NCBI RefSeq assembly: GCF_024124745.1 | Contig: NZ_JAMXRU010000008.1 | Span: 1-64,000 of the forward strand | Direction of reading: 5' to 3' | Source: Aeromicrobium sp. CnD17-E | GTDB lineage: Bacteria > Actinomycetota > Actinomycetes > Propionibacteriales > Nocardioidaceae | Length of the DNA stretch: 64,000 nt | Shown: one piece after another, positions 1-64,000 of the stretch | Layout of the letters: each line of letters begins with the position of its first letter | Position numbering within the stretch: the stretch's first letter is position 1 | Program-made: the position numbers and the translations under genes | The notes under the pieces: generated by a model | The model's input: only the letters and a program-made list of their open reading frames with translations | The model's database searches: none | Told to the model about the DNA's origin: nothing

Positions 1-1139
1 TCCGCACCCGCGGGCCCGACGAGCGCGACCAGGTCGCGGTCCGCGAGCCGCCGGCCGACGGGCGGGTCGGCCGAGGGATCGGCGAGGTCGAGCCCACCGA
101 CGCGGTCGGCGCGATCGGCGGACGGCGCTCCCGTCGGAGGCAGGCCGCCGTAGAGGACGTCGACCTGCTCGCGGACGTCGTCCACCCCGCGCCACGTCGC
201 GGCGAGGCGTTCGGCGACCCCGGCGTCGACCAGGTCCGAGGGCGCTCCTGCCAGCACCGCCGACAGCCTCCAGGCCAGCGCATGGGCGTCGAGAAGCCCG
301 GCGTTGAGGCACTCGCCCCCGACGGGCAGGCACTGGCGCACTGCGTCGCCGGCCAGCAGCACCCGCCCCGAGCGCAGGGTCGTGACGACCACCTCCTCGT
401 CGTCGAAGGCCTCGACCCACTCGAGCCAGTCCGGGTCCAGCCGCTGCCCGGTCGCCTGGTGCCAGAGCGCACAGACCAGCCTGGGGTCGGCCTCGAAGGC
501 GGTACGACGTCCGCGGTCGTGGATCATGATCCTCGCCGTGCCGGGCTCGAGCGGCCCCGACGTGACGGTCAGGTCGCCGACGCGCTCGAAGCGGCGTGCT
601 GCGACGGGACGTCCCTGCACGTCAGCCCGCAGGAACCGGTGCCGAGCGGGTCGCGTCCGCACCGCGATCCCGGCGGCGGCCCGCACCGTGCCGTCCGCGC
701 CGTCGCAGCCGAGCAGGAACCGCGCACGCCGGGACTCGCCCGTCGAGGAACGCACGCTCACGCCGTCGTCGTCCTGGGCGACGTCGACGACGCGCCACGG
801 GGCCGTGTGGACCACCCCCGCCTCCTCCGTCCACCGGCGCAGCGTCGCGCACAGCCGTGGCTGCGAGAGCCGCCACAGTCCGGCGTGCTCGGAGTCCAGG
901 TGCTGGAGGTCGACCCGCGCCCCGGCCCAGTGACCGGCCTCGACGCGCTCGAAGTCCTCACGCGGGACGCCGTGCAGCGCCAGGATCTCCATCGAGCGGG
1001 TGGTCACCGTCGATGCGCGCGTCCGCAGCAGCGGACTCGCAGCGGCCTCGAGCAGCTCGACCGAGGCGCCGAACCGGGCGAGTAGCCCGGCGGCGAGCAG
1101 TCCCACCGGCCCGGCGCCGACGACCACGACGTCCCTCAT
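1..1139 (-). CDS. FAD-dependent aromatic (polyketide) monooxygenase, partial
   Basis: Last visible gene of the polyketide operon; it runs off the left edge, so about 379 codons are seen. The N-terminus has the Rossmann FAD motif GAGPVGLLAAG (residues 8-18), then the DG motif (GCDGADGTVR) and the GD motif (LLAGDAVRQCLPVGGE) of p-hydroxybenzoate-hydroxylase-type flavoprotein monooxygenases. Family members hydroxylate or oxidatively rearrange aromatic polyketides using NAD(P)H and O2. The ATG (1139-1137) overlaps the TGA of the ferredoxin reductase gene (ATGA), so translation is probably coupled. As the second such oxygenase of the operon it probably acts late, but its substrate cannot be read from sequence. 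Confidence 0.9.
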   Translation of the reverse strand, partial: MRDVVVVGAGPVGLLAAGLLARFGASVELLEAAASPLLRTRASTVTTRSMEILALHGVPREDFERVEAGHWAGARVDLQHLDSEHAGLWRLSQPRLCATLRRWTEEAGVVHTAPWRVVDVAQDDDGVSVRSSTGESRRARFLLGCDGADGTVRAAAGIAVRTRPARHRFLRADVQGRPVAARRFERVGDLTVTSGPLEPGTARIMIHDRGRRTAFEADPRLVCALWHQATGQRLDPDWLEWVEAFDDEEVVVTTLRSGRVLLAGDAVRQCLPVGGECLNAGLLDAHALAWRLSAVLAGAPSDLVDAGVAERLAATWRGVDDVREQVDVLYGGLPPTGAPSADRADRVGGLDLADPSADPPVGRRLADRDLVALVGPAGA

Positions 1140-2344
1140 GCGGGCCTCCCCGTCATCTCGCGGGCGGCGTGGGCGCCCGACGACGATCCCTCGCGCAGCA
1201 GCTCGCGCACCCGCCGGACGGAGGCCTTCGCGTCGATGCCCACCGCTCCGGTCAGGCGACCACGGTGCTCGTACAGGTGGAGGGTGCCACCGCCCTCCTG
1301 CAGCACCGTCGAGCGCGCCGAGGGCACCCCGACGCCCTGGATCCGCCGGTCGTACCAGGTGCTCCAGAAGTAGGGCGTCGCAGTGGTGCGCGACCACGAT
1401 CCCGGCGGTGTGACGGCGTTGTGGCCAGCCACCAGTCCCTGTGCCGCCGCCATGCTCTGGGACATGCTGCGCGGTGCCGCCTGGGGGCCGTCCGTGGCGA
1501 CGACCTGGGCGGCGTCGCCCGCGACGAAGACCGCTGGGTCGTTCGTGACCATCGCCGTCGTGCAGAGCACCCCCTCCGCGACCCTGATCCCGGAGCCGAC
1601 CAGCCAGCCGAGGTCGCTGCGCACGCCGACGGCCCACACGACGTGCTCGGCGACGATCCTCTCGCCCGAACCCAGGTCGACGGCCACGCTGGCGCCGGCG
1701 CGGACCAACGAGTTCACTGCAGCGCCGGTGACGAGCCGGGTTCCTGCCGTGCGGTGGAGGCGGGCCAGGTGCTCGGCGAGACTCCTCCCGTGGCTCGCCT
1801 CCAGCGGGCCACACCCCCGCTCGACCAGGGTCACCTCGGCACCCAGGGCCTGCGCCGCGGATGCGATCTCCGAGCCGATCAGGCCCGCACCGACCACCAC
1901 CACGCGCCGACGCCCGGTCAGCACCCGGTGCAGGAGGACGGCGTCCCGGGCGGTGCGCACGGTCGAGACCTGTCCGTCGAGGTTCCCCCAGGGGCACGGC
2001 GTCGGCTGCGCACCCGTGGCCACGACCAGCGCGTCGTACCCGATCTTGCCGTCGGACGTGCGTAGCAACCGGCGACGTCGGTCGAGTCCTGTGGCGCGCG
2101 TCCCGAGACGCAGCTGCACCCCGAGACGTCCGACGAGCTGATCGTGTTCGACGTAGTGCCGGGGGCTCGCCCCGGCCAGCAGCGCCTCCTTCGTGACCTG
2201 GGGACGCTCGTACGGCAGCGCCGTCTCGGCTCCGACGAGGACGATCGACCCGTCGTGTCCCGCGTTCCGCGCACTCTCGGCCGCCCGGACGCCGGCCAGC
2301 CCCGCGCCGACGATCACCAGGCTGGACCGCGCGGACGTGCTCAC
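1136..2344 (-). CDS. FAD/NAD(P)-dependent ferredoxin reductase
   Basis: 402 aa from a GTG start (2344-2342) overlapping the TGA of the ferredoxin gene; upstream in-frame starts only add an Arg-rich shadow. It has an N-terminal FAD motif VIVGAGLAGVRAAE, the LPYERPQVTKEALL block typical of class I ferredoxin reductases, a second dinucleotide motif VVVGAGLIGSEIA, and a C-terminal VFVAGDAA motif. It should pass electrons from NAD(P)H to the adjacent ferredoxin and so to the P450 two genes upstream. Finding reductase, ferredoxin and P450 together in one polyketide operon suggests a self-sufficient hydroxylation chain. Confidence 0.9.
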   Translation of the reverse strand: MSTSARSSLVIVGAGLAGVRAAESARNAGHDGSIVLVGAETALPYERPQVTKEALLAGASPRHYVEHDQLVGRLGVQLRLGTRATGLDRRRRLLRTSDGKIGYDALVVATGAQPTPCPWGNLDGQVSTVRTARDAVLLHRVLTGRRRVVVVGAGLIGSEIASAAQALGAEVTLVERGCGPLEASHGRSLAEHLARLHRTAGTRLVTGAAVNSLVRAGASVAVDLGSGERIVAEHVVWAVGVRSDLGWLVGSGIRVAEGVLCTTAMVTNDPAVFVAGDAAQVVATDGPQAAPRSMSQSMAAAQGLVAGHNAVTPPGSWSRTTATPYFWSTWYDRRIQGVGVPSARSTVLQEGGGTLHLYEHRGRLTGAVGIDAKASVRRVRELLREGSSSGAHAAREMTGRPA

Positions 2345-2553
2345 GACGACGCCTCGCCCGGACCCACGACACGCAGCGCGGCGACGGGACACACGAGGGC
2401 CGCGTCCGCCGCTGCGTCGGCGTCTGCGTCGCCGAACGTCTCGGCGAGCAGCACCAGCTCGCCCTCGTCGTCGAGCGCGAGCAGGTGCGGAGCGGCGTCG
2501 ACGCACACGCCGTGCCCCTCGCAGCGCGAGGAGTCGAGCTCGAAGGCGCTCAT
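2341..2553 (-). CDS. single-cluster ferredoxin (CxxHxxC...CP type), P450 partner
   Basis: 70-aa acidic protein. The start ATG (2553-2551) overlaps the P450 stop codon (ATGA), which decides it over longer in-frame starts. The cluster ligands are Cys11, Cys17 and the Cys of the C-terminal CPV motif, with His in the place of the second Cys of a normal [4Fe-4S] ferredoxin (CEGHGVC). This is the signature of small ferredoxins that serve actinobacterial P450s and carry [3Fe-4S] or [4Fe-4S] clusters. It lies between its expected electron acceptor (P450) and donor (ferredoxin reductase). Confidence 0.88.
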   Translation of the reverse strand: MSAFELDSSRCEGHGVCVDAAPHLLALDDEGELVLLAETFGDADADAAADAALVCPVAALRVVGPGEASS

Positions 2554-3740
2554 GCTCGCCTCGATCCCTCGAAGGTCGCCGTCATCGACTCGATCCCGCG
2601 GATCGTGTTGTGCAACCGCCACGTGGCGGGCCCGACCTCGATGTGCTCGACGTGGCGGATCATCGCCTTGAGGAGCGAGTGCCCCTCGAGGCGCGAGAGA
2701 GCCTGGCCGACGCAACCGTGGATGCCGTGGCCGAAGCCGAGGTGCTTGCTCACGTCAGGTCGGGTGATGTCGAAGCGGTCCGGGTCCGAGGACCAGAACG
2801 AGGCGTCACGGTTCGCCGAGGCGAACAACAGGTAGACCCGGTCCCCCTCGGAGACCACGTGGTCTCCGAGCCGGTGGCCCGCCAGGGCGAGCCGGGTGAA
2901 CCCTCGTAGCGGCGCCTCGAACCTGACGATCTCGTTGAAGGCGGCCGGGACGAGGTCGGGCTCGGCGCGCAGGAGCGCGTACTGCTCCGGGTGACGCCCC
3001 AGCAGGTCGACGAGGCTCGACAGGGCACTCACCGACGTGTCCATCGACGGGAACAGGAAGTCGCCGAGCAGCGCCGGGACCAGCTCGGCCCCGATCTCAC
3101 CGCGCTGCGCCTCCTCGACGAGCTCGGCGCCCCAGCTCCCGGCTCGCAGGTTTCCGGGCTGGGACATCCGGTGCAGGAACTCGTGCATGTCGCCGAAGTG
3201 GTGCAGACCGGCGAGGGTCCGCTCGTTCGCGGGTCCGAAGGCGTTGAAACCGGCCGACGCCCAGTCGAGCAGGATCTCGCGGCCCTCGTCGATCGGCCAG
3301 CCCAGGAGGTCGGGGACGAGCGAGAGGGGGAAGGCCTGGGCGAAGTCGCGCACGACCTCGAACGAGTCCCTCTCGAGGAGCCCCAGGACCAGTCGGTCGG
3401 CCCACGCCTCCACCTCGGCGTTGATCTCGCGCAGCGCCCGCGGGGTGAGGTGCCGCGAGACGAGCGACCGGACCTGGTCGTGGTAGGGCGGGTCGCTCGT
3501 GAGCGTGCTGCCGGACTGCGCCCGGTTGAGCCGCTCGGTGATCCCGACCCCCGAGGCCGACGAGAACACGTCCGGGGCGTGCAGGGCGGCGAAGACGTTG
3601 CGGTAGTGCGGCAGCGCCCAGACCTCGTGCTCGGGGAGCCACACCGCGTCGCCGGCCTCGCGCAGCTGCGCGTAGGCGGGGTAGGGGTCTCGCAGCACCT
3701 CGTCGCTGAAGAGGTCGAGGGGCTCGGTCGCGGTCGTCAT
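2550..3740 (-). CDS. cytochrome P450
   Basis: 396 aa, usual size for a bacterial class I P450. Visible landmarks are the K-helix ExxR (Glu270-Arg273), the heme loop FGHGIHGCVG at 336-345 with Cys343 as thiolate ligand, and the I-helix around 231-235 (PSMDT). The I-helix keeps the acid-Thr pair, but Pro and Ser replace the usual Ala-Gly before it. ATG at 3740-3738 sits in a TGATG overlap with the aromatase/cyclase stop; a GTG one codon upstream is equally possible. Likely role is oxidative tailoring of the polyketide with electrons from the next two genes. Confidence 0.92.
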   Translation of the reverse strand: MTTATEPLDLFSDEVLRDPYPAYAQLREAGDAVWLPEHEVWALPHYRNVFAALHAPDVFSSASGVGITERLNRAQSGSTLTSDPPYHDQVRSLVSRHLTPRALREINAEVEAWADRLVLGLLERDSFEVVRDFAQAFPLSLVPDLLGWPIDEGREILLDWASAGFNAFGPANERTLAGLHHFGDMHEFLHRMSQPGNLRAGSWGAELVEEAQRGEIGAELVPALLGDFLFPSMDTSVSALSSLVDLLGRHPEQYALLRAEPDLVPAAFNEIVRFEAPLRGFTRLALAGHRLGDHVVSEGDRVYLLFASANRDASFWSSDPDRFDITRPDVSKHLGFGHGIHGCVGQALSRLEGHSLLKAMIRHVEHIEVGPATWRLHNTIRGIESMTATFEGSRRA

Positions 3741-4687
3741 CACGCCACCGTGCTTCCGCGCGTGGCGAAGTCGGCCAGACGACCGAGGGTGAGCCGGCTG
3801 TTCGCCCCCAGGTTCGCTCGGGCCAGCCCCTGGGCGTCGGCGACGCTCGCGGACGCGCCGAGCACCTCGGCGAGCAGCTCCTCCTCGATCGCGACGGTGT
3901 GCTCCGAGGAGACCCTCAGCCGGCCGTCGACCTCTTGCACCCTCCACACGCCCGTGTGCAGGGCCAGCAGCGGCGGGAGCGTCGTCTGCTTGTAGTACAG
4001 GACGCGCCGCTCCGGGAACGAGACCCGGAAGGACTCGGTCACGTGCTCGGCGCCGTCGGGGGTGCGCGTCGTCATCGCGAGGCGCTGGAGACCACCGTCG
4101 TAGGTCTCGAGCTCGACGGCCGGCACGTGGTCGAGCCGCTCCCCCCACAGGTCGCCACGGTCGAGGAACTCGAAGGCGAGTCGCGCCGAGCCGTCCACCT
4201 CGATCACGTCGACGAACGTGAACAACCGGGCGGGCGTGGAGGCTGCGGTCTCGGCCGCGAGCCGCAGGGCCTCGAGCTCGGCCGTGCTGTTGCGCTCGAC
4301 GGCCGACTCGATCACCGACCACTGCTCCGCGACGTCCTCCCGCGGGCGGAAGCCGTGGTACAGCAGCACGCGGGCCCGGTGCGGGGAGATCGCCTCGACG
4401 CTCCACCGACCCACCATCTCGCCGACCGGGTGCGCCGTGCGCTCCTGCCGGAACTCGATCGTGAGCCCCTCGGGGTCGATCGCACGCCGCGACGTCCAGG
4501 TCTTCGGCGTCCCGTTCGCCGTCGCCCAGAGCCGGATCGTCTCCTCCCGCTCGCCGGGCTCCAGCACCTCGGCGTGGATCGTGGGCGGGAAGACGGTCGG
4601 CCACCGGCCGACGTCGCGCAACCAGCCGAACACCTCTGCCGCGGGGGCGTCGATCTCGGTCGTGTGGGTGACTTCGCGCAGGTTCAT
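3740..4687 (-). CDS. didomain polyketide aromatase/cyclase (SRPBCC x2)
   Basis: 315 aa, the length of two START/Bet v1-like SRPBCC domains. The first (about 1-150) begins with the HTTEIDAPAAEVFGWLRDV block typical of TcmN/ActVII-type aromatases, and the second runs from about 165 to 315. Didomain enzymes of this kind aromatise the first ring of reduced (C9-ketoreduced) poly-beta-ketone chains, which agrees with the ketoreductase gene just upstream. A good Shine-Dalgarno (AGGAGAT) lies in the 9-nt gap to the ketoreductase gene. In angucycline clusters the same gene follows the ketoreductase. Confidence 0.9.
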   Translation of the reverse strand: MNLREVTHTTEIDAPAAEVFGWLRDVGRWPTVFPPTIHAEVLEPGEREETIRLWATANGTPKTWTSRRAIDPEGLTIEFRQERTAHPVGEMVGRWSVEAISPHRARVLLYHGFRPREDVAEQWSVIESAVERNSTAELEALRLAAETAASTPARLFTFVDVIEVDGSARLAFEFLDRGDLWGERLDHVPAVELETYDGGLQRLAMTTRTPDGAEHVTESFRVSFPERRVLYYKQTTLPPLLALHTGVWRVQEVDGRLRVSSEHTVAIEEELLAEVLGASASVADAQGLARANLGANSRLTLGRLADFATRGSTVA

Positions 4688-4696
4688 CGTGATCTC

Positions 4697-5476
4697 CTAG
4701 AAGTTTCCGAGCCCGCCGCAGACGTTGAGCGCCTGCGCCGTGACCGAGCCCGCGGTGGGCGAGGCGAGGTAGGCGACCATCCCGGCCACCTCCTCGGGGG
4801 TGGAGTAGCGACCCAGCGGGATCTTGGCCTCGAACTGCGTCATGACCTCGTCGGTGCTGGTGTGCCATGCGGCGGCGTAGCCCTGCCGGACCCGTTCGGC
4901 CATCGGCGTCTCCACGTAGCCGGGACACACGGCGTTGACGGTGATGCCACGGGGGGCCAGCTCCTTGCCGAGCGCCTTGGTGAAGCCGACGACGCCATGC
5001 TTCGAGGCCGAGTAGGGCGCGGCGAGCAGGACTCCCTGCTTCCCGGCGGTCGAGGCGATGCTGATGATCCGACCGCTGCCGTCCGGCACGGCACCCAGAC
5101 GCAGCGCGGCCCGAGTCACGTAGAAGACGCTGTGCAGGTTGCCGGCCATGACCGCGTGCCAGAGCTCGTCGCTCAACTCCGCGGTGACGCCACCGCCGTT
5201 CAACCCGGCGTTGTTGACGACGACCCCGACGTGCCCGAAGGCGCTCACGGCGGTCTGGACGAAGGACTCCACCTGGTCGGGGTCGGTGACGTCGGCGACG
5301 ACGCCCTCGACTGCTCCGGGCAGACCCTTGAGGTCGACGACGGTCCTGGACACCGCATCGGGGTCGCGGCCGCACAGGAGCACGTCGTGCCCGAGCTCGG
5401 CGAGGGTCCGCGCCGTGGCCAGCCCGATGCCGCTCGTGCCCCCGGTGACGATCGCCGGCTCCTTGGCGGCGGACAT
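4697..5476 (-). CDS. type II polyketide C9 ketoreductase (ActIII-like SDR)
   Basis: 259-aa short-chain dehydrogenase with NADPH motif TGGTSGIG (11-18), NNAG (88-91), Ser142, and YxxxK at Tyr155/Lys159. The overall sequence reads like ActIII-type ketoreductases, which reduce the C9 carbonyl of the nascent octaketide or longer chain. The stretch after NNAG is LNGGG where ActIII has RPGGG, so the PGG motif linked to stereochemistry becomes NGG. The start is in a TGATG overlap with the ACP stop codon. Its presence implies a reduced aromatic polyketide rather than a tetracenomycin-type product. Confidence 0.93.
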   Translation of the reverse strand: MSAAKEPAIVTGGTSGIGLATARTLAELGHDVLLCGRDPDAVSRTVVDLKGLPGAVEGVVADVTDPDQVESFVQTAVSAFGHVGVVVNNAGLNGGGVTAELSDELWHAVMAGNLHSVFYVTRAALRLGAVPDGSGRIISIASTAGKQGVLLAAPYSASKHGVVGFTKALGKELAPRGITVNAVCPGYVETPMAERVRQGYAAAWHTSTDEVMTQFEAKIPLGRYSTPEEVAGMVAYLASPTAGSVTAQALNVCGGLGNF

Positions 5477-5739
5477 CAGGCGACCGCCGCTTCGGCGAGC
5501 GCGTGGTTCACCGCGTCGGCGAGGTCCTGCGGCGTCTCGATGTCGGCGAGCTGCTCGTCGTCGATCTCGACACCGTTCTCGCGACCGAGCCGCAGCCCGG
5601 TCTCGAGCACTGCGAGGGAGTCGTAGCCGAGCTCCTCGAAGGTCAGGGTGGCGATCCCGCGCTCGAGGTCGACTCCGGCATCGACGCCGGCTCCTTCGAC
5701 CAGGGCGCGCTTGACGTCGTCCAGGGTGATGACGGGCAT
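5476..5739 (-). CDS. acyl carrier protein of the type II PKS
   Basis: 87 aa, standard ACP size. Ser41 in the ELGYDSLAVLE motif is the expected 4-prime-phosphopantetheine attachment site. The start ATG is two bases after the KS-beta stop, which fixes it against longer in-frame readings. It carries malonyl and growing chains between KS-alpha/KS-beta and the tailoring cyclases. A candidate activating transferase is encoded at the right side of the cluster (13576-14262). Confidence 0.95.
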   Translation of the reverse strand: MPVITLDDVKRALVEGAGVDAGVDLERGIATLTFEELGYDSLAVLETGLRLGRENGVEIDDEQLADIETPQDLADAVNHALAEAAVA

Positions 5740-5741
5740 GG

Positions 5742-6959
5742 TCAGGCTCCTTCGGGATGGTGATGAGGTGAGGTGAGGACGACCGCGGACACGAAGCCCC
5801 CGCGACCTCGGGCGACGACGAGGACCGAGTCGAGCGACCCGGCCCTCGGCTCGGCGACCAGGTCGATGCCGTGTGCCGGGTCGACCTGGCTGTGGACGGT
5901 GGGGGGCGTCAGGCCGTCGCGCAGCGCCAGGGCGGCCACCGCCACGTCGAGCGCGGCGCCGCCGGCCTGGAGGCGACCGACGGCTGCCTTGGGCACCGTG
6001 ACCGGCACGCGTCGGGGTCCGAAGACCCTGCGCAGGACGGCGGCCTCGTCGGCGTCGGCTGCCACCGTCCCCGCTCCGTCGGCCAGCACGAGGTCGATCC
6101 GGTCGGGCCGCACGTCGGCGTCGGCCAGCGCTGCCTCGACGACGCGACGCAGCGCGGTCGTCGGGTCCTGGGAGCTGCGCACGAATCCCGACGCGTGGCC
6201 CACGAGCAGGGCGTAGGCGCGTCCGGTCGCGTCGGCGGCGCGTTCGAGCACCAGGTGCGCCCCGCCCTCTCCCACGACCGCACCCGACGCACGGGGGTCG
6301 AAGGGCAGGTAGGCGGTCTCCGGGTCCGATGCCGACGTCGTCCCGCCCCCGGCGACGTGCGCCACCCAGCCCCACGGGCACAGCGTCCCGTCGACGGCGC
6401 CGCTGACCATGGCGGCGTTGCCGTGGTGGAGGTGGGCCGCCGAGCTCGCCAGCGCGTCGAGAGCGCCCGCGGCGTCGGCGACGACGACACCCGAGTGCCC
6501 CTTGAAGCCGTGCCTGATCGAGATCTGGCCGGTGTTGACGGCGTAGAACCACGCGTACGACTGGTAGGCACTCACGTACTTCGGTCCCCGGCTCCAGAGG
6601 TTCTGCAGCTCACGCTGACCGAACTCGTACCCCCCGGCGGTGGATGCCGTGAAGACCCCGCAGCGCCCTGGATCGTGCCGCTCGGCGATGCCGGAGTCGG
6701 CCACGGCCTCCGCCGCGGCCACGAGCGACATCTGCGTCATCCAGTCGGTCGAGCTCATCAGCCGTCCACCGAGGGCCGGCGCGGGATCGAGGTCGCGGAC
6801 CTCGCCCGCGAGGGTCGAGGCGTAGCTCGACGCGTCGAAGCGCTCCACCGCGGCGATGCCGTGCACACCCTTCTGCTGGGCGATCCAGTGCGCCTCGCGG
6901 TCGTTGCCGATCGGGGAGACGATGCCGATTCCGGTGATCGCGGCAGGTTCGCGGATCAT
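5742..6959 (-). CDS. ketosynthase beta / chain length factor (KS-beta, CLF)
   Basis: 405-aa thiolase-fold protein that pairs with KS-alpha to set chain length. The position of the KS-alpha active Cys is Ala163 (motif VVADAAGALDAL), so it cannot condense; known CLFs normally have Gln here (AEQAGG). The FVxSSQDP and DLVLADGAGT blocks are typical of CLFs. The ATG overlaps the TGA of KS-alpha (ATGA), the usual translational coupling of the heterodimer. Loss of the conserved Gln is the unusual point and is reported separately. Confidence 0.93.
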   Translation of the reverse strand: MIREPAAITGIGIVSPIGNDREAHWIAQQKGVHGIAAVERFDASSYASTLAGEVRDLDPAPALGGRLMSSTDWMTQMSLVAAAEAVADSGIAERHDPGRCGVFTASTAGGYEFGQRELQNLWSRGPKYVSAYQSYAWFYAVNTGQISIRHGFKGHSGVVVADAAGALDALASSAAHLHHGNAAMVSGAVDGTLCPWGWVAHVAGGGTTSASDPETAYLPFDPRASGAVVGEGGAHLVLERAADATGRAYALLVGHASGFVRSSQDPTTALRRVVEAALADADVRPDRIDLVLADGAGTVAADADEAAVLRRVFGPRRVPVTVPKAAVGRLQAGGAALDVAVAALALRDGLTPPTVHSQVDPAHGIDLVAEPRAGSLDSVLVVARGRGGFVSAVVLTSPHHHPEGA

Positions 6960-8224
6960 CGGGCCACCTCCAGGGTCCGCAGCACCATGGCGCTCTGGAA
7001 CCCGCCGAAGCCGCTGCCCGTGGTGAGCACGGTGCGCGCGGCCACGGCCCGGCTGGTGTTCGGGACGTAGTCGAGCGGGAGGTCCGGGTCCGGGGTCGTG
7101 AGGTTCGCGGTCGGCGGCACCACGCCGTCACGCAGCACGAGCAGACAGGCGGCGATCTCGATCGAGCCGATCGCTCCCAGGGAGTGCCCCACCATCGACT
7201 TGATCGAGCTGATGGGAACCTCGCGCGCCCGTTCGCCGAGACTGCGCAGCAGGGCGGCCGTCTCGTGCAGGTCGTTCTGCTTGGTCCCCGAGCCGTGGGC
7301 GTTGACGTAGTCGATCTCCGGTGCGGTCACCTGTGCCTGGTCCAGGGCCGCCGTCACCGCCTCCGCCAGCTCCGCGCCGTCGGCGCGCAGGCCCGTCATG
7401 TGGTGGGCGTTGCAGCGGCTGCCGTACCCGACCACCTCGGCGTAGACCGTGGCGCCGCGGTCCAGCGCGTGCGTCAGCTCCTCCAGCACGAAGACTGCGG
7501 CCCCCTCCCCCAGCACGAAGCCGCCCCGCGTCGCGTCGAACGGGCGCGAGGCCCGCTCCGGCGTCTCGTTGTCGGTCGACGTCGCGCGGATGCTGTCGAA
7601 GCAGGCCACCGTGATCTCCGAGATCGGGGCCTCGGTGGCGCCGCTCACCACGGCGTCGAGGACGCCTGAACGGATGAGGTCGGCGGCCTGGCCGACCGCG
7701 TCGATCCCTGAGGTGCAGCCGGTGGAGATCACGCTCACGGGGCCGTCGGCGCCGACGAGCTCGGCCACCTCCGCGGCGATCGAGCTCGGCACGAAGTAGT
7801 CGTAGAGCTCCGGTGGGGCGTCGGCCACCACGTTCCACAGCTCTCCCTCGTGACTCATGTCGCGGTACACCCGCTCGAGCGACGTCGTGGCCCCGACCGC
7901 GGAGCCCAGGCACACGCCCAGCCGCTCCGCGGCGTAGTGCGACGCCGGAGCCGCGTCGTCCCAGGCCTCGCGGGCCGCGACCATGGCGAACACGGTCGCC
8001 CGGTCGAGCACGGCGCCGTCAGGTCGGGTGGCGACGACGTCGGCCGGCAGGTCGACCTCGGCCGCCACCTGGCTGCGAAAGCCCTCGGGCGGGCAGTTGC
8101 TGAGCCGACGTGTCGCGGTCCGACCCTCCTGGAGCTGGGTCCAGAACGGCTCCCGACCGACACCGCCCGGGGCCACGACCCCGACCCCGGTGACGACCAC
8201 GCGGCGCTGCTGGCGCGCGCTCAT
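6956..8224 (-). CDS. ketosynthase alpha (KS-alpha) of the type II PKS
   Basis: 422 aa. The catalytic triad is intact: Cys170 in STGCTSGIDA, His311 in NAHGSGTKQND, and His348 in VGHSLGAIG. It performs decarboxylative condensation of malonyl-ACP with the KS-beta partner. The start chosen (ATG 8224-8222, MSARQQRR) overlaps the cyclase stop codon; an in-frame start five codons upstream lies inside the cyclase gene. Together with KS-beta and ACP it forms the minimal PKS. Confidence 0.96.
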   Translation of the reverse strand: MSARQQRRVVVTGVGVVAPGGVGREPFWTQLQEGRTATRRLSNCPPEGFRSQVAAEVDLPADVVATRPDGAVLDRATVFAMVAAREAWDDAAPASHYAAERLGVCLGSAVGATTSLERVYRDMSHEGELWNVVADAPPELYDYFVPSSIAAEVAELVGADGPVSVISTGCTSGIDAVGQAADLIRSGVLDAVVSGATEAPISEITVACFDSIRATSTDNETPERASRPFDATRGGFVLGEGAAVFVLEELTHALDRGATVYAEVVGYGSRCNAHHMTGLRADGAELAEAVTAALDQAQVTAPEIDYVNAHGSGTKQNDLHETAALLRSLGERAREVPISSIKSMVGHSLGAIGSIEIAACLLVLRDGVVPPTANLTTPDPDLPLDYVPNTSRAVAARTVLTTGSGFGGFQSAMVLRTLEVAR

Positions 8225-8547
8225 CGGCCCTGCTCCCACGTGTAGAAGCGACGGGCCATCGCGTCCTTCGGCGACGCCCAGTCCGGCTTGTAGGGCTCGA
8301 TGAACGGGCGGAGGTCGGCGCTCACCTGCACGAAGCGCGGGTCGTTCTTCGCCGCCTCGATCGCGGCGTCCGTCTCCTCGGCCTCGAAGTCCTGCAGGTG
8401 GAAGTAGAGCCCCTCGAACTCGAAGAGCTGACGTCGTCGGGTGCCCATGCGCCCGGGCATGTCGGTGCGGTCGAACCGGGCGAACAGCTCGGCCACCTCC
8501 TGCTGGTGCCCCGGCTCCATGCGGGCCACGATGAGATTGCTGTGCAT
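8221..8547 (-). CDS. TcmI-family polyketide cyclase
   Basis: 108 aa, the exact size of the TcmI / JadI / UrdF family (ferredoxin-like fold, Pfam Cyclase_polyket). Diagnostic blocks are MHSNLIVARM at the N-terminus, FDRTDMPGRMGTRRRQLF in the middle, and LYFHLQDF. Members fold and close later rings of aromatic polyketides; in angucycline clusters the gene sits directly before KS-alpha, as here. It starts one base after the stop of the upstream oxygenase and its stop overlaps the KS-alpha start. Confidence 0.93.
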   Translation of the reverse strand: MHSNLIVARMEPGHQQEVAELFARFDRTDMPGRMGTRRRQLFEFEGLYFHLQDFEAEETDAAIEAAKNDPRFVQVSADLRPFIEPYKPDWASPKDAMARRFYTWEQGR

Positions 8548-8548
8548 G

Positions 8549-10051
8549 TCAGACCTCCACGGCTTGGGGATGGGCGGTGCGGACGAGCCCGCACCAGGCG
8601 TTGGCGGCCCGGCGGAGCTCCGCGAGATCCTGGGGTTCCGCCCAGACGACGTGACCGTCGGGACGGACCAGGACTGCTCGAGGCAGATGGCGACTCGGTG
8701 CGGCGTGCACCGCCACCACGTCGAGGGGCTCCACGGCGGCCACGACGTCGTCGAGGTCGACGGGCGCGGTCCCGTCGCCGACGACGAGCAGCGCCGCGCG
8801 GGCCCGCGTCAGGGGCTCTGTCGCGCGGGCACGGTCCTCGTCGGCGATCGCACCGAGGTCCAGGCGGGTCCCGACCAGGTCGGGCGCGTCCGACGGACCG
8901 CACGCGTACCGGATGTCGAGTCCGCTGACCGACCGGCCGAGCCTCCTCGCGGCGTCGGGCAGCCGGATCAGGTCGCGCAGGACGCTGCGCAGCGGGTCGA
9001 CCTCCGGGCCGCGCAGGAACAGCTGGCCCTGGGCCGCCGTGTTCTCCAGCAGGGCGACGCCGACCGGTCGCCGCTCGTCCTCGTAGCTCTGCAGCAGCTC
9101 GGGACCGGCTCGACCCTGGACGACGGCAGCGAGCTTGAAGCCGAGGTTCACGGCGTCCTGGATGCCGACGTTCATCCCCTGCCCGCCCGCTGGCAGGTGG
9201 GTGTGGGCGCTGTCGCCCAGCAGGACGACCCGGCCGTGCAGGTACCGGTCGGCGAGAGCTCCCGCGTCGGTGAACGAGCTCGCCCAGACCGAGCGTCCCC
9301 CGGCGAGACTGCGACCGGTGACCCGCTCGTAGGCGTCGCTGACGTGCTGCATCGTGACCGGTACTCCTTGCGGGAGGAGCCCAGCACCGTACTCGCACAC
9401 GATGAGGCGCTCGGTCCCGTCGCCCAGGGGCGCGGACATGACCATGCCGCGAGGCTTCTTGACCCCGAACGGCTCGTTCGGCAGGCCGCACCCGCGCACG
9501 TCGGCGAGGAGCATCTGGACGCTCGGCTCGGTGATCGTCTGCGCCGCCCCGACGAGGCCCCGGATCCGGCTCGAGCCGCCGTCGCTGGCCACGACGTACC
9601 GGGCGGCCAGCTCGATCTCCTCGCCACTGTCCGACACCAGCCGCGTGGTCACGAGCTCGTCGGACTGCTCGAGCCCGACGAGCTCCCACCCGCGACGGAC
9701 CGAGACCCCGAGCTCGGTGGCGCGGGCGGCGAGCACGGCCTCGGTCCTGGACTGCGGGTACTGGTTGGCGGGGCGGTGCAGGCTGCCCAGGTGCTCGGCG
9801 GAGATCGGGAGGCCGGCGAAGTGGACGGCGTCCTGCTGGACCAGGCCGTCGAAGCGGTCGAGGATCCCGCGCATCGCCAGGATCTCGATCGTGCCGACGG
9901 TGAACCCCAGGGCGCGGGACTGCCCGGTGGGTGCGGTCAACCGGTCCACGACGGTCGGTTCCACGCCCGCCAGGGCCAGCTCGCAGGCGAGCATGAGTCC
10001 ACAGGGCCCGGCGCCGACGATCAGGACGTCGGTCGTGTGAGTCGAGGACAT
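8549..10051 (-). CDS. FAD-dependent aromatic polyketide hydroxylase (PgaE/UrdE-like)
   Basis: 500 aa, first gene of the PKS operon. Contains the FAD GxGxxG motif (VGAGPCGLMLACELA, about 12-26), the DG motif (VASDGGSSRIRGLVG), the GD motif (LLGDSAHTHLPAGGQGMNVG), and a C-terminal thioredoxin-like domain from about 370, the architecture of PgaE, UrdE, RdmE and relatives (about 490-535 aa). Such enzymes hydroxylate the polycyclic intermediate with NADPH and O2. The ATG at 10051 has an upstream GGAAGGTGCCC ribosome binding site. It begins the operon across a divergent promoter region from the 10265 gene. Confidence 0.92.
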   Translation of the reverse strand: MSSTHTTDVLIVGAGPCGLMLACELALAGVEPTVVDRLTAPTGQSRALGFTVGTIEILAMRGILDRFDGLVQQDAVHFAGLPISAEHLGSLHRPANQYPQSRTEAVLAARATELGVSVRRGWELVGLEQSDELVTTRLVSDSGEEIELAARYVVASDGGSSRIRGLVGAAQTITEPSVQMLLADVRGCGLPNEPFGVKKPRGMVMSAPLGDGTERLIVCEYGAGLLPQGVPVTMQHVSDAYERVTGRSLAGGRSVWASSFTDAGALADRYLHGRVVLLGDSAHTHLPAGGQGMNVGIQDAVNLGFKLAAVVQGRAGPELLQSYEDERRPVGVALLENTAAQGQLFLRGPEVDPLRSVLRDLIRLPDAARRLGRSVSGLDIRYACGPSDAPDLVGTRLDLGAIADEDRARATEPLTRARAALLVVGDGTAPVDLDDVVAAVEPLDVVAVHAAPSRHLPRAVLVRPDGHVVWAEPQDLAELRRAANAWCGLVRTAHPQAVEV

Positions 10052-10264
10052 GAAGGGCACCTTCCGATGGCTGGGCGGTGGTGGGGGTACTCCCTCAGCC
10101 TGGTCGCGCCGGCGCCGCCGTGACGACGCCGTCGCGCGGTACGTCCGCAGTACGTCACGGGGCGGCCGCAAGGGTCGCGGTAGATGCGCGGTACAGGTCC
10201 CCCGGCGCGCTCGGCGGGCCCTAGGGTCTCGCTCGCAGACCCGCGACGACGGACGGAGAACGTG
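10052..10264. promoter_or_regulatory. divergent promoter region of the PKS operon, with heptamer direct repeat
   Basis: This 213-bp gap separates the minus-strand PKS operon from the plus-strand gene at 10265, so it must hold the promoter of at least the operon. Two perfect copies of GTACGTC lie at 10139-10145 and 10150-10156, 11 bp apart, one helical turn. Heptameric direct repeats with 11-bp pitch are the known binding pattern of SARP-family activators of antibiotic clusters. A partial third copy (GTACAGG) is at 10191. I do not see a convincing -10 box 8 bp downstream in either direction, so the assignment is tentative. Confidence 0.45.
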
Positions 10265-10897
10265 ATGACGATCTGCCTGCTCGGTGGCAGTGGGAGGACG
10301 GGCCGCCTCGTCGTCCAGGAGGCGCAGGAGAGGGGTCTGTCCCTCCTCGTGGTCGTCCGTGGGGACGCCGCCCAGCGTGGGCGCACCCCGGGCGTGACGT
10401 CCGTCGTGGCGCCGCACCTGGACGCGCCCGAGGTGGTGGAGGCCGTGCGCGCCTCCACCGTGGTGCTGTCGGCCCTGGGGCCTCGCCGCACGACCCGCCC
10501 GCACGAGCTGGCCCGACCGGTCGGCGTGCTCGCCGACGCTGCGGCCGGGGTCGGCGCTCGTGTCGTCCTGACGAGCGCCGCGCCCGTCGGCGCTCCCCAC
10601 CTCGGTGAGAACCAGGCCTACCGACGGGTGGGGCACCCCCTGGTGCAACGAGTGTTCGCCCGTGCGTACGCGGAGCTCCTGCGGATGGAGCAGGCCGTCT
10701 CGGACTCCGGTGTCGAGCACGTGGTGCTGCGCCCACCGCGGCTGCTCGACGGCGGTGGTCGCGCCTACCGTGCCGACCCGACGGGCGCGGTGCTCGGCGG
10801 CCGGTCGCTCGACCGGGTCGCCCTGGCCGTCGCCCTGCTCGACGCCGTCGAGCAGCCGGACTGGACGGGGCGCACCGTCGGCCTCGCCCGGGCGTGA
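10265..10897 (+). CDS. NAD(P)-binding NmrA/atypical-SDR family protein
   Basis: 210 aa. The N-terminus has the dinucleotide motif LLGGSGRTGRLVVQEA (residues 5-20), with the GGxGxTG form of NmrA-like and biliverdin-reductase-B-like atypical SDRs. SALGP and LTSA follow, and there is no YxxxK. Family members are NAD(P)H-dependent reductases or redox-sensing proteins. ATG 10265 is preceded by GGAGA at 10255-10259; a GTG at 10262 is an alternative. It is divergent from the PKS operon and may act in tailoring or sensing, but no substrate can be inferred. Confidence 0.75.
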   Translation: MTICLLGGSGRTGRLVVQEAQERGLSLLVVVRGDAAQRGRTPGVTSVVAPHLDAPEVVEAVRASTVVLSALGPRRTTRPHELARPVGVLADAAAGVGARVVLTSAAPVGAPHLGENQAYRRVGHPLVQRVFARAYAELLRMEQAVSDSGVEHVVLRPPRLLDGGGRAYRADPTGAVLGGRSLDRVALAVALLDAVEQPDWTGRTVGLARA

Positions 10898-10927
10898 GCG
10901 CGCAGCGCCCCTGCTGTGGCGTCTGGG

Positions 10928-11938
10928 TCAGCGCGGCTTGGTCGCGCTCACGAGGACGTCACCGGTCGGGTCGACCTCCTGCCAGGCGAGGTCGACGAAT
11001 CCTGCCTCCTCGAGCCAGCCGAGGCACTGCTCGACCGAGTACTCCGCTCCGCCGGCGGTCCAGACCCGCATGCCGAGACTCGAGAGTGGTCTTCTGCGCG
11101 TACCGCTGCCGGTGGTCATCTGGTCGTACACGTACACGGTCCCGCCCGGGGTGAGTGCCACCCGGACCGCGTCGAGGATCTGCCGCGACGCCTCCGCGTC
11201 CCAGTTGTGCAGCACGTGCCCGACGACCATCGCGTCGGCGGGGGGCAGGGGGTCCACGAACACGTCCCCCGACACGAACCCCACGTCCGTCGCACCGTCG
11301 GCACGGCGTTGGAAGTGGGGCTCGACCGCGGGGAGGTCGAAGACGACGGCGTCGACGTGCGGGTGGCGCCTCGTGATGCCCCACAGCACGTCCCCGGTGG
11401 CACCGCCCACGTCGACCACGCGCTCGTAGCGGTTCCAGTCGACCTCCCGCACCAGGTGCTCGACGAGCTGCCCGGTCGCCGACTCCATGCCGCCGAGGAA
11501 CGCGGCCGCGAGGTCCTCGCTCCGGTAGAGGCTGTCGTAGGGGCTCTCGACCTCCGCCGTGCGCGGCGTCCCGTGCCGCAGCACGGCTGCGAGGTCTCGC
11601 CAGCTCGGGTTGAAGCTTCGATGGCAGAAGGCGACGTAGTCGCCGAGGTACTCCGGCGAGGACGAGTCCACGAGGAGCCTCCGCGCCTGGTCACCACACG
11701 TCAACCCGGCCTCCGTGGCCACCAGGAGACCGAGGTCGACGAGCACGCTCACCACGTCCTCCAGCGTGGGCTGGTCCAGGTCCAGGGTCGCCGCGAGCTG
11801 CTCGACCGAGGCGACACCGCCCTCCCGCCGAGCCACGGCCTTGAAGAGGCCGACGTCGACCGCTGCCGCGAGCACCTCGAACTTCCAGGCGCCGGCGATG
11901 ATCGAGCGCACGTCAGCGCTCCTCGCCCCCGCACTCAC
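10928..11938 (-). CDS. SAM-dependent O-methyltransferase (polyketide tailoring type)
   Basis: 336 aa with an N-terminal winged-helix dimerisation domain (about 10-100) and a C-terminal Rossmann methyltransferase domain. SAM motif I is VVDVGGATGD (174-183), and the later HVLHNWDAE motif contains the His/Asp pair conserved in the DnrK/TcmN-C/hydroxyneurosporene methyltransferase family. It most likely methylates a phenolic hydroxyl of the polyketide. The GTG start (11938-11936) overlaps the stop of the MFS gene (GTGA), so exporter and methyltransferase form a two-gene operon. Confidence 0.88.
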   Translation of the reverse strand: MSAGARSADVRSIIAGAWKFEVLAAAVDVGLFKAVARREGGVASVEQLAATLDLDQPTLEDVVSVLVDLGLLVATEAGLTCGDQARRLLVDSSSPEYLGDYVAFCHRSFNPSWRDLAAVLRHGTPRTAEVESPYDSLYRSEDLAAAFLGGMESATGQLVEHLVREVDWNRYERVVDVGGATGDVLWGITRRHPHVDAVVFDLPAVEPHFQRRADGATDVGFVSGDVFVDPLPPADAMVVGHVLHNWDAEASRQILDAVRVALTPGGTVYVYDQMTTGSGTRRRPLSSLGMRVWTAGGAEYSVEQCLGWLEEAGFVDLAWQEVDPTGDVLVSATKPR

Positions 11939-13431
11939 GCCGTCGGGCCCTGGGCCTCGACCGCGGCGTCGCGGCGCACGGTCAGCGCGACCACGACCGC
12001 CGCGAGCACGTAGATCGCCGCGACGGCGAGGAACGCCGTGGTGAATCCCTCCGAGAGGGCTGCGCGGGCGGAGGCGAGCAACGACGCGTCGCCCGTGGAC
12101 TCGGCCCGCAGCAGCTCCTGGGCCGCGGACGGCAGCTGCCCGGTGCTGACCTGGGTGGCCAGGACCACGAGCGTCGCGAGACCGATGGCCCCACCCACCT
12201 GCTGCGCGGTGTTCATGACCGCGGCCGCAGCACCCGAGTCGGGGCCGTCGACGCGGGACATGGCCGAGATCGTGAGCGGGACGAAGGTCGATCCCAGGCC
12301 GAGTGCCGTCACGACCATGGGCGCCACGATCGCCGTCGCGTAGCCGGAGTCGACGTCGAGGAAGCTCAGCCAGAGCATGCCGAGCGCGGTGAGGACCAGG
12401 CCGCCGCCGGCGATGGCGGCTGGCGCTAGCCTTGGCAGGAGCCGCGGCGCCAGCACCCCGGAGCCGATGAAGATGGCCGTCGCCCAGGGCAGGTAGGCCA
12501 GCGCCGACTCGATCGCGGAGTACCCCAGCACCTGCTGCATGTAGAGCGTGAAGAAGTAGTAGGTCGCGAACATCCCGGTACCGAGCAGCAGCATCGCGAC
12601 GTTGGCGCCTGCGCGGGTCCGGTCGCGCAGGATCGCGAGCGGGAGCAGCGGGTGGGCGACGCGGTCCTGCGCGACCACGAAGATGCCGATGAAGACCGCA
12701 GCCGCTGCGTAGAGCGCGATCGACGCCGGGTCGCCCCAGCCGTGCTCGCCGCTGCGGGTGATCGCGTAGACGAGCGAGGTGACACCGAGGGTGCCGAGGA
12801 CCGCGCTCGGGACGTTGAGCTCGGAGCGATGGCGCTCCCCCGACCGCAGGTACCGGGCGCCGAGGAACAGGGCGACGGCGATCGGGATGTTCACGAGGAG
12901 CACCCAGCGCCAGCTCGCGTAGGACGTGAGCACGCCACCGAACAGCAGGCCCGCGGTGGAGCCGAGCCCGGCCATCGCCCCGTACAGCCCCATCGCCCGG
13001 CCCCGGGCCTGTCCCTCGAACGACGTGGCGATGAGCGCGAGGGCGGCGGGGGCCACGATGGCCGCACCCATCCCCTGCAGGACGCGGGCGCCGATGAGGA
13101 CCTCCTGCGACCAGGCCAGACCGCCGAGCAGCGAGGCACCGGCGAAGAGCACCAGGCCGACCCGGAAGATGGCGACGCGCCCGAGCACGTCGCCGAGCCG
13201 GCCGCCCAGCAGCAGGAACCCGCCGAAGGCGAGCGCGTACGCGTTCACGACCCACGCGAGCAGCACGCCGCTCATGTCGAACGCCTGCTGGATGCTGGAG
13301 AGCGCGATGTTCATGATCGTGCCGTCCAGCACGACCATGAACTGCGCGCCGGCGATCACGGCCAGGGCCAGGCCCGGCCTCGTGACCCCCGGACTGTCGG
13401 TGGCGGTGGTGACGGTGTTCTCCGTGGTCAT
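11935..13431 (-). CDS. MFS drug exporter, DHA2 (14-TMS) family
   Basis: 498 aa, typical of 14-helix DHA2/EmrB-type proton antiporters. Landmarks are the motif D1-like VVLDGTIMNIALSSI in TM1, GRLGDVLGR between TM2 and TM3 (motif A) and GLLFGGVLTSYASWRWVLLVNIPI (motif C and the following loop). It probably exports the polyketide and gives self-resistance. The start MTTENTV (ATG 13431) has a GGGGACAGCC ribosome binding site; longer in-frame starts run into the promoter region. A paired palindromic site upstream suggests repressor control. Confidence 0.9.
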   Translation of the reverse strand: MTTENTVTTATDSPGVTRPGLALAVIAGAQFMVVLDGTIMNIALSSIQQAFDMSGVLLAWVVNAYALAFGGFLLLGGRLGDVLGRVAIFRVGLVLFAGASLLGGLAWSQEVLIGARVLQGMGAAIVAPAALALIATSFEGQARGRAMGLYGAMAGLGSTAGLLFGGVLTSYASWRWVLLVNIPIAVALFLGARYLRSGERHRSELNVPSAVLGTLGVTSLVYAITRSGEHGWGDPASIALYAAAAVFIGIFVVAQDRVAHPLLPLAILRDRTRAGANVAMLLLGTGMFATYYFFTLYMQQVLGYSAIESALAYLPWATAIFIGSGVLAPRLLPRLAPAAIAGGGLVLTALGMLWLSFLDVDSGYATAIVAPMVVTALGLGSTFVPLTISAMSRVDGPDSGAAAAVMNTAQQVGGAIGLATLVVLATQVSTGQLPSAAQELLRAESTGDASLLASARAALSEGFTTAFLAVAAIYVLAAVVVALTVRRDAAVEAQGPTA

Positions 13432-13474
13432 GGCTGTCCCCTGTCGTCGGCGTTGGCGCCGTGGTCCCGTGGAA

Positions 13475-13524
13475 GTGTACAAGCGGTGCTTTCTCAGCAT
13501 AGCGAAAAGTGACCAGGTGTACAC
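13475..13524 (-). promoter_or_regulatory. MFS-OMT promoter with two GTGTACA operator-like sites
   Basis: Upstream of the exporter gene, GTGTACAA lies at 13475-13482 and the perfect palindrome GTGTACAC at 13517-13524, 42 bp apart. Between them the minus strand has a good -10 box TATGCT (complement of 13496-13501). One site would therefore cover the -35 region and the other the start of the transcript. This is the layout of a TetR- or MarR-type repressor acting on an exporter, but no such regulator gene is adjacent within the window. Confidence 0.45.
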
Positions 13525-13575
13525 CCCGTGCCTCGACCCGCACGCCGGGCGCACGGGCCGCGGCCCGGCCGTCGG

Positions 13576-14262
13576 TCAGGACCAGGCGGCGCACACCAGG
13601 AGACCGCGCCCCTGGACCCAGCGGCCTGCGACCTCCACCTGGTCGCCGGACGCCCTCGACCGACCCGTCACGCTCGCGACGAAGCCGTCCCCGTCGTCCA
13701 GGCGCACCTCGGCGCCGCGGAAGCCGGGCGAGGTGCCGTGCACGGGGAACCAGGCCTTGAAGACCGCCTCCTTGACGCAGAACAGCAGGCGGTCCCAGGC
13801 GACCTCGGGCCGGGCGGTCGACCGTTCGCCCAGCCAGGTGCGCTCCGTGGCGCTGGCGATCCGCTCCAGCACGTTCGGCGGAAGCGGGGCGGCCGGCTCC
13901 GCGTCGATCCCCAGGGCGCGCCACCGCGACGCCTCCCCCAGCGCGGCGGCGACGTAGCCGTCGCAGTGCGTCACCGACCCCACGATGCCGACGGGCCACG
14001 TGGGCGCCCCACGCGGGCCCGGGAGGATCGGCACGGGCGCACGCCCGAGGTCGACGAGGGCCTCGCGGGCGAGCCGCCGACCCGCGGCGAACTGGTGTCG
14101 CCGACGCGGTACGGCGGCAGCGACGACCGCAGCCTCCTCGGCGCTGAGGCCTGAGTCGTCACCGTCGCGGCGCAGGTCCGCCACGAGCTCGCGTGCCACC
14201 ACCCCGGCCGGCACGAGTCCCGCGAGCAGCCCGCCGTCCCCGTCCCGACCTCGCGTCCCCAT
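13576..14262 (-). CDS. 4-prime-phosphopantetheinyl transferase (Sfp/EntD/PptT type)
   Basis: 228 aa. Conserved elements are RRRHQFAAGRRLARE (about 53-67), SVTHCDGYVAAALG, the Mg-binding GIDAEP (117-122) and WDRLLFCVKEAVFKAW with the catalytic Glu/Lys. It transfers phosphopantetheine from CoA to the Ser of carrier proteins and is the obvious partner for the cluster ACP, although it could also serve the whole cell. The transcript appears leaderless: TAGCCT (complement of 14269-14274) ends 6 nt before the ATG. It marks the probable right border of the cluster. Confidence 0.9.
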   Translation of the reverse strand: MGTRGRDGDGGLLAGLVPAGVVARELVADLRRDGDDSGLSAEEAAVVAAAVPRRRHQFAAGRRLAREALVDLGRAPVPILPGPRGAPTWPVGIVGSVTHCDGYVAAALGEASRWRALGIDAEPAAPLPPNVLERIASATERTWLGERSTARPEVAWDRLLFCVKEAVFKAWFPVHGTSPGFRGAEVRLDDGDGFVASVTGRSRASGDQVEVAGRWVQGRGLLVCAAWS

Positions 14263-14319
14263 CGCCCCAGGCTAGGGACCGTCGCCCCGATGCGGAACGC
14301 CGTCGCCCGATGCTCGGCG

Positions 14320-15108
14320 TCAGTCGGGCGACGACGCCCCGAAACGCGCCGGGTGCGGGTAGCGCGGGGAGAGCCTGTCGCCCGAGGAGGTGCCGGTGAG
14401 CCGGCGCTTGATCCAGGGCGCTGCGTGGGTGCGGGCCCAGGCCAGGTTCTCCGCGCGCAGCTCGCGCGGGGTGCGAGCGAGCGCCTCGCCGAGCGCGAGC
14501 GGCTCGAGGTCGTGCGCGACGCCGAGCACGTCGAGCACCGCGATCGCCATGCGCTGGTGGCCCGCCGACGACATGTGCAGCCGGTCGACGTCCCACATCC
14601 GCGGCTCGCGGTACTCGCGCATGCGCCAGAAGTCGACCACGCGCGTACCGTGCCGCTCGGCCACCTCGCGGACGAGCTCGTTGTAGATCGCGAACCGGCC
14701 ACGACCGGCCGCGAAGATGGGGAACCCGGCCGGGTCGAACGCGGTGAACAACACGACCGTGGCACCGGTGCCGGCGAGCCTGCCGACGGCGTCGTCGTAG
14801 CGCGCCACGAGCGCGTCGACGTCGACCCTCGGCCGCATGATGTCGTTGCCGCCGGCGTAGAGCGTGACGAGGTCCGGTCGCGCCGCGAGCGCCGGCTCGA
14901 GCTGCTCGTCGAGCACCGCGCCGAGCTTGCGACCGCGGATCGCCAGGTTGGCGTACGCGAACGGCGCGTCGACCTCCTCGGCCCGCGCGGCGAGCACCTC
15001 GGCGACCCGGTCGGCCCAGCCCCGCACCCCGTTCGGCAGCGTCGGGTCGTGGTCGCCGACGCCCTCCGTGAACGAGTCCCCGAGTGCGACGTAGGTGCGG
15101 TAGGTCAT
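14320..15108 (-). CDS. SGNH/GDSL hydrolase
   Basis: 262 aa. Block I is ALGDSFTEG with the nucleophile Ser12, block III is YAGGNDIM, and block V is DRLHMSSAGH with the catalytic Asp/His pair. No signal peptide is visible, so it is probably a cytoplasmic esterase or lipase-like hydrolase; the substrate is unknown. The last 25 residues are low-complexity. Leaderless start: TAGCCT (complement of 15115-15120), 6-nt spacer, ATG. Confidence 0.88.
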   Translation of the reverse strand: MTYRTYVALGDSFTEGVGDHDPTLPNGVRGWADRVAEVLAARAEEVDAPFAYANLAIRGRKLGAVLDEQLEPALAARPDLVTLYAGGNDIMRPRVDVDALVARYDDAVGRLAGTGATVVLFTAFDPAGFPIFAAGRGRFAIYNELVREVAERHGTRVVDFWRMREYREPRMWDVDRLHMSSAGHQRMAIAVLDVLGVAHDLEPLALGEALARTPRELRAENLAWARTHAAPWIKRRLTGTSSGDRLSPRYPHPARFGASSPD

Positions 15109-15168
15109 CGCTCCAGGCTAGGAGCCCGCTCCCGGCGGACCGCGGCCTGGTCCCCGTAGGCTGGCGGC

Positions 15169-15942
15169 ATGGACCTCGGACTGGCAGGCAGGACGTACGT
15201 CGTCACCGGAGGCTCCCGCGGCCTCGGCCGCGCGAGCGCGGAGGTGCTGGTCGCGGAGGGGGCGAACGTCGTCCTGTCGTCGCGCTCGCAGGAGTCCGTC
15301 GACGCCGCCGTCGCGGAGCTCGGCGACCTCGGGGCCGGTGGGGTCGCAGGCCTCGCGGCCGACAACGCCGACCCCGCCACCGCGGGCGCGCTCGTCGCGC
15401 TCGCGCAGGAGCGGTTCGGTGCGGTGCACGGAGCCCTCGTCAGCGTCGGCGGCCCGCCCCCGGGCACCGTCCTCGGGCGTAGCGACGAGGAGTGGCGCAG
15501 TGCGTTCGAGAGCGTCTTCCTCGGCGGTCTGCGAGTCGCCACGACAGTCGCCGAGGCGATCGAGCCGGGCCAGGGCGGGTCGATCGCGCTCGTGCTCTCG
15601 ACGTCGGCGAAGGCACCCGTCACGGGCCTCGGGATCTCCAACGGCCTGCGACCCGGGCTCGCGATGGCGGCGAAGGACCTCGCCGACGAGCTCGGGCCCC
15701 GCGACGTGCGGGTCAACGCCCTGCTGCCGGGACGCGTCGACACCGAGCGCGTGCGCGAGCTCGACGCCCTGTCGGGCGACCCCGACGGGTCACGCGAGCG
15801 CGCCGCCGCCGGCATCCCCCTGCGGCGCTACGGCCGACCCGAGGAGTTCGGACGCGCGGCCGCGTTCCTGCTCTCCCCCGCCGCCGGCTACCTCACCGGG
15901 GTCATGCTCCCCGTCGACGGCGGGACCTCGCGCACGCTCTGA
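15169..15942 (+). CDS. SDR-family oxidoreductase lacking the YxxxK pair
   Basis: 257-aa FabG-like Rossmann protein with cofactor motif TGGSRGLG (13-20) and the C-terminal GVMLPVDGG block. Where classical SDRs have catalytic Tyr and Lys, this protein has SNGLR, i.e. Ser157-x3-Arg161, and the NNAG motif is replaced by SVGGP. A recognised branch of SDRs annotated as 3-oxoacyl-ACP reductase-like carries the same SNxLR block, so the protein is probably folded and conserved but chemically different. Leaderless: TAGGCT at 15157-15162, 6 nt, ATG. It ends 12 bp from the convergent desaturase gene. Confidence 0.85.
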   Translation: MDLGLAGRTYVVTGGSRGLGRASAEVLVAEGANVVLSSRSQESVDAAVAELGDLGAGGVAGLAADNADPATAGALVALAQERFGAVHGALVSVGGPPPGTVLGRSDEEWRSAFESVFLGGLRVATTVAEAIEPGQGGSIALVLSTSAKAPVTGLGISNGLRPGLAMAAKDLADELGPRDVRVNALLPGRVDTERVRELDALSGDPDGSRERAAAGIPLRRYGRPEEFGRAAAFLLSPAAGYLTGVMLPVDGGTSRTL

Positions 15943-15954
15943 CCCGCACCGGCG

Positions 15955-16845
15955 TCACCGGCGTGGCAGGACCGTGTCGGTCGGCGCGGTCCGGTCCGCA
16001 GGCGTCCACCCGGGCGGTCCGAACAGGTAGCCGAGCTTGTCGCGCAGCCGTGGCGTGGAGCGGACGTCGCGGACGATCTCGACGTAGTCGCCGTACTGCA
16101 GCCGCAGCAGGTTGTAGGTGTCGACCTGCTTGGTGAGTCCGTACCGCGGTCGGTGCCGCTCCGGCGCGAACGACCCGAACAGGCGGTCCCAGACGATGAG
16201 GATGCCGCCGTAGTTCTTGTCGAGGTACTCGGGGTCGCTGCCGTGGTGCACGCGGTGGTGCGACGGGGTGTTCATGACGTACTCGACGGGCCGCGGGAGC
16301 CTCCCGACCAGCTCGGTGTGGACGAAGAACTGGTAGACGAGGTTGAGGCCGAAGGCGACGTAGAGCGTCCAGGGCGCGAAGCCGAGCAGTGGCAGCGGGA
16401 GCCAGAAGAAGAACTCGAACCACGGGTTCCACTTCTGGCGCAGCGCGGTGCCGAAGTTCATGAGCTCGCTCGAGTGGTGGGCCTGGTGCCCCGCCCACGC
16501 GATGCGCACCCGGTGGCTGAACCGGTGGTGCCAGTAGTAGCCGAGGTCGACACCGAGGACGACGAGCACCCAGTACCACCAGGTGTCCGTCGGGAGGTGG
16601 AAGGGCGCCACGTAGGCGTACACGGCGACGAAGCCGAAGAACGTCACCACCTTGAACGCCGTCAGGAACACCAGCGACAGCACCCCCATCGAGATCGAGG
16701 TGCGGGCGTCCTTCAGGGCGTAGCCGCTGGTGCTGTCGTCGTGGTCGAGCCAGCGCAGGGCCGCCAGCTCCACGAGGATCGCGAGCACGAAGAACGGGGC
16801 GGCGTAGGTGACCGGGTTCTTGAGCGGGTCGAGCAGGTCGTGCAC
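15955..16845 (-). CDS. sterol desaturase / fatty acid hydroxylase family membrane protein
   Basis: 296 aa with about four to five membrane segments in the first 200 residues. The di-iron histidine boxes are HHRFSH (about 106-111), HQAHHS (about 119-124) and HHRVHH (about 196-201), as in the sterol C5-desaturase/fatty acid hydroxylase superfamily. It uses O2 to hydroxylate or desaturate a lipid. The gene is divergent from a TetR regulator with a palindrome between them, so it is the likely regulatory target. Substrate unknown. Confidence 0.9.
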   Translation of the reverse strand: MHDLLDPLKNPVTYAAPFFVLAILVELAALRWLDHDDSTSGYALKDARTSISMGVLSLVFLTAFKVVTFFGFVAVYAYVAPFHLPTDTWWYWVLVVLGVDLGYYWHHRFSHRVRIAWAGHQAHHSSELMNFGTALRQKWNPWFEFFFWLPLPLLGFAPWTLYVAFGLNLVYQFFVHTELVGRLPRPVEYVMNTPSHHRVHHGSDPEYLDKNYGGILIVWDRLFGSFAPERHRPRYGLTKQVDTYNLLRLQYGDYVEIVRDVRSTPRLRDKLGYLFGPPGWTPADRTAPTDTVLPRR

Positions 16846-16855
16846 AGCGCCTCCA

Positions 16856-16894
16856 GGTATATGACTTGTGGGTAAGTTACCACCGGTTCATACC
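16856..16894. promoter_or_regulatory. TetR-type operator between desaturase and regulator
   Basis: The 79-bp divergent gap contains a perfect 11-bp palindrome GGTAAGTTACC at 16871-16881. It is flanked by imperfectly matching outer halves, GGTATATGAC at 16856-16865 and GGTTCATACC at 16885-16894. Nested inverted repeats of this size between a TetR gene and its divergent neighbour are the usual autoregulatory operator. Confidence 0.6.
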
Positions 16895-16924
16895 AGTGCG
16901 CCAGACCCGGCTAGAGTCCGGTCC

Positions 16925-17551
16925 ATGGCCGCTCGACCCAACGCCGGCACCAAGGGGGTCCCCCGCGCCGAGCGCGAGCGCCAGATCCTCGCCGTCGCCT
17001 CGGTCGCCTTCGGCACCCACGGCTTCGTCGGCACCAACGTCGCCGACGTCGCGCGCGCCGCGGGCATCTCCAAGCCGCTCGTCTACGCCTACTTCGGGTC
17101 GAAGGAGGGGTTGTACGCCGCCTGCCTCGACCGCGCCGGGGAGCTGCTCGGCGACGAGATCGAGCGCGTGGCCCGGGGTGACGTCGTCGGCCTCGAGCGC
17201 GGCGTGCGAACGCTCGAGGGCATGTTCGGCGTGCTCGAGGAGCAGCGGCACGTCTGGCGCCTGCTGCACGACCGCAGCGCACCGTCCACGGCCGAGGTGG
17301 CCACCGTCGTCGCGGCGCACACCGACCGCATCCACGCCCTCGCCCACGAGGGGGTCAGCGAGCTGCTCGCCCTGGCCGGCGTGCGCGACGCCCTCGACGT
17401 CTCCGCCATGACCGCCACCTGGCTCGGCATCGTCGACTCGCTCATGGACTGGTGGGTCGCCCACCCCGAGCAGAGCGCGGCCGACATGGTCGAGCGGGTC
17501 ACCCGCCTCGTCGCCGCCCTGTTCACCGACGCCGCGCGGGCGACGCGATGA
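16925..17551 (+). CDS. TetR/AcrR family transcriptional regulator
   Basis: 208 aa. The N-terminal helix-turn-helix domain (about 12-60) contains ILAVASVAFGTHGFVGTNVADVA and AGISKPLVYAYFGSKEGLY, the standard TetR pattern. The C-terminal ligand domain is helical and unassigned. The start at 16925 is supported by a leaderless promoter (TAGAGT at 16912-16917, 7 nt, ATG). The stop overlaps the start of the SDR gene (ATGA), so the two are cotranscribed, and it probably represses itself and the divergent desaturase. Confidence 0.9.
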   Translation: MAARPNAGTKGVPRAERERQILAVASVAFGTHGFVGTNVADVARAAGISKPLVYAYFGSKEGLYAACLDRAGELLGDEIERVARGDVVGLERGVRTLEGMFGVLEEQRHVWRLLHDRSAPSTAEVATVVAAHTDRIHALAHEGVSELLALAGVRDALDVSAMTATWLGIVDSLMDWWVAHPEQSAADMVERVTRLVAALFTDAARATR

Positions 17552-18366
17552 CGACCCGACCGGGCGTCGCGGTGCTCACCGGCTCCTCCAGCGGCATCGG
17601 CGCCGAGGCGGCCGTGCAGCTGGGACGTCGCGGCTGGACGGTCTGCCTGCTCGCCCGCCGCGCCGACGAGCTCGCCGTCGTCGCCCAGCGGGTCCGCGAG
17701 GCCGGCGGCACGGCGCACGTGCACCCGGTGGACCTCACCGACGACGCCGACGTCCGGTCGGTCGTCGACACGCTGCTCGCCGAGCACCCGCGCATCGACG
17801 TGCTCGTCAACAACGCCGCCCGCTCCATCCGGCGCCCGATCCGCGAGTCCGTCGACCGGCTGCACGACTACGAGCGGACGATGGCGGTCAACTACCTGGG
17901 CGCCGTGCGGCTGACGCTCGCGCTGCTGCCCCGCCTGCTCGAGCAGGAGCGGGTCGACGGCTCCCGCGGTCACGTCGTGTTCTCCTCGACGATGTCGACG
18001 CAGCTGCCGATCCCGCTCTTCTCGGCGTACCTCGGCAGCAAGGCCGCGCTCGAGTCGTTCGCCCGGTCGCTGCTCGCCGAGCACGGACACGACGGCGTCA
18101 CGACGACGGTGGTGCACTTCCCGATGGTGCGCACGCCGATGTCCGGCGCGACCGCGATCTACGCGGCGATGCCGATGATGAGCCCGGAGAGGGCGGGCGG
18201 CTGGCTCGTCCGCGCGGCGCTCGACCGACCCACCCGGGTCACCAGCCTCGGCGGCGCCGTGTCGCAGGCCGGCATGTCCGTGCTCCCGGGCGTGCTCACC
18301 AAGGTGGTCACGCCCGGCATCCGCCGCATGGACGGTCGACTCGCGCGACGCTCGCGCGAGGCCTGA
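17548..18366 (+). CDS. short-chain dehydrogenase/reductase
   Basis: 272-aa classical SDR: cofactor motif TGSSSGIG (10-17), VNNAA in place of NNAG, catalytic Ser in FSSTMS, and YLGSK as YxxxK. The extended C-terminus (MSPERAGGWLVRAAL and following) is typical of the SDRs that follow acyl-CoA or lipid genes in actinobacteria. The ATG overlaps the TetR stop codon, deciding the start. With the divergent desaturase it suggests a small lipid-modifying regulon. Confidence 0.88.
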   Translation: MTTRPGVAVLTGSSSGIGAEAAVQLGRRGWTVCLLARRADELAVVAQRVREAGGTAHVHPVDLTDDADVRSVVDTLLAEHPRIDVLVNNAARSIRRPIRESVDRLHDYERTMAVNYLGAVRLTLALLPRLLEQERVDGSRGHVVFSSTMSTQLPIPLFSAYLGSKAALESFARSLLAEHGHDGVTTTVVHFPMVRTPMSGATAIYAAMPMMSPERAGGWLVRAALDRPTRVTSLGGAVSQAGMSVLPGVLTKVVTPGIRRMDGRLARRSREA

Positions 18367-18375
18367 GCCGCGCGG

Positions 18376-18648
18376 TCAGCGATCGTCGGAGCGTCGGGCG
18401 CCCGGCCCGACCACACCGGCCTGCTCGAGGGCGCGCAGCACCAGCCCAGCGCCGACCACAGCGGCACCGAGCGCGACGAGCACGGTCGAGGCGACCGTCA
18501 CGCACGAGAGCACGAGCGAGGCGCCGCGACCTCCCGAGAAGCCGTCGGGGACGAGGAGCTGCAGCACCAGGGGGATCGCCGCGCCCGTGACCAGCAGCAC
18601 CACCCCTCCGACGAGGATCGAGCGGGCCTCGACGTACGGGGGCGTCAT
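18376..18648 (-). CDS. small membrane protein, unknown
   Basis: 90 aa with two predicted membrane helices (about 12-34 and 47-71) and short charged ends. I do not recognise a family. ATG 18648 has a strong AGGAG (complement of 18653-18657) at good spacing. Its end lies 9 bp from the convergent SDR gene. No function can be assigned. Confidence 0.7.
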   Translation of the reverse strand: MTPPYVEARSILVGGVVLLVTGAAIPLVLQLLVPDGFSGGRGASLVLSCVTVASTVLVALGAAVVGAGLVLRALEQAGVVGPGARRSDDR

Positions 18649-18794
18649 CGCGTCTCCTGACCGGTTCCGGACCGCCCAGGAACCTGCGCGCAGCCTAGCG
18701 GCGGGAGTAGCATCCTCGGCAGACCTCACCACCCCCGAGGTCGACCGTCCGCGCGCCGGCCACCCGTACCGACGCCCTCTGCAAGGAGCAACCC

Positions 18795-19871
18795 ATGCCC
18801 GATCCCGTCTTCAGCAACCCGCACGAACAGGTCGTGTTCTGCCACGACGAGGCGTCCGGACTGCGCGCCATCATCGGCCTGTACTCCACCGCCCTCGGCC
18901 CCGGCCTCGGCGGCACGCGGTTCCACCCGTACGCGAGCGAGGCCGACGCCCTCGCCGACGTGCTGGCCCTCAGCCAGGGCATGGCGTACAAGAACGCCCT
19001 TGCCGGCCTGGACCTCGGCGGCGGCAAGGCCGTGATCATCGGCGACCCGCGCACCCAGAAGACCGAGGCCCTCCTGCGCGCCTACGGGCGCATGGTCGAG
19101 TCGCTGAACGGTCGCTACTTCACCGCGTGCGACGTCGGCACCTTCAGCCCCGACATGGACGTCATCGCGCGCGAGACGTCGTACGTGACCGGTCGCACCG
19201 TCGAGCACGGAGGCGCCGGCGACTCGTCGGTCCTGACCGCGTTCGGGGTCTACCAGGGCATGCGCGCCAGCGCCCAGCACGTGTGGGGCGACGCGTCGCT
19301 CGCCGGGCGCACGGTCGGCGTCTCGGGCGTGGGCAAGGTCGGCAGGCACCTCGTCGAGCACCTCGTGGAGGAGGACGCCCAGGTCGTCGTCACCGACGTC
19401 GACACCGAGGCGCTGGGGCGCCTGACCGCCCGATTCCCGCAGGTGCGGGTCGTCGGGTCCACCGACGAGCTCGTGCGCGAGCAGCTCGACGTCTACGCCC
19501 CCTGTGCGCTCGGCCGCGCGCTGGGCGACGACGTCGTCGACGTGCTGAGCGCCAAGGTCGTGTGCGGCGGCGCGAACAACCAGCTCGCCCACGAGGGCAC
19601 CGCGAAGCTGCTCACCGAGCGCGGCATCACCTACGCCCCCGACTACTGCGTCAACGCCGGTGGCGTCATCCAGGTGGCCGACGAGCTCGACCCGCAGGGC
19701 TTCAGCTTCGAGCGGGCCCAGGCGCGCGCCACCGGCATCTTCGACACGACGCTCGCGGTGCTGGAGCGGGCGGCCAGCGAGCACCTCACGACGGCCGAGG
19801 CAGCGGACCGCCAGGCCGAGCAGCGCATGCGGGAGGTCGGCGGCCTCGGTCGCATCCACCTGCCGCGCTGA
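18795..19871 (+). CDS. vdh: valine/leucine dehydrogenase (Glu/Leu/Phe/Val dehydrogenase family)
   Basis: 358 aa, the length of NAD-dependent branched-chain amino acid dehydrogenases. The catalytic Lys78 lies in [10 protein letters not shown], the substrate-pocket block GPGLGGTRF is at 35-43, and the NAD motif [13 protein letters not shown] starts at about 173. It deaminates valine (or leucine) to the keto acid, supplying branched acyl-CoA starter units or catabolic carbon. A strong AAGGAG precedes the ATG, and TAGCAT about 80 bp upstream may be the -10 box. It ends 1 bp before the convergent marR stop. Confidence 0.9.
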
Positions 19872-19872
19872 C

Positions 19873-20370
19873 TCAGGACGACGCCGCGCCCGGGTCCTGG
19901 GCGTCCACCGCCTCGACCATGGCGCCCAGGAACCGGCGGACGACGTCCATCTCCGCGTCGCTGAACTCCGCCGCCGCCGACGTCATCGCGGCAGCGACCG
20001 GACCGAACATGTCTCGTGCCGTCGCACCCGCCGACGCGGTCATCGCCAGGCTGACCCGACGCCGGTCGGTGGCGTCGTGCGTGCGCTCGACGTGCCCGGA
20101 CCGCTCCAGACGGTCGACGAGCGTGGTCGTGGCGGACGGGCTGAGCATGAGCTCGCGGGCGAGCACGCCCGGCGAGAGCGGGTCGCGCCCCTCCTCGCGC
20201 GCGCGGGCCAGCACGAGCAGGGCCGACAGGTCGGACCGGTGGAGGCCGCGCGCGGCCCCGGCGCGGTCGGCGTAGCGCGACGAGCGCTCCGAGAGGTCGC
20301 GGACCAGCCGGACGACCTCGGCGACGACCTCGCCCCGGACGTCGTCGAGGGGTCCGCGTGGCGTGCTCAT
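19873..20370 (-). CDS. MarR-family transcriptional regulator
   Basis: 165 aa from ATG 20370. The winged helix spans about 45-115: SDLSALLVLARA, LAREL.LSPSATTTLVDRLERSGHVER and the wing DATDRRRVSLAMT are standard MarR. Start choice is supported by a leaderless-type -10 box TATGGT (complement of 20378-20383) 7 nt upstream. The divergent MMPL transporter gene begins 24 bp away, with two operator copies over the shared promoter, so this is almost certainly its local repressor. Confidence 0.9.
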   Translation of the reverse strand: MSTPRGPLDDVRGEVVAEVVRLVRDLSERSSRYADRAGAARGLHRSDLSALLVLARAREEGRDPLSPGVLARELMLSPSATTTLVDRLERSGHVERTHDATDRRRVSLAMTASAGATARDMFGPVAAAMTSAAAEFSDAEMDVVRRFLGAMVEAVDAQDPGAASS

Positions 20371-20377
20371 GCTGACC

Positions 20378-20415
20378 ACCATATCCTTCGATCATGGAAC
20401 GTTTCGATCATCGAA
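20378..20415. promoter_or_regulatory. divergent leaderless promoters with two MarR operator copies
   Basis: TTCGATCATCGAA at 20403-20415 is a perfect 13-bp palindrome, and TTCGATCATGGAA at 20387-20399 is the same site with one mismatch, 16 bp apart. The -10 boxes TATCCT (20382-20387, rightward) and TATGGT (complement of 20378-20383, leftward) overlap each other, each 6-7 nt from its start codon. The MMPL start codon at 20394 lies inside the left operator, so a bound MarR dimer would block RNA polymerase for both genes. Confidence 0.75.
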
Positions 20416-22466
20416 CCTTTGTCCTGGCTCGGCTCGTCGGGCGCAGGAGGTCCGTGGCCGTGCTGCTGCTCGGCCTGCTGCTCGCAGCAGCCGTGCTCAT
20501 TCTCGCCCCCGGGCCGGAGCAGGGCTCCGACGCCTCCGTGAACCTGCCGGACTCGGCCGACTCGGCCCAGGCCCAGGCGCGTCTCTCCGCCGTGCCCGGA
20601 GGTGACGACGCACCCGCGATCGTCGTCGTCGCGCGTGGTGGTGACCGCCTGACGGGCGCCGACCTGGCGGCCCTCGACCGGCTGCGGACGACCCTCGCCC
20701 GGGCCCTCGGGACCACCGTCGCCGGCCCGGTCCCGTCGTCCGACGGATCCGTCGCCCTGCTCACGGTCCCGCTGCGGGGCGACGTCAGCACCGAGCAGAA
20801 CGCGGACCGGATCGAGACGCTGCGGTCCGCCGTCGATCGCGGCCTGCCCGACGGGGTCGACGCCGAGGTGACCGGCGCGCCAGCGGTCCAGGCCGACCTC
20901 GGTGCCGTCTTCGAGGGCGCCGACGTCCGGCTCCTGCTCGTCACCGCCGCCGTCGTGGCCCTGCTGCTCGTCGTCACCTACCGCAGCCCGCTGCTCTGGC
21001 TCGTCCCCCTCGCCGTCGTCGGGCTCGGTGACCGCGTGGCCGCGAAGGTCGTGGAGGCGATCTCCCACTGGGCCCAGCTGCCGATCGACGGCTCCACCAC
21101 CGGCATCACGTCCGTCCTCGTGTTCGGAGCAGGCACCAACTACGCGCTGCTGCTCATCGCCCGCTACCGCGAGGAGCTGCGCCGCCACGAGGACCGTCGC
21201 GAGGCGATGCGCCAGGCCGTCGGTGCCGCAGGCCCGGCCATCCTCTCCAGCTCCGGCACCGTCGTGCTCGGGCTCCTCGCCCTGCTGCTCGCCGACGCCC
21301 CCTTCGTCAACCGGATCGGGCTCGCCGGGGCAGCCGGGATCGTCGTCGCCGTCCTGTTCGCCCTCGTGGTGCTCCCGGCGGCCATGTCGATCCCCGGACG
21401 GTGGCTCTTCTGGCCGTTCGTGCCTCGCGTCGGCGACCCCGACCCCACCGAGCGCGGCCTGTGGCGCCGCGTCGGTCGGCGCGTCACCCGCCGCCCCGCA
21501 CTCGTGACCGTGGGCGGCCTGGTGGTGCTCGCGCTCATGGCCCTCGGGACGCTCGGCCTGCGCACCGGGCTGGGTCAGGACGAGCAGTTCCTCGACACGC
21601 CGGAGTCGATCACCGCCCAGCAGACGCTCGCGTCGGCGTTCCCTGCGGGCGCCTCCTCCCCGACCACCGTCGTCACGAGCCCGCGGCTCGCCGAGCAGGT
21701 CGCGCGTGCAGCCGCGGACGTCCCGGACGTGCAGTCCGCCGACGTCGGTCGCCCGAGTGCGACCGTGGCGCCGGTGAGCGTCGTGCTGTCCGACCCGCCG
21801 GGCAGCGACGCCGCCCTCGGCACGGTCGAGCGGCTCCGCACCGCCGTGCAGGAGGTCGACCCCGACGCCCTGGTCGGGGGTCAGGACGCGCAGGCCCTCG
21901 ACGAGGCGACGACGGCGCAACGCGACCGGACGGTGGTCGTGCCCGTGGTCCTCGTCGTCGTGCTCGGCATGCTGCTGCTCCTGCTGCGCTCCGTCGTGGC
22001 TGCCGTGCTGCTGGTCGCGACGACGGTGCTGTCGTACGTGTCGGCGCTCGGCGTGGGCTGGCTCGTGTTCGACCACGTCCTCGGCTGGTCGGCGATGGAC
22101 GTGAGCACCCCGCTGCTGGCGTTCATCTTCCTGGTGGCGCTCGGGGTGGACTACAACATCTTCCTCACCGCGCGGGCACGGGAGGAGATGCGAGCGAGCG
22201 GCGACGCCACCTCGTCGGTCGTGACGGCCCTCGGGGTGACGGGCGGCGTGATCACGAGTGCCGGCATCCTGCTCGCCGCCGTCTTCGCGGTGCTCGGCGT
22301 GCTCCCGCTGGTGCTGCTCGCGCAGCTGGGAGTCGTCGTCGGCTTCGGCGTGCTCCTCGACACCGTCCTCGTGCGCGGAGTCGTCACGCCCGCTCTCGTG
22401 GCCTGGTGCGGACGACGCTTCTGGTGGCCGAGCGCGGTCGCCCGAGCCCCTCGGCGGGCACGCTGA
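20394..22466 (+). CDS. MMPL/RND-family transporter
   Basis: 690 aa, two RND half-repeats each with one TM, an extracytoplasmic domain (about 45-190 and 395-515) and five further helices. Motifs such as GAGTNYALLLIARYREELRR and its repeat VALGVDYNIFLTARAREEM are the conserved MMPL signature. Mycobacterial homologues export lipids; unlinked ones are drug efflux pumps. Leaderless ATG at 20394. Control by the divergent MarR points to an inducible efflux or lipid export role. Confidence 0.9.
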   Translation: MERFDHRTFVLARLVGRRRSVAVLLLGLLLAAAVLILAPGPEQGSDASVNLPDSADSAQAQARLSAVPGGDDAPAIVVVARGGDRLTGADLAALDRLRTTLARALGTTVAGPVPSSDGSVALLTVPLRGDVSTEQNADRIETLRSAVDRGLPDGVDAEVTGAPAVQADLGAVFEGADVRLLLVTAAVVALLLVVTYRSPLLWLVPLAVVGLGDRVAAKVVEAISHWAQLPIDGSTTGITSVLVFGAGTNYALLLIARYREELRRHEDRREAMRQAVGAAGPAILSSSGTVVLGLLALLLADAPFVNRIGLAGAAGIVVAVLFALVVLPAAMSIPGRWLFWPFVPRVGDPDPTERGLWRRVGRRVTRRPALVTVGGLVVLALMALGTLGLRTGLGQDEQFLDTPESITAQQTLASAFPAGASSPTTVVTSPRLAEQVARAAADVPDVQSADVGRPSATVAPVSVVLSDPPGSDAALGTVERLRTAVQEVDPDALVGGQDAQALDEATTAQRDRTVVVPVVLVVVLGMLLLLLRSVVAAVLLVATTVLSYVSALGVGWLVFDHVLGWSAMDVSTPLLAFIFLVALGVDYNIFLTARAREEMRASGDATSSVVTALGVTGGVITSAGILLAAVFAVLGVLPLVLLAQLGVVVGFGVLLDTVLVRGVVTPALVAWCGRRFWWPSAVARAPRRAR

Positions 22467-22490
22467 CAGCGTGGCGGTCCCACGCACGTG

Positions 22491-22524
22491 CGAGCCGGTC
22501 CGGACCGACGTCCGGACCGGCTCG
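22491..22524. terminator. perfect 15-bp hairpin between convergent MMPL and DUF3073 genes
   Basis: The arms 22491-22505 and 22510-22524 are exact reverse complements with a 4-nt loop (CGAC). No T-run follows, as is common for GC-rich actinobacterial terminators. It lies 25 bp after the MMPL stop and can serve both directions. Confidence 0.7.
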
Positions 22525-22650
22525 TCACGTCATCGACCGCCCGCGAACGGACGTCAGGACGTCCGACGGCGCACGGTCACGTCGACCACGCCCGCACAGG
22601 TGCGGACGCACGCGAACAGCCGCCCTGACGGACGACCGGGGCAACAGGCC

Positions 22651-22827
22651 TCAGCTGGCCGCTTCGTCCCCGTACTTCCTCGCGAGATCGGCGTACTGGT
22701 CCGGGATCGGGTCACCCGAGTCCTGGTGGAGTTCCTGTTGCAGATCGTCGAAGTCCGGATCGAAGGTCCGGTACTTCAGGTCGCGTGCGACCTTGGTCTG
22801 CTTTGCCTTTGCACGGCCGCGCCCCAT
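22651..22827 (-). CDS. DUF3073 family small protein
   Basis: 58 aa, beginning MGRGRAKAKQTKVARDLKY with a basic N-terminus and an acidic, Asp/Gln-rich remainder ending in YADLARKYGDEAAS. This is the conserved DUF3073 family, found widely in actinobacteria next to purM/purF as here; its function is unknown. The N-terminal Arg/Lys run would suit nucleic acid binding, which is inference. A G-rich stretch (GAGGGGGT) lies ahead of the ATG. The start is 91 bp from the purM stop, on the same strand. Confidence 0.9.
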   Translation of the reverse strand: MGRGRAKAKQTKVARDLKYRTFDPDFDDLQQELHQDSGDPIPDQYADLARKYGDEAAS

Positions 22828-22917
22828 GGGTCCGACCCCCTCGCAGAGAAATCGTCAGTATGTCGTGGTGCCTACCCTACCGAACAATCTCGAACGCGCT
22901 GGCAGCGGGGCCACGAG

Positions 22918-23991
22918 TCACGCGTGTCGGTTCTCCAGCGTGACCGTCCCGCCGGGGCCGTGCACGCCGGCCTCGGCCACCTCTCCCGCGACCCACGCCT
23001 CGACGCCGTGCTCGCCCAGCAGCCGCACGGCCGCGTCGGCGTCGTCGGGATCGACGAGGGCGACCATGCCGACGCCGATGTTCAGCGCCTCCTCCAGGTC
23101 GCGCTGGGAGACGTCGCCGAGGTCGGACACGAGGTCGAAGATCGCGGGGCGCGTCCAGGTGCCGCGGTCGACCCGCACGGACACGGTGTCGGGGACGACG
23201 CGCTCGAGGTTGGCCGCGAGTCCGCCGCCGGTGACGTGCGACATCGCGTGCGTCCGGGTGCGACGGACGAGGTCGAGGCAGGGCAGCGTGTACAGGCGGG
23301 TGGGCGTCAGGAGTGCCTCGCCGAGGGTCGCGCCGAGCTCGGGCACGTGACGGTCGAGCGACCACTGCGCCTGCCCGAAGAACACGTGCCGTGCGAGGGA
23401 GTAGCCGTTGGAGTGCAGACCCGAGGAGGCCATGGCCACGACGACGTCGCCGGGGCGGACCAGCTCGGCGCCGATCAGCGCGTCGGCCTCGACGACGCCG
23501 GTCGTGGAGCCGGCCACGTCGTACTCGTCGGGGTGCAGCAGCCCGGGGTGCTCGGCGGTCTCGCCGCCCAGCAGCGCGGTCCCGGCCTCCGCGCACGCCT
23601 GCGCGATGCCCTTGACGACCGCCGCGATGCGCTCGGGGACGACCTTCCCGCACGCGATGTAGTCGGTCATGAACAGCGGCTCGGCACCGCAGACGACGAG
23701 GTCGTCGACGAGCATGCCGACGAGGTCGTACCCGATGGTGTCGTGCACGTCCATGCGCTGCGCGATCTGCACCTTCGTGCCGACACCGTCGGCCGACGTC
23801 GCGAGCAGGGGGCGGCGGTAGTCCTTCAGCGCCGTGGCGTCGAACAGGCCCGCGAACCCGCCGATGCCGCCGACGACCTCGGGACGGCGGGCCTTGTCGA
23901 CCCACTCCTTCATGAGCTCGACGGCGCGGTCGCCGGCCTCGATGGACACGCCGGAGGCGGCGTAGGCGCTCGGCTGCTGCGTGCTGGTCAC
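22918..23991 (-). CDS. purM: phosphoribosylformylglycinamidine cyclo-ligase (AIR synthetase)
   Basis: 357 aa, full family length. Converts FGAM to AIR with ATP in step 5 of purine synthesis. Recognisable blocks are GGFAGLFD, ATSADGVGTKVQIAQ, the Mg/ATP-binding IGYDLVGMLVDDLVVCGAEPLFMTDYIACGK region, GGETAEHPG, and GLHSNGYSLAR. The GTG start (23991) overlaps the purF stop codon (GTGA), so the two are co-translated. Confidence 0.96.
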   Translation of the reverse strand: MTSTQQPSAYAASGVSIEAGDRAVELMKEWVDKARRPEVVGGIGGFAGLFDATALKDYRRPLLATSADGVGTKVQIAQRMDVHDTIGYDLVGMLVDDLVVCGAEPLFMTDYIACGKVVPERIAAVVKGIAQACAEAGTALLGGETAEHPGLLHPDEYDVAGSTTGVVEADALIGAELVRPGDVVVAMASSGLHSNGYSLARHVFFGQAQWSLDRHVPELGATLGEALLTPTRLYTLPCLDLVRRTRTHAMSHVTGGGLAANLERVVPDTVSVRVDRGTWTRPAIFDLVSDLGDVSQRDLEEALNIGVGMVALVDPDDADAAVRLLGEHGVEAWVAGEVAEAGVHGPGGTVTLENRHA

Positions 23992-25481
23992 TGGATCACC
24001 TTCAGAGGCTTCGCGTCGGTCTCGAGCAGGTGCTTGCCGATCAGGTCGTCCTCGGGCAGCGGGACCGGGTAGATGCCGTCGAAGCAGGCGCGACAGAGCT
24101 TCTCCTTGGGCACGTTCGTGGCCTCGACGAGCTGGTCGAGCTCGACGTAGGCGAGGGAGTCGGCGTCGATCGAGCGGCAGATCTCCTCCACGCTGATGCC
24201 GTTGGCGATGAGCTCGGCGCGCGAGGCGAAGTCGATGCCGTAGAAGCACGGCCACTTGACCGGCGGGCTCGAGATGCGCACGTGCACCTCCGCCGCACCC
24301 GACTCGCGCAGCATCCGCACGAGCGCGCGCTGCGTGTTGCCGCGCACGATCGAGTCGTCGACGACCACGAGGCGCTTGCCGGCGATGACGTCGCGCAGCG
24401 GGTTGAGCTTGAGCCGGATGCCGAGCTGCCGGATGGTCTGGGAGGGCTGGATGAACGTGCGCCCCACGTAGGAGTTCTTGACCAGGCCGTGCCCGAACGG
24501 GATCCCGCTCTCCTCGGCGTAGCCGATGGCGGCCGGCGTGCCCGACTCCGGCACGGGGATGACGAGGTCGGCGTCGACCGGGTGCTCGCGCGCCAGACGT
24601 CGGCCGATCTCCGCCCGCACCGTGAAGACGCGCTGGTCGGAGATGGTGGTGTCGGGGCGGGCGAGGTAGACGTACTCGAAGATGCAGCCCTTCGGCTCGG
24701 CCGGCGAGAACCGCTCGGTGCGCAGCCCGTTCTCGTCGATGGCGATGAACTCGCCCGGCTCGATCTCGCGGATGAAGGAGGCGCCGACGATGTCGAGCGC
24801 AGCGGTCTCGCTGGCGACGACCCACCCACGCTCCAGGCGGCCGAGCACGAGCGGGCGGATGCCCTGCGGGTCGCGCGCGGCGTAGAGGGTGTGCTCGTCC
24901 ATGAACACGAGCGAGAAGGCGCCCCGCAGCTTCGGCAGCACCTCGATCGCGGCCTCCTCCACCGACCGGTCGGGGTAGGCGGCCAGCAGGCTCGCCATGA
25001 CCGACGTGTCGGTGGTGGCGGTCTCGCCCTTGCCGCGCCGGCCGGGACCGTTCTCGGCCGTCCGCTCCTGCAGCATCGTGACGAGGTCGGCGGTGTTGGT
25101 CAGGTTGCCGTTGTGCGCGAGGGCGACGGATCCCTGCGCCGTGGGCCGGAACGTCGGCTGGGCGTTCTGCCACACGCTCGCGCCCGTGGTGCTGTAGCGG
25201 GAGTGCCCGATCGCGACCGAGCCCACCAGCGACTCCAGCGTCGACTCGTCGAAGACCTGGGAGACCAGGCCCATGTCCTTGTAGACGAGGATCTGCTTGC
25301 CGTTGCTCACCGCGATGCCCGCCGACTCCTGGCCCCGGTGCTGCAGGGCGTAGAGACCGAAGTAACTGAGCTTCGCGACCTCCTCACCGGGAGCCCACAC
25401 CCCGAACACGCCACAGGCGTCCTGGGGTCCGACGTCCTGAGGATCGATGTCGTGCGTCAGCCGACCGTCTCCGCGTGCCAC
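23988..25481 (-). CDS. purF: amidophosphoribosyltransferase
   Basis: 497 aa. Catalyses the first committed step of purine synthesis from PRPP and glutamine. The DACGVFGVW motif contains the Cys that becomes the N-terminal nucleophile after removal of a short propeptide. The Ntn-glutaminase domain spans about 20-260, and the PRTase domain has the VVVDDSIVRGNT PRPP loop. Start GTG 25481 is set by a leaderless promoter: TACACT (complement of 25488-25493) then 6 nt. In-frame sequence further upstream belongs to the repeat-rich noncoding region. Confidence 0.96.
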   Translation of the reverse strand: MARGDGRLTHDIDPQDVGPQDACGVFGVWAPGEEVAKLSYFGLYALQHRGQESAGIAVSNGKQILVYKDMGLVSQVFDESTLESLVGSVAIGHSRYSTTGASVWQNAQPTFRPTAQGSVALAHNGNLTNTADLVTMLQERTAENGPGRRGKGETATTDTSVMASLLAAYPDRSVEEAAIEVLPKLRGAFSLVFMDEHTLYAARDPQGIRPLVLGRLERGWVVASETAALDIVGASFIREIEPGEFIAIDENGLRTERFSPAEPKGCIFEYVYLARPDTTISDQRVFTVRAEIGRRLAREHPVDADLVIPVPESGTPAAIGYAEESGIPFGHGLVKNSYVGRTFIQPSQTIRQLGIRLKLNPLRDVIAGKRLVVVDDSIVRGNTQRALVRMLRESGAAEVHVRISSPPVKWPCFYGIDFASRAELIANGISVEEICRSIDADSLAYVELDQLVEATNVPKEKLCRACFDGIYPVPLPEDDLIGKHLLETDAKPLKVIQ

Positions 25482-25487
25482 TGCACC

Positions 25488-25493
25488 AGTGTA
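25488..25493 (-). promoter_or_regulatory. purF -10 box (leaderless)
   Basis: TACACT on the minus strand ends 6 nt before the purF GTG, so the transcript should start at or next to the start codon. Confidence 0.6.
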
Positions 25494-26235
25494 GGGGCCC
25501 GCCAGCGCCCCCGGGACCGCCCTGGGCGTGACGTGGGCGGCGGGGGCTGGTGGTGCGCTGGGGGCGGTGGCCGTGATCGTGCCGGTGCGCGGCCGCAGGG
25601 GGTCTCGTCCTGCTGGTGCGCTGCCGTAGGGGGTCTCGTCCTGGTGCTGCGCTGCCTCAGCTTGCGCTGGGGGCGGCTTCCGAGAGGGCCTCGACCGGGC
25701 GGCTGGCGGCGGCGCCGGGCTGGGGTCTCGGACTGTAGCCCGCGTCGGACGCAAGGATCTGCGTTCGTGCGTGGGACTCCAAGGTTTCTGCGTTTCCTAC
25801 CGGATCCCGTCACCAACGCAGAAGCGTTCGACCTCCCGCGCGTGGATGAAGAATCGTGGGTGCCCTTTGCGGTGGGGGGACGCGAGATTCTCCCTTCTCG
25901 TGGACCGTTCCACGCGAAGGAAGAATCCCTACCGCGCCCCGCCCGCCATCGGTGGCGCGAAAACGCAGAAACGAAGAATCGTGCCTCACCCACAGGCCCA
26001 AGCCAGGCCCCGAGACCCGGAACCAGCCCCAGGCCCGCTGCCGGTCGAGGCCCTCTCGGAGGCCAGACCCAGCGAAGGCCGAGGCAGCGCACCAGCAAGG
26101 TCACGACGACCGCAGGCAACGCAGCAGCAGGGCGAGACCCCCGGCGGCAGCGCACCAGCAACACCACGACCCCCGCACCACCCAGCCCAAGCCCACCCAC
26201 GCACCCGCCAGGAGGCGCCCCAGCCCCCACCGGCC
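25494..26235. repeat. noncoding region with long nested inverted repeats
   Basis: No gene is supported in this stretch between purF and the 26248 gene. The outer part (about 25578-25745 and 25990-26160) forms an imperfect inverted repeat; its best core is a perfect 20-bp pair at 25679-25698 and 26041-26060. The left arm has a tandem repeat of about 31 bp (25594-25655, built on AGGGGGTCTCGTCCTG). Inside are a 19-bp inverted repeat with two mismatches and a 4-nt loop (25886-25904/25909-25927) and a 9-bp pair TTCTGCGTT/AACGCAGAA (25786-25794/25815-25823). Base composition dips in the centre, unlike flanking genes. Confidence 0.75.
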
Positions 26236-26247
26236 TAGCGTGGACGG

Positions 26248-26931
26248 ATGCTCACCGCTGCTCTCTACGGTGCCGCGACGGCCGTGCCGCTCGTGGGGGG
26301 CGCGGCCGTGGGTCTGCGGTGGCGGATCCCGAAGCCGGTGCTCGCGGCGCTGATGGCGTTCGGGGCGGGCACGATGATCGCGGCGGCGTCGGAGGAGCTG
26401 TTCGGGCCGGCGTTCACGGAGGTGGGGGCCGGGCTCGCGGGTCTCGGTCTCATCGGGGGCGCGGCGGCGTACGTCGTGCTCAGCCACCTGCTCGACACCC
26501 GGCTCGGGACGTCGGCGGTCGGGCTCGGCCTGCTCCTGGGCGCATTCCTCGACGGGGTGCCGGAGAACACCGCGCTCGGGGTGTCGCTGCAGGAGGGCGG
26601 ACTCGCACTGCTGGTCGCGATCGCCGTCGGCAACACCCCCGAGGCGATCGCCAGCGCCGCCTCCCTGCGCGAGGACCCCGCTCTCGGTCCGCGTCGCGGG
26701 CTGCTGCTCTGGGCCGGCGTCGGCGTCCTGCTGACCCTCGTCACGGTCGCCGCGCACGCCGGCAGCGACGTCGTCTCCCCCACGGCGATCGCCGTCGCCC
26801 AGGCGGTCGCCGGCGGTGCGACCCTGGCCGTCCTCGCCGACACGCTGCTGCCCGAGGCCTACCGCGACGGCGGCTGGTGGATCGGCCTGTCCACCGCGCT
26901 CGGGTTCTGGCTGGCGTTCGTGCTCGGCTGA
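26248..26931 (+). CDS. ZIP-like metal transporter family membrane protein
   Basis: 227 aa, seven to eight membrane helices. The motif GAFLDGVPENTALGVSL (about 100) and IAVGNTPEAIASA in the next helix match the paired metal-site helices of ZIP transporters, though the usual HxxPEG reads DGVPEN and NTPEA. It may move divalent metals, or have lost that function. Leaderless: TAGCGT at 26236-26241, 6-nt spacer, ATG 26248. Confidence 0.75.
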   Translation: MLTAALYGAATAVPLVGGAAVGLRWRIPKPVLAALMAFGAGTMIAAASEELFGPAFTEVGAGLAGLGLIGGAAAYVVLSHLLDTRLGTSAVGLGLLLGAFLDGVPENTALGVSLQEGGLALLVAIAVGNTPEAIASAASLREDPALGPRRGLLLWAGVGVLLTLVTVAAHAGSDVVSPTAIAVAQAVAGGATLAVLADTLLPEAYRDGGWWIGLSTALGFWLAFVLG

Positions 26932-26982
26932 CCCGCCGCGCCTCGTCGTGCGCCCCCCGGACACCTCGGCGACGATGGACGC

Positions 26983-27435
26983 ATGACATCCGACCAGGTC
27001 ACCGCCGAGCGGCTGATCGCCGCGCCCTCCGACCGGATCTTCGCGATCCTCGCCGACGCGGGACGGCACCAGCTGATCGACGGGTCGGGCACCGTGCAGG
27101 GCACGAAGTCCCGGAGCGAGCCGCTCTCGATGGGCTCGACGTTCGGCATGTCGATGAAGATGGGCCTGCCCTACACGACCAAGAACGAGGTCGTGGAGTT
27201 CGAGCCGAACCGCCGCATCGCCTGGCGCACCACCGGCCTGTTCGGGATCATCGGCGGACGCACCTGGCGCTACGAGCTCGTCGACCAGGGCACCAGCACC
27301 ATCGTCCGCGAGACGTGGGACATCAGCCGCGACCGGCAGCGGATCTTCCTGCGTCGCGGGAACCTGCCGCGCACCACCAAGCGCAACATGGAGCGGACGC
27401 TCGAACGCCTCGCCGAGGCCGTCGAGCAGGCCTGA
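26983..27435 (+). CDS. SRPBCC family protein (polyketide cyclase/dehydrase-like)
   Basis: 150-aa single START/Bet v1-like domain: opens with ERLIAAPSDRIFAILADAGRHQLIDGSG and continues with the FEPNRRIAWRTTG strand typical of SRPBCC proteins. These bind hydrophobic ligands; the ligand here is unknown and nothing links it to the PKS cluster. The sequence GACGAT ends 6 nt before the ATG, a weaker form of the leaderless pattern seen elsewhere. Confidence 0.8.
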   Translation: MTSDQVTAERLIAAPSDRIFAILADAGRHQLIDGSGTVQGTKSRSEPLSMGSTFGMSMKMGLPYTTKNEVVEFEPNRRIAWRTTGLFGIIGGRTWRYELVDQGTSTIVRETWDISRDRQRIFLRRGNLPRTTKRNMERTLERLAEAVEQA

Positions 27436-27509
27436 GCCGCGCTCGACCCTCTTCCCCGGTGACCGGGGGCCCTCTAGGCTGGCGTGACCCACGCCACAGA
27501 GGAGCGCCC

Positions 27510-29072
<1,563 letters not shown>

Positions 29073-29100
29073 CGGCGCGTCGCGGGCCCCTGGACGCAGC

Positions 29101-29139
29101 AACGGCCCCGACCCTCCAGGGGTGTGGGCCGGGACCGTT
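29101..29139. terminator. hairpin between convergent acyl-CoA synthetase and sterol-carrier genes
   Basis: Arms 29101-29114 and 29126-29139 pair at 12 of 14 positions (AACGG/CCGTT outer end) with an 11-nt loop. It lies 28 bp after the synthetase stop and 78 bp from the convergent gene end, so it can act on either strand. Confidence 0.6.
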
Positions 29140-29216
29140 GTGGTCCACAGCATACACCGGGTGAACAGGTTCTCGCGCGGTCGGGAAAGTTCTCAGCGGT
29201 GTGGACGACGCACCGA

Positions 29217-29606
29217 TCAGGCGTCCGGGTCGGCAGCCTCGGGCACGTCGAGCGGCAGGTGCGGCGAGAGGTCGGACCGCTGGCCCGAGGCCCGGACCCG
29301 CGCCCGGTCGGCGGCGGCCTCGGCCCAGGCCACCTGGCCCCGCGCGAGCGCGATCCAGGTCGCTGCGTCCATCTCGACGACGGCCGGCGGTGTCCCTCGC
29401 GTGTGGGTGGACCCCTCGATGCACTGCACGGCTGCGTACGGCGGCACGCGCACCTCGACGCTGCGGCCGGGCGCACGGCGCGCCAGCTCGCCCAGGTAGT
29501 GCTTGGCGAGCGGCTTGAGCACCTCGCGCGACGCGTCGCCGTCGTCGAGCCGGGCCAGCAGGCCGTCGACGACCTCGGGCGTGAGCCCCACGGTCGGCCG
29601 CGCCAC
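29217..29606 (-). CDS. sterol carrier family protein (conserved purL neighbour)
   Basis: 129 aa. The block RRAPGRSVEVRVPPYAAVQCIEG followed by HTRGTPPAVVEMDAATWIALARG is a highly conserved actinobacterial family named after the SCP-2 fold. Members sit directly downstream of purL, as here: the GTG start is 5 bp after the purL stop. Biochemical role unknown; linkage to purine synthesis is by position only. C-terminus is the usual DLSPHLPL. Confidence 0.85.
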   Translation of the reverse strand: MARPTVGLTPEVVDGLLARLDDGDASREVLKPLAKHYLGELARRAPGRSVEVRVPPYAAVQCIEGSTHTRGTPPAVVEMDAATWIALARGQVAWAEAAADRARVRASGQRSDLSPHLPLDVPEAADPDA

Positions 29607-29611
29607 CGGCC

Positions 29612-31906
<2,295 letters not shown>

Positions 31907-31912
31907 CTGAGA

Positions 31913-31918
31913 ATCCTA
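31913..31918 (-). promoter_or_regulatory. purL -10 box (leaderless)
   Basis: TAGGAT on the minus strand ends 6 nt before the purL GTG start codon, predicting a leaderless transcript. Confidence 0.6.
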
Positions 31919-31955
31919 TCGGCGGGCGTGTCCGTGCCGGTGGACTGTCGGCGCG

Positions 31956-32327
31956 TCAGGCGGTGACGTCGCCGATGGCGAGCGCCGCGGCCGTGTTCAC
32001 GACCCACGGCAGGGCGGCGAAACCGACCAGCACGCCGACCACCACGAGCGCGATCACGGAGCCGCGCAGGCTCCGTGGTCGCAGCACCCACAGGGCCACG
32101 AGGCAGCCCACCAGCACCACGCTGCTGCCGATCGCGGTCACCAGGACGTAGCGGCCGAGGTCGTCCCCGGTGATGGTCGCGTCGGAGGTCTCCCCGGGCA
32201 GGGCCAGGCCCTGCGTGCCGAGGAGGTAGCGGGCAGCCACGGAGAACAGCAGCGTCAGGGTCGTGCCCAGGGCGCCCCCGAGGGCCACGCCCCAGCCGAG
32301 GCTGCGCCCCGCGTCGGTCCGTTCCAC
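31956..32327 (-). CDS. small integral membrane protein, unknown
   Basis: 123 aa with three to four hydrophobic helices (about 12-35, 58-80, 87-115). No family recognised. The GTG start 32327 is supported by TAGGCT (complement of 32335-32340) 7 nt upstream. It lies behind purL on the same strand, separated by 49 bp with the purL promoter. Confidence 0.65.
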   Translation of the reverse strand: MERTDAGRSLGWGVALGGALGTTLTLLFSVAARYLLGTQGLALPGETSDATITGDDLGRYVLVTAIGSSVVLVGCLVALWVLRPRSLRGSVIALVVVGVLVGFAALPWVVNTAAALAIGDVTA

Positions 32328-32388
32328 GCACCCGAGCCTAGACCGTCGCGCCGGCCCCGCCGACCCGTCCCCGGACCTCACCCCCTGG

Positions 32389-32479
32389 GCGGTAGGTGGG
32401 CCGCGGAATGCGGGCCAAAGGTAGGTCGGCCGCGCTACCGGGCCCCGTTGAGGCGCCTCACCTACCGCTGACGGGGCCC
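32389..32479. repeat. nested intergenic palindromes
   Basis: Two interlocking inverted repeats fill the gap: GCGGTAGGTG at 32389-32398 with its exact complement at 32459-32468, and GGGCCCCGT at 32440-32448 with its exact complement at 32471-32479. Between them is a perfect 12-bp palindrome TGAGGCGCCTCA (32449-32460). There is also a direct repeat GGTAGGTsGGCCGCG at 32391-32405 and 32420-32434. Alternative pairings are mutually exclusive. It could be a terminator for the 32505 gene or a mobile intergenic repeat. Confidence 0.65.
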
Positions 32480-32504
32480 GCCGCCCCGAGCCGGAGCCGA
32501 CGCG

Positions 32505-32855
32505 TCAGACCAGTCCGAGCACCAGCCACGGCACGACGACGCAGCCCAGCACGCCGACGACGACCGCGGCGAGGCCCCACCAGGCGCGGACGGGCCCGTC
32601 CGGCTGGAGGCGCCGCGCGGCGAGTCCCCCGCCCACGACCAGCACGAGACTCACCAGCGCCAGCAGCAGACCGTCGCGACGGACCGACGCCGAGATGGCG
32701 TCCGCGGCCGACGCGGGGAGGTCGGGGCCGGTCTCGACGGGCGTCGTGCTCATGAGCAGCATCTGGCCTGCCAGCACGAGCACCAGCGTGCCGGACCCGG
32801 CGATGCCGGCGCAGGCAGCCCACGCAGCCGGGCGTCGGACGTCGTGGAGCGGCAC
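32505..32855 (-). CDS. small integral membrane protein, unknown
   Basis: 116 aa, three predicted membrane helices (about 12-34, 61-80, 90-114). I do not recognise it. GTG 32855 has a leaderless-type TAGGGT (complement of 32862-32867) with a 6-nt spacer. Its promoter overlaps the end of the DUF1905 gene upstream. Confidence 0.65.
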   Translation of the reverse strand: MPLHDVRRPAAWAACAGIAGSGTLVLVLAGQMLLMSTTPVETGPDLPASAADAISASVRRDGLLLALVSLVLVVGGGLAARRLQPDGPVRAWWGLAAVVVGVLGCVVVPWLVLGLV

Positions 32856-32864
32856 GCCGTCACC

Positions 32865-33161
32865 CTAGTGCGCGAGCACGCGCAGCGTGAACGACGCCGT
32901 GCCGCCCTCGTCGAGGCCCTCGGCTGTCCGCACGGCCTTCTTGACCGGAAGCACGTACGCGCGCTGCTGCGCGGACGGGAACACCGACGTGCGCCAGGTG
33001 GTCACGCCGACGGTCACCTCGACCCGGACCGAGCCGAAGCCCGCGGCCGTCGGACCGAAGCGCTCCTCCACCTCGTCGGAGACGTCGTCGGGCACGGTCA
33101 CGAAGTGCCAGGCACCGTCGCGCCACAGCTCGGCGTCGAAGGTCCAGGTCGCGTCGTCCAC
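32865..33161 (-). CDS. DUF1905 domain protein
   Basis: 98 aa, all one DUF1905 domain: starts with an FDAELW strand, then AWHFVTVP, GFGSVRVEVTVG, TTWRTSVFP and VLPVKKAVRTAEGL. The family is a small beta-barrel of unknown function, often described together with YdeI-like proteins. GTG start with a short upstream GAGCGG. Confidence 0.82.
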   Translation of the reverse strand: MDDATWTFDAELWRDGAWHFVTVPDDVSDEVEERFGPTAAGFGSVRVEVTVGVTTWRTSVFPSAQQRAYVLPVKKAVRTAEGLDEGGTASFTLRVLAH

Positions 33162-33188
33162 CCGCTCATGGTGGCGGGAGCGACGGGG

Positions 33189-34283
33189 TCAGCGCCAGAC
33201 GCCCCGCTCGTACTGCGGCGGGTACAGGCCCGCGGGCGGGTCGCCGAGCTCGTGGGCGGCGCGCTGGGGCCAGCCCGGCTCGCGCAGGGCGGCACGCGCC
33301 AGCAGCACGACGTCGGCGTCACCCCGCTCGAGCACCTCCTCCGCCTGCTGCGGGTCGGTGATCAGGCCCACCGCGCCCACGGGCAGGCCGGAGCCGTCGC
33401 GCACCTCGCGCGCGAGCGGCACCTGGTAGCCGGGCCCGACCTGGATGTCGGCGGGCAGCAGGCCGCCGCTGGACACGTCGACGAGGTCCACGCCGTGGTC
33501 GGCGAGCTCGCCCGACAGTCGCGCGGTCTCGGCCGACGACCAGCCGCCCTCGAGCCAGTCGGTGCCCGAGAACCGGACCACGAGCGCCTTGTCGTCGGGC
33601 CAGACCGCGCGGACCGCGTCGACGACCTCGACGACCAGCCGCGTGCGGTTCTCGAAGGAGCCGCCGTACTCGTCGTCGCGCTGGTTCGACAACGGCGACA
33701 GGAACTGGTGCAGCAGGTAGCCGTGCGCGGCGTGCACCTCGACGGCGTCGAACCCGGCGGCGTCGGCCCGGCGGGCGGCGTCGGCGAAGCGCGACGGCAG
33801 CTCCCGGACCTCCTCCAGCGACAGCGCGCGGGGCGTGGCGTACCCGGGGAAGGCGACGGCCGACGGCGCGACGGTCTCCCAGCCGCCGTCCTCGACGGGC
33901 ACGCTGCCCTCGCCGGTGGCGGCGGCACGCGGGTCGGCGAACGGGGCGAAGGTCGACGCCTTGCGTCCTGCGTGCGCGAGCTGGACGCCGATCGGCGTCC
34001 CCTGCTCGTGCACGGCCGCGACCACGCGGGCCCACGCCTCCTGCTGGACGTCGTCCCAGAGTCCGGTGTCCTCGGGGCTGATGCGGCCCTCGGGCACCAC
34101 CGCGGTGGCCTCCGTGAGGAGCAGCCCGAAGCCGCCCGACGCACGGGCGACGAGGTGCGCCAGGTGCCAGTCGGTGGGCACGCCGTCGCGCGCGAAGCAC
34201 GAGTACTGGCACATCGGCGCCAGCCAGACACGGTTGCGGGCGGTGACGCCGCGGAGGGTGACGGATTCGAGAAGAGCACTCAC
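33189..34283 (-). CDS. old yellow enzyme, YqjM-like NADH:flavin oxidoreductase
   Basis: 364 aa FMN-dependent TIM barrel. N-terminal APMCQYSC (with the Cys that tunes FMN), HLAHLVARA, VQLAHAGRKAS, the substrate His pair in HAAHGYLLHQFLSPLSNQR, and C-terminal FMN-phosphate block GDADVVLLARAAL identify the thermophilic-like OYE class. Reduces activated alkenes with NAD(P)H. GTG start 34283; it is followed 27 bp later by the DUF1905 gene on the same strand. Confidence 0.92.
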   Translation of the reverse strand: MSALLESVTLRGVTARNRVWLAPMCQYSCFARDGVPTDWHLAHLVARASGGFGLLLTEATAVVPEGRISPEDTGLWDDVQQEAWARVVAAVHEQGTPIGVQLAHAGRKASTFAPFADPRAAATGEGSVPVEDGGWETVAPSAVAFPGYATPRALSLEEVRELPSRFADAARRADAAGFDAVEVHAAHGYLLHQFLSPLSNQRDDEYGGSFENRTRLVVEVVDAVRAVWPDDKALVVRFSGTDWLEGGWSSAETARLSGELADHGVDLVDVSSGGLLPADIQVGPGYQVPLAREVRDGSGLPVGAVGLITDPQQAEEVLERGDADVVLLARAALREPGWPQRAAHELGDPPAGLYPPQYERGVWR

Positions 34284-34359
34284 GTCAGCGGTGCAACGTC
34301 CTCGACCGTCCGGATCTTCCCCGCCCGGTCGCCACGCCCGCCCGGCCCGGCAGGACGGC

Positions 34360-34605
34360 TCAGGGTTCGCTGACCTGGCGGTCGAGCAGGTGTCCCTCGA
34401 CGTCGTACGTCGCGACGGTGGTGCCGGTCGGCGTCCCGTCGAGCGTGGACGTCTCGTCGGTGATCGTGACCTCCGCCTGCGCCGGGTCGATCGAGGAGGG
34501 GTCAGGTCCGTCGACCCCGACCGCCGCGACCGCGCCGCCGACCACCAGGGCCGCGACTCCCGCAGCCACCGCCAGACCTCGTCCGGGGTTGGTGATCTTC
34601 TTCAT
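34360..34605 (-). CDS. small secreted or membrane-anchored protein, unknown
   Basis: 81 aa: MKKITNPGRG, one hydrophobic helix (about 12-30), then an acidic extracytoplasmic tail rich in Asp/Thr. No family recognised. AAGGA lies ahead of the ATG, which also overlaps the stop of the 34602 gene (ATGA). Last gene of a three-gene operon with a secreted protein at its head. Confidence 0.7.
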   Translation of the reverse strand: MKKITNPGRGLAVAAGVAALVVGGAVAAVGVDGPDPSSIDPAQAEVTITDETSTLDGTPTGTTVATYDVEGHLLDRQVSEP

Positions 34606-34826
34606 CTCTGATCCTTTCTCCTCGGGTCCTGGCCCCGAGTTCCTTGGGTGTCGCGGGGGGCTCGGCCCCACGTCAGGAAGGCGACGACGAGCGCCGCCAC
34701 GACGAGCAGCCACACGACCAGCTCGACCGCGCCGTAGCCCACGCTCCCGCCCAGACCCACGAGCCCGAACGGGAGCAGGACCACCACGACGAGCGCGACC
34801 GTGAGGACCTGCCTGCGCGTGCTCAC
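34602..34826 (-). CDS. small two-helix membrane protein
   Basis: 74 aa from GTG 34826: VSTRRQVL, two hydrophobic helices (about 7-26 and 31-52), and a basic C-terminus (about 53-74). No family recognised. Both ends overlap neighbours by 4 nt (GTGA and ATGA), so the operon is tightly coupled. Such proteins often assist or anchor a secreted partner, which is inference. Confidence 0.65.
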   Translation of the reverse strand: MSTRRQVLTVALVVVVLLPFGLVGLGGSVGYGAVELVVWLLVVAALVVAFLTWGRAPRDTQGTRGQDPRRKDQR

Positions 34827-35491
34827 GTGCCCGAGAACGCGTAGCGGTACCTGCCGTTGGAGTACGACCGCAGGGAGTTGGCGGGGTACGACGTCTGGAT
34901 GCAGCCGTACTTGACGACACAGTTCTCGAACCGACCCTGCCGGTAGTGCCGGAAACCGCTGCGAGGCCGGTTGTTGTTCGCGCCTGCGTCGTAGAAGTTC
35001 GTCACCTTGCGCACCTGGCCCCGCCAGTACTGGAACCCGTCTACCGACGAGATGCTCCACCCGGTCTTCACGCCGCGGTGGATCCGCTCCGAGGACCGCG
35101 TCCAGCACCAGCGCGTCCAGGTGTTGTATCGGTAGGCCGTCTTGCCGACCACCGTCTTCGCCCGGTTCGAGATCGTGACCTTGCGGCAGCCCGACGCCGT
35201 GCTCGTGCCACCCGTCCCGCCCCGCTTCGCGAGGGTCGACGGCTCGGTGCCGGCGGAACCGTCGAGCGGCGTCCGCTGCGTCGACAGCGGCCGACCGTCG
35301 AGCGTGAACGACTCGTCGAGGAGGTAGTCGCCCTCGGGAGTGTCGACCACCCTCAAGGCGTCGACGGACCGCGTGTCGGCCGGCGGGGCCTGGGCTCCGC
35401 CCGGACCCTCGGTCGCTGCAGCCGGTCCCACTGCCAGGGCCAGGGCGCTCGCCGCCGACGACACCATCACCGTCATCGCGCGTCTCTGCAT
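34823..35491 (-). CDS. secreted protein with four cysteines, unknown family
   Basis: 222 aa. A Sec signal peptide is clear: MQRRAMTVM, hydrophobic core, and AxA cleavage near PAAA-TEG (about 25). Residues 25-90 are low-complexity; the mature domain (about 95-222) is rich in Trp, Tyr, Arg and Asn and has four Cys (SGC, RWCW, ENC, YGC) that could form two disulfides. I do not recognise the fold. ATG 35491 is preferred over the adjacent GTG because of GGAGGAG spacing. Confidence 0.75.
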   Translation of the reverse strand: MQRRAMTVMVSSAASALALAVGPAAATEGPGGAQAPPADTRSVDALRVVDTPEGDYLLDESFTLDGRPLSTQRTPLDGSAGTEPSTLAKRGGTGGTSTASGCRKVTISNRAKTVVGKTAYRYNTWTRWCWTRSSERIHRGVKTGWSISSVDGFQYWRGQVRKVTNFYDAGANNNRPRSGFRHYRQGRFENCVVKYGCIQTSYPANSLRSYSNGRYRYAFSGT

Positions 35492-35627
35492 CACGTCTCC
35501 TCCGGTCTCGGCACCTGGGAGGCGCCGGTCCCCACACGATGGAGGGACTCGGAGGAGTGCAACAGGCTTTTTCAGCCTTGATGGGGACGGCCTTGACAGG
35601 AGGCGCGAGCCGACCTACCGGGAGCTC

Positions 35628-36818
35628 TCACCCCTCGTGGATCGGGTCCTTCGGCAGCCGCTTGACCTTGCGGATCCGCTTGCGACGGCTCGGGATCATC
35701 GAGCGCATCTCCTCGAGCTTGCCGAAGCACAGCAGCCGGTCGCCGGCCTCCAGCACGTGCGAGCGGCGCGGGTTCGGGATCACCTGGGTGCCGCGCTGCA
35801 GCGTGAGGACGGAGATGTCGCGGTCGCGCAGGCCGCTCTCGCCGAGCGGCGTGCCGACCAGGTCCGACGCCGCCTGCACGAGCAGCTCGGCCACGCCGTA
35901 GCCGGTGGAGACCGTCAGCCGCTGCCGCACGTCGATCTCGGGGAAGGCGACCTGGTTGTCGATGTGGTCGATGATCGCGCCCGCGACGTCGAGGTTGGTG
36001 GCTGCCTCGATGCCCTCCAGACCGGGCGAGGAGTTGACCTCCATGACGAGGGGTCCCTCGTCGCCCTCCAGCATGTCGACGCCGGCGACGCGCAGACCCA
36101 TGATCTGCGCCGCCCGCACGGCCACCCGCTCGTACTCCGCGTCGAGCGTGACCGGCTCGACGGATCCGCCGCGGTGCACGTTGGAGCGGAACTCGTCGCC
36201 CTTCGCGACTCGCCGCATCGCCGCGACCACGCGGTCGCCGACCACGAGCGCGCGGATGTCACGACCCTTGCTCTCCGCGACGAAGTGCTGGATGAGCACG
36301 TTCTGGCGGGTGCTCTGCAGAGTCTCGATGATCGCCTCGGCGACCTTGATCTCCGGGGCCAGGATCACGCCGATGCCCTGGGTTCCCTCGAGCAGCTTGA
36401 TGACGACGGGCGCCCCGCCGACCCGCTCGATCGCGGGGATCACGTCGGCCCGGTCCCGCACGAACGTCGTGGCCGGCATGCCGATGTCGTGGCGCGACAG
36501 GATCTGGCTCGCGCGCAGCTTGTCTCGCGAGTTCTGGATGCCCCACGACGTGTTCGGCGTGTATACGTCCATCTGCTCCAGCTGCCGCACCACGGCGGTG
36601 CCGTAGTAGGTGATGGAGTTGCCGATGCGGGGCAGCGCGGCATCGTAGTGCGACAGCGGCTTGCCGCGGTACTGCAGGTCGGGCTCGTCGCCCGAGAGGT
36701 CGATCGCGAAGCGCAGGGTGTTCAGCACCTTGACGGTGTGACCACGGTCGAGCGCCGCGGTGCGCAGGCGCTGCGTACTGTACGACCGAGGCGCACGTGA
36801 CAGGATCGCGAGCTTCAT
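35628..36818 (-). CDS. rimK: RimK-like ATP-grasp ligase with C-terminal TrkA-C/RCK domain
   Basis: 396 aa. Residues 1-295 match RimK: PRIGNSITYYGTAVVRQLE, NSRDKLRASQIL, PVVIKLLEGTQGIGV (ATP loop), RDIRALVVGDRVVAAMRR and the Mg-binding VMEVNSSPGLEGIE. Residues about 300-372 are an RCK_C (TrkA-C) domain (ISVLTLQRGTQVIPNP, LEAGDRLLCFG), and the tail is very basic. RimK adds glutamates to ribosomal protein S6; the regulatory domain suggests ligand control. Divergent from a zinc-protease gene, with the two starts about 30 bp apart. Confidence 0.88.
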   Translation of the reverse strand: MKLAILSRAPRSYSTQRLRTAALDRGHTVKVLNTLRFAIDLSGDEPDLQYRGKPLSHYDAALPRIGNSITYYGTAVVRQLEQMDVYTPNTSWGIQNSRDKLRASQILSRHDIGMPATTFVRDRADVIPAIERVGGAPVVIKLLEGTQGIGVILAPEIKVAEAIIETLQSTRQNVLIQHFVAESKGRDIRALVVGDRVVAAMRRVAKGDEFRSNVHRGGSVEPVTLDAEYERVAVRAAQIMGLRVAGVDMLEGDEGPLVMEVNSSPGLEGIEAATNLDVAGAIIDHIDNQVAFPEIDVRQRLTVSTGYGVAELLVQAASDLVGTPLGESGLRDRDISVLTLQRGTQVIPNPRRSHVLEAGDRLLCFGKLEEMRSMIPSRRKRIRKVKRLPKDPIHEG

Positions 36819-36846
36819 GGACTCCCCGAGCTGGAAGGACGGACGG

Positions 36847-37368
36847 TTGACGCAACCCCCTTCCTACACCTCCGCCCCGCAGTCCGCTCCCCCTGGCGGG
36901 CCCGACGCCGACCGTCCGGCGCCGACGCTGGTGGGCTGGCGCGAGTGGGTCCGTCTGCCCGACCTGGGCGTGCCGTGGGTCAAGGCCAAGATCGACACCG
37001 GCGCGCGCACGTCGTCGCTGCACGCCTTCGACCTCGACGACGACGGAGGACGTCGGGTCCGGTTCAGCATCCACCCGTGGCAGGGCAGCGACGAGGACCC
37101 GACGCAGGTCGAGCTCGACGTGCTCGACCTGCGCGAGGTGCGGTCGAGCTCCGGCCACGTCGAGGAGCGGTACGTCGTGATGATCGACCTGCACCTCGCA
37201 GGTCGCGTGGTGCCCGCCGAGGTGACGCTGACGCGACGCGACGAGATGGGGTTCCGGATGCTCGTGGGCCGTGAGGCGCTCGCGCAGGGCTTCCTCGTCG
37301 ACTCCAGCGCGTCCTACCTCGGTGGCCGTCCGCCCGTGCGCGTGCGCCGCCGGAACCGGGGGCGGTGA
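36847..37368 (+). CDS. RimB-like ATP-dependent zinc protease (retropepsin-like)
   Basis: 173 aa from TTG 36847, which has GGAAGG at 36833; an in-frame ATG at 36817 would overlap the rimK start codon. WREWVRLPDLGVPWVKAKIDTGARTSSLHA carries the DTG of the aspartic-type active site, and MLVGREAL and FLVDSSASYLGG close the domain. Known RimB partners of RimK trim added glutamates. Overlaps the next gene start (GTGATG region), so they are co-translated. Confidence 0.82.
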   Translation: MTQPPSYTSAPQSAPPGGPDADRPAPTLVGWREWVRLPDLGVPWVKAKIDTGARTSSLHAFDLDDDGGRRVRFSIHPWQGSDEDPTQVELDVLDLREVRSSSGHVEERYVVMIDLHLAGRVVPAEVTLTRRDEMGFRMLVGREALAQGFLVDSSASYLGGRPPVRVRRRNRGR

Positions 37369-38318
37369 TGGTGCGCCCGTCCTTCGAGATCGGCCCCATC
37401 CGGGTGCGTCCGGGGCAGGTGAAGTCGGTGTCGCTGCCGATCACCCGGCTCGTGACCGGCGCCGACGTCGACCTGCCCGTGCGGGTCGTGCACGGGCGCG
37501 AGGACGGCCCGACGGTGTGGGTCGACGCCGCCATCCACGGCGACGAGGCGGTCGGCGTCGAGGTCGTCCGGCAGGTGCTCGCCGATCTCGACCCGAAGAC
37601 GATGCGCGGCACCCTGATCGCCGTGCCGATCGTCAACGTGCTCGGCTTCATGACGGGTGACCGCTACCTGCCCGACCGCCGCGACCTGAACCGCTCGTTC
37701 CCCGGATCGGCCCGCGGGTCGCTCGCGTCGCGCATCGCGCACCTGATGATGACCGAGGTGGTGGCCAAGTGCGAGGTCGGGATCGACCTGCACACCGGGT
37801 CGGACCGGCGCACGAACCTGCCGCAGATCCGCGCCGACCTGGAGGACGCCCGCACGCGCGAGCTGGCGGAGGCGTTCGCCGCCCCCGTCATGCTGCACGC
37901 CCGCATCCGCGACGGGTCGCTGCGCGCCGCCGCCCGCGAGGCCGGCGCCACGGTGCTCCTCTACGAGGCCGGCGAGGCGTGGCGCATGGACGGGTGGGCG
38001 ATCGAGGCCGGCGTCCGCGGCGTCCGTCGGGTGCTCGCCGCGCTCGGCATGACCGACCCGCTCGACGAGGAGCCCCCGACGCCGAGCCAGGCGTCGTTCA
38101 AGAGCAGCTGGGTCCGGGCCCGCGGCACCGGCATGCTGCACCTGGAGGTCGGGCTCGGGGAGCACGTCAGCGAGGGCCAGCGCCTCGGCGGCCTGTTCGA
38201 CTCCTTCGGCAAGCGCGTCCGCCTCGTCCACGCCGAGCGGTCCGGTGTCGTCATCGGCCGCACCGAAGCCCCCGTCGTGAACAGCGGCGACGCCGTCGTG
38301 CACGTCGCGGAGGTCTGA
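37365..38318 (+). CDS. succinylglutamate desuccinylase/aspartoacylase family protein
   Basis: 317 aa M14-like zinc hydrolase. Zinc ligands are in AAIHGDEAVGVEV (His, Glu) and GIDLHTGSDRR (His), with the DRRDLNRSFPG substrate block typical of AstE/aspartoacylase proteins. C-terminal beta domain from about 245. Genes of this family sit with rimK and the zinc protease in several bacteria, so a role in removing or exchanging acyl/glutamyl groups is plausible. Start GTG 37365 or ATG 37368; both overlap the upstream stop. Confidence 0.85.
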   Translation: MMVRPSFEIGPIRVRPGQVKSVSLPITRLVTGADVDLPVRVVHGREDGPTVWVDAAIHGDEAVGVEVVRQVLADLDPKTMRGTLIAVPIVNVLGFMTGDRYLPDRRDLNRSFPGSARGSLASRIAHLMMTEVVAKCEVGIDLHTGSDRRTNLPQIRADLEDARTRELAEAFAAPVMLHARIRDGSLRAAAREAGATVLLYEAGEAWRMDGWAIEAGVRGVRRVLAALGMTDPLDEEPPTPSQASFKSSWVRARGTGMLHLEVGLGEHVSEGQRLGGLFDSFGKRVRLVHAERSGVVIGRTEAPVVNSGDAVVHVAEV

Positions 38319-38326
38319 CCGGAGGC

Positions 38327-38454
38327 GAGATTCCCAGGTCGACCTGGGAATCTCACGACGAAGCACGGAATTCTCAGTGAAGCACGGAGAGCAAGCCGTG
38401 CCTGGCTGAGATTCTCGTGCCTGGGCGAGATTCCCAGGTCGACCTGGGAATCTC
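38327..38454. repeat. duplicated 28-bp perfect palindrome flanking a hairpin
   Basis: The same 28-bp perfect palindrome (GAGATTCCCAGGTC and its complement) occurs at 38327-38354 and 38427-38454, exactly 100 bp apart and each preceded by GGC. Between them AGCACGG and CCGTGCCT can pair as a further stem, extended by CTCAG/CTGAG. The block fills the gap between two convergent genes, so it can end transcription from both sides, but a duplicated element of this kind also resembles a mobile palindromic repeat. Confidence 0.8.
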
Positions 38455-38464
38455 CGGACGGGGG

Positions 38465-39664
38465 TCAGGCGAGGTCGGAGAGCTCGACGGAGGGGTCGGC
38501 GAGGCGCTCGGGGTCGACCTCACGGCCCACGAGGGCGCGCAGATCGTCCTGGACGTCCCAGATGTTGACGTTCATCGCGGCGGACACGACGCCGTCGTGC
38601 AGCCAGAAGACGATGAACTCGCCCTCGCCGCTGCCGTCGTCTAGCTCGCCGCGCACGACCACGTCGTCGTCGCCGGAGCCGTGGCCGACGTACTCCATGC
38701 CGAGGTCGTACTGGTCGGTGAAGAAGTACGGCTCCCAGTCGTAGGCGACGTCCTGGCCGAGCAGCACCTGCGCGACGGCCTCGCCCTGGCGCACGGCGTC
38801 GTCCCAGTGCTCGACCCGCACGGCGTGGCCGCGACCCAGGTGCAGGGTGGCCGCGACGTCGCCGATGGCGTACACGTCGGGGTGGCTGGTGGCGAAGTGC
38901 TCGTCGGTGACGATGCCGTCGTCGACGAGCAGCCCAGCCTCCTGCGCGAGCTCGACGTTGGGCGTCGCACCCACGGCCAGCACGACGACGTCGGCCTCGA
39001 GCACCTCCCCGCCGCCGAGCTTCACCGTGCGCGCGGTCACCGCGTCGACCCGCTCACCCGACCGCAGGTTCACGCCGTGCGACGTGTGCAGCGACGCGAA
39101 GTAGCCGCCGATCCGCTCGCCCATGACCTTCTCCAGCGGCACGTCGTCGCGCAGCACGACCGTCGTCTCGAGGTCGTGGTGACGTGCCGCAGCCGCCACC
39201 TCGAGCCCGATCCAGCCGCCACCCACGACGACGACGGACGACGCATCGGCGAACGCCGCCGACAGCCGCTCCACGTCGGCCGCGTTCCGCAGGAAGAAGG
39301 CGTCGGCACCGCCCGCGATGGCGTCGGGGACGGCGGGCCGGGCGCCGGTCGCGATGACGGCCTTGTCGAACGGCACGACCTGGCCGTCCGCCAGGTGCAC
39401 CCGGTGACCCTCGACGTCGAGCCGCTCGACCTCGGTGCCCGTCACGAGCCGCACGTCGTGCTCGGCGTACCACTCCTGCGGCTGGACGACGGCGTCGTCG
39501 AGCGTGCCCTCGCCGAGCAGCACGTCCTTCGAGAGGGGCGGACGCTCGTACGGCAGGCGGTCCTCGTCGCCGATGATCGTCAGCCCGCCGTCGTGACCGT
39601 TCTCGCGCAGCGCCGCTGCAGCCTTCGCGGCCGCGAGACCGCCTCCGATGATGACGATGTCCAT
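38465..39664 (-). CDS. FAD-dependent NAD(P)H:ferredoxin reductase-like oxidoreductase
   Basis: 399 aa. FAD motif VIIGGGLAAAKAAAAL (4-19), the LPYERPPLSKDVLL block of rhodocoxin/putidaredoxin reductases, NAD motif VVVGGGWIGLEVA (about 144-156), and DVYAIGDVA. C-terminal domain (about 320-399) completes the family. It passes electrons to a ferredoxin for an unlinked P450 or dioxygenase; no partner is adjacent. The protein is a distant paralogue of the reductase at 1136-2344. Confidence 0.9.
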   Translation of the reverse strand: MDIVIIGGGLAAAKAAAALRENGHDGGLTIIGDEDRLPYERPPLSKDVLLGEGTLDDAVVQPQEWYAEHDVRLVTGTEVERLDVEGHRVHLADGQVVPFDKAVIATGARPAVPDAIAGGADAFFLRNAADVERLSAAFADASSVVVVGGGWIGLEVAAAARHHDLETTVVLRDDVPLEKVMGERIGGYFASLHTSHGVNLRSGERVDAVTARTVKLGGGEVLEADVVVLAVGATPNVELAQEAGLLVDDGIVTDEHFATSHPDVYAIGDVAATLHLGRGHAVRVEHWDDAVRQGEAVAQVLLGQDVAYDWEPYFFTDQYDLGMEYVGHGSGDDDVVVRGELDDGSGEGEFIVFWLHDGVVSAAMNVNIWDVQDDLRALVGREVDPERLADPSVELSDLA

Positions 39665-39714
39665 GCATCGAGCCTCGCACGGACCTCGACGTCGGCAAGC
39701 CGAACGGACGCCCC

Positions 39715-40173
39715 TCAGGAGCCCGTGCGGCTCAGCGACCCGAGCGTCTCACCACCACGGTCGAGGGCCACCAGGCGACCGTCCTCCACCCGGAACGAGG
39801 CGGCCCGGGCCAGCCACTCCCCCGGGACCGTCGAGCAGCCGACGAGCGACGTCACCTGGCTGCCCCTCAGCAGCACGCGGTCGCCGTCGAGCGACCAGCG
39901 CCGACCGCTGAAGGAGTTGCACCCGTCGGAGCCTGACACGCCGCCGTCGGGCCCGAGCTCAACCTCCACCGGCAGGCGCGAGCCCGAACGGCCCGCCGAC
40001 CACAGCCCCACGAGATCGGCCCGGGTGACGTCGCGTCCCGTCGTCGGGAGCGACGGCGACGCCGAGGGAGCCGGGTCCGACGCCCCTCCCTGGCACCCGC
40101 CCACGGCGAGCGCGGCGCCCATGACGACCAGGACCACCACGACCGGCGGACGTCTGGGCCCTCGTCGAGGCAC
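39715..40173 (-). CDS. META-domain lipoprotein
   Basis: 152 aa. Basic start, hydrophobic stretch and lipobox VGGC (about residue 25) mark a lipoprotein. The META/HslJ-like domain follows: LVGLWS, DGCNSFSGRRWSLDGDRV and the TSLVGC strand. META domains occur in heat-shock and envelope proteins; function here unknown. GTG 40173 is 5 bp after the stop of a second META gene. Confidence 0.78.
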   Translation of the reverse strand: MPRRGPRRPPVVVVLVVMGAALAVGGCQGGASDPAPSASPSLPTTGRDVTRADLVGLWSAGRSGSRLPVEVELGPDGGVSGSDGCNSFSGRRWSLDGDRVLLRGSQVTSLVGCSTVPGEWLARAASFRVEDGRLVALDRGGETLGSLSRTGS

Positions 40174-40178
40174 GACGG

Positions 40179-40508
40179 TCAGCCCCGCGCGGACGTGTCC
40201 GGGTCGGTGAGCAGCAGACCCAGCTCCGCGCCGTCGGGTCCCGTCGCGCGCAGCGTGCCGTCGTCCCAGCGGAACGAGACGGCCCGCCCCACCCAGGTGT
40301 CGACACCGTCGCAGGCCATGAGGGTCGAGACACGGGTGCCCGACGTGGTGACGACGTCGCCCTCGAGCGACCAGTGCTCGCCGCCGAACCGGTTGCACCC
40401 GTCGTGCCCGGCGAGGTCGCCGTTGTCGCGCAGCTCGACGAACGCCCGGTCCGGGCCGTTCTCGGGGAGCCAGCGGCCGACGACGTCGGACCGTGCGGGG
40501 GCGCTCAC
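40179..40508 (-). CDS. META-domain protein (cytoplasmic paralogue)
   Basis: 109 aa, one META-like domain: VVGRWLP, DNGDLAGHDGCNRFGGEHWSLEGD, and STLMACDGVDTWVGRAVSFRWDDG. The DGCN motif matches the adjacent lipoprotein, so the two arose by duplication, but this copy has no signal sequence. GTG start overlaps the stop of the repeat protein gene upstream (GTGA). Confidence 0.75.
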   Translation of the reverse strand: MSAPARSDVVGRWLPENGPDRAFVELRDNGDLAGHDGCNRFGGEHWSLEGDVVTTSGTRVSTLMACDGVDTWVGRAVSFRWDDGTLRATGPDGAELGLLLTDPDTSARG

Positions 40509-41335
40509 TCGCCGTACAGCTCGTTCGTGGGGGTCGACCCCGACGGACCGGACGACAGCACCCGCCGGCGGCCGCCGGGCAGACGCTGGGCGAGCGTGCC
40601 GAGCGGCTCGACGGCGCCGCTGAGCACCGACACCGCCTGGTTGAGGCTGGGGATCGCGCTGCCGAGGGCCTCGAGGCGCGGGACGACCGCGTCGATCGTC
40701 GACCCGAGCGCGACCAGCTGCTCCAGCGTCCCGCCCGGACGCAGCAGGTTCTCGAGGACGCCCTCCTCCTCCAGCAGCTGCTCCAGCAGACCACCGGGGC
40801 GCAGCACGTTCTCGAGCGTGCCGTCCTGCTCCAGGAGCCGGTCGAGCGGGCCACCGGGTGCCAGCATCCGCTCGATCGGGCCGTCGGGTGCGGTGAGGCG
40901 CTCCAAGGGGCCGTCGGGCGCGAGCAGCCGGTCGAGCGAGCCGCCCGGAGCCAGGAAGCGGTAGAGCGGGCCGTCCTCGGCCAGGGCGCGGTCGAGCGGA
41001 CCCCCGGCCTCCAGCAGTCGCACGAACGGGCCGTCCTCCGACGCCATCCGGTCGACGAGACCGTCGCGCTGCAACGCCTTGCCGACGGGCCGGTCCTCGG
41101 CCGTGATGTCGGCGACCAGGTTGCCGAGCGCGACGATGCCGCGGTCGTCGGCCAGCAGCCGACCCAGCTGCTCGAGCAGCCCGTCCTCGCCGATCAGCAC
41201 CGCGATCCTGGTCCCGTACCCGCCCTCGCGCAGGATCGGGCCGTCCGGCGACGCCAGCTGGCCGAGGGCCAGGGTCGTGCGGGTGGCCGAGATCGTCACG
41301 CGCAGCGGCAGGGTGGCGAGGCCGACGAGGTTCAT
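40505..41335 (-). CDS. protein of 13 tandem decapeptide repeats, unknown
   Basis: 276 aa. Residues 81-210 are 13 uninterrupted 10-residue repeats with consensus (D/G)GPLxRLLAP, e.g. [30 protein letters not shown]; degenerate copies in the same phase start at residue 31. The N-terminus ([29 protein letters not shown]) is mildly hydrophobic and amphipathic, like phasin-type or membrane-surface helices. The C-terminus (211-276) is non-repetitive. I do not recognise a named family. Leaderless: TACGCT (complement of 41342-41347), 6 nt, ATG. Heads an operon with the two META genes. Confidence 0.8.
40706..41095 (-). repeat. 13 x 30-bp coding tandem repeat
   Basis: The DNA behind the 13 decapeptides of the preceding protein. 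Copies differ at many positions, mostly synonymous or conservative, so the array is old and maintained at protein level rather than a recent slippage product. Confidence 0.8.
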
Positions 41336-41367
41336 GCCCGCAGCGTAGGACCGTGACAGCGACGATG

Positions 41368-42870
41368 TCACGCGCTGCGCACCAGACGCACCGCGCCGTC
41401 GCGCCTGGGGTCGGCGGCGGCCTCGAGGTGCAGCGCGCCCGTCGCGTCGCGCCGCAGCAGGGTCGCGGCCACGCCGCCGTAGTACATCGTCAGGTCGGCC
41501 GCCTCCTCGACCTTGACCACCTCGTCGGGCCGGCCGGCCCGGTGCACGTGCACCCGCGGGTGGTCGACAGCCTCCTGCAGGGGCAGTCCGCCGTTGACGA
41601 AGCCCGCCACGACCTGCGCGACGGCCGTCGAGATGCGGTCGGCCCCCGGCGACCCGATCGCCAGGGCCGCGCCGTCGCGGTGGTGGGCCACGGTCGGCGC
41701 CATGTTGGACAGCAGCCGGGTGCCCGCCGGCAGGCCGTGCAGCCCCCGCGGGTTCAGCTCCTGCTCGCCGAGACAGTTGTTCAGCCAGATACCGGTGCCG
41801 CGGGCCACCATCCCCGAGCCGTAGCCCGAGGACACGGTCACCGAGCACGCGCCGCCGTCGCCGTCGGTGGCCGACACGTGGGCCGTGGAGCCGGACGAGC
41901 GCACCGTGTCGTCGACCGACGCCAGGTAGGCGAGGGCGTCGGCGACGAGGTCGTCGCTGTGGTCGAGCACGTCGAGCCGGTGCCCGAGGACCGCCCGCTG
42001 CACCTCGACCAGGCGGTCGACGTCGGCGGTCGACCACCGTCCGTCCACCACGCCGCGTGGCACGCCGTCGAGCAGGCGCAGCATGGCCGCCACGCACACC
42101 CCGCCGATCGCCGGCGTCGGGTTGGTGCCGAGCGTCCAGTCGCCGAGCTCCACGCGCAACGCGGGCCGCACCACCGGCCGGTACGCCTCGAGGTCCTCGC
42201 GGGTCAGCAGACCGCCGCGCGCGACGACGTCGTCGCTGATGAGTCGTCCGAGCTCGCCGGCGTGCAGCGCCCTGGCGCCCTCCTCGGCGATCAGCTCGAG
42301 CGAGGCCGCGAGGTCGGCGACCACCACGAGCCCGCGCGTCACCGTGCCGTCGACGTCGTGCACGGCCGCCCGGCTCTGCTGGTCCCAGCCGTAGATGTCG
42401 TCGTGCACGTAGTCGAGGTAGTAGCGCGAGGCCGAGCCCAGCCGGAAGCCTCCCCGGGCCACGTCGACGGCCGGTGCCACGACCTCGCGCCACGGGACGC
42501 TCCCCCACCGGCGGTGCGTCTCCTCGAACGCCGCCACCGCGCCGTGGGTCGCGACCGAGCCGGCGCCGATCGTGACCGTGACCCCGCCGCCGTACTCGGT
42601 GGTCACGTCCCACGTGCCCGAGCCGCGCGCGGCCTCCGCTCCCCGACCGGGCATGTCCATCCAGCCGTCGACGGTGACCGGGCTCGACCCGTCCTGGGGC
42701 TGCACCGTCACGAAGCCGCCCGAGCTGAGCGAGACCAGGCCCACCTCGTTGACCATGGTCACCAGCGCGGCGGCGAGCGCCGCGTCGACGGCGTTGCCGC
42801 CCGCGCGAGCCACCAGCGCGCCGGCGTCGGCGGCGGCCTCGTTGGGTGCGGCGAGCGCGACGTCAGGCAT
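41368..42870 (-). CDS. gamma-glutamyltransferase family protein
   Basis: 500 aa. N-terminal [39 protein letters not shown], and the C-terminal [28 protein letters not shown] are GGT landmarks. Alignment to the TTHYSVVD nucleophile site gives THR329 in STAHVSATD, where self-cleavage would produce the small subunit. No signal peptide is present, unlike classical secreted GGT. Could act on glutathione-like, mycothiol or other gamma-glutamyl compounds. Leaderless: TAGCCT (complement of 42877-42882), 6 nt. Confidence 0.85.
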
Positions 42871-42984
42871 CCCCGCAGGCTAGCCTCGCCCACCGACCCC
42901 GCGCGATTCGACGGTAGGATGGGAGCTGGTGTGCCGGGAAGTCTGGTCGGCGTCCTGTCGTCGACCCCTGGAGGACGATCCTCT

Positions 42985-44262
42985 GTGAACACCACCCGCC
43001 CCCGTCTGTTCGGTCGGGGCTCCTGGCCCGAGGCACAGCGCATCGGCGAGCTGGTCCGCGCCGAGACGTTCGGCGGCGCGCTCCTCGTCGCCGCGGCCCT
43101 CGTCGCGCTCGTCGCCGCCAACACGACCGACGCGTACGCACGGCTGCGCGACACCGTCGTGGGGCCGTCGGCGCTGCACCTCGACCTCTCGCTCGGCACC
43201 TGGGCCGCCGACGGCCTGCTCGCGATCTTCTTCTTCGTCGTCGGCCTGGAGCTCAAGCGCGAGTTCGTGGCCGGCGACCTGCGCGACCCCTCGCGCGCCG
43301 CGGTGCCGATCGTCGCGGCGGTCGGCGGCATGGCCGTCCCGGCAGCTCTCTACCTGGCGATCAACGGACTGCACCCCGAGGGACGCCTGGTCGGCTGGGC
43401 GATCCCGTCGGCCACCGACATCGCGTTCGCCGTCGCCGTGCTGGCGGTGGTGGGGTCGTTCCTGCCGACGGCGCTGCGGCTGTTCCTGCTGACGCTGGCC
43501 ATCGTCGACGACCTGCTGGCCATCACGATCATCGCGCTCTTCTACACCGCCGAGCTCGACGTGCTCTGGCTGGCGGCCGCCCTCGTGCCGATCGGCCTGT
43601 TCGGGCTGCTCGTCCAGCGCCGCGTCCGCTCACCCTGGCTGCTCGTGCCGCTGGCCGTCGTCGCGTGGGCGTTGGTGCACGAGTCGGGCGTCCACGCGAC
43701 GGTCGCGGGCGTGCTACTCGGCTTCACCGTGCCGGTGCTGCGCCGCGACGGCGAGTCCGGCCCCGGCCTGGCCGAGCACCTCGAGCACGTCGTGCGCCCG
43801 GTGTCCTCGCTGTTCGCGGTGCCGGTGTTCGCGTTCTTCTCCGCTGGCGTGGCGGTCGAGGGGGCGTCGGGGTTCGTGGAGGCCCTGCGCGACCCGGTCA
43901 CCCTGGGCATCGTCGCCGGGCTGGTCCTCGGCAAGCCGCTCGGCGTCCTGGCCGCGACCTGGCTCATGGCTCGGTTCACCCGCGCCGAGCTCGACGACGA
44001 CCTGACGTGGACCGACCTGATCGGCGTCGGCCTGCTCGCCGGCATCGGCTTCACCGTCGCGCTGCTGGTCGGCGAGCTCGCGTTCGGGCCGGGCAGCGAG
44101 GCCGACGAGCACGTGAAGGTGGGTGTTCTCCTCGGGTCGCTCACGTCGGCGCTGCTGGCGGTCGTGGTGCTGAGGTCGCGCAACCGCACCTACCGTCGCC
44201 TGCACGAGCGCGAGACCCGGGACGACGACGGCGACGGCGTGCCCGACGTCTACCAGGCCTGA
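42985..44262 (+). CDS. nhaA: Na+/H+ antiporter NhaA
   Basis: 425 aa, about 12 helices. The [19 protein letters not shown] block, the unwound-helix [17 protein letters not shown], the ion-binding pair [12 protein letters not shown] and [15 protein letters not shown] identify NhaA. It exchanges Na+ for H+ at the membrane. GTG 42985 has GGAGGA at 42970; the promoter may be TAGGAT at 42915-42920. The C-terminal tail is acidic and ends in DGDGVPDV. Confidence 0.92.
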
Positions 44263-44275
44263 GCCCCCGTCCCTA

Positions 44276-44291
44276 CCCGTCTCGCGACGGG
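44276..44291. terminator. short hairpin between convergent nhaA and guaA
   Basis: CCCGTC (44276-44281) pairs with GACGGG (44286-44291) around a TCGC tetraloop, placed within 33 bp between the two stop codons; it can serve both genes. Confidence 0.55.
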
Positions 44292-44295
44292 GTGA

Positions 44296-45855
44296 CTACT
44301 CCCACTCGATGGTGCCCGGGGGCTTGCTGGTGATGTCGAGGACCACGCGGTTGACGTCCTCCACCTCGTTGGTGATGCGGGTGGAGATCCGCTCGAGCAG
44401 CTCGTAGGGCAGGCGGCTCCAGTCGGCGGTCATGGCGTCCTCGCTCGAGACCGGACGCAGCACGATCGGGTGGCCGTAGGTGCGACCGTCGCCCTGCACG
44501 CCCACGGAGCGGACGTCGGCGAGCAGCACCACCGGGAACTGCCAGATGTCGCCGTCGAGGCCGGCGGCCGTCGTCTCCTCGCGCACGATCGCGTCGGCGC
44601 GACGCAGGATCGCGAGACGCTCGGCGTCGACCGCTCCGACGATGCGGATGGCGAGGCCCGGGCCGGGGAACGGGTGGCGCCCGACGATCGCCTCGGGAAT
44701 GCCGAGCTGGCGGCCCACCTCGCGCACCTCGTCCTTGAACAGCGTGCGCAGCGGCTCGACGAGCGAGAACTCGAGGTCCTCGGGCAGGCCACCGACGTTG
44801 TGGTGGCTCTTGATGTTGGCCGCGCCCTCGCCGCCGCCGGACTCGACGACGTCGGGGTAGAGCGTGCCCTGCACGAGGAACTTGACCGGCGGCCCTGGGG
44901 TGGCGAGCACCTCCCGCTCGGCCTCCTCGAACACGCGGATGAACTCGCGACCGATGATCTTGCGCTTGGTCTCGGGGTCGCTCACACCGTCGAGGTGCCC
45001 GAGAAACCGCTCGCGCGCGTCGACGACCTTCAGGTCGACCCCGGTGGCCTCCACGTAGTCGCGCTCGACCTGCTCGGCCTCGCCCTCGCGCAGCAGCCCG
45101 TGGTCGACGAACACGGCGGTGAGGCGGTCACCGACCGCGCGCTGCACGAGCGCCGTCGACACGGCGGAGTCGACACCGCCGGACAGCGCGGAGATGACGC
45201 GCGCGTCGCCGACCTCGGCGCGGATCTTCTCGACCTGCTCCTCGACGATGTTGACGCTGGTCCACGTCTGGCGGCAGCCCGCGATCTCGACGAGGAAGCG
45301 CTCCAGCACCTGCTGGCCGTGCTCGGAGTGCAGCACCTCCGGGTGCCACTGGACGCCCGCGAGCCGGCGTCCGATGTCCTCGAACGCGGCGACGGTGGCA
45401 CGCGGGGAGCGCGCGTTCACCGTGAAGCCCTGGGGCGCGCCGACGACCTCGTCGCCGTGCGACATCCACGACGTGAGGCTGTTCGGCAGGCCCTGGAGCA
45501 GGGTGCCCGGGTCGAGCACCTCGACGGCCGTGCGCCCGTACTCGCGCTGCCCCGTCCGGGCGACGTCGCCGCCGAGCGCGGCGGCCATGGCCATGAAGCC
45601 GTAGCAGATGCCGAACACCGGCACGTCGGACTCGACCATCGACGGGTCGAGCTGCGGCGCACCCGGCTCGTAGACCGAGGAGGGCCCCCCCGACAGGATG
45701 ATCGCGGCAGGCTCGCGCGCCAGGATCTGCTCCACCGGCATCGTGTGCGGGACGATCTCGGAGTACACCCGGGCCTCGCGGACGCGGCGTGCGATCAGCT
45801 GGGCGTACTGGGCGCCGTAGTCGACGACGATGACGAGGTCGTGGTCTGGGGTCAC
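44296..45855 (-). CDS. guaA: GMP synthase (glutamine-hydrolysing)
   Basis: 519 aa. The class I amidotransferase domain has the nucleophile Cys84 in FGICYGF and VQWHPEV; the ATP-pyrophosphatase domain has the PP-loop [11 protein letters not shown], and the dimerisation domain ends in [10 protein letters not shown]. Makes GMP from XMP. GTG 45855 is fixed by a leaderless promoter, TACGAT (complement of 45862-45867) then 6 nt, so no riboswitch or leader precedes it. Confidence 0.97.
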
Positions 45856-45861
45856 CGCGTC

Positions 45862-45867
45862 ATCGTA
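45862..45867 (-). promoter_or_regulatory. guaA -10 box (leaderless)
   Basis: TACGAT on the minus strand ends 6 nt before the guaA GTG. Confidence 0.6.
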
Positions 45868-45946
45868 TCGGTCGAGAAATTTCTTCAGACGGCTCGTAAC
45901 CCCCTCCGCGGAGCGTCGTTGAACAGGACGGATCTCGCTACACTCC

Positions 45947-46030
45947 CTCCCGCGAGATCCACATCGTGCCCGCTCCTCGTGGCACATGACAGGACCCGGC
46001 CCGTGAGCTCCCTCCAGGCCGGGTCCTGTG
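45947..46030 (+). ncRNA. candidate small RNA with C-rich loops (6C-like?)
   Basis: The 244-bp gap between divergent guaA and a cyclase gene holds a -10-like TACACT at about 45947, a stem GTGCC/GGCAC with loop CGCTCCTCGT, and a perfect 13-bp stem (45989-46001/46017-46029) with a loop containing CTCCCTCC. A further possible stem GGATCTCGC/GCGAGATCC overlaps the -10. Such C-rich loops, complementary to Shine-Dalgarno sequences, recall the actinobacterial 6C (B11) RNA, though no run of six C is present. The last stem could be its terminator. Not homologous to any RNA I can name with certainty. Confidence 0.4.
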
Positions 46031-46099
46031 CGTTCCGGCACCCCGAGCCGGCGGCCGCGGCGCCCGTCCCTCCCCCGTCCGCGCCGTAGATTGGTCCCG

Positions 46100-46915
46100 A
46101 TGTCCGGTCTCGAGATCGCCCTCTCCCTCAGCACGGCCACGCTGGCCGTGCTGCTGGTCGTGACGTGGGGGCTGCTCCTGGGTGCGCGTCGCCGAATCAC
46201 CCAGCTGAAGCGGTCGCTGCAGGCCGAGCGACCCCGACCCCGACTCACCGTGCCGCGACCCGCCGACGCCGTCCGCACGGTCGTGGGCACGGCGATCAGC
46301 CTGAAGGACAAGGGACTCGGCGGCACCCTGCGCAGCTCGATCGACGACCTCGCGCGCTGGGCCGACGTCGAACGGCCCGACCTCGCGCGCATGGCCACGC
46401 CCGACGGCACGGTCGCGATCCTGTTCTCCGACATCGAGGGCTCCACCGCCCTCAACCACGAGCTGGGCGACGGGGGCTGGGTGCGGCTGCTCGCCAAGCA
46501 CGACGCGGTCGTCACCCGTGCGGTCGGCCGCCACGGCGGCCACGTCGTGAAGTCCCAGGGCGACGGGTTCATGGTCGCGTTCCCGACGGCGGCCGCGGCC
46601 GTCGCCGCCGCGGCCGAGGTGCAGCGTCGGATCACCCGCGCCCGGCCGGGGTCGCGCCTGGCCGGCGTGGCCGTGCGGATCGGGGTGCACCGCGGCTCGG
46701 CCGTGCACCGCGACGGCGACCTCTTCGGACGCAACGTCGCCTACGCCGCGCGCGTGGCCGCCCAGGCCGAGGGCGGCGAGGTGCTGGTCAGCGACACCGT
46801 CCTCGAGGCGCTGGAGGCCGACGGTGCGGACGTGCCCGTGCTGGAGAGCCGCGAGGTCGACCTCAAGGGGATCCCGGGCACGCAGGTCGTGCACGCCCTG
46901 GACTGGCAGGTCTGA
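46100..46915 (+). CDS. class III adenylate/guanylate cyclase, single-TM
   Basis: 271 aa: one N-terminal membrane helix (about 8-30), a linker, and a cyclase homology domain (about 105-260). Metal-binding Asp residues are in FSDIEGST and [10 protein letters not shown]. In the [12 protein letters not shown] block, Ala stands where the transition-state Asn of VNxAAR is expected; the Arg is kept. Makes cAMP or cGMP if active. Leaderless: TAGATT at 46087-46092, 7 nt, ATG. Convergent with a cyclic-nucleotide-binding protein. Confidence 0.87.
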
Positions 46916-46928
46916 GCCCGGACGCGCG

Positions 46929-46962
46929 CCGGCCCGGCACCTCCGGGGAGGGACCGGGCCGG
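46929..46962. terminator. hairpin between convergent cyclase and cNMP-binding genes
   Basis: CCGGCCCGG (46929-46937) pairs with CCGGGCCGG (46954-46962), loop of 16 nt, in the 66-bp gap between the two stop codons. Confidence 0.55.
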
Positions 46963-46981
46963 GCGACCGGGAGCGGGACGG

Positions 46982-47380
46982 TCAGTCGAGCCGCTCGGTG
47001 GCCTTCTTCTGCAGCTTCTCGGCGAAGTTCGGGTCGTGCTCCAGCAGCTCGGCGACGTCGGAGTCGGTGAGGTGCAGGGCCTTGACCGGCGTCTTCGCCA
47101 CGACGGTCGCGTTGCGGAGCTTGCCGTTGACGAGCGCCATCTCGCCGATGACGTCGCCGGCACCCAGCTCGGCGATGGACTCCTGGTGACGTCGGATCTC
47201 CACCGTGCCCTCGAGGATGATGTACGCCTTGTCCGCGGGGGTGTTCTCGATCATCACGGCCCAGCGCTCGGGGATGTTCACGGGACGACCGACACCGGCG
47301 AGCTTCTCGATGGTCTTGGCGTCGAAGTCGGTGACGCGGGTCAGCGCGTCGATGGTCTCGCGGTCTGCCTTGCGTGCCAT
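46982..47380 (-). CDS. cyclic nucleotide-binding domain protein
   Basis: 132 aa, a lone cNMP-binding beta-roll (about 30-115): NIPERWAVMIENTPADKAYIILEGTVEI, then the phosphate cassette region AGDVIGEMALVNGKLRNATVVA, where the usual RxA reads RNA. No DNA-binding domain, so it is a receiver or adaptor rather than a Crp regulator. AGAGGAAG precedes ATG 47380. Lies between two cyclase genes, which suggests a local second-messenger module. Confidence 0.88.
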   Translation of the reverse strand: MARKADRETIDALTRVTDFDAKTIEKLAGVGRPVNIPERWAVMIENTPADKAYIILEGTVEIRRHQESIAELGAGDVIGEMALVNGKLRNATVVAKTPVKALHLTDSDVAELLEHDPNFAEKLQKKATERLD

Positions 47381-47520
47381 GGCTTCCTCTCGGTCGAACG
47401 GCGCGGGGGTGGGAGGGCGCCGCAGCCGGTCCAACGACCTGGAGCGAAGGAGGACACGCCCGCAGCATGCTGACGGTACGCTGCCCGACGTCCCCTCCGC
47501 CAGCCCTGGAAGGCAATGAC

Positions 47521-49092
47521 GTGGCCTCTCGTGACGCGCGTACGGCCCGGTCCCGCCGCGCGTTCGGCTCGGTGCTGCTCGGATCGGCCGAGCAGGACAC
47601 CAGCCGGCTGCGGGTCCGCATCCAGCTGCTGCTCACCCTCTTCCTCGTCAGCACGAACGTCATCGGCGCGGGGATCGTCGTCGCGCTGTCGGTGTTCGTG
47701 GTCCCGAGCCCCCGCCCGACGGGCGACATGGGCGTGGCCCTCGCGGTCGCGGTGCCGATCTACGTCGGGCTCGCCGTGCTCGTCGGCGCGACGTGGGGCA
47801 CGCGGCGGACGGTGCGGGCCCAGCGGTGGGCCCTCGAGGACCGCGAGCCGACGTCGCGCGAGCGGCGACGCGCGCTGCGGGCCGCGCGGTCGCTGACCGT
47901 CATGCAGGCGACGCTGTGGGTGCTGGCCACGGTCCTCTTCACGCTCCTGTCGGTCGCCGTGCAGCCCGAACGCGCGCTCTCGACCGGCCTCACCGTCGGC
48001 ATCGCGTCGATCGTGGTGACGACCATCGCCTACCTGCTCGCGGAGTTCGCGATGCGACCGATCGCCGCGCGCGCCCTCCGCGGTGCGGTCATGAAGCGGC
48101 CGCGCGGTCTCGGCGCCGCGACCCGCGTGCTGATGTTCTGGTGGCTGGGCACCGGTGCTCCGGTCGTCGGACTCGTCGTGGTGGGCATCCTCGCGCTGTC
48201 GACCGACCAGCTGACCCTGAGCGAGCTGGCCGTCGTCACCCTCATCATCGGCACGGTCGTGCTGTTCTTCGGGTTCTTCGTCATGTGGCTCACCTCCCGC
48301 GCCGTCGTCCAGCCGATGACCGGCGTCACCGAGGCGATGCGTCGGGTCGAGCGCGGCGAGTTCGGCACCACGATCGAGGTGTTCGACGGCTCGGAGCTGG
48401 GCATGCTGCAGTCGGGGTTCAACCAGATGTCGACGGGCCTGCTCGAGCGGGAGCGGCTGCGCGACGCGTTCGGCCGCCACGTCGGGCGCGACGTGGCCGA
48501 GGCGGCGCTGGAGGACGTCCGGCTCGGCGGAGAGACGCGCGAGGTGTCGGTGCTGTTCACCGACCTCGTGGGCTCCACGTCGTACGCCGAGGAGCGTGAG
48601 CCCGACGAGGTCGTGGCCATGCTGAACGACTACTTCGGCGTGATCATCGCCGAGGTCGACGCGCACGGCGGCCTGGTCAACAAGTTCATGGGCGACGCCG
48701 TGCTCGCGGTGTTCGGCGCACCGCGCCACCTCGACGACCACGCGGGACAGGCGCTCGCCGCCGCCCGGCGGATCGGCGAGCGGCTGGAGACGGAGCTGGT
48801 GGGCGTGCGGGCGGGGATCGGCGTCGCCACCGGCCGCGCCGTCGCGGGCTACGTCGGTGACGAGACCCGCTACGAGTTCACCGTGATCGGCGACGCCGTC
48901 AACGCCGCCTCACGCCTGACCGAGCTGGCCAAGGACGTGGAGGGCGGCGTGCTGGCCGACCTGCAGGCGGTCACCTCCGCCGACCCCGAGGAGGCCGCCC
49001 ACTGGCGCCGCGAGGGCAGCACCGTGCTCCGCGGCCGCTCCGAGGAGACCGAGACGGCCGTGCCGCGCCGCGCCGACGGTCCCGAGGCCTGA
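47521..49092 (+). CDS. membrane class III adenylate cyclase with HAMP domain
   Basis: 523 aa: six predicted membrane helices (about 30-270), a HAMP linker following TSRAVVQPMTGVTEAMRRVERGEFGTTIE, and a C-terminal cyclase domain with VLFTDLVGSTSYAE, NKFMGDAVLAVFG and the intact VIGDAVNAASRL. This is the architecture of the Rv1318c-Rv1320c cyclases of M. tuberculosis. GTG 47521 has GGAAGG upstream. Divergent from the cNMP-binding gene. Confidence 0.92.
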   Translation: MASRDARTARSRRAFGSVLLGSAEQDTSRLRVRIQLLLTLFLVSTNVIGAGIVVALSVFVVPSPRPTGDMGVALAVAVPIYVGLAVLVGATWGTRRTVRAQRWALEDREPTSRERRRALRAARSLTVMQATLWVLATVLFTLLSVAVQPERALSTGLTVGIASIVVTTIAYLLAEFAMRPIAARALRGAVMKRPRGLGAATRVLMFWWLGTGAPVVGLVVVGILALSTDQLTLSELAVVTLIIGTVVLFFGFFVMWLTSRAVVQPMTGVTEAMRRVERGEFGTTIEVFDGSELGMLQSGFNQMSTGLLERERLRDAFGRHVGRDVAEAALEDVRLGGETREVSVLFTDLVGSTSYAEEREPDEVVAMLNDYFGVIIAEVDAHGGLVNKFMGDAVLAVFGAPRHLDDHAGQALAAARRIGERLETELVGVRAGIGVATGRAVAGYVGDETRYEFTVIGDAVNAASRLTELAKDVEGGVLADLQAVTSADPEEAAHWRREGSTVLRGRSEETETAVPRRADGPEA

Positions 49093-49108
49093 GCCCTCGC
49101 CCATCGAC

Positions 49109-49220
49109 TGGTTCCCATCAGGTCATGGGAATCCCCCGCTCACCTGCGGGTGCATCCGCAGGTGAGCGAGGGAGGACCGTGGTGAGCTGCTGGTTCCCAT
49201 CACCTGATGGGAACCAGCAG
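49109..49220. repeat. cluster of three hairpins with a 34-bp near-perfect palindrome
   Basis: Gap between convergent cyclase and GMC genes. Hairpins: TTCCCAT/ATGGGAA (49112-49118/49125-49131), a 12-bp stem 49138-49149/49156-49167, and a perfect 16-bp stem 49187-49202/49205-49220 with a 2-nt loop. TGGTTCCCATCA is directly repeated at 49109-49120 and 49191-49202. The middle stem is the best terminator candidate; the third, almost loop-free palindrome is more like a DNA repeat. Confidence 0.75.
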
Positions 49221-49234
49221 CAGCGAGGCGGAGG

Positions 49235-50926
49235 TCAGCTGACGCCGACGATCGGCAGGCGCAGGGCGGCCGGCGCGTCCTCGGGGACCACGGGGTTCTT
49301 CGGGGCGATCGGCTCGAGCGAGCGGAAGCCCTCCCCCACTGCCGGGCGCGGGTCGGCCTCGCCGCGGTTCGGCCAGTAGGCCATCGCACGCTCGGCCTGG
49401 GCCGTGATCGTCAGCGACGGGTTGACGCCGAGGTTGGCGCTGATCGACGAGCCGTCGATCACGTGCAGCCCCTCGTGCCCGTAGAGGCGGTGGTAGGGGT
49501 CGATCACGCCGGTCTCCGGGGAGTCGCCGATGCACGCGCCGCCCATGAAGTGGGCCGTGAGGGGCACGTTGAAGGGCTCGCCGATGGTGCCTCCCGGGGT
49601 GCCGCCCATGTGCTCGGCCATCCGCTGCACCGCCACGTGCCCGGGCTCGATGAACGCCGGGTTCGGTGCGCCGTGGCCCTGTCGCGACGTCAGCACCTTC
49701 CGGCCGAGCAGGTTGCGCTTCGTGTACGTGGTGATCGAGTTGTCGTGGGTCTGCATGACCAGCGCGATGACCGTGCGCTCCGACCAGTGCCGCAGGTCGT
49801 AGAGCTTGAACATGTTGCCCTTCTGCTTCCACAGCTCCTTGAGCCACGTCTTCCAGCGCGCCGTCGGCAGGCTCCCGTCGGTGAGCACGGTCTGCATCAG
49901 CGACATCGCGTTGGAGCCCCGCCCGTAGCGGCACGGCTCGATGTGCGTGAACTCGTCGGGGTGGAACGACGACGTGATGGCGACGCCCTCGGAGTAGTCG
50001 ACGTCCTTGCCGTCGGCGATGGAGCCGAGCAGCGCCTCGGAGTTCGTGCGCGTCAGCAGCCCGAGCCGGTCCGAGACGTTCGGCAGGACGCCCTGGTCCT
50101 TCATCCGGTGCAGCAGCTTCTGCGTGCCCATCGTGCTGGCCGAGAAGATCACCTGCTCGGCGGTCATCACGCGGTGCTTGCGGAAGCGCTTGTTGGTGCG
50201 GCGCGTCTCGACCGCGTAGCCGCCGCCCGGCAGCGGCGTCACCGACACCGCCGTCGTCATCGGGTGGATCTCGGCGCCGTTCTGCTCGGCGAGGTAGAGG
50301 TAGTTCTTGACGAGCGTGTTCTTCGCGTTGTGCCGGCAGCCGGTCATGCACTCGCCGCAGTTGGTGCAGGCGTTGCGGTCGGGGCCCGCTCCGCCGAAGT
50401 AGGGGTCGGCGACCTTCTGGCCCGGCTCGTCACCGAAGAGGACGCCGACCGGCGTGTGGTGGAACGTGCCCTCGACGCCCATGTCCTGCGCGACCTTCTT
50501 GATCACCCGGTCGGCCGGGGTCTCGAAGGGGTAGGTCGCGACGCCCAGCATCCGCTTGGCCTGGTCGTAGTACGGCGCCAGCTCGCTCTTCCAGTCGGCG
50601 ATGTGGCCCCAGGCGGGATCCTTGTAGAACGGGTCGAGCGGCTCGTACAGGGTGTTGGCGTACACCAGCGACCCGCCCCCGACGCCCGCGCCGGAGAGGA
50701 TGAGCACGTCCTTGAGCTTGTCGATGCGCTGGATGCCGTAGCAGCCCAGCTGCGGCAGCCAGAGGAACTTGCGCAGCCGCCACGACGTCTTGGCGAAGTC
50801 CTCGTCGCGGAAGCGCTTGCCCGCCTCGAGCACGGCGACCTTGTAGCCCTTCTCGGTCAGCCGCAGGGCGGACACGCTGCCGCCGAATCCGGAGCCGATG
50901 ACGATGACGTCGTGGTCGAAACCCAT
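49235..50926 (-). CDS. GMC oxidoreductase, cholesterol-oxidase-like (ChoD family)
   Basis: 563 aa. FAD motif VIGSGFGGSVSALRL (9-23), GAGVGGGSLVYANTL (79-93), and C-terminal GEPFNVPLTAHFMGGACIGD and VIDGSSISANLGVNPSLT define the family of M. tuberculosis ChoD, which also lies near guaB3. Residues 187-197 are CTNCGECMTGC, a Cys-x2-Cys-x2-Cys-x3-Cys pattern that looks like an Fe-S ligand set. Oxidises a sterol or other alcohol; the true substrate of this clade is uncertain. Start ATG 50926 with AGAGGTTCCC. Confidence 0.88.
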   Translation of the reverse strand: MGFDHDVIVIGSGFGGSVSALRLTEKGYKVAVLEAGKRFRDEDFAKTSWRLRKFLWLPQLGCYGIQRIDKLKDVLILSGAGVGGGSLVYANTLYEPLDPFYKDPAWGHIADWKSELAPYYDQAKRMLGVATYPFETPADRVIKKVAQDMGVEGTFHHTPVGVLFGDEPGQKVADPYFGGAGPDRNACTNCGECMTGCRHNAKNTLVKNYLYLAEQNGAEIHPMTTAVSVTPLPGGGYAVETRRTNKRFRKHRVMTAEQVIFSASTMGTQKLLHRMKDQGVLPNVSDRLGLLTRTNSEALLGSIADGKDVDYSEGVAITSSFHPDEFTHIEPCRYGRGSNAMSLMQTVLTDGSLPTARWKTWLKELWKQKGNMFKLYDLRHWSERTVIALVMQTHDNSITTYTKRNLLGRKVLTSRQGHGAPNPAFIEPGHVAVQRMAEHMGGTPGGTIGEPFNVPLTAHFMGGACIGDSPETGVIDPYHRLYGHEGLHVIDGSSISANLGVNPSLTITAQAERAMAYWPNRGEADPRPAVGEGFRSLEPIAPKNPVVPEDAPAALRLPIVGVS

Positions 50927-51011
50927 GGGAACCTCTCGTGGTGCTGCTGCGGGGTAGGTGGTGCTGTGTCCTGCGGAGTGTGGGGACGCGGGGTGTGCAG
51001 GTGCGGTGGCG

Positions 51012-52562
51012 TCAGGCGCGGGGGGTGCGACGCAGCATTTTCAGCCCGAGGGTGAGGGCCTGCGCGTAGCGCCGCGCGGGGACGAACGCCGGCCCTCCCA
51101 TCGGCACGGCCCGCTGGACCGCCACGGCCTGCGGCTCGGTGTAGCGCAGGATGCCCTCGGCGCCCTGGCGCCGGCCGACGCCCGACGTGCGCATGCCGCC
51201 CATCGGGGCGTCGATGCTGCCGAACGTGGCGGCGAAGCCCTCGTTGATGTTCACGGTGCCGGCCTTGATGGCCGGGGCGATGCGACGGGCCTCGCGGACC
51301 GGTCCGAAGATGCTGGCGTTGAGGCCGTACTCGCCGGCGTTGGCGAGCGCGACGGCCTCGTCGACCGTGCGGTACGGGTAGAGCGAGACGAGCGGGCCGA
51401 ACGTCTCCTCGGCGAAGCACGCGGCCGCCTCGGTGACCCCCTCGAGCACCGTCGGCTCGAAGAAGTACGGACCGAGGTCGGGTCGGGCCCGACCGCCGGT
51501 GAGCACGGTGGCGCCGTTCGCGACCGCGTCGTCGACGTGCTTGGCGACGGTCTCGACCTGGCTCTGGGAGATCAGCGAGCCCATGTCGGCGTCCCAGTCG
51601 AGGGACGCGCCGAGGCTCAGGGCCTGCACCCGACGCACGAAGGCGTCGCGGAAGCCGTCGTACAGCGCCTCGGGCACGTAGACGCGCTCGATCGACACGC
51701 AGAGCTGACCGGCCGAGGAGAAGCAGGCGGTGACCGCACCGGCTGCGGCCCGCTCGACGTCGGCGCCGGGCAGCACGATCATCGGGTTCTTGCCGCCGAG
51801 CTCGAGCGAGCAGCTGACGAGCCGCTCGGCCGCCTGCTTCGCGACCAGGGTGCCGGTCGCCGTCGAGCCGGTGAAGCAGATGTAGTCGGCGCGCTCGATG
51901 ATCGCCGAGCCGACGACCGAGCCCGCACCGCTGACGACCTGCCAGACGTCGGTGGGGATGCCGGCCCGACGCAGCAGCTCGACGCCGGCGAGCGCGATGA
52001 GCGGGCTCTGGCTGTCGGGCTTGTGCACCACCGCGTTGCCGGCCGCGACGGCGGGCAGCCCGTCGGAGATCGCCATGGTCAGCGGGTAGTTCCAGGGGCT
52101 GATGATGCCGACGACGCCCTTGGGCACCTGGTTCACCTCGACCCGCGTGAGCCCCGGCAGGGCGCCGTTGCGTCGCGTGGGGGTCAGCTGGCTCTTCAGA
52201 CGACGTGCGTAGAAGCGGGCGGTCAGCGCCAGGTGGGCGACCTCGTCGAAGGCGTGGGCCCGCGCCTTGCCCGACTCGAGCTGGATGAGGTCGAGCAGCT
52301 CGTCCTGGTGCGCGAGCACGAGGTCGTGCAGACGCAGCAGGGCCGCGGACCGCGCCTCCAGCGGAGTCTGCGCCCAGCGCTGCTGGGCGGCGCGGGCGGC
52401 GTCGAAGGCGGCCTCGACGTCGTCGATCGACGATACGGGGATCTGGGCGACGGGCTCGCCCGTGAGCGGGGTGGTGGTCGTGCGGGTCTCGCCGCTGGTG
52501 CTGCGGATCAGCGCCGTCAGGCTCTGGACACGGGAGGCGGGGACCACGTCGACGAGTGACAT
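51012..52562 (-). CDS. succinate-semialdehyde dehydrogenase (GabD2-like aldehyde dehydrogenase)
   Basis: 516 aa. Catalytic Cys288 (SSAGQLCVS), general-base Glu254 (LELGGKNP) and Lys181 of the NAD site (VVHKPDSQSP) are all present. The overall pattern matches the NADP-dependent GabD2 group of mycobacteria, which oxidises succinic semialdehyde to succinate; other aldehydes are possible. TATCCT (complement of 52570-52575) lies 7 nt before the ATG, overlapping a GGAGG that could also be a ribosome binding site. A 13-bp ATACCGCCGGTAT palindrome overlaps this promoter. Confidence 0.88.
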   Translation of the reverse strand: MSLVDVVPASRVQSLTALIRSTSGETRTTTTPLTGEPVAQIPVSSIDDVEAAFDAARAAQQRWAQTPLEARSAALLRLHDLVLAHQDELLDLIQLESGKARAHAFDEVAHLALTARFYARRLKSQLTPTRRNGALPGLTRVEVNQVPKGVVGIISPWNYPLTMAISDGLPAVAAGNAVVHKPDSQSPLIALAGVELLRRAGIPTDVWQVVSGAGSVVGSAIIERADYICFTGSTATGTLVAKQAAERLVSCSLELGGKNPMIVLPGADVERAAAGAVTACFSSAGQLCVSIERVYVPEALYDGFRDAFVRRVQALSLGASLDWDADMGSLISQSQVETVAKHVDDAVANGATVLTGGRARPDLGPYFFEPTVLEGVTEAAACFAEETFGPLVSLYPYRTVDEAVALANAGEYGLNASIFGPVREARRIAPAIKAGTVNINEGFAATFGSIDAPMGGMRTSGVGRRQGAEGILRYTEPQAVAVQRAVPMGGPAFVPARRYAQALTLGLKMLRRTPRA

Positions 52563-52649
52563 GCCCTCCAGGATACCGCCGGTATGTCGAATGCGACAGG
52601 GCTTGTGTCACATCCGGACGGTCCGTCGGACGGACGTCACCGCAGCGGG

Positions 52650-53915
52650 TCAGCCGAGCAGCGTCTCGCCCCAGAAGCCGCGCGGCCCGACGCCGGGCGG
52701 GCAGGCGAACAAGCCGGAGCTGCGGTGCACGAGGTACTCGTTGAGGGCGTCGTTGGTCGGCCCGGCCAGGTTGCGCTGGATCCGCACGAACTGCTCCGGC
52801 GAACGCTGGTAGCTGATGAAGAACAGACCGGCCGCCAGCTGGCCGAGACCGTCCGTGCCGTTGACGAAGTTGTAGCCGCGTCGCAGGATCCGGGCGCCGC
52901 CGTTGTTGTCGGGGTGCGCCTTGGCGACGTGCGACGTGACGGGGATGAGCGGCTGGCCGTCCGAGCCACGCTTGCCGAGGTCGATCGCCGCGTGCTCGTC
53001 GCCGCCGGACAGCGGACCGCCCGAGCCCTTGGCCCGGCCGATGATCGCCTCCTGCCCGGCGAGCGGCTCGCGGTCCCACGTCTCGATGCGCATGTCGATG
53101 CGGCGCGCGACCAGGTAGGAGCCGCCGACCATCCAGTCGGGACCGTCGCCCTCCTGGACCCACACCACGTCGTCCACGTCGCGGTCCTCGGACTTCACGT
53201 TCGCGGTGCCGTCCTTGAAGCCGAACAGGTTGCGCGCCGTGGCCTGGGCCGCCGACGTCGACGACGTGCGACCGAAGCCGAGCTGGGAGTAGCGCACCGA
53301 CGCACGCCCGAAGGCGATGCGGACGAGGTTGCGGATCGCGTGCACGGCCACCTGGGGGTCGTTCGCGCACGCCTGGATCGCGACGTCGCCGCCCGTCAGC
53401 GACGGCTCGAGACGGTCGCCGGAGAACAGCGGCAGGTCGGCGAGGTCGGTGGGCCGCGCGTCGCCGAGGCCGAACCGGGGGCGACCGTCGCGCTCGAACA
53501 GGCTCGGCCCGAAGCCGATGGTCAGCGTCAGGCCCGACGCGGGCAGGCCGAGGGTCTCGCCGGTGTCCTCCGGTGGCGCCTCCGGGGCGCCCGCGACGGC
53601 ACCGTAGACGCCCACCTCGTTGCCCTGGGTGAGCTTGCGCGCCGCCTGCGTCCACTCCTTCAGGAGGCCGACGAGCTCGTCGCGGCTCTCGGTCGTCACG
53701 TCGAGCACGACGAAGTGCAGCCGGTCCTGCGCCGGGGTGAGGATGCCCGCCTGGTGCCGACCCTCGAACGCGACCGGGACCGCCTCGGGGTCGGGGCGCA
53801 CCGGCTCGTCGCGCGTCGCGCCGACCGCGTAGCCGCCGGCGACGCTCGCAGCCACGGCACCGGCGCCGGCCGCGCCGAGCAGGGCGCGACGCGAGAGGGG
53901 CGAGCGCTCGCTCAC
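52650..53915 (-). CDS. efeB: deferrochelatase/DyP-type peroxidase EfeB
   Basis: 421 aa with a twin-arginine signal (SPLSRRALLGAAGAGAVAAS) for export of the folded heme protein. The DyP motif GFKDGTAN is present, and the C-terminal region contains YNFVNGTDGLGQLAAGLFFISYQRSPE. It oxidises substrates with peroxide and is proposed to help release or oxidise iron for EfeUOB uptake. GTG start overlaps the efeO stop (GTGA). Confidence 0.92.
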   Translation of the reverse strand: MSERSPLSRRALLGAAGAGAVAASVAGGYAVGATRDEPVRPDPEAVPVAFEGRHQAGILTPAQDRLHFVVLDVTTESRDELVGLLKEWTQAARKLTQGNEVGVYGAVAGAPEAPPEDTGETLGLPASGLTLTIGFGPSLFERDGRPRFGLGDARPTDLADLPLFSGDRLEPSLTGGDVAIQACANDPQVAVHAIRNLVRIAFGRASVRYSQLGFGRTSSTSAAQATARNLFGFKDGTANVKSEDRDVDDVVWVQEGDGPDWMVGGSYLVARRIDMRIETWDREPLAGQEAIIGRAKGSGGPLSGGDEHAAIDLGKRGSDGQPLIPVTSHVAKAHPDNNGGARILRRGYNFVNGTDGLGQLAAGLFFISYQRSPEQFVRIQRNLAGPTNDALNEYLVHRSSGLFACPPGVGPRGFWGETLLG

Positions 53916-55045
53916 GCCGAGGCCGCGACCACGGCCGCCACCTTGCTGATCGGCTCGCTGAGCGCTGCCACGGAGTCCGAGAGCCGCTTGACCTGCTCCT
54001 TGCTGAGCGTGTCGTAGCCGGCCCACTCGCCGGTGTCGGCGTCCTGGTACTGGTCGAGCTCGGCGTCGAGGGCCTTGAACCGCTGGTCGATGAGGGTCAC
54101 GAGGTCGGGGTCGGCCTTCTCGAGCACCGGACGCAGGGCGGCGATCGCCGCCTGGGAGCCCTCGATGTTGGCCTTGAAGTCCCAGAGGTCGGTGTGGCTG
54201 AACTCGTCCTCCTCGCCCGTGATCTTGCCCGTGGCGACCTCGTCGAGCAGACCCTTCGAGCCTTGGGCGAGCTGGAGCGCCGTGAGCGGCTTGTCCTTGC
54301 TCTCCTGGACCACCTTCGTCACGTTGGCGAGCAGCTGGTCGGCGTAGGGGTCCATGCCGTCGGTGTTGCCCGCGACCCACAGCTGCTTCTCGATGCGGTG
54401 CCAGCCCGTGAAGTCGCGTCCCTCGGCCTTGGCGTCGGGCTCGCGGCCGTCGGTGATCGGGTCGAGGTCGCCGAAGATCTCCGCGACCGGCTCGATGCGC
54501 TCCCAGTAGGTGCGCGCCCGCGGGAAGAGCGCCTTCGCCTCGTCGACCTTGCCGGCCTTCACCGCGTCGACGAACTCGGTGGTCTTGTCGATGAGCGCAC
54601 CGGTCTGGCTCTCGACGTAGCGCTGGTAGCTGGCGGCAGCGGCCTTGAGCTCGGCGGAGTCCGACAGCTCCTTGGCGGCCTTGCCGGAGACCGTGAGGTC
54701 CTGGCGGATGCCGTCGCCGACCATCCCGGGCTTGCACGCGCCCTGGTAGTCACCCTTCGGCAGGTCGACGACGAGGTCGCGCGACAGGCCCGGGCCGATG
54801 TTCTCGACCTCGCCCATGATCCGGTCGCCCTCGGCGTACACGTAGAACTCGGTGACCTTGGAGCCCGCGTTGGTCACGGCGAACGTGGTGGGGCCGGCCT
54901 TGAGCTGCGTCGCCGAGACCTTGCAGGAGGAGTCGGCGGCCTTCACGGAGACCGTGCCGTCGGCCTCCGACGGCTTCTCGGCGCAGGCGGCCAGGAGGAC
55001 GAGCGACGTGGCGGCGAGGCCGGTGGCGATGACGGTGCGGCGCAT
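53912..55045 (-). CDS. efeO: iron uptake lipoprotein EfeO
   Basis: 377 aa. Lipobox LLAAC (Cys21). An N-terminal cupredoxin-like domain (about 30-120) has Cys pairs, followed by the M75/imelysin-like domain with the HRIEKQLW (HxxE) iron-binding motif. Works with EfeB and normally with the permease EfeU, which is not adjacent here. ATG 55045 has GAAGGAA; a 45-nt leader and an iron-box-like operator precede it. Confidence 0.93.
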   Translation of the reverse strand: MRRTVIATGLAATSLVLLAACAEKPSEADGTVSVKAADSSCKVSATQLKAGPTTFAVTNAGSKVTEFYVYAEGDRIMGEVENIGPGLSRDLVVDLPKGDYQGACKPGMVGDGIRQDLTVSGKAAKELSDSAELKAAAASYQRYVESQTGALIDKTTEFVDAVKAGKVDEAKALFPRARTYWERIEPVAEIFGDLDPITDGREPDAKAEGRDFTGWHRIEKQLWVAGNTDGMDPYADQLLANVTKVVQESKDKPLTALQLAQGSKGLLDEVATGKITGEEDEFSHTDLWDFKANIEGSQAAIAALRPVLEKADPDLVTLIDQRFKALDAELDQYQDADTGEWAGYDTLSKEQVKRLSDSVAALSEPISKVAAVVAASA

Positions 55046-55071
55046 GGGGGTTCCTTCGGTGCGGGCGTCCA

Positions 55072-55095
55072 GGTGAGGACAGCCTCACCATGCTA
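55072..55095 (-). promoter_or_regulatory. efeOB promoter with DtxR/IdeR-like iron box
   Basis: GGTGAGG and CCTCACC form a perfect inverted repeat at 55072-55089 (4-nt centre), close to the core of the DtxR/IdeR box. The -10 box TAGCAT (complement of 55090-55095) abuts it, so the operator covers the transcription start. Iron-loaded regulator should shut off efeO-efeB. Confidence 0.65.
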
Positions 55096-55160
55096 GACCC
55101 CGGACCGTTCCTCGCGGCAACGGATTCCGATGTGATCTGGCCCGGACCCCTGACGAGCCG

Positions 55161-55580
55161 TCAGCGGGTGATGATCGCCAGGTCCAGGATCATCAGGACG
55201 AGGCCGAGCAGCGCGATGCCGAGGCCGACGAACGGCCACGGCCAGACGGGCCGTCCGGTCGTCGCGGCGCGCACGATCCGGAAGGCGCTGAAGAGCACCG
55301 CCACGAGCAGCAGGACCCAGAGCAGCGCCAGACCGCCGAAGAACAGCAGCGAGCCCTCCGGACGGCAGATGAGGGCCCCGTCGTCGGAGGAGCCGCCGCA
55401 GCCGTCGGAGGCCATCGCGGTGAGCGGCGCGAGAGCGCCGACCAGCAGGGAGCCGAGCGCGAGACCGACCCACAGCACCCCGGCGACCACGACCTCGACG
55501 ATCCGCGCAGCGGTCGGCGGCTGCCGGTCCGGGGGCGGCTCGGCGACCGGCCAGGCGCCGTCCGGGGGGCTGGTCGCCAT
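55161..55580 (-). CDS. membrane protein, unknown
   Basis: 139 aa, proline-rich start and three membrane helices (about 27-55, 76-98, 115-136) with a Cys-containing external loop (DGCGG and LICR). No family recognised. ATG overlaps the guaB3 stop (TGATG), so it is cotranscribed with guaB3. Confidence 0.7.
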   Translation of the reverse strand: MATSPPDGAWPVAEPPPDRQPPTAARIVEVVVAGVLWVGLALGSLLVGALAPLTAMASDGCGGSSDDGALICRPEGSLLFFGGLALLWVLLLVAVLFSAFRIVRAATTGRPVWPWPFVGLGIALLGLVLMILDLAIITR

Positions 55581-56686
55581 CAGGCGACGACCACCTCGAC
55601 GCGCTGGAACTCCTTGAGCTCGGTGTAGCCCGTGGTCGCCATGGCGCGACGCAGGGCGCCGATGAGGTTCATCGTGCCGTCGGGGACCGACGACGGACCG
55701 AACAGCACCGACTCGAGCGAGCCGACCGTGCCGATCTCGACCCGCTTGCCGCGCGGCAGCTCGTGGTGCCAGGCCTCGGCCCCCCAGTGGAACCCGCGAC
55801 CGGGGGCCTCGGTGGCCCGCGCGAACGGCGAGCCGATCATGACGGCGTCGGCACCGCAGGCGATCGCCTTGGCGATGTCGCCGCTGCGCCCGATCGAGCC
55901 GTCGGCGATGACGTGGACGTAGCGGCCGCCCGACTCGTCGAGGTAGTCGCGACGCGCGGCGGCCACGTCGGCCACGGCGGACGCCATGGGGACGGCCAGG
56001 CCCAGCACGGAGCGGGTGGTGTGCGCCGCGCCGCCGCCGAAGCCCACCAGGACGCCCGCGGCGCCGGTGCGCATGAGGTGCAGCGCGGCCTGGTAGGTGG
56101 CGCAGCCGCCGACCACGACCGGGACGTCGAGCTCGTAGATGAACTGCTTGAGGTTCAGCGGCTCGGTCTGGCTCGACACGTGCTCGGCCGAGACGGTCGT
56201 GCCACGGATGACGAACAGGTCGACGCCCGCGTCGACCACGACGTCGGCGAACTGCTTGGTGCGCTGCGGCGAGAGCGCGGCGGCCACCGTGACGCCGGCC
56301 TCGCGGATCTCGGCGAGCCGGTCCTTGATGAGCGCCGGCTTGATCGGCTCGGCGTAGATGTCCTGCAGGCGCGCAGTGGCGGCGACGGGATCGAGCGACG
56401 CGATCTCCGCGAGCAGCGGCGTCGGGTCCTCGTAGCGGGTCCAGAGGCCCTCGAGGTCGAGGACGCCGAGGCCGCCGTGGCGACCGAGCGCGATCACCGT
56501 CTCCGGGCTCATCACGCTGTCCATCGGGGCGGCGATGACGGGCAGGTCGAAGCGGTACGCGTCGATCTGCCAGGCGGTGGAGACCTCCTCGGGGTCGCGC
56601 GTGCGCCGGCTGGGCACGATCGCGATGTCGTCGAAGGAGTACGCGCGCCGACCGCGCTTGGCGGCACCGATGTCGAGCTCAGGCAT
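55580..56686 (-). CDS. guaB3: GuaB3 family IMP dehydrogenase-related protein
   Basis: 368-aa TIM barrel without CBS domains. LPVIAAPMDSVMSPETVIALG, VVVGGCATYQAALHLMRTGAAGVLVGFGGGAAHTTRSVLG, and VIADGSIGRSGDIAKAIACGADAVMIG match the GuaB3 group. The loop aligned to the IMPDH nucleophile (GPGSICTTR in guaB) reads GGGAAHTTR, so the catalytic Cys is absent. Actual reaction uncertain. Leaderless: TAGGGT (complement of 56693-56698), 6 nt. Confidence 0.9.
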   Translation of the reverse strand: MPELDIGAAKRGRRAYSFDDIAIVPSRRTRDPEEVSTAWQIDAYRFDLPVIAAPMDSVMSPETVIALGRHGGLGVLDLEGLWTRYEDPTPLLAEIASLDPVAATARLQDIYAEPIKPALIKDRLAEIREAGVTVAAALSPQRTKQFADVVVDAGVDLFVIRGTTVSAEHVSSQTEPLNLKQFIYELDVPVVVGGCATYQAALHLMRTGAAGVLVGFGGGAAHTTRSVLGLAVPMASAVADVAAARRDYLDESGGRYVHVIADGSIGRSGDIAKAIACGADAVMIGSPFARATEAPGRGFHWGAEAWHHELPRGKRVEIGTVGSLESVLFGPSSVPDGTMNLIGALRRAMATTGYTELKEFQRVEVVVA

Positions 56687-56799
56687 GGGTCCACCCTAGT
56701 GCCGTCGGCGACCGCCACGACCCGCCCGGCTGTGGACGCGCGCCTGGACCGACGTCGGCGGCCCTTGGCAGGATCGGTGACGTCGCCGACGATGGAGGG

Positions 56800-57126
56800 G
56801 TGCCGACCATGACCGACGCGCAGAGCTGGACGCTGATCATCGGGTTCCTGACCACGACCGTCGCCGTCCTCGGCCTCGTCATGACCTCCTTCCATCGCAC
56901 GCTGCAGTCGGGGCTGACGGCGGTGCGGCACGAGCTGCGCGGCGAGATCGGCACCGTCCGCGGCGAGATCGGCACCGTCCGCGGCGAGATCGGCACCGTC
57001 CGCGCCGAGATCGACGGCCTGCGCACCGAGATGCGCACCGAGTTCCGGCGCGTCGACCAGCGGCTCGACCACCTCGACCGCGACGTGCAGGCACTCACGC
57101 GCCACGTGTTCGACCGCCCGGAGTAG
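56800..57126 (+). CDS. small membrane-anchored coiled-coil protein
   Basis: 108 aa. One membrane helix (about 9-30) followed by a continuous coiled coil to the end, including three exact heptads GEIGTVR and then AEIDGLR, TEMRTEF. It looks like a bacterial analogue of membrane-anchored coiled-coil (DUF-type) proteins, function unknown. GTG 56800 or ATG 56809 could be the start; GACGAT 6 nt before the GTG fits the leaderless pattern. Confidence 0.7.
   Translation: MPTMTDAQSWTLIIGFLTTTVAVLGLVMTSFHRTLQSGLTAVRHELRGEIGTVRGEIGTVRGEIGTVRAEIDGLRTEMRTEFRRVDQRLDHLDRDVQALTRHVFDRPE
56941..57003 (+). repeat. 3 x 21-bp exact tandem repeat inside coiled-coil gene
   Basis: The 21-bp unit starting GGCGAGATCGGCACC is repeated three times without a single change, coding three heptads. 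The identity implies recent expansion by slippage; copy number may vary between strains. Confidence 0.85.
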
Positions 57127-57141
57127 GTCTCGTCCTGCGCC

Positions 57142-57648
57142 TCAGCCCGTGCGCGCCTCGGTCTCGGCGAGGTCGCGCAGGGTGAGGAGCTGCCGGCGGG
57201 CCATCGGCAGGTCGCCGAGGCACAGCAGGTCGGTGAGCGGGCGCAGGCCGCGCGCGACGAGCTTGAGGAGCAGGCGGGTGCGCCCGTCGGGGAGCGGCTC
57301 GACGCGGTAGCTCATCAGCGACGGTCCGATCCGGGCAGTCAGCTCGCGACCCGGCTCGACCGCGACGACGGTGCCGACGTCGCGGCCCATGGCGTGCATG
57401 AAGCGGTCACCGGCGACCGGTTCGGGCAGCTCGGATCGGACGCGGGGCGAGCGCTGCCCGAGGTTGTCGACCCAGTCGTAGGAGTAGGGCGCGAGCCTCA
57501 GCTGACGCACCCATACCCAGACGACGTCGGGCGGGGCGTCGACGGTGACGCCTCTCCACGCCTGCATCGGCGCCGCTGGCAGCACGGCGTCGCAGCCGAA
57601 GGCGAGGCGCGTCTCGGCATCGGTGACGCCCCAGCGCTCACCCAGCAC
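57142..57648 (-). CDS. SRPBCC family protein
   Basis: 168 aa, an START/Bet v1-like fold: [54 protein letters not shown], and a C-terminal helix with [15 protein letters not shown]. Closest in pattern to DUF-type polyketide-cyclase/dehydrase proteins that appear singly. Ligand unknown. GTG start; guaB ends 34 bp upstream on the same strand. Confidence 0.75.
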
Positions 57649-57682
57649 CGGCGCGCCCCGGACCGACCCGTCTCGGACGCGC

Positions 57683-59203
<1,521 letters not shown>

Positions 59204-59354
59204 CGACCGCCCGCCAGGGGTCCCGACCGCGTGGAGGGTGACGTCCGACGCTCGACCTCGCACGACCACCCAGCCGAGGCTGAGGGGCTGACTGGGCCGC
59301 CCCGACGCTGGCAGGATGGCCGGGTCCGGACCACAGGGACCGTCGGGAGGACCC

Positions 59355-60527
59355 ATGAGTACGAGCACCGCGCCCTCGCGCCTGCGCCTGCTGCCGATGC
59401 GGCCGCGCGACCCAGGCGAGGACGGGCGCGTCGCCAGCACGCTCGAGCTGTTCTTCGACCTCGTGTTCGTCGTCGCCGTGAGCGTGGCCTCGGTGCAGCT
59501 GCACCACCAGCTCACCGAGGACCACGTGGTCGACGGGCTCGTCTCCTACGCGATGGTGTTCTTCGCCATCTGGTGGGCCTGGATGAACTTCACCTGGTTC
59601 GCCACGTCCTTCGCGGTCGACGACTGGCTCTACCGGGTGCTCACGTTCGTGCAGATGGCCGGCGTCCTGGTGCTGGCCGCCGGCATCCAGCCCGTCTTCG
59701 AGGACGACGACCTGCGCCTGGTCATCGTCGGGTACGTCATCATGCGTGTGGCGATGGTCGCCCAGTGGCTGCGTGCCGCGCGCGCCGACGAGACCACGCG
59801 CCGCACGTGCCTGACGTACGCCGCGGGCATCTCCCTGGTGCAGATGCTCTGGATCGCGGTGCTGGTGCTGCCGGGTGCGGCGGTGCCGGTCGCGTTCGTG
59901 GTGCTGCTGCTCGCCGAGCTGGCCGTGCCGGTGGTGGCCGAACGGCGGGAGACGACGCCGTGGCACCCGCACCACGTGACGGAGCGCTACGGGCTCTTCA
60001 CCCTGATCCTGCTCGGCGAGAGCCTGCTCGGGTCGGCGAACGCCGTGCTCGAGGCCCTGCACGACGACACCGCGCTCGTCCCGCTGCTGTCGGTGGCGCT
60101 GCTCGCCTTCGTGACCACCGCGGCGCTCTGGTGGATCTACTTCTGGCCGCCGCACCACCGGGCGATCACGTCGCTCGCGAGCTCGCTGCGCTACGGCTAC
60201 GTCCACTACGTCGTGTTCGCCGCGGCGGGCGCGCTCTCGGCGGGCATCGAGGTCGAGATCGACGTGCTCACCGACCACTCCGAGCTCACCGACGTCGCCG
60301 CGGCGTTCACGGTGACCGTCCCCGTCGCCCTCTTCGTGCTCGGGATCTGGTGGATCACGCTGCGCGACAACGCCGACGCCGTGGTCAACACCGTCGTCCC
60401 GGTCGGGGCGCTGCTGGTGCTGCTCGACCCGGTGCTGCCGATCCCGTTCGCGCTGACCTCGGTGGTGCTGGCGCTCGTGGTCGCCGTGCTGGTGGTCCGG
60501 CCGCCGACGACACCGGCGCACGGCTGA
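59355..60527 (+). CDS. low temperature requirement A (LtrA)-like membrane protein
   Basis: 390 aa with about ten membrane helices. TLELFFDLVFVVAVSVASVQL, WWAWMNFTWFATSF and ERYGLFTLILLGESLL are the conserved LtrA blocks. First described from Listeria growth in the cold; transport role is suspected but unproved. ATG 59355 is preceded by GGGAGGACCC. It is the last plus-strand gene in the window. Confidence 0.9.
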   Translation: MSTSTAPSRLRLLPMRPRDPGEDGRVASTLELFFDLVFVVAVSVASVQLHHQLTEDHVVDGLVSYAMVFFAIWWAWMNFTWFATSFAVDDWLYRVLTFVQMAGVLVLAAGIQPVFEDDDLRLVIVGYVIMRVAMVAQWLRAARADETTRRTCLTYAAGISLVQMLWIAVLVLPGAAVPVAFVVLLLAELAVPVVAERRETTPWHPHHVTERYGLFTLILLGESLLGSANAVLEALHDDTALVPLLSVALLAFVTTAALWWIYFWPPHHRAITSLASSLRYGYVHYVVFAAAGALSAGIEVEIDVLTDHSELTDVAAAFTVTVPVALFVLGIWWITLRDNADAVVNTVVPVGALLVLLDPVLPIPFALTSVVLALVVAVLVVRPPTTPAHG

Positions 60528-60540
60528 CCGGCGGAGACCC

Positions 60541-61269
60541 CTACAGGCCGACCTTGCCCTCGGCCCAGTAGGGCTGTGTGCGGACGGCCCTGCGGTCCAG
60601 GCCCACGACGTCGCGCAGCAGGGTCCGCTGGCGTTGGATCGCCGGCCCGTTGCCGGCCAGGTAGGCGACGGGGGTGTCCAGCAGACGCAGCGCCTCGACG
60701 TTCGCGCGCAGCCAGGCGTCGACCACGGCGCCCGGGACCTCGAGGGCGGGCAGGACCGTGGCGTCGGGCAGGAGCGCCTGCGTGGCCGCGACGTCGGGTC
60801 CGGGCACCTCCAGCACGGTCAGCAGCTCGCGACCCTCGCGCGCCGCGCGGTCGGCCATGCACAGCGCGAGGCTGATGACGGTCGCGTCACCGAGCAGCAC
60901 GACGGGCCGGTCCCCGCCGAGCGCCCAGGTGAACGCCCGCGCCGACGACCACCGGCACACCTTGACCGCGTCGCCCGGCACCCACCCCTCAAGAAGGTCG
61001 TGGCCGGGCGTCGGGCCCGGGTGGTCGTGACGCTGGACGACGATCGTCAGCGCGTCGTCGACGACGCGGGCCGGGGTGTAGTGCCGGAACGCGTTGCGGG
61101 CCACCCGGAACGCGGTGACGTCGCACGGCTCGATCGTCGCACCGTGGAAGTCGGTGCTGGCGAGGACGAGCCGGCGCAGCCCGGGCGAGATCAGGTCGTT
61201 GGCACGCACCACGGCGTCGTGGGCCTGTGACTCGACGTAGCTCGCGAGCAGGGTCGGGGTGCGGGCCAT
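60541..61269 (-). CDS. siderophore-interacting protein (SIP family)
   Basis: 242 aa. N-terminal FAD-binding barrel (RHYTPARVV, TIVVQRHDHPGPTPGHDLLEGWVPGD) and C-terminal NAD(P)H-binding SIP domain (VVLLGDATVISLALC, VAYLAGNGPAIQRQRTLL, YWAEGKVGL). It reduces ferric siderophores to release iron in the cytoplasm. Four base pairs behind the upstream lipoprotein gene, so it is the last cistron of the uptake operon. Confidence 0.88.
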   Translation of the reverse strand: MARTPTLLASYVESQAHDAVVRANDLISPGLRRLVLASTDFHGATIEPCDVTAFRVARNAFRHYTPARVVDDALTIVVQRHDHPGPTPGHDLLEGWVPGDAVKVCRWSSARAFTWALGGDRPVVLLGDATVISLALCMADRAAREGRELLTVLEVPGPDVAATQALLPDATVLPALEVPGAVVDAWLRANVEALRLLDTPVAYLAGNGPAIQRQRTLLRDVVGLDRRAVRTQPYWAEGKVGL

Positions 61270-61273
61270 GGGA

Positions 61274-62263
61274 TCAGCTCCTCGCCAGGGATCGCAGGTC
61301 GTCGGCGTAGGCGTCGAGCACGTCGGCGTAGCCGCGCGCGCTCGGCGCCACCTCGAACCTCCACGGCAGGTAGGCGTCGTCGCGCGCCGCCGTGGTCCGG
61401 CCCCAGATGGGCTGGTCCTGCAGCCGCTCCAAGTGCTGGCGACCGCCGCGGGTGTCCCACAGCGCGACGTCGACGTCGTAGGTGTCGGCGTTCTCCCAGC
61501 TCAGGGCGTCCCAGTAGACGCCCTCGTCGAGGTCTCGCTCGTCGGGCACCACGACGTCGAGGCCGACCTCCTCGCGCAGGTAGCGCAGGTCGCCGTAGGC
61601 CGCGGGGTTCGCGACGTAGAGCAGGTCGGGCGTCGTCGACGTCGCGACGAGGGTGGGGTCGCCCGCCGATCGTGCGGCGGCGCGGAGCCGGTCGCCCGCC
61701 GCGACCAGTGCGGCGTGGTCGTCCTCGAAGCCGGCCGGGTCGGCCCCGAGGGCCGTTCCGAGCCGCTCGGCGTTGTCGACGATCCCCTCGACCGTCTCGC
61801 CCTCGTAGGTCACGGCGGCGATCGGGTAGGCCTTCTCGACGCGTGCCCGGGTGTCGGGATCGATGAACGAGAGCGCGTCGCCGACGTAGTGGGTCGTCAC
61901 GACGAGGTCGGGGCGCGCGGTCGGCAGCGCCTCGACGTCGAGCGTCCCCGACTCCTCGGCACCGGTCACGTCGGGGACGGAGGAGAGGTCGAGGTCGGGC
62001 GACTGCAGCCCGAGGTCGGGGTCCGGGTTGTCGGGCTTGCCGAAGACCGCGACCACCCGGTCGCCGAGGCCCATGTCGGCGAGGGCGGCGGCGACGTCCT
62101 TGCTGGCCGCGATGCGCCGCGGCACCGCGTCGAGCGAGATCCTCGTGCCGAGGTCGTCCGTGAACGTCCACGCGTCCGGGTCCTCGCCGCCGGGACCGGC
62201 GCCGCACCCGGCGACGACCAGCACGGCTGCCGCAAGGGACGCGACACGGCGCAGCGCGTTCAC
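61274..62263 (-). CDS. iron-siderophore ABC transporter substrate-binding lipoprotein (copy 3)
   Basis: 329 aa. GTG start overlaps the previous stop (GTGA). Lipobox VVAGC (about residue 20), then FTDDLGTRISLDAVPRRIAA, GDRVVAVFG, ARPDLVVTTHYVG, the FepB/FecB pattern of class III binding proteins. It captures a ferric siderophore outside the cell. Clearly a paralogue of the next two genes; no permease or ATPase genes are visible in the window. Confidence 0.88.
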   Translation of the reverse strand: MNALRRVASLAAAVLVVAGCGAGPGGEDPDAWTFTDDLGTRISLDAVPRRIAASKDVAAALADMGLGDRVVAVFGKPDNPDPDLGLQSPDLDLSSVPDVTGAEESGTLDVEALPTARPDLVVTTHYVGDALSFIDPDTRARVEKAYPIAAVTYEGETVEGIVDNAERLGTALGADPAGFEDDHAALVAAGDRLRAAARSAGDPTLVATSTTPDLLYVANPAAYGDLRYLREEVGLDVVVPDERDLDEGVYWDALSWENADTYDVDVALWDTRGGRQHLERLQDQPIWGRTTAARDDAYLPWRFEVAPSARGYADVLDAYADDLRSLARS

Positions 62264-63243
62264 GACCCCAGCTTCTGCAGGTCGCCGGCGAACAGCTCGA
62301 GCATCGTCGCGTAGCCCTGCGCGCTCGGCGCGACCTCGAACCGCCAGGGCAGGTAGGCCCCGTCCTGCGCCGCCCGGACCTTGTTCCACACCGGCTGCTG
62401 CTCGAGGGTCGTGAGGTTCTTGTCGCCCCCACGGGTGTCCCACAGGGCGACGTCGGCGTCGTAGGCGTCCGCCTGCTCCCAGCTGACGGAGTCCCAGTAG
62501 TCCCCTTCGTCGAGGTCCTTCGCCGCCGGACGCACGACGTCGAGGCCGATCTCGTCGGACAGGTAGGTCAGGTCCGCGTACGCGGGCGGGTTGGCGACGT
62601 AGAGCAGCTCCGGTGTCGTCGACGTGGCGATGATCGTCGGGTCACCTGCCGTCCTCGCGGCGCTGCGGACGAGGTCGCCGGCCTTCGCCAGGGCGGCGTG
62701 GCCCGCCTCGAAGTCGGCCTCGTCGGCGCCGAGGGCGAGGGCGAGGCGCTCGCTGTTCTCGATCACCCCGTCGACGGTCTCCTTCTCGAGGTTGATCGCG
62801 GCGAGGTCGTAGGTGCCGCCCAGCCGCTTCGCGACGTCGGGCGAGAGGTACCAGTAGTCGCCGGAGCCGTAGGTGGTGGTCACGATCAGGTCGGGCTCGA
62901 GAGCGGCCAGCTCCTCGAGCTCGACCGCACCGTACTCGCCGCCCGTGATGTCGGGCAGCGTGCTGACGTCGAGCTCGGGCGACTGCAGCCCGAGGTCGGG
63001 GTCGGGGTTCGTCGGCTCGCCGAACACGCCGACGACGCGGTCGCCGAGCCCCATGTCCCCGAGCGCGGCAGCGACACCCTTGTAGGCGACGATCCGCTCG
63101 GGCACCGCGTCGAGGCTGATCCTCGTGCCCATGTCGTCCGTGAAGGACCAGCCCTCCTCGGACCCGTCGGTCGAGCCGCCGCTGCAGGCCGTCGCCAGGA
63201 GCAGCGCGACGGCCGTCAGCGCGGCCTGCAGCGGGCGTCTCAT
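62260..63243 (-). CDS. iron-siderophore ABC transporter substrate-binding lipoprotein (copy 2)
   Basis: 327 aa, lipobox LATAC (about residue 20). FTDDMGTRISLDAVPERIVAYKG, GDRVVGVFG, LEPDLIVTTTY and the C-terminal YLPWRFEVAPSAQGYATMLE block are almost the same as in copy 3, so the two are a fairly recent duplication. The ATG overlaps the stop of copy 1 (ATGA). Confidence 0.88.
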   Translation of the reverse strand: MRRPLQAALTAVALLLATACSGGSTDGSEEGWSFTDDMGTRISLDAVPERIVAYKGVAAALGDMGLGDRVVGVFGEPTNPDPDLGLQSPELDVSTLPDITGGEYGAVELEELAALEPDLIVTTTYGSGDYWYLSPDVAKRLGGTYDLAAINLEKETVDGVIENSERLALALGADEADFEAGHAALAKAGDLVRSAARTAGDPTIIATSTTPELLYVANPPAYADLTYLSDEIGLDVVRPAAKDLDEGDYWDSVSWEQADAYDADVALWDTRGGDKNLTTLEQQPVWNKVRAAQDGAYLPWRFEVAPSAQGYATMLELFAGDLQKLGS

Positions 63244-64000
63244 CGGGTGTACTTCTCCAGGCCGTCGGCGAAGCGGTCGAAGATGTCGGCGTAGGCCTGG
63301 GCCGACGGCGGCGCCACGGACGTCCACGGGATGTAGGCGTCGTTCTTGGCGGCCGTGGTCTTGCCCCAGACCGGCTCCTTCTTCAGCGCGGCGAGGCCGG
63401 CGCTGCCGATGCGGTCGTCCCAGTAGGCGATGTCCGCGTCGTACGTGTCGGCCTTCTCCCAGCTCAGGGACTCGAAGTAGCCACCCTCGTCGGGGTTCTT
63501 CGGCGTCACGATGTCGAGGCCGATCTCGTCGCGGTAGTACTTGAGGTCGGGGCTGACGTCGGGGTTGGAGACGTAGAACAGGTCCGGGGAGTAGGACACG
63601 GCGAGGATGGACGGCTTCGCCCCCTCCGCGACGTCGGTCAGGCGCTGCTTGGCGGCGTCGAAGGCCTCCTGACCCTTCTCGCCGGCGTCGTCGGACGCGC
63701 CGAGGGCCTTCGCGGCCTTCTCGGTCGACTCGATGATCTGCGGCAGCGTCTTGCCGTCGAAGCTGATGACGAGCGTCTGGTACTGCTTGTCGAGCTTGGT
63801 CTGCGCGTCCTTGTTGATGTACCAGAGGTCGGGCTCGACGTAGGAGCTGGTGACGATGAGGTCGGGCTTGAGGCCGGCCATCTTCTCGAGGTCGATGTCG
63901 CCGTACTCGCCCTCGCCGGTCACGTCCTCGACGGAGTCGACGTCGAGGCCCGCGGCCTGGCTGTCGACGTCGCCGTCGGCGTTCTTCACCGGGCCGAAGA
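63240..64000 (-). CDS. iron-siderophore ABC transporter substrate-binding protein (copy 1), partial
   Basis: C-terminal 253 or so codons; the start lies beyond the right edge. LKPDLIVTSSYVEPDLWYINKDAQ, SPDLFYVSNPDVSPDLKYYRDEIGLDIVTPKNP and the PPSAQAYADIFDRFADGLEKY end match copies 2 and 3 at lower identity. It is Lys-richer and less GC-biased than its neighbours. Confidence 0.85.
   Translation of the reverse strand, partial: FGPVKNADGDVDSQAAGLDVDSVEDVTGEGEYGDIDLEKMAGLKPDLIVTSSYVEPDLWYINKDAQTKLDKQYQTLVISFDGKTLPQIIESTEKAAKALGASDDAGEKGQEAFDAAKQRLTDVAEGAKPSILAVSYSPDLFYVSNPDVSPDLKYYRDEIGLDIVTPKNPDEGGYFESLSWEKADTYDADIAYWDDRIGSAGLAALKKEPVWGKTTAAKNDAYIPWTSVAPPSAQAYADIFDRFADGLEKYTR

Follow-up and report, generated by a model that had tools for sequence, protein, structure and literature searches.

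What is a protein built of tandem ten-residue repeats, and what could it be doing in the cell? This question is raised by one gene in the window, by which we mean the whole stretch of 64,000 nucleotides that was analysed. The gene occupies positions 41335-40505 of the minus strand and codes for 276 amino acids, with an ATG at 41335 and a stop codon at 40507-40505. It is made up of the following parts:

41246..41335, minus strand: N-terminal segment (residues 1-30), hydrophobic/amphipathic and helix-like from computed hydropathy and moment, conserved in alignments A1 and A4; no confident structure.
41096..41245, minus strand: weak decads in register (residues 31-80), seen as rows of ten.
40706..41095, minus strand: 13 gap-free decads (residues 81-210), seen as rows of ten, with the family decad consensus and short helices in the AlphaFold2 models.
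40577..40729, minus strand: C-terminal long helix region (residues 203-253), conserved, helical in both AlphaFold2 models at pLDDT <50.
40562..40579, minus strand: C-terminal basic motif PGGRRR (residues 253-258), with P253, G254, R256 and R257 invariant in 25 homologues.

The first-pass annotation had reported thirteen gap-free decads with weaker in-register copies from residue 31, and this description was borne out. The strong decads keep a single register through residues 81-210, and the weak ones fill residues 31-80 (rows beginning, for example, at 31 and 51). Comparing residues 31-220 with themselves at lag 10 gave a mean BLOSUM62 score of 1.17 and 36% identity; in 1000 shuffles the score did not rise above -0.10 at lags of 3 to 60. 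At the DNA level the decads of residues 91-210 share a mean identity of 60% (largest value 77%), so we regard the array as an old protein-level repeat kept by selection on the protein, and not as a young DNA satellite.

The high GC content gives many long open frames in this region, and TRF detects a 30/60-base period at the gene; these are the two points in favour of a spurious frame arising from a 30-base repeat in GC-rich DNA. That reading is refuted, and we leave it practically no probability. Ka/Ks against relatives was 0.047, 0.055, 0.11, 0.21 and 0.30 in five pairwise comparisons (thus 0.05-0.30), with changes concentrated at third positions; start and promoter are conserved, and the mycobacterial family has homologues at 34-38% identity. 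The repeat gene is under selection at the protein level. Its product contains no Cys and no Trp and has a net charge of -14. It shows no evident export signal and no clear membrane-spanning stretch (largest 19-residue hydropathy 1.17).

Other repeats occur elsewhere in the window. At positions 25543-26193 direct repeats of 21-32 nt, many of them based on GGCAGCGCACCAGCA, are clustered and form two inverted halves, with arms of 21-82 nt that are 71-84% complementary and lie 342-592 nt apart. At 56935-57040 a tandem 21-base repeat is translated into RGEIGTV heptads, in a short frame with a hydrophobic N-terminal stretch.

How strictly has the ten-residue unit been kept along different lineages? 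The consensus of 675 family decads reads [G/D/E]-G-x-L-[D/E]-[R/Q/K]-L-L-A-[E/P]. The earlier wording of the unit, (D/G)GPLxRLLAP, thus stands as a decad repeat and is too strict as a motif, Pro-3 being found in just 28% of these decads. In the same set Gly-2 is conserved at 99%, and the information content is 2.89, 2.71 and 2.41 bits at positions 4, 7 and 8 against 2.60 bits at D5 and 2.84 bits at R6. Accordingly, D5 and R6, which are predicted to be exposed, are about as conserved as the Leu positions 4, 7 and 8. In ligand-binding solenoids the surface positions diversify; exposed positions as conserved as the core would rather suggest a uniform surface than a tuned binding groove.

The number of decads was evaluated from the spacing between the two conserved anchors. 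This spacing was divisible by 10 in 65 of 67 distinct homologues and one short in the other two; in the subset below 82% identity it was a multiple of 10 in 40 of 42. Its extremes are 40 and 190 residues, or 4 and 19 decads, and a single genus spans 9 to 15 decads. A 20-residue super-period, hinted at by DG and GG turns that alternate weakly, an effect inflated by related sequences, was rejected, as odd and even decad counts both occur and the decad itself is therefore the unit. For these counts 82 entries were condensed to 71 distinct genes, four of which (L096, L126, L132 and L133) lacked an anchor. For L012, L119, L130, L131, L134 and L092, six of the 67, the decad number is a lower bound, decad-like rows continuing beyond the C-side anchor. 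Called genes replaced truncated readings for L084, L090, L091 and L092. The set excludes L135 (from G203, lacking the family ends and judged spurious), L032 (the L096 gene with a wrong start) and one of L031 and L095, which are the same gene of G070.

Besides tandem decads in one register with a near-invariant Gly-2, the window protein shows the two family ends, the N-terminal segment and the C-terminal helix with a PGxRRR-type tail. Both ends are present in weaker form in the mycobacterial and Gordonia-like members. It is no more than a hunch of ours that the C-terminal segment may be similar to a family of mycobacteria which bears the misnomer 'ribulose bisphosphate carboxylase large subunit'.

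The closest named relatives are a Propionibacteriales MAG (97% identity) and three Aeromicrobium genomes (61-81%). The repeat gene was found in 24 of the 49 genomes of the genus, some of which are incomplete, in 28 of the 118 relatives searched, and in 65 of 294 genomes of the family, distributed over 8 of 26 genera (one of the 65, G203, looks spurious). Across the phylum 15 of 396 genomes gave matches. Two of these belong to the genus and twelve to a single other family; in the last, G459, only 48 C-terminal residues match. The protein reached from the G459 segment has repeats of another kind and is matched in 4 of 21 of its relatives; we do not claim homology for it. The other carrier family is taken as mycobacterial for reasons of neighbourhood given below. 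There, profile A4, which includes eight of its sequences, detected the gene in 180 of 251 genomes and 25 of the 31 genera searched (three of the matches listed are weak, E 3e-4 to 2e-8). The repeat grammar is unusually strict and its family widespread, yet the open-licence papers searched describe no function for it.

Plasmids carry further sequences of this kind. A hypothetical protein of Tsukamurella tyrosinosolvens (WP_068739617.1) is a full-length, plasmid-borne family member, 45% identical to homologue L091 over 96% of the latter; it differs by an extra Pro/Ala-rich tail and has no assigned function. A plasmid protein of Sulfitobacter (L234:1628-4765) follows a similar ten-step grammar, DGLVGGLLGE. 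However, this protein and its counterpart in Alloyangia (L237:652-2898), both of Roseobacteraceae, are Asp/Gly-rich, 1046 and 749 aa long, carry short repeats of their own and lack Arg-6, and the family ends were not seen in them; such acidic repeats are probably convergent with the decads. Among phage records the window protein had no match at E up to 1e-3.

In five of six mycobacterial loci (genus g38) the repeat homologue is divergent from genes of a response regulator and a histidine kinase, an arrangement seen in none of the other 19 loci laid out. The response regulator of G412 matches PDB chains named PhoP at 2e-141, which we take to be those of M. tuberculosis, and a HIT-domain gene lies near the mycobacterial homologues. 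This phoP-like and HIT-domain neighbourhood is the reason why the second carrier family is taken as mycobacterial. By synteny with phoP, and not by comparison with the Rv0756c sequence itself, its member is identified as Rv0756c; Rv1682, considered as the counterpart, was dropped given the phoP neighbourhood. Profile A1, which contains no mycobacterial sequence, matches the G412 homologue at 6e-43. The mycobacterial Rv0756c-type genes share with the window gene the order of N-segment, decad array and C-segment, and differ from it in having 9 or 12 decads between the anchors and other neighbours; they are 35-38% identical to the window protein. The window gene does not adjoin phoPR; this adjacency is not family-wide and was not used as a family criterion. 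Three loci, two of them mycobacterial and one Gordonia-like (L084, L088 and L090), have a gene close to the repeat gene that looks PAS-like by eye.

Some published data touch on Rv0756c. In a table of PMC4038636, as we read it, Rv0756c and Rv0757 (phoP) share one PhoP ChIP-seq peak, and Rv0756c is hardly altered (-1.24) in a phoP mutant. The insertion site 'Rv0756c:phoP' of IS6110 is listed in PMC8912993. PMC9637126 describes an outbreak isolate with an IS6110 copy inside Rv0756c, which suggests that the gene is dispensable in that isolate.

How might the gene be expressed and controlled? Upstream of the ATG we distinguished three elements:

41342..41347, minus strand: -10 element TACGCT, six bases ahead of the ATG; the start is predicted to be leaderless.
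41366..41370, minus strand: -35 element TGACA, sharing bases with the stop codon of the preceding gene.
41354..41370, no strand assigned: operator-like palindrome TGACATCG-N-CGATGTCA, with one mismatch in the window copy.

Among 19 distinct upstream regions (18 from the genus and one from G062), TAnnnT stands at -12/-13 in 17, and GACA starts at -33 to -35 in all 19. This placement puts the expected transcription start on the ATG or next to it, and the repeat gene is predicted to be leaderless. By eye, a leaderless-type TAnnnT also precedes, at a similar distance, mycobacterial and several Nocardioides-type homologues (L084-L089, L102, L103, L112 and L113). A start of this type seems to have been kept across two families, though the remaining upstream sequence is unlike.

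In 10 of the 19 regions there is also a TGTCA half-site, so that a copy of the palindrome, of varying perfection, covers the -35 element. Scanning 17 chosen genomes of the genus with at most one mismatch gave 36 sites in 14 genomes, and none in the reversed control. By their coordinates eight of the 36 belong to the repeat gene; 18 of the other 28 were read. Seven of these 18 lie 11 bases before a gene of a GMC oxidoreductase or an aldehyde dehydrogenase-GMC pair, and one lies between genes of an acyl-CoA ligase and a fatty-acyl-reductase-like SDR. Two precede the OYE gene of G029 and G012 (loci L225 and L228), genomes without the repeat gene, where the OYE gene and the one after it are, by eye, those found downstream of the repeat gene in carriers; here the repeat gene seems to have been deleted and its control site kept. 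The remaining eight have no clear meaning, four of them being inside called genes. In NCBIfam the GMC enzyme is nearest to cholesterol oxidase (578 of 850 bits) and the ligase to long-chain-fatty-acid-CoA ligase (440 of 476), both below cut-off, while the aldehyde dehydrogenase (succinic semialdehyde dehydrogenase) and the SDR (PRK07201) score over it. These positions hint that the palindrome marks a candidate lipid or redox regulon in the genus. The lipid-enzyme sites were seen in this genus only, and the palindrome was not seen in the mycobacterial upstream regions examined. The window's own genome has one other site, with no called gene starting there, and the carriers G019 and G028 have no site at one mismatch.

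On the other side of the gene the window contains:

40179..40508, minus strand: META-domain protein (PF03724, 28.7 bits, cut-off 24), with a GTGA overlap with the repeat-gene stop.
39715..40140, minus strand: second META-like protein (PF03724, 22.9 bits, below the cut-off of 24).
38465..39664, minus strand: FAD ferredoxin-reductase-like enzyme (Pfam), a relative of which also lies downstream of the repeat gene in G024 (L100).

Downstream of the gene in the 97% relative, one META gene and the FAD reductase are called. The operon with two META proteins proposed at first therefore holds in the window clade, with the second META just below cut-off, and does not extend to the other relatives read. 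Downstream of the gene in those stand an OYE-type oxidoreductase, a FAD enzyme or others in Aeromicrobium, a methyltransferase at six Nocardioides-type loci, and otherwise nothing constant; no neighbour gene is conserved across the 25 loci laid out. With the downstream gene varying in this way, META is no guide to function.

The predicted structure was examined with AlphaFold2 for the full length and for residues 81-256, with five sequences in each run. Mean pLDDT was 40 and 52, respectively. Both models, at this low confidence, give one short helix per decad, of 5-9 residues and mostly six. In the shorter model ten-residue blocks 2 to 9 reach a mean pLDDT of 57-69 and the C-terminal part stays <50, forming one long helix there and two in the full-length model. 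Foldseek returned a single match in the PDB, at E 7.9. Of the original proposal of a turn and a short helix per repeat that could form a solenoid, the short helix with its Gly turn is retained at low AlphaFold2 confidence, and the solenoid is a candidate fold only, neither model being confident. The fold can be predicted, weakly, at the level of secondary structure only.

What function would suit such an array? We tentatively prefer, while giving it somewhat less than an even chance, that the protein is a modular array of amphipathic helices acting as a coat or scaffold on a membrane or neutral-lipid surface. Each decad is predicted to form a short amphipathic helix with L4, L7 and L8 on one face and D5 and R6 on the other, closed by the Gly turn. 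The array would then be a single layer of short helices with one greasy and one charged side, and together with both ends and the basic tail it might lie on the inner membrane or on a neutral-lipid droplet. The number of units would set the extent of the layer and not its specificity. This reading draws on the exact modularity, the conservation of D5 and R6 at positions predicted to be exposed, the one short helix per decad in both models, the absence of Cys and Trp, the hydrophobic moments of the array helices (0.41-0.86) and the lack of a clear transmembrane segment, and also on the presence of the palindrome at promoters of lipid and redox enzymes in sister genomes.

Co-occurrence with neutral-lipid synthesis did not add to it. 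A WS/DGAT neutral-lipid synthase is present in 49 of 49 genomes of the genus and so does not discriminate; in the family it exceeds the cut-off in 290 of 294 genomes, against 65 of 294 with the repeat gene (a count limited to five candidates per genome at most, and kept out of the statistics). At least two WS/DGAT copies were found in 24 of 24 carriers versus 8 of 25 non-carriers (Fisher 2e-7, raw). On a guaA tree of 46 genomes, however, the repeat gene changes 7 times and the WS/DGAT state 3 times, and among four independent pairs a mean of 0.7 agree and 3.3 show no difference. Once shared descent is controlled, the lipid-droplet link by co-occurrence gains no support, four pairs being too few for a test. 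For the tree analysis, WS/DGAT matches at the level of fragments were deducted in five genomes; three genomes of the genus had no guaA row.

The same regularity could belong to a soluble protein, a solenoid with one helix per repeat and a closed hydrophobic core that serves as a scaffold for partner proteins without touching lipid. We consider this only somewhat less probable than the lipid reading. Regular helix-turn units and indels of whole units would suit it, the charged D5 and R6 columns could make salt-bridge ladders between repeats, and the C-terminus has weak coiled-coil-like matches. Against it, the predicted surface positions are uniform and not diversified, the free length of the array within one genus (9 to 15 decads) is ill-suited to a specific groove, and the 25-locus layout offers no conserved gene as a candidate partner. 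The uniform charged positions are shared with a further reading, to which the conserved basic C-terminal motif also lends itself: a self-assembling filament, or a structural protein of envelope or nucleoid, whose basic tail would sit on DNA or anionic membrane while the repeats polymerise. This is rather unlikely, as the basic tail is short, the net charge is -14 and no DNA-binding domain was found.

The first-pass annotation had also mentioned polyester granules. Granule coat proteins in general look amphipathic, small and modular, and so does this one, which would speak for a phasin on polyhydroxyalkanoate granules. However, no phasin model matched, and PhaC_N is missing from the window genome (G000), and among the 49 genomes of the genus it occurs only in one MAG, which is 8% contaminated (the PhaC_N model may miss some classes of PHA synthase). 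The granule option was therefore given up, its probability being very slight.

Returning to the helix array on a lipid surface, one may extend it to a whole class: proteins with one helix per ten residues coating neutral-lipid droplets or the inner membrane in some Nocardioidaceae and across the mycobacterial family, where Rv0756c, beside phoP, would be the best-placed member. This broader proposal is speculative and, in our opinion, unlikely. To our knowledge, few coat proteins are known in actinobacterial lipid storage. If the array does lie on lipid, it would be one more of them. A ten-residue helical unit with freely changing copy number would be a simple natural building block.

It remains to compare the decads with systems already described. 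That they match no known repeat family, as first claimed, was supported by searches of Pfam, NCBIfam and PDB sequences. In Pfam and NCBIfam the repeat family has no match over a curated cut-off; both gave no phasin family, and Pfam gave no DNA-binding domain. In PHROGs the window protein and L086 have no match, and L091 matches phrog_22415 (function unknown) at E 2e-6. PDB sequences gave nothing under E 0.001; the best PDB profile matches begin at E 0.0019 and fall mostly on the C-terminal helix, several of them presumably coiled coils, going by their names, and one tail-fibre protein (E 0.049) falls on the decads. Three Priestia records called 'pentapeptide' were matched; H11, the one opened, matches on the strand opposite the annotated gene and is spurious. 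In the open-licence literature we found no description of a decapeptide-repeat family or of Rv0756c function, and no paper joining Rv0756c with lipid droplets. The decapeptide-repeat family, an actinobacterial one, is undescribed, and those named members that we came across are deposited as hypothetical proteins.

A possible analogy is offered by MLDS, the major lipid-droplet protein of Rhodococcus, which is likewise actinobacterial and, according to PMC5504291, combines a part that targets droplets with a C-terminal part that binds DNA. Compared by that description, MLDS differs in its four PAKKA motifs and conserved apolipoprotein motif, the window protein having no PAKKA. The apolipoprotein 11/22-mer, phasin, pentapeptide, TPR and HEAT repeats are also short tandem structural or amphipathic repeats. 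They are unlike the decads in period, which is 10 here, and have no Pfam match in the window protein. The pentapeptide unit is A(D/N)LXX, and in the window protein, with its period of 10, the lag-5 score is -1.54. The TPR, HEAT, ARM and other alpha-solenoid classes likewise gave no Pfam match, and the best Foldseek value, E 7.9, comes from a low-confidence model. Taken by their sequence grammar, the decads would represent a novel variant of repeat among helical-repeat proteins in the broad sense.
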